From Alphaproteobacteria bacterium (GTDB taxonomy: Bacteria > Pseudomonadota > Alphaproteobacteria > Thalassobaculales > Thalassobaculaceae): DNA of 64,000 nt. The notes beneath the pieces were generated by a model that saw only the letters and a program-made list of their open reading frames with translations, ran no database searches and was not told the DNA's origin. The position numbers and the translations under genes are program-made. The stretch spans positions 1 to 64,000 of the forward strand of contig JANSYS010000014.1 in the NCBI GenBank assembly GCA_024742275.1. The letters are read 5' to 3'. This document shows, in pieces, positions 1-64,000 of the stretch (position 1 is the stretch's first letter; each line of letters opens with the position of its first letter).

Positions 1-81
1 CGAGCGTTATCCACCGAGATAAATAAGTTCATCGCAAACGATTTATCCAAACATACCGTTATCGTCAGTAAGCAGCGATGA
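1..81 (+). CDS. C-terminal fragment of an unknown protein
   Basis: Frame 1 is open from the window edge to a TGA at 79-81, giving 26 residues ending in SKQR. The stop overlaps the ATG of the next ORF as ATGA, and the same ATGA junction recurs one gene later, which suggests translational coupling and supports this being a real gene end. The fragment is too short to assign a family. Confidence 0.5.
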   Translation, partial: RALSTEINKFIANDLSKHTVIVSKQR

Positions 82-383
82 AACCCTTTTCCCAGCATCA
101 CCCTGATATGCCTGAAATCGCATTACCGAGAGAGATTGAAGTCCTCATAGAGAGCGTAGATATCAACGAAGTTTCTATCAAACCGCAGACAGCCCGCGTT
201 CTATCATATGCCCTTCTTGCGCAAGTGCTTTCGCGACAAAACGATATTCAAAGAGAGAGTGATATCAACAAAAAACTCAATCTATTAGCTGACCAAAATC
301 GCTATAACGCATACCTGTCTATTTTACAGATAGCGATTGATTCCAACGACCCAACACTCCTAAGAAAGATACGCCGCCGATGA
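78..383 (+). CDS. Hypothetical protein, 101 aa, in the integrated element
   Basis: I do not recognise a family. The product is small and mainly helical in character, with no membrane segment or cysteine motif and a basic C-terminus (RKIRRR). Its start overlaps the stop of the preceding ORF and its stop overlaps the start of the following one, both as ATGA. The three ORFs are therefore probably translated as a coupled set. Codon use is AT-rich, unlike the chromosomal genes after 2149. The next gene is a ribbon-helix-helix-like protein, so a role in DNA transactions or plasmid-like maintenance of the element is possible but is only inference. Confidence 0.55.
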   Translation: MKPFSQHHPDMPEIALPREIEVLIESVDINEVSIKPQTARVLSYALLAQVLSRQNDIQRESDINKKLNLLADQNRYNAYLSILQIAIDSNDPTLLRKIRRR

Positions 384-559
384 ACCGAAAAATCATATTC
401 ACCTGTCGTTTGAACGAAACCGAAAGAGACACGCTAAAGCATTATGCCAGAGCGACAAATTCCGAAGCCAGCGCTATCGTAAGAAGTGCCTTGAATGAGT
501 ATATCCAGCGTCATCCAATAGAACAAAAAAGCACCTGGTCCAGAGCATTAGCGAACTGA
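380..559 (+). CDS. Small ribbon-helix-helix-like protein, 59 aa
   Basis: The ATG at 380 overlaps the preceding stop (ATGA), and the frame runs to TGA at 557-559. The protein begins MNRKIIFTCRLNETERDTL and continues with a helix-turn-helix-like stretch ending VRSALNEYIQRH. A short N-terminal beta strand (KIIFTCRL) followed by two helices is the pattern of CopG/Arc-type ribbon-helix-helix DNA-binding proteins, found as antitoxins, plasmid copy regulators and mobilisation accessory proteins. The last 12 bases overlap the 3' end of the convergent integrase gene. Fold assignment is by eye; the target is unknown. Confidence 0.55.
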   Translation: MNRKIIFTCRLNETERDTLKHYARATNSEASAIVRSALNEYIQRHPIEQKSTWSRALAN

Positions 560-1984
560 TTCCGCGACCCTTTTGAAAGCAGCAAGTGCTGCGTCTTCGT
601 CAATCACACCGCTCTCCACCATCCCTACCAGTTGCTTGATAACCGCAGCCTTTTTCGCTGCTCCTGTCTTGCATTGATATTTCGTGAGTTCGCTGATGAA
701 CGCATCGCCGCTGATGTGCCGCCCGTAGTGATTTCTGATTTGATTGACCCCAGTTCCCATAGCAGTTGCAAGCGCGTAGACATCAACCCCCTGCTTCAAC
801 CGGGAAATAGCAAAGAAGTGCCTCAAGCTATACAGCGTTCGTGCTTTACCATTGTGAGACAGCCGCAACCCCTGTTCACGCTTATCGTAATCCACCCGCA
901 TCAAAAATTTTTTGAATGCAACCGATAAGTCTACCGTGCCTTTTATCTTCTTGTTTATGTTGAAGAATACTAACTCGTCAGAAGACGTTTCTTCACATAA
1001 TTCTTTGTAATCATGAAGTATTTTTATAATGTGAGCAGAGTGCGCTACCGCTGCTCGTGCGCGACGTATTTTGCTCGTTTCCGCACGAACTTGAACTATA
1101 AGTACCTTATTCCCGTTGTTATCATTCCGAATATCAAAGTCACCCCACACAAGCTGCTGAAGTTCGCCTACCCGCAATCCGGTAGACGCTGCCAAGAGAA
1201 CGTAGCAATGCAGCATTCGCCGTTGAAACCGATGTAGCTTATGCAACCGCTTGTCTGCGAACGCTCCCTTACAGTGAGCAAAGTTGAACAAGTTTGCCGT
1301 CAACACTCTCCACTCGTGATCCGTGAAAGTGTCTCTGTACCCACTGCCTCGCTCACTTTTTGCTACCGCATCTTGTGCGCTAATTTTGATCGTGCGCTGC
1401 AAGTGCCCTTCGTCTACAGCAGCGCGTAGCCATTCGTTGATCAACGAAGCTTCCGCCTTCAACGTTGCAAATGAAGCTTTCTTAGCGACGTTATGAGAAC
1501 TGACTGATTTTGCAGCTGCCCGCTTTGTATTGATCTCAATTCTTTCAGCAGCCTCCTTCGTATTCCAAAAATCCAGACGATAATCCCAATATCCGTCCAC
1601 AAGCTTCTTCGTGAGTTGACTGACTTCCTGTTTTCCGAAATAGCCCGCCATATATCTTTCAAAAACACCTGCTTTCCAGCGAGCGCGACTTTCAGTGAAA
1701 TTGTGCCGCTTCCGTGAAATCCATTCTTCAAAAAACTTTTCAACCGTCAATTTTGTGATTGATAGCCCGCCAACGTGTCGTAATCTCAGTTCGTCATATT
1801 GCTGATGCGCGACCCGCATCGCCTCATCTGCGTTAGCTGTCTTGCAACTACGTCGTATATAACCATTTTTACCATCAATCTTTGCGCGAAACCAATAGCT
1901 ATCACCAACGTCACGTCGCTTGAAAATCAGCAGCCGTGAGCCGTAGACCTCACTTTCAATCCTGTCTGCGTAGTAGTCAGTCAT
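548..1984 (-). CDS. Tyrosine recombinase / phage-type integrase
   Basis: The protein catalyses site-specific recombination of the element with the chromosome. Numbered from the upstream in-frame ATG at 2023, the catalytic core shows box I at about residue 284 (ASTGLRVGEL), box II around residue 401 (LYSLRHFF) and the nucleophilic tyrosine near 433 (IRNHYGRH). The His of the usual HxxR motif is Tyr here, and the usual LGH before the tyrosine reads MGT. The N-terminal half looks like the Arm and core-binding regions. I chose ATG 1984 because the AT-rich 13-residue extension adds nothing recognisable; 2023 remains possible. Position beside the junction with rpsI supports function in integration. 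Confidence 0.85.
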   Translation of the reverse strand: MTDYYADRIESEVYGSRLLIFKRRDVGDSYWFRAKIDGKNGYIRRSCKTANADEAMRVAHQQYDELRLRHVGGLSITKLTVEKFFEEWISRKRHNFTESRARWKAGVFERYMAGYFGKQEVSQLTKKLVDGYWDYRLDFWNTKEAAERIEINTKRAAAKSVSSHNVAKKASFATLKAEASLINEWLRAAVDEGHLQRTIKISAQDAVAKSERGSGYRDTFTDHEWRVLTANLFNFAHCKGAFADKRLHKLHRFQRRMLHCYVLLAASTGLRVGELQQLVWGDFDIRNDNNGNKVLIVQVRAETSKIRRARAAVAHSAHIIKILHDYKELCEETSSDELVFFNINKKIKGTVDLSVAFKKFLMRVDYDKREQGLRLSHNGKARTLYSLRHFFAISRLKQGVDVYALATAMGTGVNQIRNHYGRHISGDAFISELTKYQCKTGAAKKAAVIKQLVGMVESGVIDEDAALAAFKRVAESVR

Positions 1985-2053
1985 AGCGTTGAACTGAAAC
2001 CTATATGTGCACGAAACGTGCAAACGCTATCTGTAAAACCGTGTAGAATCAAT

Positions 2054-2067
2054 GCTGATCAATCAGC
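2054..2067. repeat. Inverted repeat between integrase and rpsI
   Basis: GCTGATCAATCAGC is a 6-bp perfect inverted repeat with a 2-base spacer in the short gap between the integrase start and the rpsI terminator. ACGTGCA also occurs twice in this gap. Such repeats near an integrase are candidates for arm-type or core attachment sites or for integrase autoregulation. The role is inference. Confidence 0.3.
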
Positions 2068-2087
2068 GTGCAGACAACGTGCACCAC

Positions 2088-2117
2088 AAAAAAAAGAGCT
2101 CCGCCGAAGCGAAGCCC
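2088..2117 (-). terminator. Rho-independent terminator of rplM-rpsI
   Basis: On the minus strand, GGGCTTCGC, a TTCG loop, and GCGGAGCTC form a 9-bp stem (two G-T pairs), followed directly by eight T residues. It lies 31 bases past the rpsI stop codon, exactly where an intrinsic terminator for the operon is expected. The integrated element ends just beyond it, so the terminator was preserved. Confidence 0.85.
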
Positions 2118-2148
2118 TTGAAAAACAATGAAGTTTTTTCGTTCGTGT

Positions 2149-2643
2149 TTAGCGCTTCGAGAACTGGAAGCTGCGGCGAGCCTTGGCTTTGCCGTACTTC
2201 TTGCGCTCGACCATGCGCGGGTCGCGGGTCAGGAAGCCGCCCTTCTTCAAGGTCGGCCGCAGGCCCGGCTCGAACAGGGTCAACGCCTGGGAAATCCCAT
2301 GGCGCACCGCACCGGCCTGGCCGGACAGACCCCCGCCCGTCACCGTGCAGTAGACATCGAACTGGCCAGTCCGCTCGGCCACTTCGAACGGCTGATCGAT
2401 GATCATCTGCAGCACCGGGCGCGCGAAATACTCGTTCGACGGCTTGCCGTTGACGGTGATGATGCCCTGGCCACGCTTCACCCAAACGCGGGCGATGGCG
2501 TTCTTGCGGCGGCCGGTCGCGTAGGAGCGGCCGAACTTGTCGACTTTCGGCTCCGCCGTCGCGGTTTCGGTTTCCGCCTGCAGCTCGGCCAGCTTGTCGA
2601 GGCCCTGAGCCTCGGTCGACGTGGTCTCGGTTTCCATCGACAT
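2149..2643 (-). CDS. rpsI: 30S ribosomal protein S9 (uS9)
   Basis: S9 binds the 3' major domain of 16S rRNA, and its C-terminal tail reaches the P-site tRNA. The characteristic core starts near residue 38 ([17 protein letters not shown]), and the protein ends in the conserved basic tail [17 protein letters not shown]. The first ~35 residues form an acidic extension rich in Glu and Thr, as is common in alphaproteobacterial S9. It lies 3 bases downstream of rplM in the universal rplM-rpsI operon and is followed by a clear terminator. Confidence 0.97.
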
Positions 2644-2646
2644 CGC

Positions 2647-3105
2647 TTACCTCGCGTTCTTCGGGTTCATGGCCGCGACGTCCAGCTTCTGCGGCTGCTG
2701 CGCCTCGTGCGGGTGCTCCGGACCGGCGTAGACACGCAGGTTGGACATCTGCTGACGGCCGAGCGGGCCGCGGGTGATCATCCGCTGCACCGCCTTGGTG
2801 ATGACGCGCTCGGGATGCGCGCCGCCCAGGAGCTGGTCTGCCCGACGCTGCTTGATGCCGCCCGGATGACCGGTGTGCCAGTAGTAGTACTTCTGAGTCA
2901 TCTTGTTGCCGGTAAGCTTGACCTTCTCGGCATTGACGACGATGACATTGTCACCGCAATCCATATGCGGGGTGAAGGTCGGCTTGTGCTTGCCGCGCAG
3001 ATACTGGGCGATGATCGAGGCGAGCCGGCCGAGGACGAGGCCTTCGGCGTCGACCACAACCCACTTCTTCTCGATCTCGCTCGGCTTGGCCGAATAGGTC
3101 CGCAT
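2647..3105 (-). CDS. rplM: 50S ribosomal protein L13 (uL13)
   Basis: L13 is an early-assembling protein of the large subunit. The N-terminus ([20 protein letters not shown]) and the motif [17 protein letters not shown] are typical, as is the [16 protein letters not shown] segment in the C-terminal half. The length of 152 residues is close to the family norm. A GAGGGGA ribosome binding site precedes the ATG. It is the first gene of the rplM-rpsI operon. Confidence 0.97.
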
Positions 3106-3213
3106 GACGGTCCCCTCGCTCGATCGGTCCAGTTCCCGCCGGAAAACCGGGGAACGGAACCAGGTTCATGAAAATCGGGTGCCGGAAAGGAATGATTTCG
3201 CTCCCGGACGCGC

Positions 3214-3242
3214 CTTATGCCGTGCTGCCGGCATGAAATCAA
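3214..3242 (-). promoter_or_regulatory. Candidate promoter of rplM-rpsI
   Basis: On the minus strand TTGATT (3237-3242) and CATAAG (3214-3219) are separated by 17 bases, each matching 4 of 6 sigma-70 consensus positions. The leader to the rplM ATG would be about 100 bases. No other pair with proper spacing stands out in the gap. Confidence 0.35.
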
Positions 3243-3281
3243 GTTGAAAAAACGTCGAAAAATCAGTGCGCTTGACCACGC

Positions 3282-3295
3282 GGTATTATAATACC
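3282..3295. repeat. Perfect 14-bp palindrome across a stop codon
   Basis: GGTATTATAATACC is a perfect palindrome in otherwise GC-rich DNA. The TAA stop codon of the mutarotase gene lies inside it (3286-3288). It could act as a weak transcription end or as a regulator site ahead of rplM; there is no T run next to it. Confidence 0.4.
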
Positions 3296-4194
3296 TTTAC
3301 CGTAAACCTCAGCGAGACCGACAGTTCCTCGCCGGCCGCCAACATCAGGTGGCCGGTTCCGGTAACTCCATGATTTTCAGAGAGGTTCGCCGCGTCGATC
3401 GCATGCGTAACCGGCTCGAGACAGAAATAGTCGCGCTGGGTCGGCGTATAGACGATCACATGCTCAAGCGGTCCCTTTCCCGTCATCGTCAGCGCCAATC
3501 CCCGATCGGGCCAGCAGATTTCCGCCGTTCGAGACCACCCTCCGAACCCTTGATCGAGGCCGAGTGGCACAGCGGCGGCGCGACCCAGATCCTGCTCCAA
3601 GGGCACGGGATGACCACCCTGGACCGGAAACTTGTCGGCTTCGGTCGGCGGCCAGGCGGTTTCGACCGGCAGCGTTACCTGCGTCCCTCCGGTCCGGGGA
3701 AAATATGGGTGCAGGCCGAGCCCGACCGGCATCGCGCTCGATTGGCCCTCCGAACCGCTCTGGGTCACCGAAAGACTGATCGTCATGCCATCCTGGTCCA
3801 CGCTGACCGTCTGAGAGGCCCGATACGACCAGGGCCATCCCTGAACACCGGCGTCGTGGGTGTAGAGCATCCGAACCGTCCCGCCCTCCTGCTCGGCGCC
3901 CCAGATCCGACGGAGCCCATGACCGTGGATCGCGTGACCCGCAGGCAGTTCCGTCGGCGTGAGTTCGACCGTGTCACCCCGTAGCCTCAGCCGGGCGTCG
4001 CGGATGCGGTTCGACCAGGGAACCAGTGGAAAGCACCCGCCCGAGGCCGGCGCGTCAAGATCCCGAGCCCCGCCTTCCGGGATCGGAGCGAAGAGGTCCC
4101 GGCCGCCATGGCGGAACGCACTGATCCGGCCGCCGAACGCCGGCTCGACGACGGCGGAAACGGCACCACTGGATAAAATGAGGGGTCCAAGCAT
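3286..4194 (-). CDS. Aldose 1-epimerase (galactose mutarotase) family protein
   Basis: This cytoplasmic enzyme family interconverts alpha and beta anomers of hexoses. Family marks are the substrate-binding NR of PWSNRIRD near residue 60, the HIHGHGLRR segment near residue 90, the catalytic His in GLGLHPYFP near residue 160, and the catalytic Glu in YFCLEPVTHA near residue 265. The length (302 aa) fits. The specific sugar cannot be told, and no sugar-catabolism genes are nearby. The stop codon lies inside a perfect palindrome. Confidence 0.85.
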   Translation of the reverse strand: MLGPLILSSGAVSAVVEPAFGGRISAFRHGGRDLFAPIPEGGARDLDAPASGGCFPLVPWSNRIRDARLRLRGDTVELTPTELPAGHAIHGHGLRRIWGAEQEGGTVRMLYTHDAGVQGWPWSYRASQTVSVDQDGMTISLSVTQSGSEGQSSAMPVGLGLHPYFPRTGGTQVTLPVETAWPPTEADKFPVQGGHPVPLEQDLGRAAAVPLGLDQGFGGWSRTAEICWPDRGLALTMTGKGPLEHVIVYTPTQRDYFCLEPVTHAIDAANLSENHGVTGTGHLMLAAGEELSVSLRFTVKVL

Positions 4195-4224
4195 CGCCGG
4201 CTTTCCTTCCTGGGGCCGCTGGCG

Positions 4225-4665
4225 CTACGCCACTGGCCGTTCGCCCGAAGGAGGGATCGAATAGGTGCCGGTCACATGACAGACCGGATCGTCCGGGCGT
4301 CCGTCAATATGCAGCAGGACCTCTCCGTAGGCGAGGCGCTGGCCGCACTTGATCAAGGTGCCGACCGCCATCAGGTCGCCGGGTTTCGGGCGGCGGAGAA
4401 AGTTGGCGGTCAGGCTGGTCGTGACCGCGAGCTTCACCATACCGATGCGCGACAGGACGACCGCGTACAGCACAGCATCCGCCAGCCCCATCATCGCCGG
4501 GCCGTTGATCGTACCGCCCGGACGGAGCAGCAGGTCCGAATACGGCAAACGGGCGACGACGTGACCATCCGCCATCTCTTCGAACCGTGCGCCAAGGTTT
4601 CCCATGAACGACAGGTCTTCCTGCAGAACCCGGTTCATCTCGGCGACCGACACTTTTGCCGTCAT
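4225..4665 (-). CDS. PaaI-type hotdog-fold thioesterase
   Basis: The 146-residue product has the layout of the PaaI/YdiI family: an N-terminal helix, then GGTINGPAMMGLADAVLYA, where the central helix carries the catalytic Asp region, then a strand-rich C-terminal half (TTSLTANFLRRPKPGDL). Such enzymes hydrolyse acyl-CoA thioesters as tetramers. It is on the strand opposite to the following Old Yellow Enzyme gene, with 72 bases between the starts, so the two may share a divergent promoter region. Substrate unknown. Confidence 0.8.
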   Translation of the reverse strand: MTAKVSVAEMNRVLQEDLSFMGNLGARFEEMADGHVVARLPYSDLLLRPGGTINGPAMMGLADAVLYAVVLSRIGMVKLAVTTSLTANFLRRPKPGDLMAVGTLIKCGQRLAYGEVLLHIDGRPDDPVCHVTGTYSIPPSGERPVA

Positions 4666-4737
4666 GGCACTTCCTCCCTCTGGCCGGAGCCGCTACCGTC
4701 CCCTCGCCTGCCGGACAGGACAACAAGAGGGAACCCG

Positions 4738-5844
4738 ATGAGCCAACTGTTTTCGCCGATCTCGATGCGCGACGTCACCCTCCCGAACCGCATCGTCGTC
4801 GCTCCGATGTGCCAATACCTTTCCGAGGATGGCAATGCCAACGATTGGCATCTGATGCATCTCGGCCAGTTCGCCATGGGTGCCGGCGGCCTCGTGATCA
4901 CCGAGGCAACCCACGTCTCTCCCGAGGGCCGGATCACCCCAGGGTGTCTCGGCCTCTGGTCGGATGAGAACGAGCGGACCCTCAAACGCGTCATCGATTT
5001 CTGCTACGCTCACGGCTCCTCGGTCATGGGTATCCAGATCGCCCATGCCGGACGCAAGGCGTCGAACCGGATCCCGCTCAACGGCGGCGGACCGCTGCAG
5101 CCGGACGAGAGTCCCTGGCAGACACTTGGTCCCTCCGACCGGGCCTATGGCGACTGGCCGGCTCCGAAGGCGCTTGACGCCGACGGCCTCGAGGCGGTGA
5201 AGGCCCAATTCGTCGAGAGCACCAAGCGGGCCGATCGGATCGGCTTCGAGGTTGCCGAGGTTCACGGCGCGCATGGCTATCTGCTCCACCAATTCCTCTC
5301 CCCTCTGTCGAACACCCGAAACGACGGCTATGGCGGATCGATCGAGGGCCGCATGCGGTTTCCGCTGGAGGTGTTCAAAGCCTGCCGGGCGGTCTGGCCC
5401 GAAGGCAAGGCGATGGGCGTTCGCTTGTCGGCGACGGATTGGGTGGACGGCGGCCTTACGGTCGAGGAGACCGTCGAGGTCTGCAAGGCGCTGAAGGAAG
5501 CCGGGTGCGACTTCATCGACGTGAGTTCCGGCGGCAACGATCCGGGCCAGAAGATCACGGTAGGCCCTGGCTACCAGGTGCCGTTTGCCGAGAAGGTCAA
5601 GGCCGAGGTCGATATCTCGGTCATGGCTGTGGGCATGATCACCGGCGCGACGCAGGCCGAGGAGATCGTCGCCACCGGCAAGGCCGACATGGTGGCGATC
5701 GCCCGCGGTGCGATGGACGATCCGCGCTGGGCTTGGCACGCGGCCCAGGCGCTTGACGTCAAGATCGAGTATCCGGATCAGTACCTGCGCTGCCGTCCCG
5801 ACATGTGGCGCGCCGGTCACGGTTCCTTCGTGCCGAAGCGCTGA
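4738..5844 (+). CDS. NADH:flavin oxidoreductase, Old Yellow Enzyme family (YqjM-like)
   Basis: This FMN-dependent ene-reductase reduces activated C=C bonds of enals, enones and related compounds. The N-terminus has RIVVAPMCQYLSEDGNANDWH, with the Cys that tunes FMN in the YqjM/thermophilic-like subgroup. Further marks are IQIAHAGRKAS, the substrate-binding pair in VHGAHGYLLHQFLSP, and the phosphate-binding end AIARGAMDDPRWAW. I chose ATG 4738, preceded by an AAGAGGGAA ribosome site, because upstream in-frame sequence has no family resemblance. Product 368 aa. Confidence 0.92.
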   Translation: MSQLFSPISMRDVTLPNRIVVAPMCQYLSEDGNANDWHLMHLGQFAMGAGGLVITEATHVSPEGRITPGCLGLWSDENERTLKRVIDFCYAHGSSVMGIQIAHAGRKASNRIPLNGGGPLQPDESPWQTLGPSDRAYGDWPAPKALDADGLEAVKAQFVESTKRADRIGFEVAEVHGAHGYLLHQFLSPLSNTRNDGYGGSIEGRMRFPLEVFKACRAVWPEGKAMGVRLSATDWVDGGLTVEETVEVCKALKEAGCDFIDVSSGGNDPGQKITVGPGYQVPFAEKVKAEVDISVMAVGMITGATQAEEIVATGKADMVAIARGAMDDPRWAWHAAQALDVKIEYPDQYLRCRPDMWRAGHGSFVPKR

Positions 5845-6010
5845 TCGGCGGAGGTTTGCCGAAGAAAGGTCGCTCCGGGCCATCCACATCAACGCGCAGA
5901 CGGCTTGGCTGCGCCCGACGATTGCTGTCGGGTCTCAAGTTGGGCCGTCGGTCGCGTCGGGCATCGTCGCGGCAACGACTTCCGCGCGTGCTCGTCAGAT
6001 GGGACGTCCG

Positions 6011-6673
6011 CTAGTTGACCACCCCCAATAGCGCGGGCAGGTCGGCCATGTTTTCGAACGTCACATGCGCTCCGGCCTCGCTCAGCCGGTCCACGCCAGA
6101 GTCCCGGCCGTAACCGAAGACCCTCATACCGGCGGCCACTCCCGCCCTGACGCCCGGCGGACTGTCCTCGACAACCGCCACATCGCCCGGAGGCACATCG
6201 AAATTCGCGGCGGCGTGGAGAAATAGGTCTGGCGCCGGTTTCGGTTCAGGCACCATGTCCGCCGAAAAGATACGGTGTTCCAACCGTTCATGCAGGCCGG
6301 TCACGCCTAAGGACACATCCATCTTGTAAAGTGGTCCGTTCGATCCGACACAATACTGAACACCCGCGAGATCGAGAGCGTCGAGCGCCTCGACGATGCC
6401 GGGGATCACCTTGAGCTCCGCCCGGAACGCGGCAAACTGCTTCTCGTAGATCGCTTCGACCCATCCATCGCCCAGCTCGATCCCGAGATCCGCCTCCACC
6501 TTCAACTTGATACGGGTCAGCTTGCCGCCGAGATACTGGTGCAGCGCCGCTTCGCCGCTCATCGATAGTCCTGCCTTCGTGAGGGCCTCGGCAATAATGC
6601 GGGTGGCGATCGGCTCACTGTCCACGAGGACACCATCGCAGTCGAAAATCACCAATGCAGGCTTCCAGGCCAC
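6011..6673 (-). CDS. HAD-superfamily hydrolase, beta-phosphoglucomutase-like
   Basis: The protein has HAD motif I as VIFDCDGVLVDSE (nucleophilic Asp and general acid Asp near residues 10-12), a helical cap, motif II in YCVGSNG near residue 110, and motif IV in VVEDSPPGVRAGVAAGM near residue 167. The subfamily contains phosphatases for small sugar phosphates and 2-phosphoglycolate. It lies 14 bases downstream of an alpha/beta hydrolase gene on the same strand, so the pair is probably cotranscribed. Confidence 0.87.
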   Translation of the reverse strand: MAWKPALVIFDCDGVLVDSEPIATRIIAEALTKAGLSMSGEAALHQYLGGKLTRIKLKVEADLGIELGDGWVEAIYEKQFAAFRAELKVIPGIVEALDALDLAGVQYCVGSNGPLYKMDVSLGVTGLHERLEHRIFSADMVPEPKPAPDLFLHAAANFDVPPGDVAVVEDSPPGVRAGVAAGMRVFGYGRDSGVDRLSEAGAHVTFENMADLPALLGVVN

Positions 6674-6687
6674 GGCGCTCCCCCCCT

Positions 6688-7497
6688 TCAGACGGTCTTG
6701 GCGAACGCGAATAATGCGTCGGTAAAGCTGTCGGGCCGCTCGATCGGGATCAAATGGCCGGCATCGGGAAAGTCAATCCGCCTAGCGTTCGGGATCCGCG
6801 CGGTCAGCTCATCCACATCTTCGGCGACATAGAAAACGCGGTCGTGCAGACCGACCTGGATCTGCACGGGCAGGTCCAACGTTTCCCAGGGGAAATCCCA
6901 GTTCGTCGCGACCGACTCCACCATCAGGCGGTAGCCGCCATCGGACGGGTCGACCGGCGTGTAGGGGGCGCCGGTCTGCACATCGGCGCGCATCTTGGTG
7001 AGCTGATCCGGGTTCACCAGCATCGGGAGGTTCAACTCCATGATCATCCGGAAACCACCGGCTGCAACACCGTGCGCCATGGCCGTGTTGATCCACGCCA
7101 GCCGCTCGGTCGGTTTGCGCAGGGTGTTGATGAGAACGATGCCGTCGGCCCGAATCCCCCTGGCATAGGCCTGGGCGGCGAACAGCCCGCCGATGGAGAG
7201 GCCCACCAGAATCGGACGCGCCGGCCGCACTTCGGCGCAAAGCCGGTCCAGATCGTCGACGATCTGAGTCGGTGTCGGTTTCGTCGTCGGGGCGGTGCGA
7301 CTCTGTGCCTGGCCCCTGAAGTTGTATACCAGGGTCCCGTGACCGGCCGCGCGCAAAGCCGGGCCGATTTCCGCCTCCCACATCGTGTAGCTGCCGGTGA
7401 GCGCGTTGACGAACACGAACGTCTTGCCGGACGGGTCGTTCGGCGGCGTGTGCTCGTAGTAGAGGCTCTCGCCGTCGGCAATCTCAAGATGGGGCAT
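6688..7497 (-). CDS. Alpha/beta-fold hydrolase
   Basis: The nucleophile elbow GLSIGG lies near residue 98, an acid in VGLHDRVFYVAED near residue 222, and the catalytic His in DAGHLIPIERPD near residue 252, which completes the triad. The 269-residue length suits small esterases and C-C hydrolases. It is the first gene of a two-gene unit with the HAD hydrolase and is divergent from the AEC transporter gene, with palindromic DNA between. Substrate unknown. Confidence 0.85.
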   Translation of the reverse strand: MPHLEIADGESLYYEHTPPNDPSGKTFVFVNALTGSYTMWEAEIGPALRAAGHGTLVYNFRGQAQSRTAPTTKPTPTQIVDDLDRLCAEVRPARPILVGLSIGGLFAAQAYARGIRADGIVLINTLRKPTERLAWINTAMAHGVAAGGFRMIMELNLPMLVNPDQLTKMRADVQTGAPYTPVDPSDGGYRLMVESVATNWDFPWETLDLPVQIQVGLHDRVFYVAEDVDELTARIPNARRIDFPDAGHLIPIERPDSFTDALFAFAKTV

Positions 7498-7523
7498 GGA
7501 GAACCTCCCGGAATCCGTTTCTT

Positions 7524-7566
7524 AAGAGCTCTTCGAGCTTTTCTCAGTCGGTTACGCGCGGCGTAA
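7524..7566. promoter_or_regulatory. Two palindromes in a divergent promoter region
   Basis: AAGAGCTCTT (7524-7533) is a perfect palindrome, and TTACGC-GCG-GCGTAA (7552-7566) is a perfect 6-bp inverted repeat. They lie between the divergent hydrolase and AEC transporter genes and are candidate operators. No regulator gene is adjacent, so the protein involved is unknown. Confidence 0.3.
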
Positions 7567-7627
7567 AAGACCGTCTGCGCGAGATTAGCATCTGGCGTCG
7601 TGGTGCGAGCCCCCTTAAGCCGGTGCG

Positions 7628-8566
7628 ATGGAAATTCTGTTCGACATCATCGTTCCGGTTTTCGGCATCGTGGCGCTCGGTTATGCCGCGGCCCGAACCG
7701 GTCTGTTCTCGAACGATGCGACAAAGGGGCTGTCGCGTTTCGTCTTCGACTACGCGATCCCGGCCCTGCTGTTTCGGACGATGGCGACGACCGAACTGCC
7801 TGAAACGATCCAATGGGGCTATCTGGTCTCGTATTTCGGCGGCGGCTACATCGCCTGGATCGCCGGCAGCCTGATCGCCGTGTTCGTATTCAGGGCGCGG
7901 TCCGCCGAGCCCGCCATCGCCGGAATGACCGGCGCGTTCTCCAATACGGTAATGCTCGGCGTACCGCTCGTGCTGACGACCTTCGGCGAGGTCGCGACGC
8001 TGCCACTGTTCCTGATCATAGCCTTCCATTCCTGGCAGCTCCTTTCGGTCGTCACCGTCCAGGCCGAGATCGGCATCGGTGCGCGCCAGGAGATGCGCCA
8101 GCTTCCGGTCAATGTGATCAAGGGGCTCGTCACCAACCCCATCATCATCGCCCTGCTTCTCGGCGTCCTCGTCAACCTCTCCGGCCTGTCCCTGCCGGGG
8201 TTCGTCGACACGTTGACGGAAACGCTGGGCCGCGCCGCCCTGCCCTGCGCCGTGTTCGCCATGGGTGCTTCTATCGCCGCATATCGCATTGCCGGTGCCG
8301 TCCAGCAGGCGGCGACGGGTACCGTTCTGAAACTCGCGCTGCATCCGATTGTGGTTTGGCTGCTGGCGACCCACGTGTTCGCCGTCGAGCCGCTGTGGCG
8401 CGACGTGGCGGTGATCCTAGCCGCGCTGCCGGTCGGCGTGAACGTCTACCTGATGGCCCAGCGCTACCAGTCGGCCGTCGCCCAGTCGACCACGGCGATT
8501 CTAATCTCCACGGGTCTGTCGGTCTTCACCGTCGCCGGGGTGCTTTGGCTACTGGACGTCCGATAA
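7628..8566 (+). CDS. AEC-family permease (auxin efflux carrier type)
   Basis: This is an inner-membrane protein with about ten hydrophobic helices in two halves. It starts MEILFDIIVPVFGIVALGYAA and has the family-typical GAFSNTVMLGVPL in helix 4 and GLVTNPIIIALLLG in the middle. Family members carry small carboxylates such as malate or malonate; the name auxin efflux is from plant homologues. No substrate clue comes from the neighbours. The final helix ends just before the stop. Confidence 0.88.
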   Translation: MEILFDIIVPVFGIVALGYAAARTGLFSNDATKGLSRFVFDYAIPALLFRTMATTELPETIQWGYLVSYFGGGYIAWIAGSLIAVFVFRARSAEPAIAGMTGAFSNTVMLGVPLVLTTFGEVATLPLFLIIAFHSWQLLSVVTVQAEIGIGARQEMRQLPVNVIKGLVTNPIIIALLLGVLVNLSGLSLPGFVDTLTETLGRAALPCAVFAMGASIAAYRIAGAVQQAATGTVLKLALHPIVVWLLATHVFAVEPLWRDVAVILAALPVGVNVYLMAQRYQSAVAQSTTAILISTGLSVFTVAGVLWLLDVR

Positions 8567-8642
8567 TCACCGCGCGTTCGGGCCTTGAATTTCAGCGCAC
8601 CGGGCGCATTGTGGAAACAACAAGAGATCGAGGGAGGAACGT

Positions 8643-9455
8643 ATGTCGATGCCAGCGGCCAGCACGCCTGAGAGCGACAGCATGCCGATCCTCGTCCGCG
8701 AGGATGCCGACGGCGTGGCGACGCTGACCCTGAACCGGCCCGGTCAGCGCAACGCCCTGTCCCGAGCTCTGATGACCGAGTTGCAGCGTGCGTTGGCGGC
8801 AATCCGGGACGACCGGAGCGTCAAGGTCGTGGTCCTAGCCGCGGCAGGACCTGCCTTCTGCGCCGGACACGACCTGAAAGAGGTGCGGGAGAACGACGGC
8901 GAGCCGTTCTTCAAGGCGCTGTTCGAGCAGTGCTCCGACGTGATGATGGCGATCAACCGCCTGCCGCAGATCGTCATCGCCAAGGTTCACGCCATGGCGA
9001 CGGCCGCTGGCTGCCAACTCGTCGCCGCCTGCGATCTCGCGATCGCCGCCGAGACCGCGAAATTCGCCACGCCGGGGGTCAATATCGGCCTGTTCTGCTC
9101 GACCCCGATGGTGGCGATCAGCCGCAATGTCGGGCGCAAGAAGATGATGGAGATGCTGGTCACCGGCGAGCCGCTGGACGCCGCTACGGCCGAGGCCGCC
9201 GGGCTGCTGAACAAGATCGTCCCGGCCGAGGAACTGGATGCCGCCGTCCGGGCGCTGGCGGCGAAGATCGCTTCGAAGTCGCCGCTGACCCTCACCATCG
9301 GCAAGGAGGCGTTCTACCGGCAGCTCGAGCAGCCGATGGAGGAGGCCTACGCCTATGCGAGCGCGGTGATGACCCGGAACATGCTCGCCCGCGACGCCCA
9401 GGAAGGCATCGACGCCTTCATCGAGAAGCGTGCGCCCGTCTGGAAGGGGGAATAG
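8643..9455 (+). CDS. Enoyl-CoA hydratase/isomerase family protein
   Basis: The crotonase fold is clear: VATLTLNRPGQRNALS near the N-terminus, the oxyanion-hole strand PAFCAGHDLKEV near residue 78, and the second oxyanion segment MATAAGCQLVAACDLAIA near residue 122. The usual catalytic Glu pair of hydratases is not obvious, since the GxxP region reads GVNIGLFCSTP, which resembles the ECHDC3-like subgroup. A GAGGGAGGAAC ribosome site precedes ATG 8643. The stop is 4 bases before the next gene, so the two are cotranscribed. Confidence 0.88.
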   Translation: MSMPAASTPESDSMPILVREDADGVATLTLNRPGQRNALSRALMTELQRALAAIRDDRSVKVVVLAAAGPAFCAGHDLKEVRENDGEPFFKALFEQCSDVMMAINRLPQIVIAKVHAMATAAGCQLVAACDLAIAAETAKFATPGVNIGLFCSTPMVAISRNVGRKKMMEMLVTGEPLDAATAEAAGLLNKIVPAEELDAAVRALAAKIASKSPLTLTIGKEAFYRQLEQPMEEAYAYASAVMTRNMLARDAQEGIDAFIEKRAPVWKGE

Positions 9456-9459
9456 CCGC

Positions 9460-11298
9460 ATGGCCGAGATAGACCCGAACCGACCGACCGACGCCAAGGG
9501 CGGCCTCGTCTACGACGACGACCTGATCCGCGACGTCCTGCGGGACGTGAAGACGATTGCCATGGTCGGCGCGTCAGACAACTGGAACCGGCCGTCCTAC
9601 TTCGCCATGAAGTACCTGCAGCAGAAGGGCTACCGAGTCTATCCGGTGAACCCCAAGGTGGCGGCCTCCGGCGGCGAGATCCTGGGAGAGACGGTCTACG
9701 CCGACCTGTCCGATCTGCCGGAGACCGTCGACATGGTCGACGTGTTCCGCAACTCCGCCGCCGCCGGACCGATCGCCGACGCCGCCATCGAGCACGGCGC
9801 GAAGGTGCTGTGGCTGCAACTCGGCGTGCGCAACGACGAGGCCGCTGATCGGGCCGAGACCGCCGGCCTTACCGTGATCATGGACCGCTGCCCGAAGATC
9901 GAGTTCTCCCGCCTGTTCGGTGAGCTCGGCTGGCACGGCTTCAACAGTCGGGTCGTCTCGTCCAAGCGACGCATGCCCGGCCGCGCGGACAAGGTGTCCA
10001 AGCAGAGCGACGTGGGCGACGGTTTCATTCCCAAGGGCTTCGAGACCATGGCGGTGCATTCCGGCGCCTCTCCCGACCCCGCGACGGGCGCGCGCGGAAC
10101 GCCGATCTATCAGACCACCGCTTACGTATTCGACGACGCCGACCACGCCGCCTCCCTGTTCAACCTGCAGACCTTCGGCAACATCTACTCGCGGCTGTCG
10201 AACCCGACCGTCGCGGTGCTGGAGGAACGGATCGCGGCGCTCGAGGGCGGACGCGGCACCACCTGCACCGCCTCTGGCCACTCGGCCCAGATGCTGGCGC
10301 TGTTCGCACTGATGGGCCCGGGCGACCGCTTCGTCGCCTCGCGCCGACTCTACGGCGGCTCGATCACCCAGTTCGGCCGGACCTTCCAGAAATTCGACTG
10401 GCATTGCGACTTCGTGGACACCGAGGATCTGGATGCGGTGCGGGCCGTCGCCATGCAGGACCGGTGCAAGGCGATCTTCGCCGAAAGCCTTGCCAATCCG
10501 GGCGGCGTCATCACCGATATCGCCGCCCTGGCGCGCATCGCCGAGGAGGCCGGCGTGCCGCTGATCATCGACAACACAATGGCCACCCCCTACCTGTGCC
10601 GGCCGATCGAGCACGGAGCCGACCTGGTGGTGCACTCCACCACCAAGTTCCTGTCAGGCCACGGCAATGCCATGGGCGGCGCGGTGGTCGACAGCGGGAC
10701 CTTCGACTGGTCGCAGAACGACAAGTTCCCGTCCCTGTCCCAGCCGGAACCGGCCTATCACGGGCTGACCTTCTACGAGACCTTCGGCGACCTCGCCTTC
10801 ACCACCTACAGCCATGCGGTGGGCTTGCGCGATCTCGGCCCGACCATGGCGCCGATGAACGCCTACCTGACAATCACCGGCATCGAGACCCTGGCCCTGC
10901 GCATGGAGCGCCATGTCGCCAATGCCCGGACGGTCGCCGAATGGCTGGAAGCGCACGACAAGGTCGCCTGGGTCAGCTACGCCGGTCTCGCGGGCAACCG
11001 GTACAAGGACCTCGCCGAGCGCTACCTGCCGAAGGGGGCCGGATCGGTCTTCACCTTCGGGGTCAAGGGCGGCTACGAAGCCGGCATGGCCGTGGTGGAG
11101 CGCTGCCGCCTGCTGTCGCATCTCGCCAATATCGGCGACACCCGCTCGCTGATCCTGCACCCGGCGAGCACCACCCACCGCCAGCTCACCGAGGAACAGC
11201 GCACCGCGGCCGGTGCGGGCGACGACGTGATCCGCCTCTCCATCGGCCTGGAAACGGCCGAAGACATCATCGCGGATCTGGAACGGGCGCTGGGCTGA
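9460..11298 (+). CDS. Fusion of CoA-binding domain and O-acetylhomoserine sulfhydrylase
   Basis: One uninterrupted frame encodes 612 residues. Residues ~15-140 form a Rossmann-like CoA-binding domain ([19 protein letters not shown], then a MDRCPKIEF end). After a basic linker, residues ~185-612 form a PLP-dependent Cys/Met-metabolism enzyme ([38 protein letters not shown]), with the Schiff-base lysine at about residue 396 ([11 protein letters not shown]). The second part should make homocysteine from O-acetylhomoserine and sulfide. The two are usually separate neighbouring genes. Start 9460 follows a GGAAGGGGG site; no stop or good internal start separates the halves. Confidence 0.88.
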
Positions 11299-11314
11299 AC
11301 CCGGTTCCCAGCCC
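11292..11314. terminator. Hairpin between convergent genes
   Basis: GGGCTG (11292-11297) pairs with CAGCCC (11309-11314), with an inner AAC/GTT pairing, between the sulfhydrylase stop and the amidase stop. There is no T run, so intrinsic termination is uncertain; a shared transcription end for the convergent genes is plausible. Confidence 0.3.
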
Positions 11315-11319
11315 GACCG

Positions 11320-12774
11320 TTACTCGTAGCCCTTCGGCGCGATGAAGCCGCCAAGCTCTCGCTCCATCATCTTGGCGAAGGCGATGGCGCGCTTGTCGTG
11401 GCCGTGCGGCGCGACGATCTGCAAACCGACCGGCAGCCCGTCGCTGGCGAGCCCCACCGGCGCCACCGTGCTCGGCAGATAGAAGGCACCAGTATAGCCG
11501 GCCCAGAAAAGCTGGTCGGTGACCGGCACCTTCTTGTTGTTGACGACGATCTTGCGGTGAATGCGCTCGCCTTCCTGATCGTGCGGAAAGGCGGTGGTGG
11601 ACGCGATCGGGCAGAGCAGCAGGTCAACCTCCTCGAACAGTTCCTGCCAGGTCTCGCGCATCTGGTTGCGGCGGTTGTTCAGCTTCAGCCAGTCGCGATG
11701 CAACATGGTGTTGCCGCGCGCCATTTCGGCGATGTAGCTGTCGTCGTCGTCGCCAAGGTCGGCCAGCAAAGCGTGCTGCTTGGCCATTTCCTCGTCGTTC
11801 ACACGGCCCGACGTGGCGGCCCGCAGCAGGCGAACATACACGCTGTGCGCTTCCTTGGTGTCGAAGGCCGGCTTCGCACCGGAGACGATCTTCATGCCCT
11901 TGCCCGCCAAGGTGTCGATCGCCTTCTGCAACGCGTCGGTGAGGACAGTGTCCTGATCGACGTTCTGATCCTCCAGCACCACGGCGACCTTGAAATCGCC
12001 CGGCTCGCGCTGGGTGGCCTGCGGCAGGTTCAGGGTCCAACAGGCGGCGTCCAGCCCGTGCGGCCCGGCCATGATGTCCAGCGAGATGTCCAGATCCTCG
12101 GCCGAGCGGGCCAACGGACCGATCACCGAAATATCGGCGGGCGTGATCGTTCCCGGCAGGGCATGACCGCGCGGCGGCAGGATTCCCCAGGTCGGCTTGT
12201 GGCCGTAGACGCCGCAGTAATGGGCAGGGTTGCGGATCGACGCGCCGATATCGGACCCCGCCTCAAGCCCGGTCAGCCCGGCCGCCAGCGCCGCCGCCGA
12301 TCCGCCGGAAGATCCGCCCGGCGTCCGGTCCAGATCCCAGGGGTTGTTCGTGCTCCCATAGACCGGATTGAAGCTCTGCCAGTCGGCCAGCATGACCGGC
12401 ACGTTGGTCTTGCCGAACACCACGGCGCCGGCCGCCTTCATCCGCGCGACAGGCACGCTGTCGACCTCGGGGATATTGTCGGCCAGGTGCTCCAGCCCCC
12501 AGGTGGTGGGCATTCGCTCCGCGTCGTAGCTCTCCTTGAAGGTCATCGGTACACCGTGCAGCGGACCGGACACCTCGCCTTTCGCCAGTGCCGTATCCGC
12601 GGCATCCGCCGCCGACCGGGCCGCCTGATAGTCCGTGGCGATGATCGCGTTGAGCGCCGGATTGTACTTTTCGACACGCCTCAAATAGTGCTCGAGAAGC
12701 TCCCGCGCCCCGATTTCCCTGGCGCGAATCTTTGCGGCGAGTTCATGGGCGGAGGCGAAGGCAATGTCGGGCAT
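11320..12774 (-). CDS. Amidase signature family hydrolase
   Basis: The Ser-cisSer-Lys triad regions are visible: the Lys in GVPMTFKESYD near residue 80 and the serines in RTPGGSSGGSAAALAAG near residue 155, followed by GSDIGASIRNPAHYCGVYGHKP. Members hydrolyse amides and include GatA-like and catabolic amidases; no gatB or gatC is near, so a stand-alone amidase is likely. Start 12774 is chosen because GGAG lies at proper distance, whereas the upstream ATG at 12825 has no ribosome site and adds a poorly conserved 17 residues. Product 484 aa. Confidence 0.9.
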   Translation of the reverse strand: MPDIAFASAHELAAKIRAREIGARELLEHYLRRVEKYNPALNAIIATDYQAARSAADAADTALAKGEVSGPLHGVPMTFKESYDAERMPTTWGLEHLADNIPEVDSVPVARMKAAGAVVFGKTNVPVMLADWQSFNPVYGSTNNPWDLDRTPGGSSGGSAAALAAGLTGLEAGSDIGASIRNPAHYCGVYGHKPTWGILPPRGHALPGTITPADISVIGPLARSAEDLDISLDIMAGPHGLDAACWTLNLPQATQREPGDFKVAVVLEDQNVDQDTVLTDALQKAIDTLAGKGMKIVSGAKPAFDTKEAHSVYVRLLRAATSGRVNDEEMAKQHALLADLGDDDDSYIAEMARGNTMLHRDWLKLNNRRNQMRETWQELFEEVDLLLCPIASTTAFPHDQEGERIHRKIVVNNKKVPVTDQLFWAGYTGAFYLPSTVAPVGLASDGLPVGLQIVAPHGHDKRAIAFAKMMERELGGFIAPKGYE

Positions 12775-12913
12775 GGGGCCACTCCGGAATCGGAAATACT
12801 TGGCGCTGACGGCTAGACGGGACATAGAGCGTGACGCAGACCCGCTCGGCGATCAACTCACCGAATTTTCCAGTCAAGAGCGGAGAACAGACACGCGGAG
12901 CGATAATCATAGG

Positions 12914-12931
12914 ATGTGACAATTGTCACAT
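12914..12931. promoter_or_regulatory. Perfect CRP/FNR-type palindrome
   Basis: ATGTGACAATTGTCACAT is an 18-bp perfect palindrome. Its core is TGTGA-N6-TCACA, the consensus of CRP-family activators. It lies about 85 bases before the PAS gene start and just upstream of a TTGACG -35 box, so it probably controls that gene. Which CRP/FNR-family protein binds is unknown. Confidence 0.6.
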
Positions 12932-12938
12932 TACTCAG

Positions 12939-12968
12939 TTGACGGGCGATAACCACATACTGTTGTAT
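12939..12968 (+). promoter_or_regulatory. Candidate promoter of the PAS gene
   Basis: TTGACG (12939-12944) and TTGTAT (12963-12968) are 18 bases apart. The -35 box matches 5 of 6 consensus bases and the -10 box 3 of 6. A weak -10 box with an activator palindrome just upstream fits an activated promoter. Confidence 0.35.
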
Positions 12969-13008
12969 GTAAATCAACGTCGTAAACCACTGGCACGGAC
13001 GCGACCGC

Positions 13009-13479
13009 ATGGACGGCGACCAAGCGCGCCCTTTGGAGCTTGAGCTACACGCTCCGGCACATACAGCCGCATTCGCGTATTGGCAGACACGAAAGCCAAG
13101 TCCAGCCCTGCTGCCGTCCCGCCAGGACCTCGATCCGCTCGATATGCCGCGCAAACTCCTGCCTTGGGTCAATCTGATCGAGGTTCACAGGAACGGCGTC
13201 GACCTGCGCTATCGACACCGCCTCGTCGGCACCGGGATCGTCGACATGCGCAATCGGGACGGCACCGGCTTCTGGTTCGACCAGCTCTACGAAACGGAGC
13301 GGACAGCGCAAATCAGAAGGGTGCTGGATCTGGTCGTTCACGACGCCCATCCGTACATCCTGGACGATGATCTCGGCAGTACGGGTCGGCCCTATCGCAC
13401 CCTGCATTCTCTCGTCCTGCCGCTGGCAACGGACGGAGTCACTGTCGACATGTTGATGGCCGTCTCCCACTACGACTGA
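13009..13479 (+). CDS. PAS_5-type PAS domain protein
   Basis: The 156-residue protein is essentially a single PAS domain of the type widespread in Rhodospirillales: PSRQDLDPLDMPRKLLPWVN near residue 40, then RYRHRLVGTGIVDMRNRDGT near residue 67, and GRPYRTLHSLVLPLATDG in the C-terminal strands. No kinase, HTH or cyclase domain follows. Such proteins are thought to be sensory, but their partners are generally unknown. The gene stands alone behind a perfect CRP/FNR-type palindrome. Confidence 0.75.
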   Translation: MDGDQARPLELELHAPAHTAAFAYWQTRKPSPALLPSRQDLDPLDMPRKLLPWVNLIEVHRNGVDLRYRHRLVGTGIVDMRNRDGTGFWFDQLYETERTAQIRRVLDLVVHDAHPYILDDDLGSTGRPYRTLHSLVLPLATDGVTVDMLMAVSHYD

Positions 13480-13586
13480 CGACCGCTCTTCGCGCATGAT
13501 CACGACACCGATGCGCTGGCGTCGGTTGGCATGTCAGCGCCGTGCGGCCACCATACGCCTATCGCAGAACAGAACCGATCGCTGCC

Positions 13587-14609
13587 ATGACCCTGATCTC
13601 AGTCCTCGACCAGTCTCCAATCCGCGCCGGGGCCACACCGACGGACGCGGTGGCGGAGAGCATCGAACTCGCCCGTCTCGCAGACAGGCTGGGATTCCAT
13701 CGCTACTGGGTGGCCGAGCACCATTCGTCCGACGGCCTGGCCGGATCGGTCCCCGAGATCCTGATCGCCCGGCTGGCCAACGAAACCCGGCGGATCCGGG
13801 TCGGTTCCGGTGGCGTCATGCTGCCGCACTATGCGCCGCTGAAGGTCGCCGAGACGTTTCGGATGCTGGAGGCGATGTATCCGGGTCGGATCGATCTCGG
13901 CATCGGCCGCGCGCCCGGGTCCGACCAGCGAACCGCCCGTGCGCTTGCCTACACCCGCGAGCCGATTCCGATCGAATACTTTCCAAGGCAGATCCAGGAC
14001 CTCATGGACTGGATGGACGGCGCGTTGGAAACCGATCACCCGTTCCGCGGCGTCGTCGCCCAACCCGCCGGACCCACCTCGCCCCCAGTCTGGCTCCTCG
14101 GCTCCAGCGATCAAGGTGCGCAGGTGGCCGCGCATTTCGGCACCGCCTACTCCTTCGCCCATTTCATCACAGAGGGCGGAGAGCCGGTGGTCGAGATGTA
14201 TAGAAAGCGATTCAGGCCCTCAGCGACGCTGTCCGAGCCGCAAGCGAATATCGGCGTGTTCGTGATCTGCGCCGAAACCGAGGAAGAAGCCAAGTACCAC
14301 GCCGCCTCGCGCGATCTCTGGCGGGTGCGCCTCGATCAAGGCCACATCACTCCCATTCCGACGCCGGAGGAGGCCCTCAACCACGACTACACCGAAGCCG
14401 AACGGGAACGCGCCGCCTTCCACCGGCGCCGCAACATCGTCGGCACCCCGGATCAGGTGCGCGAGAAGCTCGACGCCCTGCTGGCCCGCTACGGCGTGGA
14501 CGAAGCGTTGGTCGTGACCATCACCCACGACCACCGGGCGCGGTTGAAATCCTACGAGCTGCTGGCCAAGGCCTACGATTTGGCGCCGGTCGCGGAAGCG
14601 GCGGAGTGA
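13587..14609 (+). CDS. LLM-class flavin-dependent oxidoreductase (luciferase-like)
   Basis: This is a TIM-barrel FMN or F420-dependent monooxygenase of the MsnO8/YhbW-like group. Marks include SVLDQSPIRAGAT at the N-terminus, RYWVAEHHSSDGLAGS near residue 44, RIRVGSGGVMLPHYAPLKVAE near residue 75 and RIDLGIGRAPGSD near residue 105. I chose ATG 13587 since homologues start at a strand equivalent to LISVLDQSP; an in-frame ATG at 13542 would add 15 residues. Product 340 aa. Substrate unknown. Confidence 0.88.
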   Translation: MTLISVLDQSPIRAGATPTDAVAESIELARLADRLGFHRYWVAEHHSSDGLAGSVPEILIARLANETRRIRVGSGGVMLPHYAPLKVAETFRMLEAMYPGRIDLGIGRAPGSDQRTARALAYTREPIPIEYFPRQIQDLMDWMDGALETDHPFRGVVAQPAGPTSPPVWLLGSSDQGAQVAAHFGTAYSFAHFITEGGEPVVEMYRKRFRPSATLSEPQANIGVFVICAETEEEAKYHAASRDLWRVRLDQGHITPIPTPEEALNHDYTEAERERAAFHRRRNIVGTPDQVREKLDALLARYGVDEALVVTITHDHRARLKSYELLAKAYDLAPVAEAAE

Positions 14610-14622
14610 CGCCGGCCGGTTT

Positions 14623-15321
14623 CTATTCCGCCTCGAACCAGTCCGCCGGCACCTCGGCACCGCCGATGACGAGGCAGCATTCTCCGGTCGGCTGATTGCC
14701 GCGGCCTTCGAGGAACGCCTTGATCTCGCTCAGCCGGCCGCGCACCACTTCTTCGTGAAGCTTGGTCAGTTCCCGCGCCAGCGCCGCCGGCCGGTCCCCA
14801 TAGACCTCCAACGCAGCATCCACCAGCTTGCCGATCCGGTACGGGCTCTCGTACAGAACCAGCGTGTGGGGGCTCGCGATATCCACCTCAAGGAAACGCA
14901 GACGCTGGCCCGACTTCCGAGGCGGGAAGCCGCGGAAGGTTATGCCGTGAACAGGCAGCCCCGACAGCACCGCCGCCATGACGAAAGCGGCCGGTCCCGG
15001 AACCATGGTGACGCTCACGCCGGCCCTAGCCGCCGCGCGGACCAGCGTGAAGCCCGGGTCGCTGACCCCCGGCGTCCCGCCGTCGGTGGCCACCGCGACG
15101 CGCTGACCTTGTGAGGCCCACTCGACCAGGGCCTCGGCCATCTGCCGCTCGTTGTGCTCGTGATAGGCGACCATCCGTTTCTTCAGCCCGGCGGCCTGCA
15201 GCAGTCGACCGGTACGCCGCGTGTCCTCCGCCGCGACAACATCCGCTTTCTCGAACGCGTCGCGGGCGCGTGGACTGAGGTCGTCGAGGTTGCCGATGGG
15301 CGTGGCGACGAGTTCGATCAT
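14623..15321 (-). CDS. rsmI: 16S rRNA (cytidine1402-2'-O)-methyltransferase RsmI
   Basis: RsmI methylates the 2'-O of C1402 in the decoding centre, using SAM. The tetrapyrrole-methylase fold is clear: IELVATPIGNLDDLSPRA at the start, AAEDTRRTGRLL, the loop GTPGVSDPGF, VPGPAAFVMAAVLSGLP, LYESPYRIGKL, and ARELTKLHEEVVRG. The start at 15321 overlaps the preceding methyltransferase stop by four bases (ATGA). It is the last gene of a four-gene RNA-methylation operon. At 232 aa it is shorter than the E. coli enzyme (286 aa). Confidence 0.93.
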   Translation of the reverse strand: MIELVATPIGNLDDLSPRARDAFEKADVVAAEDTRRTGRLLQAAGLKKRMVAYHEHNERQMAEALVEWASQGQRVAVATDGGTPGVSDPGFTLVRAAARAGVSVTMVPGPAAFVMAAVLSGLPVHGITFRGFPPRKSGQRLRFLEVDIASPHTLVLYESPYRIGKLVDAALEVYGDRPAALARELTKLHEEVVRGRLSEIKAFLEGRGNQPTGECCLVIGGAEVPADWFEAE

Positions 15322-16289
15322 GCCGGCTCTCCAGCAGCCTGCTTTCGGATCCGGCAGACGAAGAACGCCTCCAGAAAGTCGCTCGGCACAACCCGCATGG
15401 CATGTCGCAGATCCGGATGGTAGCTGCGCCCTTCCCACTTCGCGAGGCCGGGGCGCCCTTCCGGCACGTCGACGCCGATCGGCTCGATCACAGCGTTCGG
15501 GTTGTGGCGGACCAGATGATCGACCGGCGCCTCGTTCTCCTCCGGCGCGATGGTGCAGGTCGAATAGACCAACACGCCGCCTGGCCGCAGCTTCTTGAAA
15601 GCCGCCACCAGCATCCGCTGCTGCAGTCGGCTCATCTTCTCGATCCGGTCCGGGGTCCAGAACTTCAGCGCATCCGGCCGCGATAGATCGGCCATGCCTT
15701 CGCCCGAACACTGGGCATCGAGCAGAATGCGATCGAACTCCGCGTCGAGGAACTTGTCCAGGTACTGGCCCTGAATCTCGGTCATATCGACGATATCAAC
15801 ACCCATTAATTCAATAACTTCCCGAATCTTCTTAAGGCGCGACCTGATCCCATCATTTACATGCAGACGGGCCCCGTTGCCGGTCAAAGCAGCGATGTGG
15901 GCCGCTTTGCCGCCGGGCGACGAGCAGACATCGAGGATATCCTCGCCGGGCTTCGGGCCCATGGCGAGCCCAGGAATCAGCGACGACGCGTTCATCACGT
16001 AGACCTCGCCCGCCGCGTGGATCGCGCTCTCGGTCACGGCCTTCCGGTCGCCAACGATATGAAACGCGTTCTCGCACCAGCCGATCGGTGCCACCTCGGT
16101 CAGCGCCTCCAGATCGGCGCGGATCGCGTCGACGGAACGGGACCTCAGAGGATTGATCCGAACGCTTGAGCGGAGACCGCCGCTGGCAAGCCGCTCGGCC
16201 TCGTATGGTTTCACCTCCCAGACGGCGGCCGCCCGCGCGAGGAACGCATCGCGGCGGCGCTGGTCGGCGGGATGCGGGCGTCTTGCCAT
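15318..16289 (-). CDS. RsmB/NOP2-family rRNA (cytosine-C5)-methyltransferase
   Basis: The product (323 aa) is a SAM-dependent m5C methyltransferase. Motif I reads ILDVCSSPGGKAAHIAALTG near residue 135, motif IV LLDAQCSGEGM near residue 208, and motif VI LVYSTCTIAPEENE near residue 260, carrying the catalytic TC cysteine. The usual Pro-Cys of motif IV is Gln-Cys here. There is no large N-terminal NusB-like domain, so it is nearer RsmF/archaeal types than RsmB. Codons near 15803-15838 are unusually AT-rich. Target base unknown. Confidence 0.87.
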   Translation of the reverse strand: MARRPHPADQRRRDAFLARAAAVWEVKPYEAERLASGGLRSSVRINPLRSRSVDAIRADLEALTEVAPIGWCENAFHIVGDRKAVTESAIHAAGEVYVMNASSLIPGLAMGPKPGEDILDVCSSPGGKAAHIAALTGNGARLHVNDGIRSRLKKIREVIELMGVDIVDMTEIQGQYLDKFLDAEFDRILLDAQCSGEGMADLSRPDALKFWTPDRIEKMSRLQQRMLVAAFKKLRPGGVLVYSTCTIAPEENEAPVDHLVRHNPNAVIEPIGVDVPEGRPGLAKWEGRSYHPDLRHAMRVVPSDFLEAFFVCRIRKQAAGEPA

Positions 16290-16291
16290 CG

Positions 16292-17101
16292 TTATTCCAA
16301 GTCCCCGGCACCGCCCGCAAGACCGTGCAGCATGATCGCGGTCGCGGCCGCCAGGTTGAGACTGTCTGCGCCGGGGCGCATCGGAATCCGAACCAGCGTA
16401 TCGCAAGCCCGCGCCATTTCCGGCGGCAGACCGGCCTGCTCGTTGCCCATGAGCAGAACCGTCGGTGTCTCCGACCGCAGGCCGTCCGGCCGATGCGGTC
16501 CGGCCAGGTGGGTGCCCACAACCCGCCCCGGCCACGACGCACGCCAGTCGAGAAACTCCCGCTCGTCGCAGCGCACCAGTGGAACGTTAACGATGGCGCC
16601 CATGGTCGCGCGCACGGCCTCGACGGAGAACGGGTCGACCGTATTGCCGATCAGCATCACGCCCTTGGCGCCGAACGCGTCAGCGCTGCGCATGACCGAG
16701 CCGAGGTTGCCGGGATCGCGCACGCTTTCGAGCGCCACCCATAACGCACCCGGCTCCGCGACGACGAGTGAGAGCGGGCTGGTCTTCTGTTCGATGACCG
16801 CAATCACACTTTGGGCGTTGTCGCGCTTGGCAATGCGGCTCATGAGATCGGCACTGACCGTGATCACACGTCCGCCGGCCTCGCGGCAGGCCCGCCGCGC
16901 CTCTTCCATTGCCGGACTTGGCGCCTGCCGGTCAGCAACGATCAGGCGGCGGATCGCCCACCCGGCCCGTGCGGCCTCGACCACATGACGCAGACCCTCG
17001 GATACGAAGGCGTTCTGTTGCTGTCGACCCTTCTTGGTGGCCAGTGCCCGGATCGCCTTGATCTCGGGATTGGCGGCGCTGGTGATCACGGTCTCAGCCA
17101 T
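16292..17101 (-). CDS. TrmH/SpoU-family RNA 2'-O-methyltransferase
   Basis: This SPOUT-class enzyme methylates ribose in rRNA or tRNA. An N-terminal substrate-binding segment (NAFVSEGLRHVVEAA, residues ~35-50) precedes the knotted catalytic domain with ALESVRDPGNLGSVMRSADA (motif 1), LLMGNEQAGLPP (motif 2) and RIPMRPGADSLNLAAATAI (motif 3). Start 17101 has GGTGGGA upstream and overlaps the preceding gene by 8 bases. The next gene starts 2 bases after the stop. RlmB-like or TsnR-like target choice cannot be made. Confidence 0.9.
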   Translation of the reverse strand: MAETVITSAANPEIKAIRALATKKGRQQQNAFVSEGLRHVVEAARAGWAIRRLIVADRQAPSPAMEEARRACREAGGRVITVSADLMSRIAKRDNAQSVIAVIEQKTSPLSLVVAEPGALWVALESVRDPGNLGSVMRSADAFGAKGVMLIGNTVDPFSVEAVRATMGAIVNVPLVRCDEREFLDWRASWPGRVVGTHLAGPHRPDGLRSETPTVLLMGNEQAGLPPEMARACDTLVRIPMRPGADSLNLAAATAIMLHGLAGGAGDLE

Positions 17102-17999
17102 TGCGGTCCCACCGCACATAGAGCGAGGTCGGAAGCAGTCGGCCGCTACCCTGCTCCCGGATCGTCATCTCGCCATGGGAGATCGCGCCGCCGAGTCCGT
17201 CCATCGCATCCTCCACCAACCGCCGCAGCGTTATGGCCGAAAGATGCGTGGCATAGGCGGTCAGCACCATGAAGGAGGACGAGACGTCGAGCAGTGCCCG
17301 GACATCGCCCAGCAGACCTGGAAGCTGCTCTTCCAAACGCCAGATCTCGTTTTTCGGACCCCGGCCGTATTTCGGCGGATCAAGGACGATCCCGTCGTAG
17401 CGGCTCCCGCGCCGAACCTCGCGGGCGACGAAGCGGGCCGCGTCGTCGCAGATCCAGCGGACCGGCGCAGCGGCGAGACCCGAGGTTTCCTGGTTGGAGC
17501 GGGCCCAGGCGATCGCCTTCTTGGAAGCGTCCACATGGGTCACCTTCGCGCCCCGGGCGGCCGGCAGTAGCGATGCGAGCCCGGTATAGCCGAACAAGTT
17601 GAGCAGCCCGAAGCCCTCGCCGACACGATCCCGCATGAAGTCCCAATGGACCCGCTGCTCCGGGAACAGCCCGACATGGCGGAAGGATGTCAGTTGCGCT
17701 TCACAACGCACATCCCCGTAAGCGAGGGGCCAGCCCCCCTGCGCGTGGGGTTTGACGATCTCCCAACGCCCCTGACCCTCTTCGTCCTTCCCCCCTAGAA
17801 ACCGGGCATCGGCCGCCGCCCAGGCATCGGCGGACTGGCTGCGCGCCCAAAGCGCCTGGCCGTCCGGCCGATCGAGCACCCGCGATCCGAAGCGCTCCAG
17901 TTTGCGGCCATCGCCGCTGTCCAGCAGGGCGTAGTCGTCCCAAGGCTCGGCGATCAGCGTTTCGGTCTTCAGCGTTTCTACGGTCCGGACATCCGACAC
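17094..17999 (-). CDS. Class I SAM-dependent rRNA methyltransferase, RlmI-like
   Basis: The Rossmann-fold core shows LNLFGYTGLASLLPAARG (motif I), VDASKKAIAWARSN (motif II) and GIVLDPPKYGRGP (motif IV), as in RlmI/RlmK-type 23S rRNA m5C methyltransferases. The N-terminal PUA domain of RlmI is missing; the protein begins with a DYALLDSGDGRKLERFG segment typical of the shorter alphaproteobacterial form. GTG 17999 is taken as start; an in-frame TTG at 18035 is possible. It heads the four-gene RNA-methylation operon. Confidence 0.85.
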   Translation of the reverse strand: MSDVRTVETLKTETLIAEPWDDYALLDSGDGRKLERFGSRVLDRPDGQALWARSQSADAWAAADARFLGGKDEEGQGRWEIVKPHAQGGWPLAYGDVRCEAQLTSFRHVGLFPEQRVHWDFMRDRVGEGFGLLNLFGYTGLASLLPAARGAKVTHVDASKKAIAWARSNQETSGLAAAPVRWICDDAARFVAREVRRGSRYDGIVLDPPKYGRGPKNEIWRLEEQLPGLLGDVRALLDVSSSFMVLTAYATHLSAITLRRLVEDAMDGLGGAISHGEMTIREQGSGRLLPTSLYVRWDRNG

Positions 18000-18075
18000 G
18001 GGAGCACGCCCAGCAGGTTGCGAAGCGCGGGACAATACCGCCGCTGCCCCGCGAAGCCAAACCAGTCCGCACCCG

Positions 18076-18813
18076 TCACGGGTCGGGACAGAGGCGAGGT
18101 TCCGGAATTCCGTCGACGGTGTCCTGAATCCCAGCGGAGTAGCGCGCTTTCAGGTCGAGGAAATAGGGATCATTATTCTTATACTTCATTAGGTTTGCGG
18201 TGGAGAAACTGTCGGTCGGGTAGCACAGCACGTCGATTGGCGGTCCAACCGACAGATTGCTCCGGATCGTCGCGTCGAAGGACACCAGCGCGAGCTTCGC
18301 CGCCCGGGCGAGCGTGTTGTCGAAGCGCAGCGCGCGGTCGAGGATCGGTTTGCCGTACTTGGTTTCGCCGATCTGCAGATAGTGATTGCGCGGCGTGGCC
18401 TCGACGAAGTTGCCCGCGGAATAGATCTGGAAGAGTCGCGGCGGCTCACCGCAAATCTGCCCGGCCAACAGGAATGTACCGTTCGGGTCGCCGAACCGCT
18501 CCACATAGGATCCGTCGCGCTCCAGAATCCGGCGCAGCAGGCCGCCGACGGTCTGCGCCACGTCAAACATGGAGTTGTGCAGGAACAGGTCGCGCTCCGG
18601 CGTGCCGGTTCCCGCCGCCTGTTTGAGCGTCGTGACGACGGTCTGGGTCGTCGCCAGGTTTCCGGCGGACAGCAGGGCGATAACCGCTTTATCGGGGTCC
18701 TCGAGGATCGCAAGCTTGCGCACGGTGGCGATCTGATCGACGCCCGCGTTGGTCCGGGAATCGGAAGCGAGCACAAGCCCCTCCGGCAGAAGGATGCCAA
18801 GGCAGTAGGTAAT
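18076..18813 (-). CDS. Anbu-type proteasome-like protease with apparent ATT start
   Basis: Anbu proteins are self-assembling N-terminal-nucleophile hydrolases related to HslV and proteasome beta subunits. Reading from 18813 the protein is (M)TYCLGILLPEGLVLASDS. After Met removal this gives Thr1, Asp17 and Lys32, the catalytic set of the family. The start codon at that place is ATT. Between it and the in-frame TGA at 18841-18843 there is no ATG, GTG or TTG, while GGGGGAGA stands 7 bases upstream. The first standard codon, GTG at 18774, would remove Thr1. Usual Anbu partners (transglutaminase-like, alpha-E, ATP-grasp genes) are not adjacent. Product 245 aa. Confidence 0.8.
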   Translation of the reverse strand: MTYCLGILLPEGLVLASDSRTNAGVDQIATVRKLAILEDPDKAVIALLSAGNLATTQTVVTTLKQAAGTGTPERDLFLHNSMFDVAQTVGGLLRRILERDGSYVERFGDPNGTFLLAGQICGEPPRLFQIYSAGNFVEATPRNHYLQIGETKYGKPILDRALRFDNTLARAAKLALVSFDATIRSNLSVGPPIDVLCYPTDSFSTANLMKYKNNDPYFLDLKARYSAGIQDTVDGIPEPRLCPDP

Positions 18814-18901
18814 CGGAGCGTCTCCCCCTGATCCCGGCCATCATCTTCTTTTCACAGCAGACCGGATCGCGACACGTTGACGACACCCAGCCCCGGATGC
18901 A

Positions 18902-19384
18902 ATGCCGTCTCACATGACGCTGCGAAAACGATTGCTGATCGTCGTCCATGCCCCATCGGCCAATACCCGGCGGTTGCGCGACGCGGTCGAAGACGGGGCC
19001 CGGAGCGAGGACGTGGAGACCGTCGACACCACCATTCTGTCCCCGTTCGATACGGGCCCGGAGCATGTGATTGAGGCCGACGCCCTGATCCTCGGAACCA
19101 CCGAGAATCTCGGATACATGAGCGGGGCGCTGAAGGACTTCTTCGACCGCTGCTACTACCCGTGCCTTGAGGAGACCCAGGGAAAACCCTACGCCCTATT
19201 TATCCGCGCCGGGCACGACGGCACCGGGACGCGTCGCGGCGTCGAAACGATCGCCACCGGGCTGCGCTGGAGGACCGTGCAGGAACCCCTTCTGCTGCGT
19301 GGGCCATGGGAAGACGCTTTTATCGATCGAACACGTCGTCTTGGCCACTACATGGCGGCGAGCCTCGAAGCGGGCGTGATCTAG
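18902..19384 (+). CDS. Flavodoxin-like / NADPH-dependent FMN reductase-type protein
   Basis: The 160-residue protein has a flavodoxin-like Rossmann core: RLLIVVHAPSANTRRL near the start for the FMN phosphate loop, ADALILGTTENLGYMSGALK near residue 60, and DRCYYPCLEETQGKPYALF near residue 82. It probably binds FMN and acts in electron transfer or quinone reduction. An internal ATG at 18914 (MTLRKRLL) is an alternative start. It is divergent from the Anbu gene, with about 90 bases between. Confidence 0.8.
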   Translation: MPSHMTLRKRLLIVVHAPSANTRRLRDAVEDGARSEDVETVDTTILSPFDTGPEHVIEADALILGTTENLGYMSGALKDFFDRCYYPCLEETQGKPYALFIRAGHDGTGTRRGVETIATGLRWRTVQEPLLLRGPWEDAFIDRTRRLGHYMAASLEAGVI

Positions 19385-19406
19385 TCCAGATCGTGCGCCG
19401 ACGGAA

Positions 19407-20012
19407 TCATGCTTTGACGATGGAAAGCGCCTCGCGGAAATCCGGATGGTCGGCGGTCTCCAGCCATTCGAAAGCCAAGGCCTCGACCGTGACGGGGATC
19501 GCGCCCGCCAACCGGAGCCGCGCCAGACCTGCTTCCCGATCCTCGACGCGGCGACTGCCGCAAGCGTCTTGCACAACGGCGACCCGCCACCCGTGTCGCA
19601 TCAGGCCGAGCGCGGTTTGGGCGACGCAAACATGCGTCTCGACTCCCGCCACCACGGCGACCGGGCGCACCAAGGCGGACAGGCTGTTTCCCGTCGCCTC
19701 TTCCCGCGTCGCGTCAAAATGGCGTTTCTCCAGTATTTCCAACGCGTTAAAGTAAAGCGCAAGGGGCGGTACCGTGCTCCCGATCTTGTCGGCGCAATGC
19801 TCCGTCGCCCTGATCGGGACGCCGAGAAGACGGGCGATCCTGACCAGCCTTTCGAGACGGTCGAGGACGCTGTCCGCTTCCGCGATCGCCGGCATCAGCC
19901 GCGCCTGTGCGTCGACCACAAGAACGAAAGAGCAGTCGCGCGGTACCGACACCGAGTCCGCACAGTGAACGTCTAGTGATTCCGCGCGTTTCAGCCGGTC
20001 TTCGATTGACAT
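19407..20012 (-). CDS. Isochorismatase-family hydrolase
   Basis: This cysteine-hydrolase fold shows the triad regions: Asp in FVLVVDAQARLMPA near residue 33, Lys in ILEKRHFDA near residue 95, and the nucleophilic Cys in AGVETHVCVAQTALGL near residue 120, with the cis-peptide VxV-T neighbourhood. The group includes YcaC-like and nicotinamidase-related enzymes. ATG 20012 is used; the preceding codon is a TTG. It is divergent from the helicase gene. Substrate unknown. Confidence 0.87.
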   Translation of the reverse strand: MSIEDRLKRAESLDVHCADSVSVPRDCSFVLVVDAQARLMPAIAEADSVLDRLERLVRIARLLGVPIRATEHCADKIGSTVPPLALYFNALEILEKRHFDATREEATGNSLSALVRPVAVVAGVETHVCVAQTALGLMRHGWRVAVVQDACGSRRVEDREAGLARLRLAGAIPVTVEALAFEWLETADHPDFREALSIVKA

Positions 20013-20086
20013 CAAGGGTTTTGTCCTTATAGTCCGCTCGCATCTCGACCGGGTTCATTCTGGAAGAGTCCACAACCTAAGCCGAC

Positions 20087-21619
20087 ATGTCAGACACACA
20101 AAAAACATTCGCCGATCTCGGCCTTTCGGACGAGATCGTTGAGGCGGTTACCTCCGCCGGTTACACAACCCCGACCCCCATCCAGGAGAAGGCGATCCCT
20201 TACGTCCTGATGGGACGCGACGTTCTCGGATGCGCGCAGACGGGTACCGGCAAGACCGCTTCCTTCACCCTTCCGATGATCGATGTCCTCTCTGCTGGAC
20301 GGGCGAAAGCGCGGATGCCGCGCTCCCTGATCATCGCGCCGACACGTGAACTTGCCGCCCAGGTGGCGGAGAACTTCACGAAGTACGGTGCCAACACAAA
20401 GCTCACGATGGCGCTGCTCATCGGCGGAGTCTCGTTCGACGATCAGGAATCCAAGCTTGATCGCGGCGTCGACGTCCTGATCGCCACCCCGGGCCGCCTG
20501 CTCGATCATTTTGAACGCGGCAAGGTGCTGCTGAACGACGTCAAGGTGCTCGTCATCGACGAAGCGGACCGGATGCTGGACATGGGGTTCATCCCCGATG
20601 TCGAGCGTATAGTCTCGCTTCTGCCGACGATTCGCCAAACCCTCTTCTTCTCCGCCACGATGGCGCCGGAGATCAGACGGATCGCGGACAAGTTCCTGAT
20701 GAACCCCAAGGAGGTAACGGTCGCGCCGCCATCCTCCACGGCGGACACGGTCGCCCAGCATCTGGTGCGCTGCAGCCCGAAAGACAAACGCGACATTCTG
20801 CGGAAGATCATCAACCGCGAGAACGTCGAAAGCGCGCTGATCTTCTGCAACCGAAAGCGCGACATCGGCGTCCTGCACCGCTCCCTCGTGCGCCACGGCT
20901 TCGACGCTGTGCAGTTGCATGGCGACATGACCCAGCCGGCACGCATGGAGACGCTGAAGAAGTTCAAGAACAATGAAGCCCGGATGGTCGTGTGCAGCGA
21001 CGTCGCGGCCCGCGGCCTCGACATCAAGGGGCTGAGTCACGTCTTCAACTTCGACGTCCCCTCGAACGCGGAAGACTACATCCACCGGATCGGCCGTACC
21101 GGCCGCGCCGGAATGACGGGCCGCGCTTTCACGCTCACGACGTCGGATGACGCCAAATTCTTGGCGGCTGTCCAACGCCTGATCAAGAAAGACATCCCGG
21201 AGATTGACGCCGACGGCAACCCGGTCGGCGGTTCGAAAGCAACGTCGGGTGTAGCCGCCAAGGCGAAGCCAGAAGCGGAAATCGCCGAACAAACGGACGA
21301 AGCCTCGAGCCCGGATACCCCGAGCGAGAAGCCCGAAGGGGAAAAGCGCTCGCGGCGGTCACGCGGAGGCCGCAAGTCGGCGCCGAAAGAGATGGTCCCG
21401 GCGCAGGAAACGTCTCGGGAAACCCGAGCCGACGCGGCTCCGCAACCGAAGACCGAGCGAAACACAGTGCAGTCCGTGACCGGTGGCGGTGTCGTCGAAC
21501 AGTTTCCGGACGATCGGCGGCGCGGCGGTCGCAACGACAAGTCGCGGGTCGTCGGTTTCGGCGACGACGTTCCGGCTTTCCTGCTGCGTCCAGTCCCCAA
21601 AAAGGCGATGGGCGGCTAG
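20087..21619 (+). CDS. rhlE: DEAD-box ATP-dependent RNA helicase, RhlE-type
   Basis: All helicase motifs are present: the Q motif (FADLGLSDEIVEAVT, PTPIQ), motif I AQTGTGKT, motif Ia PTRELA, motif II DEADRMLDMGF, motif III SAT, and motif VI HRIGRTGRAG. A long C-terminal tail (residues ~375-510) is rich in Lys, Arg, Glu and Ala, ends in a basic RRRGGRNDKSR stretch, and probably aids RNA binding. RhlE-type helicases act in ribosome assembly and RNA turnover, often in the cold. Confidence 0.92.
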   Translation: MSDTQKTFADLGLSDEIVEAVTSAGYTTPTPIQEKAIPYVLMGRDVLGCAQTGTGKTASFTLPMIDVLSAGRAKARMPRSLIIAPTRELAAQVAENFTKYGANTKLTMALLIGGVSFDDQESKLDRGVDVLIATPGRLLDHFERGKVLLNDVKVLVIDEADRMLDMGFIPDVERIVSLLPTIRQTLFFSATMAPEIRRIADKFLMNPKEVTVAPPSSTADTVAQHLVRCSPKDKRDILRKIINRENVESALIFCNRKRDIGVLHRSLVRHGFDAVQLHGDMTQPARMETLKKFKNNEARMVVCSDVAARGLDIKGLSHVFNFDVPSNAEDYIHRIGRTGRAGMTGRAFTLTTSDDAKFLAAVQRLIKKDIPEIDADGNPVGGSKATSGVAAKAKPEAEIAEQTDEASSPDTPSEKPEGEKRSRRSRGGRKSAPKEMVPAQETSRETRADAAPQPKTERNTVQSVTGGGVVEQFPDDRRRGGRNDKSRVVGFGDDVPAFLLRPVPKKAMGG

Positions 21620-21726
21620 ATCCCGTCCATCTCTGCGGTGACGCCGCCCCCCTTGATTCACGGAGCCTCGTGGCCGATCCTTCGAGCGCTCTGCTTCGGG
21701 GCCAAGGGCAATACGCGGGATCTCAC

Positions 21727-21969
21727 ATGCAAACCATCTTCATTCAGGTCAAATGCGAGCTCGGCAAAGCGTATGCCGTCGCCGACGCCGCCGTACTCGA
21801 TGTCGAAGAGGTCTCCGAGGTGTATTCGACCTCCGGCCAGTACGACCTTATGATGAAATGCTATCTGGGCGACGACGCGGATATCGGGCGTTTCGTTACG
21901 GAACAGGTTCAGACGCTGCCGGGCGTCAAGGACACGTTCACGCTAATCACGTTCAAGGCGTTCGGGTAG
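21727..21969 (+). CDS. Stand-alone Lrp/AsnC ligand-binding (RAM) domain protein
   Basis: The 80-residue product begins MQTIFIQVKCELGKAYAVAD and ends VKDTFTLITFKAFG. This is the RAM sensor domain of Lrp/AsnC regulators without the DNA-binding helix-turn-helix. Such stand-alone proteins bind amino acids as multimers and may modulate partner regulators. ATG 21727 is used since homology starts there; in-frame ATG 21670 would add 19 residues of no family likeness. It lies downstream of the helicase on the same strand. Confidence 0.85.
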   Translation: MQTIFIQVKCELGKAYAVADAAVLDVEEVSEVYSTSGQYDLMMKCYLGDDADIGRFVTEQVQTLPGVKDTFTLITFKAFG

Positions 21970-22035
21970 TACCTCAGCACGCTCTGCCGCCGCTTAAAGC
22001 GCAGCAGATGGCGGAGCCAGTCTGCCTGACTCCTC

Positions 22036-22923
22036 CTACGTCGCGTGCGCCCGCCAATGCGCGGCGATTTCCCCCGCTTCGCAGAGCCAAACCTCGTCCC
22101 TATGCCGCGCGATATGCTCCAACGCGGTCCGGAGCGGGCGCAGGCGGTGCGGCTGCCCGACAATATAGGGGTGCAGAGCGATGCCCATGACCAGCGGTTG
22201 CTTCGCCGACTGCTCGCGTTGCTCGTCGAACCCGTCGATGATCATGTCGGCGAACTGACGCCCCTCCACCTTGCGAGCGATTACCGCTGGAATATCGTTG
22301 AGTTCCTGCGGGTACGGGACCGACAGAATCCGTCCGCCATCTCGGGTAGCCATCCAGACCGGCTGATCGTCATGACACCAGTCCAACAGATACTCGTAGC
22401 CCGCCTCCGCGAGCAGGTCGGGAGTCGTCCGGCTCTGGGAGATCCACGGCCCGAGCCAGCCCATGGGGCGTGTCCCCTCCTGCCGTTCGATGACGTCGGT
22501 GGTCTCGGCGATCAGCGCCCGTTCCGCCGCCTCGTCCAGCACGCCCTGGCGCTCCGAATTCGTCCGGCCATGGGCGACGACCTCGTCCCCGCGTTTCCGG
22601 AACGCCTCCATGATGCCGGGTGCGGCGGTATAGGTTTCGCTGTTGGCGAGCACGCTGACCGGCAATTCGAGCCGATAAAGCTCGTCCAACAGCCGCCAGA
22701 CTCCGACCCGATTGCCGTAGTCCCGCCACGCGTAGTTCAGGACGTCCGGTTGCGGTATCCCGGCCGAAGCGCCCGGCGCGAGTTCGGCGCCGAGTCCCTC
22801 CCCGAAGGCGAAGACCTCGATGTTAAGAGCGATGTAGACAGCAAGCCGGCGACCGCCCGGCCAATCCGGCGCGCTCCGGGACGCGATCGAGGAGTAAGCG
22901 TAGCGGCCGTGGTCGGCGAGCAC
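22036..22923 (-). CDS. Polysaccharide deacetylase-family protein (PuuE-like)
   Basis: The 295-residue protein has an NodB-like TIM-barrel core: ALNIEVFAFGEGLG near residue 35, a GVWRLLDEL segment, EVVAHGRTNSERQG near residue 125, and an EYLLDWCHDDQPVWM region near residue 190. It is closest by eye to PuuE-type allantoinases or amidohydrolytic relatives rather than chitin deacetylases. GTG 22923 is used, 13 bases after the racemase stop; longer in-frame sequence runs through the racemase gene. Pairing with a hydantoin-racemase-like gene suggests hydantoin or allantoin-type catabolism. Confidence 0.75.
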   Translation of the reverse strand: MLADHGRYAYSSIASRSAPDWPGGRRLAVYIALNIEVFAFGEGLGAELAPGASAGIPQPDVLNYAWRDYGNRVGVWRLLDELYRLELPVSVLANSETYTAAPGIMEAFRKRGDEVVAHGRTNSERQGVLDEAAERALIAETTDVIERQEGTRPMGWLGPWISQSRTTPDLLAEAGYEYLLDWCHDDQPVWMATRDGGRILSVPYPQELNDIPAVIARKVEGRQFADMIIDGFDEQREQSAKQPLVMGIALHPYIVGQPHRLRPLRTALEHIARHRDEVWLCEAGEIAAHWRAHAT

Positions 22924-22936
22924 TGGGCGCCGCGTC

Positions 22937-23635
22937 CTATTCGGCCGCCATCGCCGGGGCGATCGCCTGTCCGTTGGTCTGGCGGAGCTGAACAGCGCCG
23001 ATCGCCATGGAGACCGCTGCCTGAGTCGGCTCAACGACCGGAATTCCGAGACGGTCGGACAGACGCTCACGATAGCGGGCCATACCGGCGCAGCCCATGA
23101 CCAGCACGTTGGCACCGTCCGTATCGCGCAGCGTGATTCCGACCTGTACCATGCGCTCGAAGGTCTTCGCTTCGTCCGCCAGTTCGACAACGCCGAGTTC
23201 GATTGCCCGGTCGTTCGCCACTCGGCCCTCCACGCCGATGCCCCGGAAATAGCGCATGTGGCGCGGAATGGACCGACTGAGGATCGCAATCACGCCGATC
23301 CTGGCACCGAGCGACATGGCGCTCAGCATGCCGCTTTCCGCGATGCCGAAGACCGGTCTGGCGGTCGCTTCCCTTGCCGCGTAGATGCCGGGATCGGAGA
23401 AGCAGGCGATGACGTATGCCGCGGCGTCGGCATCGCGTTCGGCGATGATCCGGCGGATGTCGCGAGAGACGTCATCGGCATGGGCCTGACATTCGATTCC
23501 GGCGGGGCCATTCGTGTTGGTCACGCTCTCGATCTCCGGGGCGCCGGCGACACGCAGCGGATCCAGCGCCCTGTCCATGGCCTCGGTCACCGCCTCGGTC
23601 GAGTTGGGATTAATGACGATGATGCGTCCGGTCAT
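22937..23635 (-). CDS. Aspartate/glutamate/hydantoin racemase family protein
   Basis: Two catalytic cysteines in the expected places are AAYVIACFSDPGIYAARE near residue 80 and VLVMGCAGMARYRERL near residue 183, with the N-terminal INPNSTEAVTEAM and GIAESGML motifs. This is the pattern of Asp/Glu racemases of the hydantoin racemase type. The length is 232 aa. It precedes the deacetylase-family gene on the same strand, with 13 bases between stop and start, so the two probably form one unit. Confidence 0.87.
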   Translation of the reverse strand: MTGRIIVINPNSTEAVTEAMDRALDPLRVAGAPEIESVTNTNGPAGIECQAHADDVSRDIRRIIAERDADAAAYVIACFSDPGIYAAREATARPVFGIAESGMLSAMSLGARIGVIAILSRSIPRHMRYFRGIGVEGRVANDRAIELGVVELADEAKTFERMVQVGITLRDTDGANVLVMGCAGMARYRERLSDRLGIPVVEPTQAAVSMAIGAVQLRQTNGQAIAPAMAAE

Positions 23636-23682
23636 GTCTTGCTCCTCAGGGGAAGTGTCGGTGATGCACGCGGGGCCGCCGC

Positions 23683-26343
23683 CTAGGACAGGCCCTTGGA
23701 GGCGATTTCGTAGACATCCTTCGACAGATTGGGCTGCTGAACGATCCGGCGCAAGGCACGGGTCATGGCCGCCCCCCGCTCGCCGTCGAACCGGCGCCAG
23801 CGGACAAGCCCCTGGCTCAGCCGGGCAGCCACCTGCGGATTGATGCGGTCAACAGACAGTACCTCGTCGGCCAGAAACTCGTACCCGGAACCGTCGAGCG
23901 CGTGAAAGCGAACGGGATTGCCCATGGCGAACGCACCGACCAGGGCGCGCAGCCGGTTTGGATTGGTCCGGTCGAACCGCGGATGGCCCTGAAGTTCCTT
24001 CACCCGTGCGAGCGTTCCCGGCAGCGAGGATGACGCCTGCAGGCTGAACCACTTGTCGAGCACCAGCGGGTTCTCCTGCCATCGATCGTGGAACGCCTCC
24101 AGGGCTGCGGCGCGCTCTGAACAGTCCGTATCGTTCAGCGCCGCCAGCGCGCCCATCGTGTCGGTCATGGACGCGGAGCCTGCGACCTGCGCCGCAGCCC
24201 GCGCGATCCCCTCTGGACGACCGGACGCCACCATGTAGTGCAGCGCACGGTTCCGGAACGCCCGACGCCCCATGGCCGCCGTCGACAGATCGTCGGCGAC
24301 GGTGTCACGCGACAGCCGATCGTAAAGCTGCGACCAGATGTCGAAGAGTGTGTCGCCGAGCGTGGATATCGCCTGTTCGCGCGCGTCGTGGACCGCGTCG
24401 ACGTGCCAGATTTCCATCGCTTGTCCGAGCATGGACTCTCCCGGCAAAGCGAGAAGCTCGGCCAGAAAGGCGGGCTCCAGACGCTTGTCCTCCAACCCGT
24501 CCCGCGCGGCCTCGACGACCCGTGCGTCCAACGATGCCGGGCGACCGGCCCGCCGAGCCTCGGCCATCGCGAGGATCGACCGTGTCGACAGGGTCTGGAA
24601 CGCCTCCCAGCGAGAGAAAGGGTCGTCATCGTTGCCGGCGAGGAATGCCAGATCTGCATCGCTCCACCGAGCGCTCAACGTCACCGGCGCCGAGAATCCT
24701 CGGAGCAGAGACGGCACCGCACCCGGTGGCACGTCATCGAAGGTCACGCTCCGTTTGGCCTCGTCGAGCACCAGCACGGTCTCGTCGCCAACCTCCTGAC
24801 CGTCGACGGTGAGCGGTAGACGCTGGCCGTTATCGCCGATCAGGGCGGCCCGAACCGGGATAACGAGGGGCTGCTTGTCAGGCTGTCCGGGGGTGGGCCG
24901 TGTCTCCTGGGCGAGATCCAAGATCAGACGACGCGCGCCCTCGTCATACGTCCAGTCCACCGTCAGATTTGGCGTACCGGCCTGGGCGTACCATCGCTTG
25001 AACCGTGTGAGGTCAACGCCGGTTGCGTCCTGCATGGCGGCAACGAAATCATCGCAGGTTACGGCTTGGCCGTCGTGGCGCTCGACATACAGATCCATGC
25101 CCTTGCGGAAACCCTCCGGTCCCAACAGTTCGTGGATCATCCGCACCACCTCGGCCCCCTTCTCATAGACCGTTACGGTGTAGAAGTTATTGATTTCAAT
25201 ATAGCTCTCCGGCCTAACTGGGTGTGCTGTGGGGCCGCTGTCCTCGGGAAACTGCATGGCACGGAGCAGACGGACATCGCCCAAACGCTTGACGCCGCGG
25301 TCGTGGGTATCGGACGAGAACTCCTGGTCGCGAAAAACCGTCAAACCCTCTTTGAGAGAGAGTTGGAACCAGTCCCGGCAGGTGATCCGGTTGCCGGTCC
25401 AATTGTGGAAATACTCATGCGCGACGATCGCCTCGATGCGTTGGAAATCGGCGTCCGTTGCTGTAGAGAGATCCGCCAGGATAAACTTATCATTAAATAT
25501 ATTCAGACCCTTATTTTCCATTGCTCCCATATTAAATGAAGAAACGGCGACGATCATGAAGATGTCCAGATCGTATTCGAAGCCGTAGACCTCCTCATCC
25601 CAAGCCATCGACCGCTTGAGGGAATCCATGGCGTGACCGGTACGGCCCTGGTTGCCCGGCTCGACATAGATTTCCAGGACGACTTCACGGCCCGACCGGG
25701 TGGTGAAGTTGTCCCGATCGACCATCAGGTCTCCCGCCACCATGGCGAACAGGTATGCTGGCTTTGGGAACGGATCATGCCAAACCGCATAGTGGCGCCC
25801 GCCTTCGAGGTCGCCACTCTCGATCCGGTTGCCGTTGGACAGCAGCACCGGAAAGCGGTCTTTGTCAGCCTCGATCCGAACCGTGTAGACGGCCATCACA
25901 TCAGGGCGGTCGGGAAAGTAGGTGATCCGTCGGAAACCCTCGGCCTCGCATTGGGTGCAGTACATGCCCCCTGCCTTGTAAAGACCTTCCAAACGGGTGT
26001 TGTCCTGCGGCCTGATCCGGCCCTCTATCTCCAGGACGAAGCTGTCGCCGACGCCCAGGACAACGATCCCTTCCGGCATGCGTCGCCAATCACCGGGCTC
26101 GAGGACACGGCCGTCGAGAGTCAGCGACACGAGGCTCTGATCCTCACCGTCGAGATAGAGATCGGCCGGCCCTCTACCCGAGGCGGGATTGCGGCGACCG
26201 ACCAAACGGCTGCTGACCGTCGTCACATCATCGTCGAGCGCCAAGGTCAGGTCGATCGTGTCGATCAGGTGGCTCGGTGGAGTGTAGTCCTTGAGATGGA
26301 CGGTGGTTGGAACGGTGGTCGGAGCGGCGTCAGCGCGATCCAT
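23683..26343 (-). CDS. pepN: Aminopeptidase N (M1 family)
   Basis: PepN is a cytoplasmic zinc aminopeptidase that removes N-terminal residues in peptide turnover. The exopeptidase motif GAMEN is at residues ~273-277 and the zinc site HEYFHNW at ~309-315, with the third ligand Glu near 332 (LKEGLTVFRDQEF). The length (886 aa) matches the family, with a C-terminal helical domain. Codons over GAMEN and the following 20 residues (25481-25545) are about one quarter GC, unlike the rest of the gene. A GAGGACA ribosome site precedes the ATG. Confidence 0.97.
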   Translation of the reverse strand: MDRADAAPTTVPTTVHLKDYTPPSHLIDTIDLTLALDDDVTTVSSRLVGRRNPASGRGPADLYLDGEDQSLVSLTLDGRVLEPGDWRRMPEGIVVLGVGDSFVLEIEGRIRPQDNTRLEGLYKAGGMYCTQCEAEGFRRITYFPDRPDVMAVYTVRIEADKDRFPVLLSNGNRIESGDLEGGRHYAVWHDPFPKPAYLFAMVAGDLMVDRDNFTTRSGREVVLEIYVEPGNQGRTGHAMDSLKRSMAWDEEVYGFEYDLDIFMIVAVSSFNMGAMENKGLNIFNDKFILADLSTATDADFQRIEAIVAHEYFHNWTGNRITCRDWFQLSLKEGLTVFRDQEFSSDTHDRGVKRLGDVRLLRAMQFPEDSGPTAHPVRPESYIEINNFYTVTVYEKGAEVVRMIHELLGPEGFRKGMDLYVERHDGQAVTCDDFVAAMQDATGVDLTRFKRWYAQAGTPNLTVDWTYDEGARRLILDLAQETRPTPGQPDKQPLVIPVRAALIGDNGQRLPLTVDGQEVGDETVLVLDEAKRSVTFDDVPPGAVPSLLRGFSAPVTLSARWSDADLAFLAGNDDDPFSRWEAFQTLSTRSILAMAEARRAGRPASLDARVVEAARDGLEDKRLEPAFLAELLALPGESMLGQAMEIWHVDAVHDAREQAISTLGDTLFDIWSQLYDRLSRDTVADDLSTAAMGRRAFRNRALHYMVASGRPEGIARAAAQVAGSASMTDTMGALAALNDTDCSERAAALEAFHDRWQENPLVLDKWFSLQASSSLPGTLARVKELQGHPRFDRTNPNRLRALVGAFAMGNPVRFHALDGSGYEFLADEVLSVDRINPQVAARLSQGLVRWRRFDGERGAAMTRALRRIVQQPNLSKDVYEIASKGLS

Positions 26344-26431
26344 GGATGTCCTCTGTTCTGCCCGGACCCGATCGGTCGTCCGGATATGGGGATGTGTCAG
26401 TATCGTATGGGACAGAGGTGGGGCGACAGGG

Positions 26432-27208
26432 TCAGTTTGCCATCCATCCGCCGTCTACCATCAGGTTCTCGCCGGTGATGTAGGTGGCCTCGTCGCTGGC
26501 GAGAAAAAGGACGGCATTGGCAACGTCCAGGGGACGCCCAAGGCGCGGCCATGGCGTCCGCGAATGGGAATACTCCAACATCTCCGGCGCGATCGCCCGC
26601 CCGGTTTTACCGGTCAGAATTTTGCCTGGTGCAACCGCATTGCAGACGATCCCATGCTCGGCGTAGTCGCCCGCTATCTGTCGCGTCATGTAGACCACAG
26701 CCGCCTTGCCGACGCCGTAGACGAAGTCGTGCGGCGCCCGGATCATCCCGTGCTGGGATGAGATGTTGACGATGCGGCCGCGCACCTCTCCATCTCCCAA
26801 CGGCGCCTGCCCCATCATTTGGCGGACGGCGGCCCTGCATCCAAGGAACACCCCTTTTGCGTTGACCGCCATGACCCGATCGAAATCCGCCTCCGACGTC
26901 TCGTGCAGGGGAGTATCGGTTCCGATCGCCGCGTTGTTCACGATGATATCGAGCCTGCCGCCGAGCGCCACGGCTCTGGCGACGGCCTTCTCCAGGTCGG
27001 TCGCCCGGGTGACGTCGCAGGTCAGGAATTCGGCGCGCCCGCCCGCGGCGCGGATCGCCTCGACGGTCGGCACGCCACCCTCGCGCGGCTCTTCGGTGAG
27101 GTCGGCAACGATGACAGACGCCCCCTCCTCGGCGAAACGCAAGGCGATCGCCTTTCCGATTCCCCCGGCGGCACCGGTGACGATGGCGGTTCGATCGGCG
27201 AGGCGCAT
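26432..27208 (-). CDS. SDR-family NAD(P)-dependent oxidoreductase
   Basis: The classical short-chain dehydrogenase layout is clear: cofactor-binding TGAAGGIGKAIA near residue 12, DIIVNNAAIG near residue 88, the catalytic Ser in VNISSQHGM near residue 145 and Tyr-Lys in YGVGKAAVVYM near residue 158. Start 27208 follows AAAGGGAG; the upstream in-frame sequence has no SDR likeness. It is the last gene of the run from the LIV transporter genes, 71 bases after the ThDP enzyme, and likely handles an alcohol or ketone in that pathway. Confidence 0.88.
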   Translation of the reverse strand: MRLADRTAIVTGAAGGIGKAIALRFAEEGASVIVADLTEEPREGGVPTVEAIRAAGGRAEFLTCDVTRATDLEKAVARAVALGGRLDIIVNNAAIGTDTPLHETSEADFDRVMAVNAKGVFLGCRAAVRQMMGQAPLGDGEVRGRIVNISSQHGMIRAPHDFVYGVGKAAVVYMTRQIAGDYAEHGIVCNAVAPGKILTGKTGRAIAPEMLEYSHSRTPWPRLGRPLDVANAVLFLASDEATYITGENLMVDGGWMAN

Positions 27209-27279
27209 GGCGCTCCCTTTCTTCATATCCCGCGGATGCCGGTCAGAGATACCCGACCGACTGACCAAATCGTCCGTGC

Positions 27280-28986
27280 CTAGCGTCCGTCCGCCAGAGC
27301 CGTTTCCCGAATAGCGCTCAAGGATTTGGCTATGGTGAGAGCCTCCGGGTCGACCTGGATTTCGATCAGCGCGGGCGTCCCGGCCGCTCTCGCACGTTCG
27401 AACGCCGGAGCGAAATCGGCCGTCCGGGTCACCGTCTCGCCGTGGGCGCCGTAAGCGCGCGCCAGGGCTGCGAAGTCCGGATTCTTCAATCCGGTGGCGC
27501 TGACCCGGCCCGGATACTCCCGCTCCTGATGCATGCGGATGGTCCCGTACATGCCGTTGTTCACGACGATGAAGATCGTGTTCACGCCATACTGCACGGC
27601 GGTCGCCAGTTCTTGGCCGTGCATCATGTAGCAGCCGTCGCCATTCACCGACACGACTGTACGATCGGGATGAACCAGCTTCGCCGCGACTCCGGCGGGA
27701 ACGCCGTATCCCATAGAACCGCAGGTCGGCGCCAGACAGGTCCGCCAGCCCTTATAGGCATAGTACCGATGGATCCAGGTCGCATAGTTCCCGGCGCCGT
27801 TGGTGACGATCGTGTCGTCGGGAAGCGCCTCGTCCAGGTATTTCACGATTTCCGCCATCTGCACGTCGCCTGGCCCGTGGATCACGGTGCGCGTCGCCGC
27901 GTACTCCTCTCGTGCCAGCGTGGTGTCGGCGGCCCAAGCCGTACTGTCCACCGGATCCATGGCGGCCGCCGCCTTGAAGAAACTCCGCTGGCTGGCGTTG
28001 ATCAGCAGGTCGCCCTGGTAGACCTGGCCGAGTTCGTCCGAGCCGGCGTGAACATGGACCAGGCCCTGGCGCGGGCGCGGAATGTCGAGCAGCGAGTAGC
28101 CGCTCGTCGTCATCTCGCCGAGACGGGACCCGACGACGATCAGCAGGTCGGACTCGCGCACCCGCGCGCCGAGCTTCGGGTCGATGCCGATACCGACATG
28201 ACCGACATAGTTGGGATGCCGGTTGTCGAGGTAATCCTGGCAGCGGAAGGAAGCGCCGACCGGCAGGTTGTTGGCCGCCGCGAACTTCGCCAGGTCGGCC
28301 GCGACGCCGGCGTCCCAGCCGCCGCCGCCGACGATTACCAGCGGCTTGCGGGCCTTGGCCAGCAGATCCCGGAACCGGACCATGTCCTCCGCGCCCGGAT
28401 GGGCCTCGGTCCGCTTGTAGGCATCGAAGTCGCCGGTCTCCGCCCGCTCGGTCAGCATGTCCTCCGGCAGCGCCAGAACCACCGGCCCGGGACGGCCCGA
28501 CGTAGCGACGTGGAAGGCGCGGCTGACATACTCGGGAATGCGGGCGGGGTCGTCGATCTGCGCGACCCACTTGGCCATCTGGCCGAACATGCGGCGGTAG
28601 TCGAGCTCCTGGAACGCCTCGCGGTCGAACATCTCGCGGCCGACCTGGCCTACCAACAGGATCATTGGCGTGCTGTCCTGCATGGCGATGTGGACGCCGG
28701 CGCTCGCGTTGGTCGCGCCAGGGCCGCGGGTCACCATGCAGATGCCGGGCTTGCCTGTCAGTTTACCATAGGCCTCCGCCATCATCGCCGCACCGCCTTC
28801 CTGCCGGCAGACGATCGTCTTGATCTCGGGCGCGTCGACCAGTCCGTCGAGCACGGCGAGGTAGCTTTCGCCCGGAACAGCGAAGGCCAGATCGGCGCCG
28901 TGGACGCGCAGGCTCTCGACCAGGATATGGCCGCCGATCTTGCCGGCGTTGCGTCGCTGCTCAGTGCTCGATGGGTTCGTCGACAT
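27280..28986 (-). CDS. Thiamine-diphosphate enzyme, acetolactate synthase-like
   Basis: The protein (568 aa) is a member of the ALS/pyruvate-oxidase-like ThDP family. The catalytic Glu is in VCRQEGGAAMMAEAYG near residue 55, followed by TRGPGATNASAGV. The ThDP/Mg motif is NGDG...NNGMYG near residues 440-470. Biosynthetic ALS normally pairs with a small subunit, which is absent here. Context with an ABC importer, an SDR and a divergent aldehyde dehydrogenase suggests decarboxylation of a 2-oxo acid in catabolism (inference). The start overlaps the cupin gene by 26 bases. Confidence 0.87.
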   Translation of the reverse strand: MSTNPSSTEQRRNAGKIGGHILVESLRVHGADLAFAVPGESYLAVLDGLVDAPEIKTIVCRQEGGAAMMAEAYGKLTGKPGICMVTRGPGATNASAGVHIAMQDSTPMILLVGQVGREMFDREAFQELDYRRMFGQMAKWVAQIDDPARIPEYVSRAFHVATSGRPGPVVLALPEDMLTERAETGDFDAYKRTEAHPGAEDMVRFRDLLAKARKPLVIVGGGGWDAGVAADLAKFAAANNLPVGASFRCQDYLDNRHPNYVGHVGIGIDPKLGARVRESDLLIVVGSRLGEMTTSGYSLLDIPRPRQGLVHVHAGSDELGQVYQGDLLINASQRSFFKAAAAMDPVDSTAWAADTTLAREEYAATRTVIHGPGDVQMAEIVKYLDEALPDDTIVTNGAGNYATWIHRYYAYKGWRTCLAPTCGSMGYGVPAGVAAKLVHPDRTVVSVNGDGCYMMHGQELATAVQYGVNTIFIVVNNGMYGTIRMHQEREYPGRVSATGLKNPDFAALARAYGAHGETVTRTADFAPAFERARAAGTPALIEIQVDPEALTIAKSLSAIRETALADGR

Positions 28987-29632
28987 AATGCTGGTACCGC
29001 TGTGACTTTGGTTTATCGATGTCGTCCGGATCGACGTATTGTATCGAGCTCTTACCACGCAGCTCCGCGGGCAGCACCATCACCCGGACGAACTTGGTGC
29101 ATCGCTCCGAACAGGCCTTGGCGACGACGGGCTCAGGCCCCGGTTCGAACCAGGCTTCCCCCGGCCGATACTCCTTCGCTCCGCCGTCCGTCTCGATCCG
29201 TAGCTTGCCTTCGCGCAGACATCGGATTCCGGGACCCTGATGAACATGGGCGAAGGCGTGACCGCCCATCGGAAATTTAACCGCATCGCAACGCAGGATC
29301 CAATCGGTGGCCGGATCGGGGCCGTCCAACTCGGACTCGAGCGTGAGCTCGGACGATACGCCGGTGCCCGCGGCCAGCTTGACCGGTGAGTCTGTATCAG
29401 CCAGTTCGTATCGCCAAATCACAGCGCCCGCGTCTCCGGCACGCACCTCGACCGATCCGGATCCGAACCACGCCCTGTCCTCGCCAACCGTTTCCTCCTG
29501 CTGCCCAGCGACCGAAAACGATCCTTCATGGCAGTACAGCACCCGATTGAGGGCGGGCAGCGGTTCGAAATACTTCGCCCCCGGCGCCAGCCGATCGACG
29601 ATGTGGCGGAGTCTGTACCCCGTTCTCGACAT
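28961..29632 (-). CDS. Two-domain cupin protein
   Basis: The 223-residue product has two beta-barrel stretches, the first around residues 20-90 (LYCHEGSFSVAGQQEE) and the second with KFPMGGHAFAHVHQGPGIRC near residue 120, where His residues sit as cupin metal ligands, and KEYRPGEAWFEPGPEPVVAK as the second motif. Start 29632 is supported by GGGGAGG at proper spacing. Cupins bind metals and act as isomerases, dioxygenases or sensors. It is cotranscribed between the ABC transporter genes and the ThDP enzyme; its reaction is unknown. Confidence 0.75.
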   Translation of the reverse strand: MSRTGYRLRHIVDRLAPGAKYFEPLPALNRVLYCHEGSFSVAGQQEETVGEDRAWFGSGSVEVRAGDAGAVIWRYELADTDSPVKLAAGTGVSSELTLESELDGPDPATDWILRCDAVKFPMGGHAFAHVHQGPGIRCLREGKLRIETDGGAKEYRPGEAWFEPGPEPVVAKACSERCTKFVRVMVLPAELRGKSSIQYVDPDDIDKPKSQRYQHYVDEPIEH

Positions 29633-29667
29633 CGCAACCTCCCCGAGACCCTTTGGGTCTTCTTGTT

Positions 29668-30315
29668 TCATCCCTGTTCCTGCACGCTCCCTCTCTCGAT
29701 GACATAGCTGCGATCGAGGAGTCCGCGCAGATGCGTATCGTTGGACTCGGCGATGAGGACCGACAACCCCTCTTGTTTCAAATCCGATAGAACATCGACC
29801 ATCCGCCTAGCCAGAACCGGAGCGATACCCTCCGTCGGTTCGTCCAGCAGAAGCATCCGTTCACCCACCATCAGGGCACGCGCCAACGCCACCAGCTTCT
29901 GCTGGCCGCCGGACAGGCTTGTCGACGGACGCCCGCGGAATTCCTCGGCTTCCGGGATCAGCTTGTAGACCCAGGCGAGTCGATCCTCGGCATAGGGAAT
30001 GTCCGTCGACCAAACCGGAAGCAGGATGTTCTCTTCGGCGGTCAACGCGGGCACCAGCTTGCGGTCTTCCGGCATGTAACCAATTCCGAAATGCGCACGC
30101 TTGAAGTCGGGCACCTTTACCAGATCGTGATGATCGAAGCCGATGCTGCCGGCCGACGCCTTGAGCGTCCCCATGACGCTGCGCATGAACGTCGTCTTGC
30201 CGGCGCCGTTGCGTCCGATCAGTCCGCACATGGCGCCGGTCGGCACTGAAAGCGAAACCTGCCGCAGGATCGGAATGGGACCGATGTCGACGTCGAGCCC
30301 CTTTACCTCAAGCAT
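29668..30315 (-). CDS. livF: LIV-type ABC transporter ATPase, LivF-like
   Basis: The ATPase has Walker A GRNGAGKTT near residue 37, the Q-loop in GIGYMPEDRKLVP, the signature LSGGQQKLVALARAL and Walker B MLLLDEPTEGI. The length of 215 aa is slightly short for LivF. Start 30315 is chosen because conserved MLEVKGLDVDIG begins there; it overlaps the end of livG by 8 bases. The energised importer is of the branched-chain-amino-acid class, but such systems carry many other substrates. Confidence 0.9.
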   Translation of the reverse strand: MLEVKGLDVDIGPIPILRQVSLSVPTGAMCGLIGRNGAGKTTFMRSVMGTLKASAGSIGFDHHDLVKVPDFKRAHFGIGYMPEDRKLVPALTAEENILLPVWSTDIPYAEDRLAWVYKLIPEAEEFRGRPSTSLSGGQQKLVALARALMVGERMLLLDEPTEGIAPVLARRMVDVLSDLKQEGLSVLIAESNDTHLRGLLDRSYVIERGSVQEQG

Positions 30316-31144
30316 CGCGCGTCTCCCCCTGCCCGGCTTCCAGGCGCTCTGCCGGCGGCCGGTTCGCGGCAGCACGGTCTCGCATCATCTGGCCCTGCGG
30401 TTCGTCGCCGATTACGAATTCGATCACCTTAGGATCGACCAGCGCCTCGCCCGGCGGCGCGTCGCAGATGATCTCACCCTGATAGAATGCCAGCACCCGG
30501 CCGACGTACCGTTCCACGATTTCCATATCGTGCTCCACGAACAGCACCGTCACCCCGTCCTCCTTCAGGGCGGACATGACAATGTCCATCAAACCGAACT
30601 TTTCCTCGACGGAGATACCGGACGTCGGCTCGTCCAAAAGGAGGATCTTCGGCTGCGCCACCATTGCCATCGCGATATCGAGCAACTTTCGAATGCCCTG
30701 GGACAAGGTGCTCGCCACCTGATCGCGATAGTCGTAGATCTGGTAGCGCCTCAGGATGGCCTCGGCCCGCGCCTCCCGTTCCGTAAGCCGCAGCGGCCGC
30801 AGAACCCCGAGCCCATGACTGTCGGCGATGCCGAGCGCGATCATAAGGTTGTCGAACACCGTCGCGGTCATGAAGACCTGAGCGACCTGAAACGACCGGC
30901 AAATCCCGAGACGGGTGATCCGGCGCGGGGCCAGGCCAGTGATGTCTTTGCCGTCAAACCGGACCGTCCCGGATGTCGGCGGCAGCCACCCGGTCACCAT
31001 GTTCACGAAAGTCGTCTTCCCCGCCCCGTTCGCACCGATGATTCCGACGATCTCGTTCTTGGCGACGGCGACATTGATGTCCTTTGCCGCCGTTACCGCT
31101 CCGAAGGTCTTATTCAGATTGCTCGCTTGGAGAATGGCGGTCAT
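30308..31144 (-). CDS. livG: LIV-type ABC transporter ATPase, LivG-like
   Basis: Walker A GANGAGKTT is near residue 40, the signature LSQGIRKLLDIAMAM near residue 153 and Walker B KILLLDEPTSGIS near residue 172. The signature Gly-Gly is Gln-Gly, a common variant in LivG-like proteins. Start 31144 overlaps the livM stop as ATGA and matches the family start; upstream in-frame sequence only reads through the livM tandem repeat in another frame. 278 aa. Confidence 0.9.
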   Translation of the reverse strand: MTAILQASNLNKTFGAVTAAKDINVAVAKNEIVGIIGANGAGKTTFVNMVTGWLPPTSGTVRFDGKDITGLAPRRITRLGICRSFQVAQVFMTATVFDNLMIALGIADSHGLGVLRPLRLTEREARAEAILRRYQIYDYRDQVASTLSQGIRKLLDIAMAMVAQPKILLLDEPTSGISVEEKFGLMDIVMSALKEDGVTVLFVEHDMEIVERYVGRVLAFYQGEIICDAPPGEALVDPKVIEFVIGDEPQGQMMRDRAAANRPPAERLEAGQGETRDA

Positions 31145-32172
31145 CGGCCAGCCTCCCCCGCAGATGTCCCAGCGGTTGTCCCAGCGGTCGTCCCAGCGGT
31201 CGTCCCGCGCTGCCCGGTCTTCCGTCCTCCGCCGATCCTGGCAATCAACGACCAGAGACCGCCCGGCAGGAAGAAGATCACCACCAGGAGCGTGCCTCCG
31301 ACGATAAGCTGCCAAGCATAGGGCACGAGTTCGAAGGCATAGGTTCGCAAGAGCTCGAAAACCAGCGACCCGATGAACGGCGCCGCCACGCTGCCGGGGC
31401 CGGCCAGGACCGTGACGAAGACAAGCTCACCGGAGACTGTCCAGTTCACCATGGACTCCGGGTCCACCTGGCCGAGGGCGAGCGCGGTAAACCCACCTGC
31501 CAGACCGGTGAGAGCCGCCGACATCACGTACTTCCCGTGGATCGCCTGGGCGACGGAATAGCCGAGATACTCGACCCGAATCTCGTTGTCGCGCACCGCC
31601 GTCGTCAGGCTTCCCAGGACCGACCCGAGATAGCGGTGAACCAGTACCGAGGCGATCCAGCCGATCGCGCAGATGCCGAGGAACAGCGACGTGAGCTTTG
31701 CGGTGGAGTCGTCCGTGCCCATGCCGAAGAGAGTCGGCTGCTCCACGCTGAACCCATCCGTGGAGCCGAGCGCCTCCGTCTTCACCAGAATGCCGAACAG
31801 AACCATCGAGAACGCCAGATTCAGCATGGCGAAGAATATTTCACGGTACTTGCGGATGACGAAACCCAGCCCGAAACCGACCACCGACGCCACAAGCGCC
31901 GCCGCCGGCAGCGTGATCAAGACCTCCGTGATCCCGAGATCCTTGCCCAAAAGGGCGACGGTATAAGCGCCCAGGCCGAAATAGAGTGCATGGCCGAACG
32001 AGATGAGCCCCGTACGCCACAGCACCAGAAGGCCGAGAACCGCCAGCGCACGGGAAAATGCGATGAGGATCTGGCTCATCAGCCAGTCCGGCAGGACGAG
32101 AACGCCCAGGATCGCGACGGAGGCGAAACCGATGGTCAAGCCTGCAGTGGTCCGGTCCATGAACTGTGCCAT
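31141..32172 (-). CDS. livM: LIV-type ABC transporter permease, LivM-like
   Basis: This is an inner-membrane protein with eight to ten hydrophobic segments and the family motifs GLISFGHALYFGLGAYT near residue 56 and the EAA-like LTTAVRDNEIRVEYLGYSV near residue 190. The C-terminus carries an unusual TTAGTTAGTTAGT tail encoded by a 12-bp tandem repeat. It lies 10 bases downstream of livH and overlaps livG by ATGA. Confidence 0.9.
   Translation of the reverse strand: MAQFMDRTTAGLTIGFASVAILGVLVLPDWLMSQILIAFSRALAVLGLLVLWRTGLISFGHALYFGLGAYTVALLGKDLGITEVLITLPAAALVASVVGFGLGFVIRKYREIFFAMLNLAFSMVLFGILVKTEALGSTDGFSVEQPTLFGMGTDDSTAKLTSLFLGICAIGWIASVLVHRYLGSVLGSLTTAVRDNEIRVEYLGYSVAQAIHGKYVMSAALTGLAGGFTALALGQVDPESMVNWTVSGELVFVTVLAGPGSVAAPFIGSLVFELLRTYAFELVPYAWQLIVGGTLLVVIFFLPGGLWSLIARIGGGRKTGQRGTTAGTTAGTTAGTSAGEAGR
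31166..31205. repeat. 12-bp tandem repeat in the livM 3' end
   Basis: Units GTCCCAGCGGTT, GTCCCAGCGGTC and GTCCCAGCGGTC follow each other at 31166-31201, with a partial fourth. The unit length is a multiple of three, so changes in copy number would alter the length of the Thr-Ala-Gly tail of LivM without a frameshift. Confidence 0.7.
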
Positions 32173-32182
32173 TCGCCGCCCC

Positions 32183-33079
32183 TCAGATCTTGCGCGCTTT
32201 GGCGGGGGCGAAAAGCCCCTCGGGCCGGAAGATCAGCACCGCCGCCATGACTGCGTACACCACGAACAGCTCGATCTCCGGCCATTGGAGAACAGCGTAG
32301 GCCCGCAGCATTCCGACCATCAGCGCGCCGATAGCCGCGCCGGCGATGCTTCCCATTCCGCCGATCACAACGACCGCGAATGACAAAACGATCACCTCAA
32401 CACCGAAGCCCGGCGAGACGGAAATCGTCGGCGCGATGTAGGCACCACCGAGCGCGCCGAGAATGGCACCGGCCAGGAAGACGACGTAGAAGACGCGCTT
32501 CACGTTGACGCCCATGGCAACGGCAAGCTCGCTGTCGAAAATGATGGCCGACACCACCTTGCCCCAATGGGTCCGGTTTAGAACCAACCAGGAGATCAGG
32601 CCGACCACGAGGCTCAGCGCGATCATGGTGAGTTTGTATCCGTCCTGATAGATCCCGCCGATCTGAACCCCGGGGATCGCCAGGGTGGGCTGGAAGGCGA
32701 AGTACGGATCCACACCGAACACCAACAGGATGACGTCCTCCAGCACAAGAAACAGGCCGAAGGTGGCCAGCACGATGATCACCTCGTCGCGGCCGTACAG
32801 ATTCCGGATGATGGTGCGTTCAATCGCGGAACCGAGCACGACGCCAACCACGAGCGCGGCGATCGGGATCGCGATCATCGTCCCGATGTCAGAGACGCCC
32901 ATGACCGAGAATTCGCCGATCAGAAAGGCGCAGGAATACGCGCCCCAGGCAAAAAACGCCCCATGGGCGACATTCAGGATCTTCAGCACGCCGAAAATGA
33001 TCGTCAGGCCGAGCGAGACGATAAACAGATACGAAGCGTAGCCCAATCCTTCGACCAGGATCGTGAGAACTAGGTCCAT
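32183..33079 (-). CDS. livH: LIV-type ABC transporter permease, LivH-like
   Basis: The protein (298 aa) has eight predicted membrane helices and typical motifs: LGLTIIFGVLKILNVAHGAF near residue 22, and MGVNVKRVFYVVFLAGAILG near residue 190, followed by VVIGGMGSIAGAAIGAL. It forms the permease pair with LivM. The substrate-binding protein gene ends 137 bases upstream. Confidence 0.9.
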   Translation of the reverse strand: MDLVLTILVEGLGYASYLFIVSLGLTIIFGVLKILNVAHGAFFAWGAYSCAFLIGEFSVMGVSDIGTMIAIPIAALVVGVVLGSAIERTIIRNLYGRDEVIIVLATFGLFLVLEDVILLVFGVDPYFAFQPTLAIPGVQIGGIYQDGYKLTMIALSLVVGLISWLVLNRTHWGKVVSAIIFDSELAVAMGVNVKRVFYVVFLAGAILGALGGAYIAPTISVSPGFGVEVIVLSFAVVVIGGMGSIAGAAIGALMVGMLRAYAVLQWPEIELFVVYAVMAAVLIFRPEGLFAPAKARKI

Positions 33080-33216
33080 ATGACTTTCCCAGCCGGTCGG
33101 GCACGGGAAACCCGAGCCGGCGGTGAGGAGATAAAGGAATCAACGAACGAGTGACGGCGCCGGGCGCCGCCACTCAGCCGTTTTCGACCGCGATGTGGGG
33201 TCAGCACTGACTCACG

Positions 33217-34518
33217 TCAGCACTTCGCGCCGGGCATCCCGCTCTCGATCCACTCGACGCTGGTCTTGTCGGCCGGCGGCATAACGCACTCGGCCGGATA
33301 GACCTTCACGTCGGTAACGCTCAGCACGCCGGCATCGGCATCCCATTTCACCAGGCCGTACATGTGCTCGGTCACAGCCTGGTGACCGCCGCCGAGCGCC
33401 ATTTTCACCGGCGCCGCGAAGCTGTCGAACTCGAGCCCTTTGAACGAGTCGATGACCTGCTGCTGGCTCGGGAAGCTTCCCGCTGCTTCTCCGGCTTTGT
33501 CATAGGCGATCTTGGTGGCGAGGATCGCCTGCGCGTACTGGTAGGCCGCGCCCGAGGGATAGCCGCCATAGGTGTCGTTGTAGGTTTCGACAAACCACTT
33601 GTTCAGCGGCGTGTCCCGATCCCTGACCAGAATACCGTAAGGGCCCCGGCTGCCGATGGCGACGCCATCGGGCAGGCGCTTGCCGAGCCGGTAAGCGCTC
33701 ACGCCGCCGACGGTCAGCACGACCTTCTTCTGATGGAAGAACCCGCGCGGCGTTGCCTGGAGGATGAACGCTTCGAGATCGCCGCCCCAAAGCGAGGAAT
33801 GCACCAACTCGGCGCCTTCCAGCGACAGGGCCGAAATCTCCGAACCGTACTGGCCGGCGAAGATCTTCGGAAACTGCGGCTTATCCGAAACCTTCGCGGC
33901 AGGCATGATATCGGTCATGGTCAGCGAGAAGTCTCTCCAACTGTCCTGACCCCAAGCGTAGTTCTGATTGATGCCAGTGTAGGACGTCACGTCCGGCATC
34001 ATCTCCTTGACGTAGTGCGCGGCCGCCACGTTGTCAGCCGTTGCATGGCTCATGGTGCGGAAGACGTACTCGCGCGGCGCCTCCTCAAAAATCCTGGGCG
34101 TCCCGCAAACCGCCATAACCGTGAGCGTCTGCAGCTCTTCGGCGACCGGAGCGATCGCAGCACAGGACCCCGAAGAGACGTACCCGACAACCGCATCAAC
34201 CTCGCGCTTCTGAACGAGGTTGCGGTACTCCGAAACCTGCTTCGTATTGCCCCCGGACTCGTCGATGTACTCGGCCTCTACCGTCGCGCCGGCGAAACCT
34301 TTGGTGTTGTATGGCGCGGGGAGCGTTCCTTTGTTGATCGCATCGATGAGCATTTCGGCTCCGTTGCGGCCCGGCACCCCGTACGGACCCGCCGCGGGAC
34401 CGGACAGGAACGCCACGATGCCCAGCGACACGGTGTCCTTGGCCACCGCCGGCGCCGAAAACGCGAACGCGGCCGCCATGCCGACCCCTAGAACGCCGGC
34501 AATATGAACTGGCTTCAT
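33217..34518 (-). CDS. ABC transporter periplasmic substrate-binding protein, LivK/HAAT type
   Basis: An N-terminal signal peptide (MKPVHIAGVLGVGMAAAFAF, cleavage likely after AVA) exports it to the periplasm. The mature part has the peripla_BP_6 fold: VSLGIVAFLSGPAAGPYGVPG, then VVGYVSSGSCAAIAPVAEEL near residue 105. It should deliver its ligand to the LivHMGF complex encoded downstream. The ligand is not predictable; the adjoining catabolic genes suggest a carboxylate or amino acid. It is the first gene of the block and divergent from the aldehyde dehydrogenase. Confidence 0.88.
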   Translation of the reverse strand: MKPVHIAGVLGVGMAAAFAFSAPAVAKDTVSLGIVAFLSGPAAGPYGVPGRNGAEMLIDAINKGTLPAPYNTKGFAGATVEAEYIDESGGNTKQVSEYRNLVQKREVDAVVGYVSSGSCAAIAPVAEELQTLTVMAVCGTPRIFEEAPREYVFRTMSHATADNVAAAHYVKEMMPDVTSYTGINQNYAWGQDSWRDFSLTMTDIMPAAKVSDKPQFPKIFAGQYGSEISALSLEGAELVHSSLWGGDLEAFILQATPRGFFHQKKVVLTVGGVSAYRLGKRLPDGVAIGSRGPYGILVRDRDTPLNKWFVETYNDTYGGYPSGAAYQYAQAILATKIAYDKAGEAAGSFPSQQQVIDSFKGLEFDSFAAPVKMALGGGHQAVTEHMYGLVKWDADAGVLSVTDVKVYPAECVMPPADKTSVEWIESGMPGAKC

Positions 34519-34734
34519 ACGATCTTTCCTCTCTCAAACGGTAAAGCCCAACGCGCACGCGCGACATTTGATGCGGGATTGCGGTTCCCGACGTTTGGCT
34601 CCGCGCAATCGCGGTTCATGCAAGGGTAAGCATGCCCACCGCCGCGATGCAACGAAGAGGACCGCTTGCATGGCTTCGGCGGGGGCGGTACCTCAGTCAT
34701 CAAAACGCTTACAACCCCCGAAGGGAGAAAGCCA

Positions 34735-36168
34735 ATGGGCGTGCAGCAGAACTACATCGGCGGCAAGTGGACTGACGGTGTCGCCGCCAAGGACAACGTC
34801 AACCCGTCCGACCTGAACGATATCATCGGCAGTTACGCCCAAGCGGATGCGCACGGCGTCACCGCGGCCGTCGATGCGGCAAAGGCGGCCGCCTACGGCT
34901 GGAACCGGTCGACGCCGCAGCAGCGTTACGACGTGCTGGAATTCGTTGGCAACGAGATCATGGCCCGCCGCGAGGAACTCGGCCGGCTGTTGTCCCGCGA
35001 GGAGGGGAAGACCCTGCCGGAAGGCATCGGCGAGGCAACCCGCGCCGCCCAAATCTTCAAGTTTTTCGCCGGCGAAGCGCTACGGATCCAGGGAGAGAAG
35101 CTGGCGAGCGTGCGTCCGGGCGTGGAAGTTGAGATTACGCGGGAGCCCGTCGGCATCGTCGGCATCATCACGCCATGGAACTTCCCGATCGCGATCCCGG
35201 CATGGAAGATCGCCCCCGCCCTCGCCTATGGGAACTGCGTCGTCTTCAAGCCGGCTGATCTGGTTCCAGGCTGCGCCTGGGCTCTCGCAGAGATCCTGTC
35301 GCGGTCCGGCCTTCCCGAGGGCGTATTCAACCTGGTCATGGGCCGGGGTTCGGTGGTCGGCGAAGCCATCCTCAACGCCGACGCACTCGGTGCGATCAGC
35401 TTCACCGGTTCGGCCGATACCGGCAAGCACGTCGCGGCGACCTGTGCCGGGCGCCTCGCAAAAGTCCAGTTGGAGATGGGCGGCAAGAACCCGTTCGTAG
35501 TGCTGGATGACGCCGATTTGAACGTGGCGGTGAACTGCGCGGTCAACAGCGCCTTCTTTTCAACCGGGCAGCGCTGCACAGCGTCCTCGCGGCTGATCGT
35601 GACCGAGGGCATCCACGATCAGTTCGTCAAGGCGATGTCCGACCGGATCGACACCCTGAAGGTCGACGACGCACTCGCCGAAGGTACCGAGATCGGTCCG
35701 GTGGTCGACGAGAGCCAGCTCAAGCAGGACATGGATTACATCGAGATCGGCCGACAGGAGGGCGCCAAGCTCGTCGGCGGCGACCGCCTGAAGCTCGCGA
35801 AGGATGGGTACTACATGAAGCCTGCCCTGTTCACCGAGACCACAAACGACATGCGGATCAACCGCGAGGAGATCTTCGGTCCCGTGGCATCGGTCATCCG
35901 TGTGAAGGACTACGACGAGGCGCTGGCCGTGGCGAACGATACAAGCTTCGGCCTCTCGTCCGGCATCGCCACCACATCGCTGAAATACGCCAGCGACTAT
36001 AAGCGGAATGCCGAGGCCGGGATGGTCATGGTGAACCTGCCGACGGCCGGCGTCGACTATCATGTGCCGTTTGGAGGGCGGAAGGGCTCAAGCTACGGCC
36101 CCCGTGAGCAGGGTCGCTACGCCGCGGAATTCTATACGACGGTCAAGACGGCTTACACCCAACCGTAA
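34735..36168 (+). CDS. Aldehyde dehydrogenase family protein
   Basis: The NAD(P)-dependent enzyme has 477 residues: Asn in TPWNFPIAIPAWK near residue 145, the NAD-binding FTGSADTGK near residue 222, the general base Glu in QLEMGGKNP near residue 246 and the nucleophilic Cys in FFSTGQRCTASS near residue 280. The end (HVPFGGRKGSSYGPREQG) recalls 2-oxoglutarate-semialdehyde dehydrogenases. ATG 34735 follows GGGAGAAA; in-frame ATG 34666 has no good site. It is divergent from the LIV transporter operon, with a 216-base gap, and likely oxidises the aldehyde made by the ThDP enzyme (inference). Confidence 0.9.
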   Translation: MGVQQNYIGGKWTDGVAAKDNVNPSDLNDIIGSYAQADAHGVTAAVDAAKAAAYGWNRSTPQQRYDVLEFVGNEIMARREELGRLLSREEGKTLPEGIGEATRAAQIFKFFAGEALRIQGEKLASVRPGVEVEITREPVGIVGIITPWNFPIAIPAWKIAPALAYGNCVVFKPADLVPGCAWALAEILSRSGLPEGVFNLVMGRGSVVGEAILNADALGAISFTGSADTGKHVAATCAGRLAKVQLEMGGKNPFVVLDDADLNVAVNCAVNSAFFSTGQRCTASSRLIVTEGIHDQFVKAMSDRIDTLKVDDALAEGTEIGPVVDESQLKQDMDYIEIGRQEGAKLVGGDRLKLAKDGYYMKPALFTETTNDMRINREEIFGPVASVIRVKDYDEALAVANDTSFGLSSGIATTSLKYASDYKRNAEAGMVMVNLPTAGVDYHVPFGGRKGSSYGPREQGRYAAEFYTTVKTAYTQP

Positions 36169-36181
36169 GCTGGAGCCAAAG

Positions 36182-36220
36182 CCGACCATATTGGATCACT
36201 GCATGACTCGATATGGTCGG
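36182..36220. repeat. 10-bp inverted repeat between convergent genes
   Basis: CCGACCATAT (36182-36191) and ATATGGTCGG (36211-36220) form a perfect 10-bp stem with a 19-base loop, 14 bases after the aldehyde dehydrogenase stop. No T run follows. It may mark transcript ends of the convergent genes. Confidence 0.4.
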
Positions 36221-36263
36221 TGAAATTGTCTGTAGAGCAACGAGCTAGAGCATAGTCACGCAC

Positions 36264-36294
36264 GCTGACGCGATCACCAGGTGACCGCGTCAGC
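36264..36294. repeat. Near-perfect 15-bp hairpin
   Basis: GCTGACGCG (36264-36272) pairs with CGCGTCAGC (36286-36294), and the loop itself holds TCACC and GGTGA. The result is a long stem with a single A-C mismatch. It lies in the gap between the aldehyde dehydrogenase and pentapeptide genes. It could be a bidirectional terminator or a dispersed palindromic element; there is no T run. Confidence 0.45.
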
Positions 36295-36341
36295 ACACGG
36301 GCTGCGCTAATCGCCACCCCAGAAAGTGGGTGCGGTCGGCG

Positions 36342-37652
36342 TCAATTGGCGTCGGCCGCAACCGTGGTCGCATCCGGGTCCGACAAGGCGCCCCCTGCCG
36401 CGGGCATCCGCGCTTTGTCGAGATTCGCATTCTCGAAACTCGTACCGTCGATGTTGCATCCGGTCAGGTGCGCATGGGCAAGATCGCACTCGTCGAAATT
36501 CGCGCCGGCTAGGCTCGCAGAGCTGAAATCCACTCTCTGGAAATTCGCCCCCGTGGCCAGGGATCCACTGAGATCCGCCGGCCAAACGCCCTTCTCCTCG
36601 CCGGACCGCGGATCCATCAACCGCATCGGCGTTAGAACGGCCGCTTGGAAGTTCGCCTGGCTGAGGATCGCGTTCTTGAAATTCGCGCCGCGCAGGTCGC
36701 TGCGCTGGATCTGCGCGCCCTCGAGGCTGGCGGTCGCGAATTTGGTGAAGCGGAAGGAGCAGCGCCGCAGATCCGCCCCGGCCAGATTCGCGCCGGTAAA
36801 GTCGGCAGCCGAGAGGTCGGCGCCGGAGAAGTTCACGCCCTGAAGGTCCCGGCCGGAGAAATCCGCGGGCTCGCCCTTGCGGCCACCGGAACTGATCCAC
36901 GCAAAATGACGAACCAGCAGGTCGCAGATTTCGGGGTCGAGCGCGTCCATGTCGCTCGCGATCACGCAACCGGACAGGTCCGCGCCGGACATATCGGCGC
37001 CATCCAGGTGGCAGGAGCGCAGATCGGCACCGCTGAGGTCCGTATTCGAGAGGCGGGCGTCGGAAAAATTCACATCCTGCAGATTGGCGCCGCGCAGACT
37101 GGAGTTTTCGAACGTGGCCCCCGAGAGCTCTGCACCCTTGAGGTTGGCCGCGTCCATGGCGCAGCCGTCGAAATGAGCCCCGCGCGCGGTCACACCCATC
37201 ATGTTCGCGCGGCCGAGATTGGTGCGCACGGCGCGTGCGTTGTCGAGATCGGCGCCGCCGAGATTGGTGACCGTCTCCTGCCCCGCTTGCGCCCCGACCT
37301 TGGTCGACCGGAAATCGGCGTCGGTGAGGTCCGCGGACGCGAGCTTGGACTGCTCCAAGTCGGCACCGCGGAAATCGGTCTTGATGAGTTTCGCGCCGGT
37401 CAAATCGGCGGCCCCAAGCTGACTTCCCGCCAGGGACGCCTCGGACAGGTTGGCCCCGACGAACTGAGCGCCCCGAAAATCCGCGTTGGTCATCAGCGCC
37501 CGGCGCAGGTCGACACCGTTGAGCAGCGCACCCTTATGCTGCTGGCCGCGCAGGTCCGCGCGTTTGCCCTCCGCGAAATTGTTCAGGAAATTGACATGCT
37601 TCCTGATGGTGTCGGCCAGCTTCCAGTCGACATTGCTTGGGTCAAAAGCCAA
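36342..37652 (-). CDS. Two-module pentapeptide-repeat protein
   Basis: The 436-residue product consists mainly of A(D/N)LXX pentapeptides, which fold as a right-handed quadrilateral beta helix. There are two modules: each begins with a short helix and a Gly-rich turn (KHVNFLNNFAEGKRADL near residue 20; VRHFAWISSGGRKGEPADF near residue 250) and continues as repeats. Several repeats are interrupted, for example near residues 130 and 345. No transmembrane helix, toxin or kinase domain is present. Some family members mimic DNA or shield gyrase, but most are of unknown function. Confidence 0.88.
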   Translation of the reverse strand: MAFDPSNVDWKLADTIRKHVNFLNNFAEGKRADLRGQQHKGALLNGVDLRRALMTNADFRGAQFVGANLSEASLAGSQLGAADLTGAKLIKTDFRGADLEQSKLASADLTDADFRSTKVGAQAGQETVTNLGGADLDNARAVRTNLGRANMMGVTARGAHFDGCAMDAANLKGAELSGATFENSSLRGANLQDVNFSDARLSNTDLSGADLRSCHLDGADMSGADLSGCVIASDMDALDPEICDLLVRHFAWISSGGRKGEPADFSGRDLQGVNFSGADLSAADFTGANLAGADLRRCSFRFTKFATASLEGAQIQRSDLRGANFKNAILSQANFQAAVLTPMRLMDPRSGEEKGVWPADLSGSLATGANFQRVDFSSASLAGANFDECDLAHAHLTGCNIDGTSFENANLDKARMPAAGGALSDPDATTVAADAN

Positions 37653-37749
37653 GCGCGCCCTCCTTCTGACAAGCGCGACTTGTACACGCCGCGCCGCCGA
37701 TGAATTCGACTCTATTCTACATTACTTGAATGGAACGGCTCATCTTTTT

Positions 37750-38508
37750 TCAATCAACTTCGAAGTACCGAGCTCCATCGGTAACGGTCTCGAACACCAT
37801 CTGGAACCGATCGACAGCATATCTGGCGTTCGTAAGCTGTATAGGCACGCCCTCAGGATCGATGTTGATCGCTTCGACAAACAGGATCGGCCGATTGCGA
37901 GGCTGGTCCAGGGTCTCCGACTCGATCACTTCCGGCATGCGCGCCGTAACCTTGGTGACCGCGCGGGTGTAGTTTGGAATACCATGATGCTCCATCACTT
38001 TCGTGATGGAGTGGGTGGCATCATAGACTGCGGCGAAATCGGAAAAACGTTTCGCCGGGAACCAGTTCGTTCCGTAAGATATTGGTCGACCGTCCACCTG
38101 CCCGACCGTTTCCACCTGTAGAACCGCCGTTCCAGCGGACAGCCGCAGAAGCCCGGCAATGTCCTTCGATGCCCGCATGCGTTTGAGCGATAGCAGCCGA
38201 CCGCTCGGCGCACGGTTCGCACGACGGACATTTTCTGTGAAGCGAGTTCGCTGACCGACGAGATACTCCAGGACATTCTCCCGCACGAAAGCACCGCGCC
38301 CCTGCTCCACCCGGACCAGCCCGCGATCGACCAGGGCAGAAACCGCCCTGCGCAGGGTGTGTCTGTTCACACCGAACCGCGCGGACAGCTCCGCTTCGGT
38401 CGGCAGGCGTTGTCCTTCCGCCCAATGACGGGTTCGGATCTCCTCCGCCAACGTCTCCTCGATCTGCCGCCAAACGGCCAGCCCGGACTCCCGATCGATT
38501 GCCGCCAC
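37750..38508 (-). CDS. phnF: PhnF, GntR-family regulator of phosphonate genes
   Basis: The N-terminal winged helix-turn-helix (LPTEAELSARFGVNRHTLRR, residues ~35-54) and C-terminal UTRA ligand domain (residues ~95-250, with SYGTNWFPAKRFSDF) identify the HutC subfamily of GntR regulators. It is divergent from phnG and probably represses the phn operon until a phosphonate or intermediate appears (inference). The start codon is GTG at 38508. The palindrome TGTCTAGACA before phnG is a likely binding site. 252 aa. Confidence 0.9.
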   Translation of the reverse strand: MAAIDRESGLAVWRQIEETLAEEIRTRHWAEGQRLPTEAELSARFGVNRHTLRRAVSALVDRGLVRVEQGRGAFVRENVLEYLVGQRTRFTENVRRANRAPSGRLLSLKRMRASKDIAGLLRLSAGTAVLQVETVGQVDGRPISYGTNWFPAKRFSDFAAVYDATHSITKVMEHHGIPNYTRAVTKVTARMPEVIESETLDQPRNRPILFVEAINIDPEGVPIQLTNARYAVDRFQMVFETVTDGARYFEVD

Positions 38509-38518
38509 GCGCTTGTTC

Positions 38519-38536
38519 CCGTCACAAAATGTTCAC
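38519..38536. promoter_or_regulatory. Pho box between phnF and phnG
   Basis: CCGTCACAAAATGTTCAC has two 7-base direct repeats with a 4-base A-rich spacer. This is the architecture of a PhoB binding site (consensus CTGTCAT repeats at an 11-base period). It lies between the divergent phnF and phnG genes and suggests control by phosphate starvation. Confidence 0.6.
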
Positions 38537-38593
38537 CACGAGCAGCTTTACAGCCCTACGAAACTTGATCATATTGCCCTCAAGAAGTCTGGA

Positions 38594-38603
38594 TGTCTAG
38601 ACA
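38594..38603. promoter_or_regulatory. Candidate PhnF operator
   Basis: TGTCTAGACA is a perfect 10-bp palindrome containing GTCTAGAC, which fits the GT-N-TA-N-AC pattern of HutC/UTRA-type GntR operators. It lies 16 bases before the chosen phnG start and close to phnF, the expected position for autoregulated repression. Confidence 0.6.
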
Positions 38604-38619
38604 AATTAGGTATTCGTCG

Positions 38620-39102
38620 ATGACCTCGAAACTCCCCTCCGCCTGCTCCCCGGAACAAAGCGCCGAGCGCCGAGCGCGCCAACGTTGGATGTCGACGCTC
38701 GCGAAGGCGAAGGCCGGTGACCTGGAAGCTCTGTGGAACAACCTCCCGTCGAAGCCCGCATGGACGGTAATTCGGTCCCCGGAAGTGGGCATGGTAATGG
38801 CCCGCGGTCGCGCGGGAGGAACCGGTGCACGCTTCAACCTCGGCGAGGTGACCGTGACCCGTTGCGCCGTCCAGCTCGACTATGGCGCGGTCGGTTTCGG
38901 CTACGTGATGGGCCGGGACAAACGGCACGCCGAACTGGCCGCGGTCATTGACGCCATCATGCAAACACCGTCGCGGCGCGAGACGCTGGAGCGGGCGGTC
39001 ATTGCGCCGCTCAGTTTGCGACAAGAAGCGGCGACGCGGGAGCGCGGTCAGAAGGCCGCATCCACAAAGGTCGATTTCTTCACCCTGGTTCGGGAGAGCT
39101 GA
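38620..39102 (+). CDS. phnG: Phosphonate C-P lyase core subunit PhnG
   Basis: PhnG is part of the PhnGHIJ complex and with PhnI and PhnL attacks Mg-ATP to give the ribose triphosphonate. The family core RQRWMSTLAKAKAGDLEALW and MVMARGRAGGTGARFNLGEV is clear, with GFGYVMGRDKRHAELAA near residue 95. ATG 38620 is used, because the ATG at 38593 lies in the palindromic operator. Product 160 aa. It opens the phnGHIJKLM run. Confidence 0.93.
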   Translation: MTSKLPSACSPEQSAERRARQRWMSTLAKAKAGDLEALWNNLPSKPAWTVIRSPEVGMVMARGRAGGTGARFNLGEVTVTRCAVQLDYGAVGFGYVMGRDKRHAELAAVIDAIMQTPSRRETLERAVIAPLSLRQEAATRERGQKAASTKVDFFTLVRES

Positions 39103-39104
39103 CC

Positions 39105-39707
39105 ATGGCCGCCATGACCGATATCAAGCCCGGCTTCCACGATCCGGTGCTCGACTCGCAGGCGGTTTTTCGGGCCGTTCTCGACGCCATGGCCCGGCCA
39201 GGCCGACTGCACCGCGTCTCGCACCTGAAGGATGTCCCCGCTCCGCTCGCCCCGGCAACGGCGGCGGTCTGCCTTGCGCTGGTGGATCAGGATACGCCCC
39301 TGTGGCTGGCACCGGACATGCGGTCCCAGGGCGCCGAGACCTTCCTGCGCTTCCATTGCGGCTGCCCTCTGGTCGATGACCGTTCGACGGCGGCCTTCGC
39401 CATCGTTTCCGGCGGAAAGCTGCCCGGGCTCGACGGCTTCGCGATTGGCGACGATGCCTATCCCGAGACGTCGACGACAGTGATCGTCCAGACCGAGGGC
39501 CTCGCCACCGGTGAAGGTCTTGTTCTGCGCGGTCCCGGAATCGAAGCGACCCACCGCCTCGCCGTCTTGGGCCTGCGGAGCGGTGTTTGGCGCGAATGGG
39601 CCGATAACGGACCGCTGTTTCCATGCGGTGTCGATCTGATCCTCGTCGACGATCAGACACTGGCCGCGCTGCCGCGAACGACGACCGTTACCGAACAGGA
39701 GGCCTGA
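39105..39707 (+). CDS. phnH: C-P lyase core subunit PhnH
   Basis: PhnH is a subunit of the C-P lyase core complex, with a fold related to PLP transferases but without known catalysis. The start motif HDPVLDSQAVFRAVLDAMAR and the FLRFHCGCPLVDD segment near residue 82 are typical. It begins 2 bases after phnG stops and is 200 residues long; a second ATG at 39114 is possible. Confidence 0.93.
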   Translation: MAAMTDIKPGFHDPVLDSQAVFRAVLDAMARPGRLHRVSHLKDVPAPLAPATAAVCLALVDQDTPLWLAPDMRSQGAETFLRFHCGCPLVDDRSTAAFAIVSGGKLPGLDGFAIGDDAYPETSTTVIVQTEGLATGEGLVLRGPGIEATHRLAVLGLRSGVWREWADNGPLFPCGVDLILVDDQTLAALPRTTTVTEQEA

Positions 39708-39710
39708 CCC

Positions 39711-40826
39711 ATGTATGTCGCCGTAAAGGGTGGCGAGAAGGCCATCGAGAATTCCAAGAAACTTCTGGCCGAGGATCGGCGGGGCGATCCGAGAGTGCCG
39801 GAACTCACCCTCGACCAGATCCGCGAGCAGTTGAGTCTCGCCGTCGATCGGGTCATGACGGAGGGATCGCTTTACGATCCAGAACTTGCGGCGCTGGCGG
39901 TGAAGCAGGCGCGCGGCGACCTGCAGGAGGCGATCTTCCTGCTGCGGGCCTATCGCACCACTCTGCCCCGCTTCGGCGACAGCGAGCCCATCGACACCGC
40001 CGAGATGTCCGTGCGCCGCCGGATCTCCGCTACCTACAAGGATCTGCCGGGTGGTCAGGTTCTGGGACCAAGCTTCGACTACACGCATCGTCTGCTCGAT
40101 TTCGCGCTTGCGGCCGGGGACAACCGGCCAGCGGCGGAGATCGCGGACGCCCCGGTGGAGGGCGACATGCCCCGGGTCACCGAGATTCTCAACTACGAGG
40201 GCCTGATCGAGACCGAACAACCGGATGACGACGGCGGACCGGTGTTTGATCTGACCCGCAGCTCCCCCCGGTATCCGGCCGACCGTGCCGCCCGCCTGCA
40301 GAACTTGGCCCGCGGCGACGAAGGGTTTCTCTTGGCGCTCGGCTACTCGACGCAGAGGGGCTACGGCAACAATCATCCGTTCGCCGGAGAAATCCGGATG
40401 GGCGAGGTCGCGGTAGAGTTTGCGCCGGAGGAACTCGGTTTTCCGATTGAGATCGGCGAGATCACCGTCACCGAATGCCAGATGATCAACCAGTTCCAGG
40501 GTTCCGCCTCCCAACCACCGCAATTCACGCAGGGCTACGGCCTCACCTTCGGCCACTGCGAACGAAAGGCGATGTCCATGGCGCTGGTCGATCGGGCGCT
40601 CCGGGCTCGGGAATTCGACGAGCCGATCGACGCCCCGGCCCAGGACGAGGAATTCGTCATGGCCCACTCCGACAACGTGGAAGCTTCGGGCTTCGTGCAG
40701 CACCTGAAACTGCCGCACTACGTCGACTTCCAAGCCGAATTGGTAACCGTCCGGGCGCTGCGGAAATCGTTCGAAGAGCGGATCCGGGACGGTTCAGAAG
40801 GCAGCGTCTCCGATGCGGCCGAATAA
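39711..40826 (+). CDS. phnI: C-P lyase core subunit PhnI
   Basis: PhnI is a nucleosidase-like subunit that, with PhnG and PhnL, replaces adenine by phosphonate on ATP. MYVAVKGGEKAIENSKKLL at the start and the conserved RRISATYKDLPGGQVLGPSFDYTH region near residue 103 identify it; the C-terminal part has the HVKLPHYVDFQAEL-like segment QHLKLPHYVDFQAEL. Size 371 aa. A strong AGGAGG ribosome site precedes it. Confidence 0.95.
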   Translation: MYVAVKGGEKAIENSKKLLAEDRRGDPRVPELTLDQIREQLSLAVDRVMTEGSLYDPELAALAVKQARGDLQEAIFLLRAYRTTLPRFGDSEPIDTAEMSVRRRISATYKDLPGGQVLGPSFDYTHRLLDFALAAGDNRPAAEIADAPVEGDMPRVTEILNYEGLIETEQPDDDGGPVFDLTRSSPRYPADRAARLQNLARGDEGFLLALGYSTQRGYGNNHPFAGEIRMGEVAVEFAPEELGFPIEIGEITVTECQMINQFQGSASQPPQFTQGYGLTFGHCERKAMSMALVDRALRAREFDEPIDAPAQDEEFVMAHSDNVEASGFVQHLKLPHYVDFQAELVTVRALRKSFEERIRDGSEGSVSDAAE

Positions 40827-40837
40827 GGACCAGACCC

Positions 40838-41809
40838 ATGGCTGATGTGATCGACCACCCGAGCCGCGCCGCCGCGACGCCCCCCGACACCCGCGCCGCG
40901 ACCGGCTACAATTTCGCCTATCTGGACGAACAGACCAAACGGATGATCCGCCGCGCCATCCTCAAAGGCGTTGCCATTCCCGGCTATCAGGTACCATTCG
41001 GTTCGCGTGAAATGCCGCTGCCCTACGGGTGGGGGACCGGCGGCATTCAGGTCACCGCCGCCGTCATCGGCCCGGACGACACCCTCAAGGTGATCGACCA
41101 GGGCGCCGACGACACCACGAACGCGGTCAATATCCGCAGTTTCTTCGCCAAGACGGCGGGCGTGGCGACGACCGAACGGACCACGGAGGCAAGCGTCATC
41201 CAGACCCGCCACCGGATTCCGGAGACGCCGCTGACGGAGGATCAGATCCTGGTCTATCAGGTGCCGATCCCCGAACCGCTGCGTTGGCTCGAGCCGCGGG
41301 AGGCGGAGACCCGGAAAATGCACGCGCTGGAGGAGTATGGCGCCATGCATGTGAGCCTCTACGAGGACATCGCCAGATACGGCCGGATCATCAAGTCTTA
41401 CAACTACCCGGTCAAAGTGAACGATCGGTACGTCATGGCACCGAGTCCGATCCCCAAGTTCGACAACCCGAAGATGGATCGGATGCCGGCCCTCCAACTG
41501 TTCGGTGCCGGACGCGAGAAGCGTATCTATGCTGTCCCGCCCTATACGAAGGTGAAGTCGCTCGACTTCGAGGACCACCCATTCACCGTCGAGAGCTGGG
41601 AACAGAGCTGCGCCCTTTGCGGTGCCGGCGACAGCTACCTTGACGAGGTGGTGACCGACGACAAGGGCGGCAAGATGTTCGTCTGCTCCGACAGCGACTA
41701 CTGCGAACAGCGTCGAGACGCGGGTCACCAGGGAGACGGCGGCGATTCCAACTACGCGACCCGCAACGAGATCCCCGAAAACGAGACGTCCTCCGGAGAC
41801 GACAGATGA
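40838..41809 (+). CDS. phnJ: C-P lyase PhnJ, radical-SAM subunit
   Basis: PhnJ cleaves the carbon-phosphorus bond with a SAM-derived radical from a 4Fe-4S cluster. The four family cysteines are present at about residues 258, 261, 283 and 289 in the spacing C-x2-C-x21-C-x5-C (SCALCGAG ... MFVCSDSDYC). The Gly32-type radical region lies in LKGVAIPGYQVPFGSREMPL near residue 46. ATG 40838 fits the family start and is 11 bases after phnI; longer in-frame sequence overlaps phnI. 323 aa. Confidence 0.96.
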   Translation: MADVIDHPSRAAATPPDTRAATGYNFAYLDEQTKRMIRRAILKGVAIPGYQVPFGSREMPLPYGWGTGGIQVTAAVIGPDDTLKVIDQGADDTTNAVNIRSFFAKTAGVATTERTTEASVIQTRHRIPETPLTEDQILVYQVPIPEPLRWLEPREAETRKMHALEEYGAMHVSLYEDIARYGRIIKSYNYPVKVNDRYVMAPSPIPKFDNPKMDRMPALQLFGAGREKRIYAVPPYTKVKSLDFEDHPFTVESWEQSCALCGAGDSYLDEVVTDDKGGKMFVCSDSDYCEQRRDAGHQGDGGDSNYATRNEIPENETSSGDDR

Positions 41810-42603
41810 CCGTCGACCCCGTTTTCCAGCGCCCCTCGCCCCTGCTCCAGGTCCGCGGCATCACCCATCGCTACGGGCACCACATCGGATGCCGGGACGT
41901 GGGCTTCGACCTCTATCCCGGCGAAGTCCTCGGGATCGTCGGCGAGTCCGGCTCCGGCAAGACCACCCTTCTCAAATGCATCTCCGGGCAGATGGAGCCG
42001 AGCGAAGGCAGCGTCGAATATCAGACCCGCGACGCCGGGCTGATCGACCTGTTCCGCATGAGCGAAGCGCGGCGTCGCCTGCTGATGCGGACCGATTGGG
42101 GCATCGTCTACCAGAACCCGCGCGACGGTCTGCGCATGCGGGTCTCCGCCGGTGCCAATGTGGGCGAGCGGCTGATGGCGATCGGAGACCGGCACTACGG
42201 CCACATCCGGTCGGAGGCGGTCGACTGGCTCGAACGGGTCGAGATGGACATCGGCCGGATCGACGACATGCCGCACACCTTTTCCGGCGGCATGCAGCAG
42301 CGTCTGCAGATCGCGCGCAATCTGGTGACGAAGCCGCGTCTCGTTTTCATGGACGAGCCGACGTCCGGTCTTGATGTTTCGGTTCAGGCCCGCCTGCTGG
42401 ACCTGATCCGTGGGCTCGTCCGGACGCTAGGGATCGCATGCGTGATCGTTACCCACGATCTCGGGGTTGTGCGGCTGCTGTCGCATCGCTTGATGGTGAT
42501 GAAAGGCGGCAGTGTGGTGGAAAGCGGCCTGACCGATCAGGTGCTCGACGATCCGCAGCACCCCTATACCCAACTTCTCGTCTCCTCGATTCTTCCCGTT
42601 TGA
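41806..42603 (+). CDS. phnK: C-P lyase ATPase PhnK
   Basis: PhnK is an ABC-type ATPase that binds the C-P lyase core complex at PhnJ. Walker A is GESGSGKTT near residue 45, the signature FSGGMQQRLQIARNL near residue 160 and Walker B RLVFMDEPTSGLDVS near residue 180. The segment MRTDWGIVYQNPRDGLRM is PhnK-typical. It overlaps phnJ by ATGA. 265 aa. Confidence 0.95.
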   Translation: MTVDPVFQRPSPLLQVRGITHRYGHHIGCRDVGFDLYPGEVLGIVGESGSGKTTLLKCISGQMEPSEGSVEYQTRDAGLIDLFRMSEARRRLLMRTDWGIVYQNPRDGLRMRVSAGANVGERLMAIGDRHYGHIRSEAVDWLERVEMDIGRIDDMPHTFSGGMQQRLQIARNLVTKPRLVFMDEPTSGLDVSVQARLLDLIRGLVRTLGIACVIVTHDLGVVRLLSHRLMVMKGGSVVESGLTDQVLDDPQHPYTQLLVSSILPV

Positions 42604-42623
42604 CCGCTGCGGAGCGTGATGTG

Positions 42624-43337
42624 ATGACCGCCTTCGACGACACCGTGATGCTCCACGCTCAGGGCCTGGCCAAGCACTTCGTCCTGCACAACCAGGGTGG
42701 TGTGAAGATCGACGTCTTCGATAACGTGGAGTTCACCGCCCGCCAGGGCGAGTGCGTGATTCTTGCCGGTCCGTCCGGGTCGGGAAAGTCGACGCTCCTG
42801 CGTTCGCTCTACGCGAACTACAAGCCTCAAGCCGGTTCGATTTTCGTCCGCCACGGCGCATCCTGGGTCGACCTCTGCTCCGCCCAGCCGTATCAGATCC
42901 TGGAAATTCGTCGGGACACGCTCGGCTATGTGAGCCAGTTTCTTCGGGTGATCCCGCGCGTCGCCACGCTGGACCTGGTGACCGAACCGCTCATCGGCCA
43001 GGGTCTTACCGAAGGCGCGGCCCGCGAACGTGCGGCGACGATCCTGACCCGGTTGCGCATCCCGGAAGCGCTTTGGTCCCTACCACCCGCAACCTTTTCC
43101 GGCGGCGAGCAGCAACGGGTGAACATCGCCATGACCTTCGTGCAGGACTATCCGATCCTGCTGCTGGACGAGCCGACCGCATCGCTGGACACGGAAAACT
43201 GCCAAACGGTCATCGATCTTATCAACGAGGCCAAGGCCCGGGGCGCCGCCGTAATCGGTATCTTCCACGACGCTGACGTCCGCGGCGCCGTGGGGACACG
43301 CTTCTACGATGTCGCTGAAACGAGACAGGCCGCATGA
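42624..43337 (+). CDS. phnL: C-P lyase ATPase-like subunit PhnL
   Basis: PhnL is an ABC-ATPase-like protein needed with PhnGHI for ribose triphosphonate formation. Walker A is GPSGSGKST near residue 50, the signature FSGGEQQRVNIAMTF near residue 155 and Walker B PILLLDEPTASLD near residue 175. RRDTLGYVSQFLRVIPRVATLD is PhnL-typical. ATG 42624 is chosen over longer in-frame sequence that lies inside phnK; GGAG is somewhat far upstream. 237 aa. Confidence 0.94.
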   Translation: MTAFDDTVMLHAQGLAKHFVLHNQGGVKIDVFDNVEFTARQGECVILAGPSGSGKSTLLRSLYANYKPQAGSIFVRHGASWVDLCSAQPYQILEIRRDTLGYVSQFLRVIPRVATLDLVTEPLIGQGLTEGAARERAATILTRLRIPEALWSLPPATFSGGEQQRVNIAMTFVQDYPILLLDEPTASLDTENCQTVIDLINEAKARGAAVIGIFHDADVRGAVGTRFYDVAETRQAA

Positions 43338-44479
43338 AGCACACACTGACCCTGAGCAACGCACAGATCGTCCTCGACGACGAAATCGTCCAAGGCACGA
43401 TCCGCATCGAGAACGGTCGCATCGCTGACATCGCCGCCGGCGGCACCAGTCTCGCCGCGGCCGAAGACCTTGAGGGCGACTATCTCTGCCCCGGACTGGT
43501 GGAGCTGCACACCGACAACCTGGAGAAGCACGTCCAACCGCGCCCGAAGGTCCACTGGCCGACGTCTTCCGCCCTGCTTGCACACGATGCCCAGGTCGTT
43601 GCTTCAGGCATTACGACAGTGCTCGATGCCATCGCGGTCGGCGGCACGCTGAGCGAGGATGTCCGGGACTATCTGGTGCGGGAGTCTTCCGAGGCCATCC
43701 ACAGATTCCGGGCCGACGGACTGCTGCGCGCCGACCATCACCTGCACATGCGCTGCGAGGTCGCGCACAAGGACGTCCTGACCTTGTTCGAGCCGTTCAA
43801 GACGGATCCGCTGGTCCGACTGGTCTCGCTGATGGACCATACGCCCGGCCAGCGGCAGTTCGTGAACCTGGAAAAACTGCGGATCTACTACAAGGGCCGC
43901 CATCACCTCGACGACGCCGCATTCGAGAAGATGATCGTCGACCGGAAGGAAGCGCAGGCTCTCTACTCCGAGAAGCACCGCAAAGCTCTGGTGGAGATGG
44001 CGCGCGAGGCCGGGCACCCGATCGCCAGCCACGACGACGCGACCGTCGAGCATGTCGACGAGGCGGTCGAGATGGGCCTGACCATCAGCGAGTTTCCGAC
44101 CACGCTGGAGGCGGCCCGCGCAGCCAGTTCCAAAGGCATGCGTACCGTCATGGGCGGACCGAATGTGGTCCGCGGCGGTTCGCACTCCGGCAACGTCTCG
44201 GCGGCGGATCTGGCCGAGGCAGGACTGCTGGACGCGCTGTCGAGCGACTATGTGCCCGCCAGCCTTCTGCACGGTGCCCTCCTGCTCAACGCCAAGCACG
44301 GCATTGCCCTGCCGAAAGCGCTCGCCACCGTGACCAGCAACCCGGCCGATATGATCGGCATGGAGGATCGCGGCCGTATCGCTCAAGGCAGACGGGCGGA
44401 TCTGGTCCGATTCCGGCGCCTCAACGACGGGGTTCCGGCAGTCCGGCGGGTATGGCGCGAAGGGGTGCGGGTGCTGTGA
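43334..44479 (+). CDS. phnM: PhnM, alpha-D-ribose 1-methylphosphonate 5-triphosphate diphosphatase
   Basis: PhnM is an amidohydrolase-superfamily enzyme that removes pyrophosphate to give the 5-phosphate. DYLCPGLVELHTDNLEKHVQ near residue 50 and the later metal-site regions DHHLHMRCEV, SHDDATVEHVDEA and SSDYVPASLL identify it. The start overlaps phnL by ATGA, and the stop overlaps the acetyltransferase start. 381 aa, the normal length. Confidence 0.95.
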   Translation: MKHTLTLSNAQIVLDDEIVQGTIRIENGRIADIAAGGTSLAAAEDLEGDYLCPGLVELHTDNLEKHVQPRPKVHWPTSSALLAHDAQVVASGITTVLDAIAVGGTLSEDVRDYLVRESSEAIHRFRADGLLRADHHLHMRCEVAHKDVLTLFEPFKTDPLVRLVSLMDHTPGQRQFVNLEKLRIYYKGRHHLDDAAFEKMIVDRKEAQALYSEKHRKALVEMAREAGHPIASHDDATVEHVDEAVEMGLTISEFPTTLEAARAASSKGMRTVMGGPNVVRGGSHSGNVSAADLAEAGLLDALSSDYVPASLLHGALLLNAKHGIALPKALATVTSNPADMIGMEDRGRIAQGRRADLVRFRRLNDGVPAVRRVWREGVRVL

Positions 44480-45114
44480 CGGATGAAACGCCGCCGATCA
44501 CGAAGAAGCTCCGAGCAGACGGCCCGCTGATCCACCCGGACGCCCATGTGGTAGATAGCTCTTTCGGCGCCTGGACCGAAGTCGGCGCACGGACCAGCGT
44601 TGTCGAGAGCAGTTTCGACGACTACAGCTACGTGGTCTCGGACAGCCAAATAATCTACACGACGATCGGGAAGTTCTCGAACATCGCCTCCCACACGCGC
44701 ATCAATCCAGGCAATCATCCGCACTGGCGCGCCAGCCTGCACCACTTCATGTATCGCGCCGAGATGTATGGGCTGGGCGAGGACGAAGCGGATTTCTTCG
44801 ACTGGCGGCGCAAGCATCACTGCACCATCGGGCACGACACCTGGATCGGCCATGGCGCCGTGATCATGGCTGGCGTGCGCATCGGCGACGGCGCCATCGT
44901 TGGATCCGGTTCGATCGTGACGAAGGACGTGCCGCCCTACACCATCGTCGTCGGCAACCCGGCGCGCGTCCTGCGCCGCCGGGTATCGGAGACGGTCGAG
45001 GAGAAGCTGCGACGGATCGCCTGGTGGGACTGGGATCACGAGGAATTAGGTCAAAGAATGAACGACTTCCGCACCCTCGACGCCGAAGCCTTCGCCGAAA
45101 AGTACGACGGTTGA
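44476..45114 (+). CDS. Phosphonate-locus acetyltransferase, left-handed beta-helix type
   Basis: Hexapeptide-repeat acetyltransferase of the DapH/chloramphenicol-acetyltransferase (xenobiotic) type often found in phn loci (the phn_thr-fam group). Hexapeptide coils span residues ~25-85 and ~125-165 (HCTIGHDTWIGHGAVIMAG), ending VGNPARVLRRRV. It is not a GNAT, unlike E. coli PhnO, which N-acetylates aminoalkylphosphonates; a related detoxifying role is possible. GTG 44476 overlaps the phnM stop as GTGA; in-frame ATG 44452 lies inside phnM. 212 aa. Confidence 0.85.
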   Translation: MTDETPPITKKLRADGPLIHPDAHVVDSSFGAWTEVGARTSVVESSFDDYSYVVSDSQIIYTTIGKFSNIASHTRINPGNHPHWRASLHHFMYRAEMYGLGEDEADFFDWRRKHHCTIGHDTWIGHGAVIMAGVRIGDGAIVGSGSIVTKDVPPYTIVVGNPARVLRRRVSETVEEKLRRIAWWDWDHEELGQRMNDFRTLDAEAFAEKYDG

Positions 45115-45121
45115 CCCCACC

Positions 45122-45697
45122 ATGAAGCACGGCATCGACCGGGGCGCTCTGATCCTGGTGGTCGGCCCCTCCGGCTCCGGGAAGGACACGCTGATCGACG
45201 CAGCGAAGTCCGCTCTGTCCGGCAACCCGCGCTTTCATTTTCCGCGACGGGAGATCACCCGGCCCGCCGAAGCCGGCGGCGAGGACCATATTCCAATCGA
45301 TACAGAGACCTTCGAGACCCGGCGCGACGGCGGTTCCTATGCCCTCGCCTGGGGCGCGCACGGCCTATTCTACGGGGTCCCCGGCGTCATCGCCGACATA
45401 CTGGAAGGCGGCACGTCCGTCGTCGTCAACGTGTCGCGATCGGTCATCGACGAGGCCCGCAGCCGATTTCCTCCGACCGCGGTGGTGACTCTGTCGGTTC
45501 CGGAAGACGTGCTGCGCGCCCGCCTATCGGCCCGCGGCCGCGAAAGCGCCGAACAGATCGAAGCACGCGTCGCACGCGCCGCCGCCGTTCCGGTGGGCGG
45601 CGCCAACGTCTTCGCGGTCGTGAACGACGGAACTATCGACTACGCCGTCGACAGGTTCCTGGAAGCACTGCGGCAAGCGGACACGCTGACCGCCTGA
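45122..45697 (+). CDS. phnN: PhnN, ribose 1,5-bisphosphate phosphokinase
   Basis: PhnN phosphorylates ribose 1,5-bisphosphate to PRPP, the last step of the C-P lyase pathway. The P-loop VVGPSGSGKDTLIDAAKSAL lies at the N-terminus, with PRREITRPAEAGGEDHIPID near residue 40 and a guanylate-kinase-like core. 191 aa. It starts 7 bases after the acetyltransferase stop, and Pho-box repeats begin 3 bases after its own stop. Confidence 0.93.
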   Translation: MKHGIDRGALILVVGPSGSGKDTLIDAAKSALSGNPRFHFPRREITRPAEAGGEDHIPIDTETFETRRDGGSYALAWGAHGLFYGVPGVIADILEGGTSVVVNVSRSVIDEARSRFPPTAVVTLSVPEDVLRARLSARGRESAEQIEARVARAAAVPVGGANVFAVVNDGTIDYAVDRFLEALRQADTLTA

Positions 45698-45700
45698 CCC

Positions 45701-45755
45701 CCGTCACCAAACCGTCACCGCCTGATCTCCAAAACTTCACGGTTCCGTCACCGGG
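45701..45755 (+). promoter_or_regulatory. Phased Pho-box array before phnC
   Basis: CCGTCAC occurs at 45701, 45712 and 45745, with ACTTCAC at 45734, all in register with an 11-base period; only the unit at 45723 is poorly matched. Direct repeats of this length and spacing are PhoB sites. The array lies about 115 bases before phnC, so phnCDE1E2 probably has its own phosphate-starvation promoter. Confidence 0.65.
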
Positions 45756-45867
45756 GTTTTGCCCTCCGCGCGTACCTACCGCTTCGCGACCATCGAACCA
45801 GTCGGCCGACCACTCCCCGCCGTAGAAGGTGCGGTGGCGCTCGCGGTTCGCAACAGCGGAGCTCGCC

Positions 45868-46692
45868 ATGCTGCACATCCGTCACCTCGACAAGCAATTC
45901 GGCACCGTGCGGGCGGTGGACGATGTCTCTCTGCAGATTCCGAACGGGCAGATGGTCGGCGTAATCGGGCGCTCCGGCGCCGGCAAGTCCACCCTGCTGC
46001 GCCTGATCAACCGGTTGGCCGAGCCGACCGGCGGAAGCGTGACGTTTGAGAACCTGGAGGTCAGCACGCTCAAGGGCCGGGAGCTGATGGCCTGGCGGGC
46101 TCGGTGCTCGATGATCTTCCAGCAGTTCAACCTGGTGAACCGGCTCGACGTGATCACCAACGTCCTGCTCGGCCGCCTGAACTACCACGGCTTCCTCGAC
46201 AGCATGCTCAAGCGCTTCTCGCCGGCGGAGCGCGCCATGGCGATCCGGGCGCTCGACCGCCTCGACATGGCGCAGACCGCGCTCCAGCGCGCGGACACGC
46301 TCTCTGGCGGACAGCAGCAGCGCGTGGCCATCGCTCGCGCCCTGATGCAGGAACCGCGGATCCTGCTTGCGGACGAACCGATCGCCTCGCTCGACCCGCG
46401 AAACGCCGCCGTCGTGATGGATGCCCTCCGCGCCATAAACCGGGAGGAAGGGATCACGGTGATCTGCAACCTCCACACCCTCGACACCGCCCGCACCTAT
46501 TGCGACCGCATCGTCGGCATGCAGGGCGGCCGGGTGGTGTTCGACGGCGAGCCGGACGCGCTCACCACCGACGCCGCCCGCGAGATCTACGGCGTCGACG
46601 GCATGGACGAGGCGCTGAGCGAAAGCGTCACGTCCACCTCCCTCGGATCGCCCCAGAACGAGGCCGATCCGCGGCCCGCCGCGGTCGCCTGA
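45868..46692 (+). CDS. phnC: Phosphonate ABC transporter ATPase PhnC
   Basis: PhnC powers phosphonate import. Walker A is GRSGAGKST near residue 35, the signature [16 protein letters not shown] near residue 145 and Walker [14 protein letters not shown] near residue 168. The segment [20 protein letters not shown] is PhnC-typical. ATG 45868 is preceded by GGAG; the in-frame ATG at 45829 lacks a site. The C-terminus carries about 30 non-conserved residues. 274 aa. Confidence 0.95.
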
Positions 46693-46757
46693 CGATCCTC
46701 ACAAGACCGCAGTCTACGCAAAGCCCCAAACGCATCCGCGTCCAAGGAGACAAGGCA

Positions 46758-47696
46758 ATGATCGCACGTCGCATTCTGCTCGCCGCCGCCGGTATGGCGG
46801 CCCTGGCGGCCACCACCGCCACCGAGACCCTGGCCGCCGACGACTGGCGCAAGGAAGTCCCTGTATTCCGCGTCGGCATCCTCGGCGGCGAGAACGAAGC
46901 CGACCGGCTGAAGAACTATGCGTGCTTCAAGGAGCATCTGCAGGCCCGCCTGGACGTGCCGGTCGAGCTGTATCCGGCGTCCGACTACGCCGGCGTCATG
47001 CAGGGCCTGATCTCCGGCAACCTGGAATACGCCGGTCTCGGTTCTTCCGGCTATGCCGGCATCGCCATTCAGGACCCGGACGCGGTCGAGCCGCTGGTCA
47101 CGACCGAGCAGGTCGACGGTTCCCTCGGCTACTACTCGGTGATGTATGTCCGCGCCGACAGCCCCTACAAGTCGCTGGACGACCTTAAGGGCAAGACCCT
47201 GGCCTTCGCCGATCCGAACTCGACCTCCGGCTATCTCGTTCCGGCCTATGAGCTGAAGAGCCAGGGCTACGACCCGAAGGAATTCTTCTCCAAGACCGGC
47301 TTCGGCGGTGGTCACGAGCAGGCCGTCGTCGCCGTTCTGAACAACCAGTACGACGCGGGCGTCACCTGGACCTCGGGTGTGGGCGAGAAGTCGCAGGGAT
47401 ACTCGCGCGGCAACCTGCGCAAGATGGTCGACAAGGGCGCGCTCGACATGAACGACATCCGGATCATCTGGAAGTCGAACCTGATCACCAACGGCCCGCG
47501 GGTCATCCGTAGGAACGTTCCCCAGGAGCTCAAGGACCTGATGCGGGGCATCCTGGTCAGCCTGCCGCTCGAGAACCGGGAGTGCGCCCAGGCCATCGCC
47601 GGCGGGGAGTTCAACAGCTTCCAGCCGGTCGGCCACGATTTCTACAAGCCGATCATCGAGATGCGCCGCGAGCTGCAGGCCGCGCGCCGCGGCTGA
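46758..47696 (+). CDS. phnD: Phosphonate-binding periplasmic protein PhnD
   Basis: The signal peptide (MIARRILLAAAGMAALAATT, cleavage probably after LAA) precedes a type 2 periplasmic binding fold. FRVGILGGENEADRLKNYAC, PVELYPASDYAGVMQGLISG and FADPNSTSGYLVPAYEL are family segments that line the phosphonate site. ATG 46758 follows AAGGAGACA; longer in-frame sequence overlaps phnC. 312 aa. Confidence 0.95.
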   Translation: MIARRILLAAAGMAALAATTATETLAADDWRKEVPVFRVGILGGENEADRLKNYACFKEHLQARLDVPVELYPASDYAGVMQGLISGNLEYAGLGSSGYAGIAIQDPDAVEPLVTTEQVDGSLGYYSVMYVRADSPYKSLDDLKGKTLAFADPNSTSGYLVPAYELKSQGYDPKEFFSKTGFGGGHEQAVVAVLNNQYDAGVTWTSGVGEKSQGYSRGNLRKMVDKGALDMNDIRIIWKSNLITNGPRVIRRNVPQELKDLMRGILVSLPLENRECAQAIAGGEFNSFQPVGHDFYKPIIEMRRELQAARRG

Positions 47697-47769
47697 CGGC
47701 ACCATCCCGGCGGGCGGAGGACACCGGTCCTCCACCCGTTTCTCGTCAATTCTAGCGGAGGGCGGCGCC

Positions 47770-48708
47770 GTGGGCTCCTCTCAGGCCGATCCGAAGAGCT
47801 TCCAGATCCCGGCGGACCGCGATCCGGTAGACGTGTTCGAACGTCACCGCGCCGAGCTTGAGCGATCCCGTCTGACGGCGACCGTGCTGTACGGCGGCCT
47901 CTTCGTCCTCGCGCTGGCAGCGGCGGTCTATATCTCGAACTTCTTTCCCGACAGGCTTGCCGCTGGCGTGCCGAAGATCGGCGACTACATCTACGACATC
48001 CTGCCGGTGCTGGACCCCGCCCTTCTTTTCGCGGATAGCAAGACCGAAGGCTCCGTCGCCTACTGGTACTTCAACCTGCCGAAATACGTTCAGCTGCTGG
48101 CCGAGACGATCAACATGGCGCTGTTCGCGACGATCTTCGGCGCGTTCGGCGGGCTGATCCTATGCTTTCCGGCCAGCCGCAATCTGGCCCCCACCGGTTG
48201 GATCTATTTCGTCTGCCGGCGCTACATGGAATTCTGCCGCGGCGTGCCGGAGGCGATCTTCGCCATCGCCTTCGTCTGGGCCTTCGGCATCGGCCCGCTC
48301 GCGGGCATCGTCGCCATCGCCATCCATTCCGCAGGCGCCCTGGGCAAGCTGTTCTCCGAAGTGAACGAGAACATCGACACCAAGCCGATGGAGGGTATCC
48401 GAGCCTCGGGCGGGTCGTGGTTCGACGAGATCCGACACGGCGTCCTGCCGCAGGTCCTGCCGAATTTCGTGAGCTACACGCTGCTCCGGTTCGAGATCAA
48501 CATCCGCGCCTCCTCGATCATCGGCTTCGTCGGCGGCGGCGGGATCGGCCAAGAGCTCTACTACGTCATCAATTTCAATTTCTACGAAGAGGTCAGCGCG
48601 CTGGTCCTGCTGATCGTCGCGACGGTGACCTGCGTCGACCTCATCTCCGAGCGCGTCCGCCACCGCTTCATCGGCCGCGAGAACCTGGTCCGGGAGAACC
48701 TGGCATGA
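47770..48708 (+). CDS. phnE: Phosphonate ABC transporter permease PhnE1
   Basis: This is an inner-membrane permease with about six helices; the first is near residue 40 (VLYGGLFVLALAAAVYISNF) and the EAA loop reads PMEGIRASGGSWFDEIRHG near residue 205. The start is GTG 47770 after a GCGGAGGGCGG region. It forms a pair with the second permease, whose start overlaps its stop by ATGA. 312 aa. Confidence 0.92.
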   Translation: MGSSQADPKSFQIPADRDPVDVFERHRAELERSRLTATVLYGGLFVLALAAAVYISNFFPDRLAAGVPKIGDYIYDILPVLDPALLFADSKTEGSVAYWYFNLPKYVQLLAETINMALFATIFGAFGGLILCFPASRNLAPTGWIYFVCRRYMEFCRGVPEAIFAIAFVWAFGIGPLAGIVAIAIHSAGALGKLFSEVNENIDTKPMEGIRASGGSWFDEIRHGVLPQVLPNFVSYTLLRFEINIRASSIIGFVGGGGIGQELYYVINFNFYEEVSALVLLIVATVTCVDLISERVRHRFIGRENLVRENLA

Positions 48709-49556
48709 GCGCTGTCACCGATGCCGATATCCGCGCCGCGGCGGAACGCTTTCCGGAAGTGTTCACGGAGCCGGCGCGGGTCGTCTGGGGCCGCCGCGCC
48801 CTGTTCGTCGGGGCCATCGCCTATTTCGCGTTCTGCGTCTGGGCGTTCGAGATCACCTTCGAGCGGCTGTTCGGCGGGCTGCACAAGATGGGGCACGTGA
48901 TCTACAGCATGGTGATCTGGAACGACTTCCTGAGCTGGGATTTCACCGGCATCCTGATCGGCCTCGGCGAAACCGTCGGCATGGCCCTGCTGGGCACCAC
49001 CATCGCGTCGATCTTCGCGCTGATCTTCGGCTTCGTCGCCGCCAAGAACGTGGTGCCGAACCGGATCGTCCACCATGTCGTGCGGCGCTTCCTCGACATC
49101 CTGCGCGGGGTCGACACGCTGATCTGGGCGCTGGTCTTCGTCCGCGCGGTCGGGCTCGGGCCCTTGGCGGGCGTGCTGTCGATCATCGTCAGCGATACCG
49201 GCACCCTGTCGAAGCTCTATTCCGAGGCGGTGGAGAACATCGACCGAAAGCCGATCGAGGGCGTGCGGTCCACCGGCGCCGGCCGGATGCAGGGCTACCG
49301 TTTCGGGTTTCTGCCCCAGGTCATGCCGGTCTTCCTGTCCCTGTCGCTCTACTGGTTCGAGAGCAACACCCGGTCGGCGACGATCCTGGGCATCGTCGGC
49401 GCCGGCGGCATAGGCATGCAGCTCTCCGAACGGATGAAGGTGCAGTACTGGGATCAGGCGGCATTCATCATCCTGCTGATCCTGCAGACCGTGGCGCTGA
49501 TCGACACCCTGTCCAAGTGGATCCGCATGCGCCTGATCGGCAAACGCGAGCTCTAG
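48705..49556 (+). CDS. phnE: Phosphonate ABC transporter permease PhnE2
   Basis: This is the second permease subunit, 283 aa, with the EAA loop RKPIEGVRSTGAGRMQGYRFG near residue 180 and an ending SKWIRMRLIGKREL. Duplicate phnE genes are common in alphaproteobacteria and would form a heterodimer. Start ATG 48705 overlaps the PhnE1 stop. It closes the phnCDE1E2 transport unit. Confidence 0.92.
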   Translation: MSAVTDADIRAAAERFPEVFTEPARVVWGRRALFVGAIAYFAFCVWAFEITFERLFGGLHKMGHVIYSMVIWNDFLSWDFTGILIGLGETVGMALLGTTIASIFALIFGFVAAKNVVPNRIVHHVVRRFLDILRGVDTLIWALVFVRAVGLGPLAGVLSIIVSDTGTLSKLYSEAVENIDRKPIEGVRSTGAGRMQGYRFGFLPQVMPVFLSLSLYWFESNTRSATILGIVGAGGIGMQLSERMKVQYWDQAAFIILLILQTVALIDTLSKWIRMRLIGKREL

Positions 49557-49607
49557 TCCCGATTGCGCATCTTGCGTCCGCCGGGAATCCGGTTACCGTC
49601 GCCGCCC

Positions 49608-50642
49608 ATGAAAACCGACGTCGATTACATTTACGGCGAGACCCTGCCCGAGCCGGGAACCGCCATGGAAGTGGTGTCCGGGATCCGATGGATCCGCATG
49701 CCCCTGCCCTTCGCCTTGGATCATGTGAACCTGTTCCTGCTCGATGACAGCGACGAAGGCTGGGTGCTGGTCGACACCGGCGCCGCGCTGAAACCGACCC
49801 AGGACCTTTGGGAGCAGGTGCTGGCGAACGAGCTGCAGGGCAAGCCGATCTCGCAGATCATCGTCACCCACTTCCACCCCGACCATGTCGGCAATGCCGG
49901 CTGGCTCCAGGAGCGTACGGGAGCGCCGCTCTGGATGAGCCGAACCGAATGGCTATCCGCCCGGGTGAACCGGGCCGAAGCTCAGGAACAGTTCCAGCAA
50001 TACGCCCCGGAGTTCTATCGTCGCACCGGGCTGAACGACCTGCTGGTCGAAGAACTGCGCGACCTCGGCAATCACTTCCACTCGCTAGTGTCGCCGGTGC
50101 CGCCGATCTACCGTCGGATCAGCGAAGAGAGTGCCCTGGACATCGGAGGCAGAACCTGGGTGCCGATCCTCGCCGGCGGTCATTCGCCCGAGCATGTCTG
50201 CCTCTATTGCCCGGACGACAATCTGGTGCTCGGCGGCGATTTCCTGCTGCCGCGGATTTCTCCGAACGTTTCGGTCTGGTGGAACGAGCCGGAGGGCAAT
50301 CCGCTGGCGGACTACATCCGCTTTCTCGACTCGCTCGACTACATGGAGCCGGACATTCTGGTCCTGCCGTCCCACGACCGACCCTACCGCCGCCTGCACG
50401 AGCGCCGAGCCGATCTGATCGCCCACCACCACGAGCGCTTCGATCTCGCGCTGGAGGTCTGCGCTGCACCGTCGACGGCGGCCGACGTCATGTATCAGAT
50501 GTTCAAGCGCCAGTTGGACGCGCACCAGAGCCGCTTCGCCATCGGCGAGTCCCTGGCCCATCTGAACTATCTGGTCGACGAGGGCCGGCTGGAACGGGTG
50601 GCGGACGACAACGGCATCTGGCGCTTCGTCGCAGCGGGCTGA
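49608..50642 (+). CDS. MBL-fold metallohydrolase
   Basis: The metallo-beta-lactamase fold has the zinc motif THFHPDHVGNAGW near residue 87, a later His in LAGGHSPEHVCLY near residue 190, Asp in LVLGGDFLLPRI near residue 208 and His in VLPSHDRPYRRLHERR near residue 257. The C-terminal helical region (residues ~270-344) is as in glyoxalase-II-like/LACTB2-type proteins. It follows phnE2 by 51 bases on the same strand. It is not of the PhnP type, which lacks this C-terminal part, but a link with phosphonate use is not excluded. 344 aa. Confidence 0.85.
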   Translation: MKTDVDYIYGETLPEPGTAMEVVSGIRWIRMPLPFALDHVNLFLLDDSDEGWVLVDTGAALKPTQDLWEQVLANELQGKPISQIIVTHFHPDHVGNAGWLQERTGAPLWMSRTEWLSARVNRAEAQEQFQQYAPEFYRRTGLNDLLVEELRDLGNHFHSLVSPVPPIYRRISEESALDIGGRTWVPILAGGHSPEHVCLYCPDDNLVLGGDFLLPRISPNVSVWWNEPEGNPLADYIRFLDSLDYMEPDILVLPSHDRPYRRLHERRADLIAHHHERFDLALEVCAAPSTAADVMYQMFKRQLDAHQSRFAIGESLAHLNYLVDEGRLERVADDNGIWRFVAAG

Positions 50643-50882
50643 CGCGGCGCAGCGGCGGCGCGGCACAAGAGCGGAAAGCCGACGAGGCTTTGAAACCGGC
50701 TCTGACGGACGCAGTTCCCGCTCGAACCCATGCCCGACTTCGTGGAATACTGACGGCGCGTGACGCCGACCAATTAGAGTTGCGATCCGCCCGGAGGAGC
50801 GGTAACCGCCCCCGGTCCTGGGAGGATGCCCGGCCATTTGTAGACCCACCCGCATGGACGCGGTGACCAGGAGGGTTTTCCC

Positions 50883-53744
50883 TTGTCCCAGGCCGAAACC
50901 TACCGCGACGATCCGACCGCCCCGCAGCGGGATGCCGAAGCGCCGACGCCGTCGCCGACCACCCCTGACCTCGTCGCCTGGTGTCTGGACCGACTGAACC
51001 ACCACGACGCCATCGCACAGCACGACCCGCTCGCGACCGGTGTGCGCAGTCTCGCGATCGACCTGTTGGAACACCTGGACGAGGGCTCGCTCGACCTCGC
51101 GGCGCTGCATCCCGTCGTCCGCGAGATCAGCGACCATGCCCTCGTCGACCGCGCTGGCCGACTGCGGGACCAGTGCCCGACCGCCGACTGGAAGGCGACG
51201 GTCGATGCGGTTCTTGCCCCGCTTGAAGAGGCCGGCTTGGCCGAGATCCGCGCCGCCGTCGAAACCACCCGCGCCGGGATCGTGTTCACCGCCCATCCGA
51301 CCTTCGCCATGTCTCGGTCGCTGCGTGGGATCCTCGCCGATATCGCTAGCGGCGACGCCGGCGCCGTCTCCCGCCTCGGCGACATACCGCACGCGCCGGA
51401 TCCGTCGATCACCCTGACGGCTGAACACGACGACGTCCGCTCCGCCCTACTCAACGCCCAGGATGCGCTTCGCAAGCTCAACGGGGCTATCCTCGACTGG
51501 CTCGAGACCCATGTGCCGAACAAATGGTGGACCCTGCGCCCTGCGCCGATGCAGCTCGCCACATGGGTCGGCTACGACCTGGACGGCCGTACAGACATCC
51601 ATTGGGCCGAAACGCTGCGCATCCGCCTCGAAGAAAAATCGATCCAACTCGCCCGCTACCGCGATGGCCTTGCCGAGATCGGCGGCGACGAGGTGACACC
51701 GGTAGTCGAGCGGCTCACGGCAGCGCTGGCGGAGACCGCCGCCCAGACGGCGCAATTCGCGGGCGACCTCACCGACCCGGATGTGGTGGTGGCGGCCGCC
51801 AACCGACTGACCGCCGACGGGCCCGGGCGCCTGACGTCGCTCGCCCCGGTCCTGGACGCTCTAGACTCGGTCATCGCCGACGAGCCCGATCGGGACCGGC
51901 GCCACGCGCTCTGCGTGATGGCGGCGGAGATGCACGCTTGCGGCCTCGGCATCGGAAAGATCCACATGCGGGTCAATGCCGCCCAGGTTCGGTCCGCCGT
52001 TCAAGCCGATCTTCAGCTTTCCGGGCTCGCCGAGTTCCACGACCGCCGCGCGCTCGCCGCCGCCGCAGACAAGGCCGCCGGAACACGGGCGGCGAACGTC
52101 AATTTCGGCGCGGTCTTTCAGGAAAGCATGACGGCGCGTCGGCAGATGATGCTCTGCGCGCAGATCCTCAAGCATATCGACTCCGATGCGCCGATCCGCT
52201 TCCTGATCGCGGAGGTCGAGGCACCGGCGACGATCATGGGAGCGGTCTATCTCGCCCGGCACTACGGCATCGCCGACAAAGTCGACATCTCGCCGCTCTT
52301 CGAATCCCCGCCGGTGATCGAGCGCGGCGGGCGGTTCATGGAGCGGTTGCTCGACGAGGAGGAGTATGTCGCCTACATCCGGGCGCGCGGACGGATCAGC
52401 CTGCAGTTCGGCTTCTCCGACAGCGGTCGCTTCATGGGTCAGATCGGCGCCGACCTGGCGATTGAACGGCTGCAGATCCAGGTCGCGCGGGCGATGGCGA
52501 CGCGCGGAATCGAAGGGGTCGAAGTGCTGCTGTTCAACACCCACGGCGAGTCGATGGGCCGTGGCGGCTATCCCGGAACACTGGCCGAACGGTTCGACCA
52601 CCTGTTCACCCCATGGGCCCGCTCGCGCTACGCCGAAAAACGGCTACCCGCCCATGCCGAGATGAGCTTCCAGGGTGGCGACGGGTATCTGTATTTCGCG
52701 ACGCCGGCGCTGGCTGAAGCCACCGCGTGCGGCATCGCGCTGTGGGCGCTCACTCCCCCCGCTATCCACACACCTTCGGACGACGCGTTCTACGCAGATA
52801 TCAACTTCTCCTGGGACATCTATCGCGCGGTGAAGGCTTGGCAGGAAGCGCTGTTCGAGGATGCGCACTATCAGGACGTCCTTGGCGCCTTTCCCCCAAA
52901 TCTTCTGCCCTCGACCGGCTCGCGCAAGACCCGGCGCCAGAGCGGAACTTCGAAGGGATCGGGGGCACGCGGCATGCGCGCGATCCCCCACAACGCCGCG
53001 CTCCAGCAACTCGCCGCGCCGGCCAACGTGATGGGCGGGCTCGGCCTCGTCGCGCGGCGTGAGCCGGAACGATTCCTGTCGCTCATGCAGGGCTCGCCCC
53101 GGTTCGAGCGGCTGATGCGCATGGTGATGCGATCTCGACGATTGACCAGCATGGCCGTGCTTCGGACCTATGCCGATCTCTACAGTCCGAGTTTCTGGAC
53201 CATCCAGGCCTCGCGGGCCGACAGCGAGGACACGGCAAAGGTCGCATACCGGATCGCCGATCGTCTTCACCGGCGGGACCACGACCATGCGATCCAGAGG
53301 CTCGCCAACCTCTTGTCACGCGACCGCCGGCAGCTCGATGCGGTATGCGGCGACCTGGAGAGCGCCGGTATCGGCGACCGCAGTTTCCCCAGGGAGCTGT
53401 ACGTCCTGCACGCCGTCCGGCTGGTGATGATCATGCAGGCGTTTGCGCTGACGGCGTCGACACCCCTGTTCTCGCATCGCCACGACCTGAGTCATGAAGC
53501 GCTGATCGACACCGCTCTCGACCTCCGGTTCAGCGAGGTCGCCGACACGATCGAGGCGATCTTCCCGACCGGGCGGGAAGCCGCGGAAGCGTTCTCCGCC
53601 CTGACCGAGCCGAGCGACATCGCCGCCGAGCAGGCGGGTTATCCGGAAGTGAAGCGCGGCATCGCCGATCCCCTGCGATGGATCGACGGCGCGATCAAGG
53701 AGATCAGCGTCGGCATCTCTCATTTCTACGGGGCATATGGGTAG
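50883..53744 (+). CDS. Divergent phosphoenolpyruvate carboxylase-like protein
   Basis: The 953-residue protein is related to PEP carboxylase, which makes oxaloacetate from PEP and bicarbonate. VFTAHPTFAMSRSLRG holds the catalytic-type His138, but the usual TAHPTE has Phe for Glu. GYDLDGRT stands for GGDRDGNP near residue 225. GFSDSGRFMG (near 510) has Arg where the catalytic-site Lys of SDSAKDAG is expected. NTHGESMGRGG (His554) replaces FHGRGG-GRGG, losing one Arg. The start is TTG 50883 behind AGGAGGG. Whether it carboxylates PEP is doubtful and should not be assumed. Confidence 0.78.
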   Translation: MSQAETYRDDPTAPQRDAEAPTPSPTTPDLVAWCLDRLNHHDAIAQHDPLATGVRSLAIDLLEHLDEGSLDLAALHPVVREISDHALVDRAGRLRDQCPTADWKATVDAVLAPLEEAGLAEIRAAVETTRAGIVFTAHPTFAMSRSLRGILADIASGDAGAVSRLGDIPHAPDPSITLTAEHDDVRSALLNAQDALRKLNGAILDWLETHVPNKWWTLRPAPMQLATWVGYDLDGRTDIHWAETLRIRLEEKSIQLARYRDGLAEIGGDEVTPVVERLTAALAETAAQTAQFAGDLTDPDVVVAAANRLTADGPGRLTSLAPVLDALDSVIADEPDRDRRHALCVMAAEMHACGLGIGKIHMRVNAAQVRSAVQADLQLSGLAEFHDRRALAAAADKAAGTRAANVNFGAVFQESMTARRQMMLCAQILKHIDSDAPIRFLIAEVEAPATIMGAVYLARHYGIADKVDISPLFESPPVIERGGRFMERLLDEEEYVAYIRARGRISLQFGFSDSGRFMGQIGADLAIERLQIQVARAMATRGIEGVEVLLFNTHGESMGRGGYPGTLAERFDHLFTPWARSRYAEKRLPAHAEMSFQGGDGYLYFATPALAEATACGIALWALTPPAIHTPSDDAFYADINFSWDIYRAVKAWQEALFEDAHYQDVLGAFPPNLLPSTGSRKTRRQSGTSKGSGARGMRAIPHNAALQQLAAPANVMGGLGLVARREPERFLSLMQGSPRFERLMRMVMRSRRLTSMAVLRTYADLYSPSFWTIQASRADSEDTAKVAYRIADRLHRRDHDHAIQRLANLLSRDRRQLDAVCGDLESAGIGDRSFPRELYVLHAVRLVMIMQAFALTASTPLFSHRHDLSHEALIDTALDLRFSEVADTIEAIFPTGREAAEAFSALTEPSDIAAEQAGYPEVKRGIADPLRWIDGAIKEISVGISHFYGAYG

Positions 53745-53834
53745 TGCGGAGGCTCTCGCGCTCGCGCCGGACTCCGCGATAGGTTCGTGGGGAATGGGCT
53801 AGGTACAGGACCCGATCCAGGATCGCACCACGGA

Positions 53835-53861
53835 GGGAGAGAGCACAGCTCGTGCCCTCCC
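53835..53861. repeat. Hairpin between convergent ppc-like and pxpC genes
   Basis: GGGAG (53835-53839) and GCAC (53843-53846) pair with GTGC (53852-53855) and CTCCC (53857-53861). No T run follows. It may serve as a weak end for the two convergent genes, which stop at 53744 and 53875. Confidence 0.25.
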
Positions 53862-53874
53862 CCGTCCGAAACCC

Positions 53875-54900
53875 TCAATCCATCGGCCCGACGACCCCGC
53901 TGACCAGATTCTCTCGGTACAGCGCCGCCTCGTCCAACCAGGCACCGGCGCGCTCGAAGCGATCGATGACCCGCGCTGTCGACGTCTCGAGTTCGGCCCG
54001 CGCCGCCTCCGCGGCCTCGACGGTAATTTCCTGGAAGCGGATTTCGTCCCCTGGGCGGAGGCGCCCCAGTCGCGGCACATCGGCCGAGATCACCGTGCCG
54101 ACCTTCGGGTATCCGCCGGTCGTCTGGTGATCGGCCAGCAGCAAGATCGGCATCCCGTTCCCGGGAACCTGAATGGCGCCGGTCACGATGCCGTCGGACA
54201 CGATGTCATGGCCCTTGATGTGAGTCAGTGCGGGCCCATCCAGACGGATGCCCATACGGTCAGCCTCGCGGGTACAGGCATAGGTTTCTGTGAAGAGACC
54301 CGCGATGCTGTCCCGCGAGAAGAAATCGTCCTGCGGTCCCAGTACCACGCGGATCGGTCCCTGGACCCGGGCCCAGTCGAGATCGGCACACTTCATCTCG
54401 CTACGCTCGCCGACGCTGTCCTGCGCCAGCGGCAACAGGTCACCGTCCTTCACAGCCCGTCCGTCGATCCCGCCGATCTGAGATCGCGTGTACGTCGCCC
54501 GGGAGCCGTAGACCTCCGGTACGTGCACACCGCCCTCGACGGCGAGATACGCCACACCGGTATCGGACAGACCGCCGATCCGGAACTTGGTGCCCCGTGA
54601 GAACCGTACCGACCGGTTGGCCTCAACCGGGCCGCCACGCTCTCCCTGCACTTCCAGGGCTGCGACCGTCCCCACAAGGGCGACCCTGACCGAGTCCGCC
54701 TCGACCTCCAGCGTCGGCCCCATGACCCGCAGCTCAAGCGCCGCGGCATCCGGGCGGTTACCGACCAAGGCATTGGCGATGGCGAGCGCCACCGGATCCA
54801 GCGCGCCCGACGGCGGTACCCCGAGATGCTGGACATGGGGCCGGCCCTTGTCCTGGATCGTCGGCGCGAAACCGGCGTTGATCACACGGAGCGCGCTCAT
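53875..54900 (-). CDS. pxpC: 5-oxoprolinase subunit PxpC
   Basis: PxpC (biotin-dependent carboxyltransferase-like, KipA) is a component of prokaryotic 5-oxoprolinase, which opens 5-oxoproline to glutamate with ATP. INAGFAPTIQDKGRPHVQHL at the start, GVPPSGALDPVALAIANALVG near residue 30, and ADHQTTGGYPKVGTVISAD near residue 258 are family segments. It overlaps pxpB by ATGA. 341 aa. Confidence 0.92.
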   Translation of the reverse strand: MSALRVINAGFAPTIQDKGRPHVQHLGVPPSGALDPVALAIANALVGNRPDAAALELRVMGPTLEVEADSVRVALVGTVAALEVQGERGGPVEANRSVRFSRGTKFRIGGLSDTGVAYLAVEGGVHVPEVYGSRATYTRSQIGGIDGRAVKDGDLLPLAQDSVGERSEMKCADLDWARVQGPIRVVLGPQDDFFSRDSIAGLFTETYACTREADRMGIRLDGPALTHIKGHDIVSDGIVTGAIQVPGNGMPILLLADHQTTGGYPKVGTVISADVPRLGRLRPGDEIRFQEITVEAAEAARAELETSTARVIDRFERAGAWLDEAALYRENLVSGVVGPMD

Positions 54901-55655
54901 GACGCCGCTCCCGCATCCTGCGGCTCGATCACCGGGTCCCCCGCGTCGGCCCTCGCTCTCATATCTCGGTAGGTCGTCTCGTCGATCTCGTAGAACTGCA
55001 CGCTGTCGCCGGCATTGAGCAGGATCGGCTCGTCGCGTCGCAGGTCGAAGAGCTCGATCGGCGTGCGACCGAGCAGGTGCCAGCCTCCCGGCGACTCCTT
55101 GGTGTAGATGTTGGTCAAATTGGTTGCGATAGCGACCGAGCCCCCCGGCACCCTAACCCGAGGTTCGGTGCGGCGCGGCAACGCGAGTTCGTCCGGTAGG
55201 ACCCCGAGATAGCCGAGGCCCGGCATGAATCCCATCATGTAGCACTCGTAGGTGCCGCCGGAATGGATCTCGACAACCTTCTCCGGGCTCAGTCCCGTCC
55301 GCTCGGCCACATCCTCCAAGTCGGGGCCGTATTCGCCGCCGTAGAGCGTCGGCACCCGCCAGAGGCGACCGGACCCGGCCTCGTCGCTGAGATCCGGCAA
55401 CAGGGCATCGACCCGCGCCTCGATCTCAGCGCGCCGTATCACGGTCGGATCGAAATGCACCATCAGCGATCGAAACGTAGGTACGAGGTCGACGATCCCC
55501 GCCACACGGGCATCGCGCAGTGCCCGCCCAAGGCTGGTTACGCGCCGGTTGATGGCCCGGTCCACCACGGTGCCGAACTCGACGACCAGGGCCGTGTCCC
55601 CGGCGGTGAGAAACCGTGGACCGGTCGATGTGTTTTCGGGGCCGGATGGGGGCAT
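54897..55655 (-). CDS. pxpB: 5-oxoprolinase subunit PxpB
   Basis: PxpB (KipI/allophanate hydrolase subunit 1 type) partners PxpC. GDTALVVEFG near residue 18, ECYMMGFMPGLGYLG near residue 138, and the GSVAIATNLTNIYTKESPGG segment near residue 172 with GWHLLGRTPIELF identify it. 252 aa. It is divergent from pxpA with a 63-base gap, so the three oxoprolinase genes share one control region in two directions. Confidence 0.92.
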   Translation of the reverse strand: MPPSGPENTSTGPRFLTAGDTALVVEFGTVVDRAINRRVTSLGRALRDARVAGIVDLVPTFRSLMVHFDPTVIRRAEIEARVDALLPDLSDEAGSGRLWRVPTLYGGEYGPDLEDVAERTGLSPEKVVEIHSGGTYECYMMGFMPGLGYLGVLPDELALPRRTEPRVRVPGGSVAIATNLTNIYTKESPGGWHLLGRTPIELFDLRRDEPILLNAGDSVQFYEIDETTYRDMRARADAGDPVIEPQDAGAAS

Positions 55656-55718
55656 GGACCTGTCCGTTCGTGCGGTGTTAACTCAGCGAGGTTCCCACTT
55701 CCGTAGGATGAGTTCGCG

Positions 55719-56495
55719 ATGGCGCGCAAGGTCAATCTCAATGCCGATATGGGCGAAGGCTTCGGCGACTACGATATCGGCAACGACGGCGAGATGCTGA
55801 AGATCATCAAGTCGGCGAATGTGGCCTGCGGATTCCACGGCGGCGACTGGAACGTCATGGACAGGGTCTGCAAACAGTCCAAGGAGCGTGGCGTCTCGGT
55901 CGGCGCCCATCCCGGCTTCAACGACCTGTGGGGTTTCGGGCGCCGCCGCATCCAGATGAAAACGGGCGACGTGGAGCGCATGGTCTGCTACCAGATCGGC
56001 GCCCTCCAGGCGATGGCGACCGCCAACGGCATGAAGGTGACTCATGTGAAGACGCATGGCGCGTTGGGCAACATCTGCGCCGTCGAGCTTGACTGGGCCC
56101 AGGCGATCGGCCGGGCGATCAAGGCGGTGGACCCGTCGCTGATCTTCCTCGCCCCGACCGGCAGCAAGATGATCGACGTCGCCCAGGACATGGGCCTCAC
56201 CTTCGCCTCAGAAGTCTTCGCCGACCGGACCTACGACGACGACGGTAACCTGACGCCGCGCAGCCAGCCGAACGCCATGGTTCACGACCCCGACGAGGCG
56301 GCGCAGCGTGTGATCCATATGATCGAGAACCAGGAGGTGGTCTCGACCACGGGCAAGCACGTGCCGGCCGTCGTTCACTCGATCTGTGTCCACGGCGATG
56401 AGCCGACTGCCGTTGCGGTCGCCAGCAGGGTTCGCGCCGGCATCGAGGCCGCCGGCATCGAGATCGTGCCCCTACCCGAGATGGAGCTTGGCTGA
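55719..56495 (+). CDS. pxpA: 5-oxoprolinase subunit PxpA (LamB/YcsF family)
   Basis: PxpA acts with PxpB and PxpC in ATP-dependent hydrolysis of 5-oxoproline. VNLNADMGEGFGDYDIGND at the N-terminus, SANVACGFHGGDWNVM near residue 31, and VGAHPGFNDLWGFGRR near residue 62 are typical, with HVKTHGALGNICA near residue 110. 258 aa. The DoeA-like gene begins 3 bases after its stop, so the two are cotranscribed. Confidence 0.94.
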   Translation: MARKVNLNADMGEGFGDYDIGNDGEMLKIIKSANVACGFHGGDWNVMDRVCKQSKERGVSVGAHPGFNDLWGFGRRRIQMKTGDVERMVCYQIGALQAMATANGMKVTHVKTHGALGNICAVELDWAQAIGRAIKAVDPSLIFLAPTGSKMIDVAQDMGLTFASEVFADRTYDDDGNLTPRSQPNAMVHDPDEAAQRVIHMIENQEVVSTTGKHVPAVVHSICVHGDEPTAVAVASRVRAGIEAAGIEIVPLPEMELG

Positions 56496-56498
56496 CCA

Positions 56499-57677
56499 AT
56501 GACCTCCCCGGCCTTCTCGCATTCGGAATACACGGCCCGACAGAACGCCGTGCGCGCGTCCATGGAGAAGGCGGGCATCGACACCCTCGTCGTCACCGAG
56601 CCGGCGAACATGTGCTACCTGACCGGCTACGACGGCTGGTCGTTCTATACTCCGCAGTGCCTGCTCATGGCGCTCGAGCTGGACGAGCCGGTCCTGATCG
56701 TGCGCGGAATGGACGCCAACGCCGGCAGGGTGACGACCCACCTGCGCCACGACAACATCCTGGGGTTCCCGGACCACTACGTGCAGCAGTCCGACCGTCA
56801 TCCGATGGACTGGGTGGCCGAGGAGATGTCGCGGCGCGGCATCGACGGCGGCACCGTCGGCCTGGAGATGGACAGCTACTACTTCTCGCCCATGGCCTAC
56901 GAGCACCTGAAAAGGGGGCTGCCGAACGCCCACTTCGCCAACGGCAACAACGTCGTGAACTGGGTGCGCTCCATCAAGTCGCCGGCTGAGATCGCCTATA
57001 TGCGCGAAGCCGCGACGATCATCGCGGAGACCATGCGGGTCGGCATCGAGGCGGTTCAGCCGGGCGTGCGACAATGCGATGCGGTCGCCCGGATCTACGA
57101 CACCGCGATCCGCGGCGTCGACGGGATCGGCGGCGACTATCCGGCCATCGTGCCCATGCTGCCCTCCGGCGTCGGCGCGTCGACCCCGCATCTCACCTGG
57201 TCGGACGCGCCGTTCAAGAACGGCGAGGCCACGATTCTGGAGTTGGCGGGCGTGCGCCGCCGCTACCATTGTCCCATGGCGCGCACGGTCTCCCTCGGAA
57301 AGCCGCCGCAGAAGCTGGCCGACGCCAGCGCCGTCATCTGCGACGGGATCGCCGCTGCCCTCGACGCCGCCAAACCGGGGGCAACCTGCGAGGAGGTAGA
57401 GGCGGCGTGGCGGCGGGAGCTCGCCAAATCCGGCTTCGAGAAGGAGAGCCGGATCGGCTACTCGGTCGGCCTGAACTACCCGCCGGACTGGGGCGAGCAC
57501 ACCATGAGCCTGCGCCCGGGCGACAGGACCGTGATCCAGCCGAACATGACGTTCCACATGATACCCGGCCTGATGCTCGACGACTGCGGGATCGAAATCT
57601 CGGAGTGCTTCCTGATCACCGAGACCGGTGCGGAATGCTTCTACGACTTCCCGCGGCCAATGGTGGTCAAGGAGTAG
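56499..57677 (+). CDS. M24-family hydrolase, ectoine hydrolase (DoeA)-like
   Basis: The 392-residue product closely follows the DoeA pattern as recalled: [14 protein letters not shown] near residue 43, [54 protein letters not shown] near residue 206 and [19 protein letters not shown] near residue 325. The usual M24 metal ligands are changed ([13 protein letters not shown] for the Asp pair), as in creatinase-like members. DoeA opens ectoine to N-acetyl-diaminobutyrate. No doeB, doeC or doeD is adjacent, so the substrate is uncertain; pxpA upstream hints at cyclic amide catabolism. Confidence 0.82.
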
Positions 57678-57715
57678 CGTCCAGGCTGTAGCGGGTATGA
57701 AAAGGGTCCAGAGAC

Positions 57716-57753
57716 CGTGTCGACACGACACCGGTCGACTAATTCTGCAGAAT
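57716..57753. promoter_or_regulatory. Two palindromes in the typA leader
   Basis: CGTGTCGACACG (57716-57727) and ATTCTGCAGAAT (57742-57753) are perfect 12-bp palindromes, centred 26 bases apart, in the gap before typA. They could be operators or parts of a structured 5' leader; the factor is unknown. Confidence 0.35.
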
Positions 57754-57827
57754 AATCGTCAGTAAATCTTGCAGCGCAGCAAAAGATCGCTATTTTCCGG
57801 CCATCCCAACGTTGGTGGCCCCCAAAA

Positions 57828-59657
57828 ATGTCGCTCCGCAATATCGCGATCATCGCGCATGTCGACCATGGCAAAACGACCCTCGTCGACGTGCTCCTGA
57901 AGCAGTCCGGTACGTTCCGCGAGAACCAGCAGACCGCTGAGCGGATGATGGACAGCAACGACATCGAGCGGGAGCGCGGGATCACAATTCTCGCGAAATG
58001 CACCTCGGTCGACTGGAAGGGCACGCGGGTCAACATCGTCGACACCCCGGGCCATGCCGATTTCGGCGGCGAAGTGGAACGGATCCTGACCATGGTCGAC
58101 GGTGCGCTGCTGCTGGTCGACGCGTCGGAGGGTCCGATGCCGCAGACGAAGTTCGTTCTGGGCAAAGCTCTGGCGCTTGGCCTGCGGCCGATCGTCGTGG
58201 TCAACAAGGTCGACAAGCCGGAACAGCGCGCTTACGAGGTCCAGGACGAGGTATTCGATCTGTTCGGCGCGCTCGGCGCCGACGAGCACCAGCTCGATTT
58301 CCCGACGATCTTCTCCTCCGCCAAGATGGGTTGGGCGTCCGAGACCCCGGACGCTCCGGGCACGGACATGTCGGTTCTTTTCGAGCGCATCGTCGCCCAT
58401 GTCCCGGAGCCGACCGTCGAACCGGACGAGCCGTTCTCGATGCTGGCGACCACGGTAGAGAGCGATCCGTATCTGGGTCGCATTCTGACGGGGCGCATCC
58501 AGTCCGGAAAGATCAAGCCGAACACCCATCTCAAGGCCCTGTCGCGTACGGGCAAGGAGCTGGAGCGGGCGCGGGTATCGAAGATTCTTGCCTTCCGCGG
58601 TCTGGAGCGCACGCCGCTGGATGAGGCCTCGGCCGGTGACATCGTCGCCCTTGCCGGCTTCTCGGAGGCGACCGTTGCCGACACCCTTTGCGCGCCCGAA
58701 GTCGAAGCGCCACTGCCCGCCAACCCGATCGACCCGTCGACCATCGCCGTCACCTTCGCGGTGAACGACAGCCCGCTGGCCGGGCGCGAGGGCGACAAGG
58801 TGACCTCCCGCCTAATCCACGACCGGCTGTTCCGCGAGGCGGAGGGCAATGTGGCCATTCGGGTCAAGGAGACCGAGGACAAGGACGCGTTCGAGGTGTC
58901 CGGCCGCGGCGAATTGCAGCTCGCCGTGCTGATCGAGCAGATGCGCCGGGAAGGCTTCGAGCTTTCGATCAGCCGGCCGCGGGTGCTGCTGAAGACCGAT
59001 CCCGAGACCGGTCAGCGCCAGGAGCCGATCGACGAGGTTTTCGTCGACGTCGACGAAGAATTCTCCGGCGCGGTGATCGAGGCGATCACGATCCGCAAGG
59101 GCGAGCTTCTGGAGATGAAGCCGTCCGGCGGCGGCAAGCAGCGTCTGGTCTTCGATGCCCCGGCGCGCGGCCTGATCGGCTATCACGGCGAGTTCCTGAC
59201 GGCGACCCGCGGAACCGGCATCATGAACCGGGTGTTTAAAGGCTATGCACCGTACAAGGGCCCGATCCCCGGCCGCCGCGCCGGCGTGCTGGTCTCGATG
59301 GAACAGGGCGAGGCGGTGGCCTATGCGCTGCAGAACCTGGAGGAACGCGGACCGCTCATGGTGTCGCCCGGCGACAAGGTCTATTCCGGCATGGTGCTGG
59401 GCGAGCACAACAAGGGCCAGGACCTCGAGGTCAACCCGCTGAAGTCGAAGCAGCTCACCAACTTCCGCGCGTCGGGCAAGGACGACGCGCTCGACCTGAC
59501 ACCGCCGATCAAGATGACCCTGGAGCGGGCGATCGCCTATATCGAGGACGACGAACTGGTCGAGGTGACGCCGAAGAGCATCCGCCTGCGCAAACGCTAC
59601 CTCGACCCGCACGAGCGCAAGCGCATGCTGAAGAAGAGCGTCCAGCAGAGCGCCTAG
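57828..59657 (+). CDS. typA: Ribosome-associated translational GTPase TypA/BipA
   Basis: TypA binds the ribosome and affects assembly and stress adaptation, especially in the cold. The GTPase motifs are complete: G1 [11 protein letters not shown]2 region RERGITI, G3 DTPGHADF, G4 NKVD. EF-G-like domains follow, and the unique C-terminal domain includes [20 protein letters not shown] and [15 protein letters not shown]. 609 aa, the normal length. Palindromes precede it. Confidence 0.97.
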
Positions 59658-59708
59658 GTCTTGGAGCCAGGTGCAGCCCCTTCACCGGGGCATTCCCACG
59701 ACTGCTGA

Positions 59709-60716
59709 TCAGATCTTCGCCATCCGCCCCTCGATCGGATACTGCGGATCGTTGTAGCCTGGGGTCGACGGGTGGCCCGGCGCCACGAGCCCGTGGATCA
59801 GCGCCTCGTCCTCGGCGGTGAACGCGTAGTCCAGCGCCTTCAGATAGCCCTGCCACTGGTCCATCGTCCTCGGCCCGGCGAGGGTCGCGGTGACCAGCCT
59901 GTTGTTCAGCACCCACTGCACGGCGAGGTCGATCGGCGTCGCCCCTTTGGCTTCCGCGTGCGCCTTGATCTTCTGCACGATCTCCAGGCTCTCGTGGCGC
60001 CATTCTGTCTGCATCATCCGCTTGTCCTGACGTCCCGCGCGACTGCCCTCCTCCGGTGCGACGTTCGGCGCGTACTTGCCGGTCAGAATGCCGCGGGCGA
60101 GCGGGCTATAGGGCACCACGCCGAGGCCGAAATATCCGCAGGCCGGCAGGTGCTCGACCTCGGGCATGCGGTTCAGGGCGTTGTAGTAGGGCTGGCTGAC
60201 GATCGGACGGTCGATGCCGATCGCGTCGCACAGCCGGCAGATCTCTGCGACCCGCCAGGAGCGGTAGTTCGACACCCCGAAATAGCGGATCTTGCCCGCA
60301 CGCATCAGGTCGGCGATCGCCATCACCGTCTCCGACAGCGCCGTGGCGTGGTCCTCCTTGTGCAGGTAGTAGATGTCGATCACGTCGGTGCCGAGCCGCT
60401 TCAGGGACGCGTCGCAGGCCATCTGCACCCAGCGCCGCGACAGCCCGCCCCGGTTCGGATCGCCGCCGAGCGGATTGGCAAGCTTGGTCGCCAGCACCCA
60501 GTAGTCCCGCTCCGCCGCGATCGCCCGGCCGACGACCGCCTCGCTCGCCCCGCCGTTATAGGCGTCGGCGGTATCGATGAAGTTTATTCCGGCCTCCCGA
60601 GCGGCGGCGACGATCTCGCGGCTCTCGGCTTCAGGCGTCGGTCCGCCGAACATCATGGCGCCGAGGCAGAGCGGCGAAACCTTCAGGCCGGAACGGCCGA
60701 GCGTGCGGTAGTCCAT
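59709..60716 (-). CDS. Aldo/keto reductase
   Basis: The NADPH-dependent TIM-barrel enzyme has the catalytic Asp in FIDTADAYNGGASE near residue 50 and Tyr four positions on, Lys in WVLATKLANP near residue 77, and His in YYLHKEDHA near residue 118, followed by FGVSNY. ATG 60716 has GGGAGG five bases upstream; longer in-frame sequence is Gly/Ala-rich and not conserved. 335 aa. It resembles YajO/PdxI-type reductases; the substrate is unknown. Confidence 0.9.
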   Translation of the reverse strand: MDYRTLGRSGLKVSPLCLGAMMFGGPTPEAESREIVAAAREAGINFIDTADAYNGGASEAVVGRAIAAERDYWVLATKLANPLGGDPNRGGLSRRWVQMACDASLKRLGTDVIDIYYLHKEDHATALSETVMAIADLMRAGKIRYFGVSNYRSWRVAEICRLCDAIGIDRPIVSQPYYNALNRMPEVEHLPACGYFGLGVVPYSPLARGILTGKYAPNVAPEEGSRAGRQDKRMMQTEWRHESLEIVQKIKAHAEAKGATPIDLAVQWVLNNRLVTATLAGPRTMDQWQGYLKALDYAFTAEDEALIHGLVAPGHPSTPGYNDPQYPIEGRMAKI

Positions 60717-60880
60717 GCAATCCTCCCGTGCGGAACCGGGGGAGTCTCGTGCCCCCGGCGGCGGCTGTCCAGCCATGGCGTACTTGGTAGCGGCCCCGGT
60801 GGCCGACAGCCTCTTGCCTCCCGCCCGCCCGCGTGGTGCCATCCCGGCCAACAAGACCGACCGCCCGAGGGAGGGGCACC

Positions 60881-61609
60881 ATGAGCACCGACACCCTGTC
60901 AGCCGAAACCCGCGAGAAGCTGTCCACGGTCAGCACCGCGACCCTGACCACCCAGATGTACAAGCGCGGATTCCGCAACGTCTTCCTGCAGGGCGTCGGG
61001 CGGCTGACGACGGCCCACGACCGCAACATGGTCGGCCCCGCCTTCACCCTGCGCTACATCCCCGCGCGCGAGGATCTGGACGACCTGTCGGTGTTCCAGG
61101 ATTACGACCACCCCCAGCGCAAGGCGATCGAGACCTGCCCGGAAGGCCATGTCCTGGTGATGGACAGCCGCGGCGACGCGACGGCGGCCTCGGCCGGCAA
61201 CATCCTGATCACGCGGCTGATGAAGCGCGGCGCGGCGGGCGTCGTCACCGATGGCGGCCTGCGCGACAGCTACGAGATCGCCGAATACGACATCCCGGCC
61301 TATCACTCCCATCCCTCCCCGCCGACCAACCTGATCAAGCATCACGCGGTCGAGACCCTGAACGAGCCGATCGCCTGCGGCGGCGTCGCCGTCTATCCGG
61401 GCGACATTCTGGTCGGCGACCTGGACGGCGTGGTCGTGATTCCCCGGCACCTCGCCGACGAGGTGGCGAACGACGCCGCCGAGCAGGAGATCCACGAGGA
61501 GTTCATCTACTCCGAGGTCGCGGGCGGCAAGCCGCTGCGCGGCACCTATCCGCCGGACGAGGACGCCAAGGCCCGCTACGCCGCGTGGCGCAAGACCCGC
61601 GATGGCTGA
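60881..61609 (+). CDS. RraA-like family protein (HMG aldolase/RraA fold)
   Basis: The core is of the RraA/4-hydroxy-4-methyl-2-oxoglutarate aldolase fold: VGPAFTLRYIPAR near residue 47, LVMDSRGDATAASAGNILI near residue 87, and the phosphate- and metal-binding GVVTDGGLRDSYEI near residue 119. The aldolase metal site usually reads GAVTDGxxRD, which is kept. It may act as an oxo-acid aldolase/decarboxylase; inhibition of RNase E is less likely at this length (242 aa). The start follows GAGGGGC. Confidence 0.85.
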   Translation: MSTDTLSAETREKLSTVSTATLTTQMYKRGFRNVFLQGVGRLTTAHDRNMVGPAFTLRYIPAREDLDDLSVFQDYDHPQRKAIETCPEGHVLVMDSRGDATAASAGNILITRLMKRGAAGVVTDGGLRDSYEIAEYDIPAYHSHPSPPTNLIKHHAVETLNEPIACGGVAVYPGDILVGDLDGVVVIPRHLADEVANDAAEQEIHEEFIYSEVAGGKPLRGTYPPDEDAKARYAAWRKTRDG

Positions 61610-62231
61610 TCCCACGCAGCCGCAACCCACCATCGACGACGCGATCGCCGACTACGACCGCCTCGCTCCAGACTTGGCACCGGTCTATGCCGGGTCGGAC
61701 GCCGCCGCCCGTTTGGTCGCCCGCCATGCGGCCCTGCTGCCGCCGCCGCCCGGGCCCATCCTCGATATCGGTGCCGGCAGCGGCGCCCATGCGGTCGCCT
61801 TTGAGGCCAAGGGCTATCGGGTTGTCGCGGTCGAGCCGTCGAAGGGTATGCGGGCCCAGGCGCTCACCCTGTTTCCCGACATGGACGCCGAATGGGTCGA
61901 CGACCGTCTGCCGGATCTCGCCGTGATCCGCAGCCGGGGCGAGCGCTTTCCCTTCATCCTCATCAACGCCGTCTGGATGCATGTACCGCCCTCGGACCGC
62001 GACCGCGCCGTCGCGGCGGTCTCCGACCTGACGGCGGATGGCGGCGTCGTCTCTCTCGCTCTGCGCCAGGGCCCCTCGCCCGCCGATCGCCCGATGCATC
62101 CGGTGCCGCCGGACGTGGTCGCTCGGGAGTTCGCCCGGGCTGGGTTCGAGGAAGTCGAACGCTCCGATCATTCCGGCGGCGGCCCTTCCCGGGCGACGTC
62201 TTTTGTTCGGCTGGTGCTGCGCAAACGCTGA
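61602..62231 (+). CDS. Class I SAM-dependent methyltransferase
   Basis: Motif I ILDIGAGSGAHAVAFEAKG near residue 47 and the motif II acidic residue in VVAVEPSKGMRAQAL identify a Rossmann-fold methyltransferase. The segment PFILINAVWMHVPPSDRDRAV near residue 110 is like that of Methyltransf_11/25 proteins. It overlaps the RraA-like gene by 8 bases, so the two are translationally linked. 209 aa. Substrate unknown. Confidence 0.85.
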   Translation: MADPTQPQPTIDDAIADYDRLAPDLAPVYAGSDAAARLVARHAALLPPPPGPILDIGAGSGAHAVAFEAKGYRVVAVEPSKGMRAQALTLFPDMDAEWVDDRLPDLAVIRSRGERFPFILINAVWMHVPPSDRDRAVAAVSDLTADGGVVSLALRQGPSPADRPMHPVPPDVVAREFARAGFEEVERSDHSGGGPSRATSFVRLVLRKR

Positions 62232-62307
62232 CCTGCGTTTAACTCGCCCGTTCTATCCGGGTCGTTCCGGCCCTAAGCTCCCCGCAAAACCGAAATCGGG
62301 AGGAACC

Positions 62308-63108
62308 ATGACTTTCGAAACCATCATTCTGGAGCGCATCGGAGACGTCGCCCGACTGTCGATCAATCGGCCAGAGAAACGCAACGCCGTGAACGAGCAG
62401 GTTCACCAGGAGATGCGCTCCGCCATCGCCGAGATCACCGGCGGGGACGCGCCGGCCAAGGCGCTGATCCTCACCGGCACCGGAGACCGCGCCTTCTGCT
62501 CGGGCCAGGATCTGTCCGCCCGCATGCCGCCAGAGAGTGGGCCGCCGACCCGCGACCTGGGGGCGGGCCTGGAGATGTACTACAACGCGCTGATCCGGCG
62601 CCTGCGCCAGGTTGAGATGCCGGTCGTAACCGCCTTGAACGGCGTGGCCGCCGGCGCCGGCGTCGGCGTGGCCCTGGCCGGCGACGTCATCCTCGCCGCC
62701 CGGTCCGCCAGGATCGTCGTCAGTTTCTGCCGAGTTGGCCTGATCCCCGATGCCGGCGTCACCCATCACCTGCCCCGGCTGATCGGCGAGAACCGGGCAC
62801 TGGCCCTGGCGCTCACCGCCGATCCGCTGGACGCCGAGACGGCGGAGCGGTGGGGATTGGTCTGGAAGGTCCATGACGACGACGCCCTGCAGGACGAGGC
62901 GGTGGCGCTCGCCTCCAAGCTGGCCAAGCTCTCACCGCGGGTCGTCCAGCGCACCCGCCACGCCATCCGGGCCGCCATGTCGAACGACCTCGACACCCAG
63001 CTTGCCCTGGAGCGCGACATCCAGCGCGAGGTCGGTTTCGGCAACGACTACGCCGAGGGCGTACGGGCCTTTCTGGAGAAACGAGAGCCGCGCTTCACGG
63101 GGACCTGA
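62308..63108 (+). CDS. Enoyl-CoA hydratase/isomerase family protein (PaaG-like)
   Basis: The crotonase fold shows RLSINRPEKRNAVNEQ near residue 20, the oxyanion segment DRAFCSGQDLSARMP near residue 62 and VAAGAGVGVALAGDVILAA near residue 113. The region FCRVGLIPDAGVTHHLPRLIG near residue 138 has the Asp of the PaaG isomerase subgroup. ATG 62308 follows GGGAGGAAC. 266 aa. No phenylacetate genes lie next to it. Confidence 0.9.
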   Translation: MTFETIILERIGDVARLSINRPEKRNAVNEQVHQEMRSAIAEITGGDAPAKALILTGTGDRAFCSGQDLSARMPPESGPPTRDLGAGLEMYYNALIRRLRQVEMPVVTALNGVAAGAGVGVALAGDVILAARSARIVVSFCRVGLIPDAGVTHHLPRLIGENRALALALTADPLDAETAERWGLVWKVHDDDALQDEAVALASKLAKLSPRVVQRTRHAIRAAMSNDLDTQLALERDIQREVGFGNDYAEGVRAFLEKREPRFTGT

Positions 63109-63673
63109 TCGCCTCCCACCGCTCGCGGGAGATCCGATACAGAACGTGCCGGAGCAGCCGATGCCCCTCGGGCAGCAGCGGATGATCGAAGTCGCAGGTC
63201 TCGTCGCGGATCATACCGATGCGGCCCATCACCGCCTGCGAGCGCTCGTTCTGGACGGCGGTGAACGCGACCACCTCGTCGCGGTCCAACGTGTCGAACG
63301 CGAAGGCGAGCGATGCCGTCGCCGCCTCGCTGGCATAGCCCTTGCCCCAGGCGGCGCGCGACAGGCGCCAGCCGACCTCGGTGCAGGGTCCGCAGGGAAG
63401 CTCGGCGCCGTAGCCCGGCACGCTGGGCCCGACCATGCCGATGAAGTCCGGGCCGCCCTTCACCTCGACGGCGAAGAAGCCGAACCCCTCGGCCTCGATC
63501 CGCTCGCCGACCCGCTGGGCGAGCGCGTCGCTCTCAGCCCGGCCCAGGGGCTCGGGAAAGAACTTCATCACCTCGGGGTCCGCGTTCAGCGCGGCGAACG
63601 GGGCAAGGTCGCTATCCCGCCAGGGCCGCAGGATCAGACGCTCGGTTTCCATCGGCAGGCCGGGTGGGGTCAT
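63095..63673 (-). CDS. GNAT-family N-acetyltransferase
   Basis: It begins LPMETERLILRPWRDSDL and has the acyl-CoA loop in EVGWRLSRAAWGKGYASEAA, typical of RimJ/RimL-type GNATs. The segment AFTAVQNERSQAVMGRIGM near residue 150 completes the fold. It overlaps the 3' end of the convergent enoyl-CoA hydratase gene by 14 bases. ATG 63673 is used; in-frame upstream sequence overlaps arsC and is not conserved. 192 aa. Confidence 0.87.
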   Translation of the reverse strand: MTPPGLPMETERLILRPWRDSDLAPFAALNADPEVMKFFPEPLGRAESDALAQRVGERIEAEGFGFFAVEVKGGPDFIGMVGPSVPGYGAELPCGPCTEVGWRLSRAAWGKGYASEAATASLAFAFDTLDRDEVVAFTAVQNERSQAVMGRIGMIRDETCDFDHPLLPEGHRLLRHVLYRISRERWEAIRSP

Positions 63674-63738
63674 CGGAACACCGTTGGTATGGGGTCGCCC
63701 CCGCATTACCCTGACGAGCCCCCCTTGTGGAGACAGAA

Positions 63739-64000
63739 ATGGCCGTTCGCATCTATCACAACCCGCGCTGCTCCAAGTCGCGCCAGACCCTCGCCCTGCT
63801 TCGGGAGAACGGCGTGGAGCCGGAAATCGTGGAGTACCTGAAGACCCCGCCGAGCGCCAAGGAGTTGGACGCGCTGCTGACCGCCATGGCGTTGGAACCA
63901 CGCGACGCCATGCGCCGAAAGGAAGCGCCGTACAAGGAACTGGGCCTGGACGACCCGGCGCTCGACCGGGCGGCCCTGGTGAAGGCGATGGCAGAAAACC
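63739..64000 (+). CDS. arsC: ArsC-family arsenate reductase, 3' end cut by the window
   Basis: The ATG at 63739 opens a frame that runs to the window edge, at least 87 codons. RIYHNPRCSKSRQTLALLRE carries the nucleophilic Cys near residue 11, and LKTPPSAKELDALL and MRRKEAPYKELGLDD are family segments. The glutaredoxin-coupled type reduces arsenate to arsenite; ArsC-like Spx/YffB proteins are an alternative that the missing C-terminus prevents excluding. It is divergent from the GNAT gene. Confidence 0.82.
   Translation, partial: MAVRIYHNPRCSKSRQTLALLRENGVEPEIVEYLKTPPSAKELDALLTAMALEPRDAMRRKEAPYKELGLDDPALDRAALVKAMAEN

Follow-up and report, generated by a model that had tools for sequence, protein, structure and literature searches.

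AUU start codons outside infC are already known, pcnB and Staphylococcus aureus cvfC1 being two cases. Such a codon is decoded by the initiator tRNA and gives the same product as AUG, with initiation that is weak or sensitive to IF3. The near-cognate start of infC is autoregulatory in Escherichia coli, and repression of the GTC start of sigR by IF3 has been demonstrated experimentally in Streptomyces (both from the accessible part of PMC5472188). The near-cognate starts of S. aureus, AUU in cvfC1 and AUA in ccpN and citZ, are backed by reporters and yield about 10 % of the AUG level in vivo in poor medium (PMC13009471, accessible part). Anbu proteases are described as having no propeptide, the methionine being taken off so that Thr1 is the nucleophile, and Alpha-E, ATP-grasp and transglutaminase genes are their frequent, though not obligatory, operon partners (PMC5666114, accessible part). 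The words 'start codon' do not occur in the main text of PMC5666114, and none of the papers among the matches listed deals with near-cognate initiation of Anbu.

The window, by which we mean the whole stretch of 64,000 nucleotides analysed here, carries the one Anbu gene of a genome of 4.69 Mb in 88 contigs. The gene has an ATT where a start codon is expected, and the features that bear on its initiation are as follows.

18076-18813, minus strand: Anbu protease gene, 245 codons and a stop when taken from the ATT, recognized by its translation, PF00227, the Anbu chains of the PDB and orthologues in three congeners

18811-18813, minus strand: ATT at the start-codon position, aligned with ATG, GTG or TTG in every relative read

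18808-18810, minus strand: ACC, which encodes Thr1, expected to be the nucleophile at the N-terminus (from the translation; role of Thr1 from the accessible part of PMC5666114)

18821-18828, minus strand: Shine–Dalgarno-like GGGGGAGA, 7 nt before the ATT

18841-18843, minus strand: in-frame TGA that bounds the frame upstream (sequence and translation)

18839-18844, minus strand: out-of-frame ATGATG whose first base lies 31 nt upstream of the ATT; its use would need a frameshift

18772-18774, minus strand: GTG at residue 13, the first canonical start downstream, 13 codons past the ATT and beyond Thr1

The identification as Anbu made in the first-pass annotation is borne out by a PF00227 profile match (27.6 bits against a cut-off of 22.4) and by matches to five distinct PDB Anbu sequences, 5loy (the best), 5lox, 5nyw, 5nyj and 5nyf, with E-values from 1.4e-74 to 1.5e-56 over query residues 2-239 or 2-233 of 245. 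These solved chains belong to the same protein family and align from the Thr that follows the start codon (residue 2) onward; unlike the 97 other Anbu genes, which begin with ATG, GTG or TTG, they do not allow the start codon to be read. The orthologues in the three congeners are 91.8–93.1 % identical. After the ATT the minus strand reads ACC TAC TGC CTT GGC ATC, of which the first three codons (Thr-Tyr-Cys) encode the conserved N-terminus of Anbu; the residues counted from Thr1 begin TYCLGILLPEGL. With ACC as Thr1, positions 17 and 32 of the translation are Asp and Lys, the spacing that had been claimed for a reading from the ATT; both residues, presumably catalytic, are conserved in an alignment of five rows. 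Thr stands directly after the ATT/ATG column in the alignment of the window gene with its congeners, a propeptide-less layout. Residues 20, 30, 48, 52 and 55 from Thr1 are T, V, S, L and T, which by eye resembles the Anbu-1 pocket (T, F, T, L, S) given in the accessible part of PMC5666114.

The ATT is the only plausible start for this frame. Between the TGA at 18843-18841 and the ATT lie nine in-frame codons (TGG, CCG, GGA, TCA, GGG, GGA, GAC, GCT and CCG), none of which is ATG, GTG, TTG or CTG, so that a canonical in-frame start upstream can be rejected. A start supplied by fusion or translational coupling to the upstream gene can likewise be dismissed, since that neighbour, an ORF with an FMN_red domain at 18902-19384 on the plus strand, is divergent from Anbu. 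GTG 18774 is indeed the next canonical start, as had been annotated, and being the first canonical codon in frame it could in principle open a shortened Anbu; its use would, however, delete Thr1 and 11 more residues, a block of 12 that is identical to that of the congener G004 protein, with all four nucleotide changes at third positions, which points to selection at the protein level there and makes initiation at the GTG highly improbable. We give equally little credence to a start at the ATGATG (18844-18839) with a frameshift at GGGGG into the Anbu frame: the ATG codons do lie shortly ahead of the G run, but the product would have an extension before Thr1, whereas Anbu is propeptide-less (accessible part of PMC5666114), and in the relatives read the position of the ATT is occupied by a canonical start. 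The description of the ATT as the apparent, rare start codon of an Anbu gene, with GGGGGAGA 7 nt ahead of it, is thus confirmed as an observation.

Among the six genomes of the genus, four, our own included, have Anbu. The alignment of close relatives that had been proposed, to see whether the ATT is kept, gave ATG at the aligned codon in each of the other three (G002, G003 and G004), so the ATT is kept in 0 of 3 congeners and evolution gives no proof of its use. Over 98 distinct Anbu places (three duplicates dropped; one contributing scan was limited to the best 80 of 375) the start codon is ATG in 83, GTG in 13, TTG in one and ATT in one, the window. A survey of the class found an Anbu match at E 1e-30 or better in 90 of 385 genomes, at 97 places; once the window and five places already covered are excluded, the remaining 91, some of which may overlap with the set of 98, begin with ATG (81), GTG (8) or TTG (2). 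G007, of another genus in the same family, has a leader of like shape with ATG, GGGGGAGATGCTTCGATG against GGGGGAGACGCTCCGATT in the window. The ATT is therefore private to this genome among the Anbu genes read, which does not support a conserved regulatory role, and it would have arisen most simply by a G-to-T change.

Some of the places surveyed deserve mention in their own right. G293:C1:1691462-1692190 and G285:C6:375642-376376 each have one internal stop (TGA and TAG respectively) and are possible decayed Anbu copies, and the Anbu of a related genome, G026 (contig C18, 159939-160665), is split between two matches, of 71 % and 57 % identity and with an overlap of a few bases, a pattern suggestive of a frameshift or sequencing error at that place. 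The two members of the genus that have no match to Anbu, G001 and G005, are single-contig genomes of 1.5 Mb that also have no match to HslV or Alpha-E, keep infC and one methionine aminopeptidase, and look like reduced, perhaps symbiont, genomes.

The window gene itself has no stop and no frameshift. Its dN/dS (NG86) is 0.055 to G004, 0.078 to G002 and 0.059 to G003, compared with 0.120 between the G002 and G004 genes, and dS to the congeners is about 0.7–0.9. Private changes on the window lineage number 34 synonymous and 9 nonsynonymous (G002, 12 and 6; G003, 31 and 14; G004, 15 and 7), the lowest ratio of nonsynonymous to synonymous changes among the four congeners. Over its branch, then, Anbu has been under strong purifying selection. 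ATG in all relatives together with decay of the gene here had been named beforehand as evidence against the ATT; the first half was seen, in 3 of 3 congeners, and the second was not.

These data bear most directly on the possibility that the start codon was lost recently, leaving the gene of a dispensable protease at an early stage of decay, with expression effectively nil or very low. Canonical codons (ATG, GTG or TTG) do open the other Anbu genes read, Anbu is reported to be dispensable in the absence of stress (accessible part of PMC5666114), and its absence from the two congeners of 1.5 Mb, with an internal stop in 2 of the 97 places of the class survey, indicates that the gene can be lost. 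Against this, the window gene shows no stop, frameshift or surplus of amino-acid changes, and near-cognate starts with a good Shine–Dalgarno sequence yield protein in S. aureus (accessible part of PMC13009471). The estimate of selection spans the entire branch, such that a very recent loss would go undetected, and we regard this explanation as unlikely without being negligible; with the gene looking intact despite its ATT, production of Anbu probably continues, though reduced.

Two further genes of the genus lack a canonical start. All six genomes start infC at a near-cognate codon, ATA in the two of 1.5 Mb and ATC in the four large ones, and all six leaders contain AGGAGG; our own copy is on contig C48 (about 66092-66094, plus strand). 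The second is a CP-ATP-grasp gene (PF14403, E 1.3e-158) on contig C70 of our genome, directly before Alpha-E and transglutaminase genes, in which no canonical start precedes the conserved N-terminus in any of the four congeners, our own included.

Contig C70, 23974-23976, plus strand: ATC, candidate start of the CP-ATP-grasp gene, with GGGAGG 5 nt upstream

This ATC aligns exactly with the ATG of the homologues in G007, G018 and G009, which represent two other genera of the family and are 63–64 % identical, and the N-terminus is variable in more distant relatives. Changes within the first 31 codons, counted from the ATC, are mostly at third positions, and the ATC is likely to be a conserved near-cognate start outside infC. 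The operon of Anbu with ATP-grasp, Alpha-E and transglutaminase genes is absent at the window locus, where the neighbours of Anbu are an RNA-methyltransferase-like gene and the FMN_red gene; those three are grouped on contig C70. A second ATP-grasp/Alpha-E set, fused in one frame of 809 codons that adjoins an ORF of 1148 codons, lies on contig C17 (about 78812-84654, plus strand).

How common such starts are was approached by a census of 0.70 Mb of the 4.69 Mb of our genome (G000) against matching stretches of G004, in regions picked by anchors (the window and matches to infC, HslV, methionine aminopeptidase and Alpha-E). An ORF was flagged when conservation of the sequence extended upstream beyond its first canonical start. 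A looser version was too noisy (at least 106 flags in G000 in one form and at least 129 flags in another) and the criteria were tightened; 515 ORF pairs were kept, of which 318 met strict coding criteria, and in these 11 distinct ORFs were flagged. We judge three of the 11, infC, CP-ATP-grasp and Anbu, to be putative near-cognate starts. They lie in regions fetched for them or for a neighbour, and no enrichment is claimed. The remaining candidates were set aside: four, on visual inspection, lie directly against an ordinary start codon, the ORFs at 77204-79153 (plus strand) and 75373-77892 (minus strand) of contig C37 overlap one another upstream and have an ordinary ATG further in, and those at 274332-274832 of C48 (plus strand) and 93019-93459 of C37 (minus strand) look spurious. 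The first of the C37 pair is an AMP-binding gene with its domain from residue 147; it too was flagged in G000 only, the G004 frame having an ATG at the aligned end.

The census also bears on whether the ATT is an error of sequencing or assembly, the true base giving ATG. A single base would suffice, the genome is a draft of 88 contigs and the only assembly of its species, and the relatives read have ATG, GTG or TTG. Against an error, among the 318 strict pairs Anbu is the only ORF judged to be without a start in G000 alone, as it is among the three near-cognate genes, and the 515 kept pairs contain three possible split genes, all of them low-identity or very short matches. We therefore consider a base error distinctly unlikely.

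The duplex energy of GGGGGAGA is −10.7, a stronger value than that of 87 % of the 230 census genes whose ATG is also present in G004; the anti-Shine–Dalgarno sequence in this calculation was assumed, because the 16S 3′ end, sought with a typed pattern, was found in two of the six genomes (G001 and G005) and not in our own. With the same assumption the ATG-started Anbu orthologues have energies of −8.6 to −12.1, a range that includes the window value, so there is no sign of compensation and a stronger Shine–Dalgarno sequence compensating for the ATT can be rejected. The predicted 70-nt fold around the start (−19.2) is the weakest of five compared, the others being −20.8 to −27.3, a small difference to which we attach no weight.

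We consider it probable that Anbu is functional here and that initiation at its AUU is genuine and weak. A single G-to-T change on the lineage of this species would have turned ATG into ATT; the Shine–Dalgarno sequence would place the 30S subunit, fMet-tRNA would initiate at the AUU less often than at AUG, and methionine aminopeptidase, for which the genome has a match over its cut-off, would remove the methionine and expose Thr1. Lower Anbu levels and sensitivity to IF3 are inferred from what is generally known of AUU starts, and fit the near-cognate infC starts of the genus. The output of about 10 % in S. aureus and the repression by IF3 elsewhere likewise lead us to expect a working Anbu gene with reduced output.

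The locus both resembles and departs from the described systems. With infC it shares a near-cognate AUH start (ATC in this genome) and a strong Shine–Dalgarno sequence, although that of infC is kept throughout the genus, the Anbu ATT is private and has no known feedback. The S. aureus starts are near-cognate like that of Anbu; they have reporter support, whereas that of Anbu is predicted from sequence. The AUA of citZ is lineage-specific, as is the ATT, but the starts of cvfC1 and ccpN are conserved between species and that of Anbu is not (accessible part of PMC13009471). The rare start of Streptomyces sigR, likewise a gene other than infC, may link it to IF3 (accessible part of PMC5472188), as is putatively so for Anbu. 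The sharing of putative rare starts by two genes of the Anbu system is suggestive but, in regions chosen by anchors, carries no statistical weight, and it is conceivable, if quite doubtful, that in this species Anbu (AUU) and CP-ATP-grasp (AUC throughout the genus) are set jointly by IF3-sensitive starts, in which case a shortage of IF3 relative to ribosomes would raise the output of protease and partner, much as for infC.

A practical consequence is that gene finders limited to ATG, GTG and TTG would call Anbu from GTG 18774 and drop the catalytic threonine, making a likely active protease appear dead. The conserved ATC of the partner gene CP-ATP-grasp is a by-product of more interest than the Anbu ATT itself. 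If these starts are used, one genus would combine two conserved near-cognate starts (ATC or ATA in infC, ATC in the ATP-grasp gene) with the private ATT of Anbu, and would offer a ready test of the tolerance and regulation of near-cognate starts outside infC.
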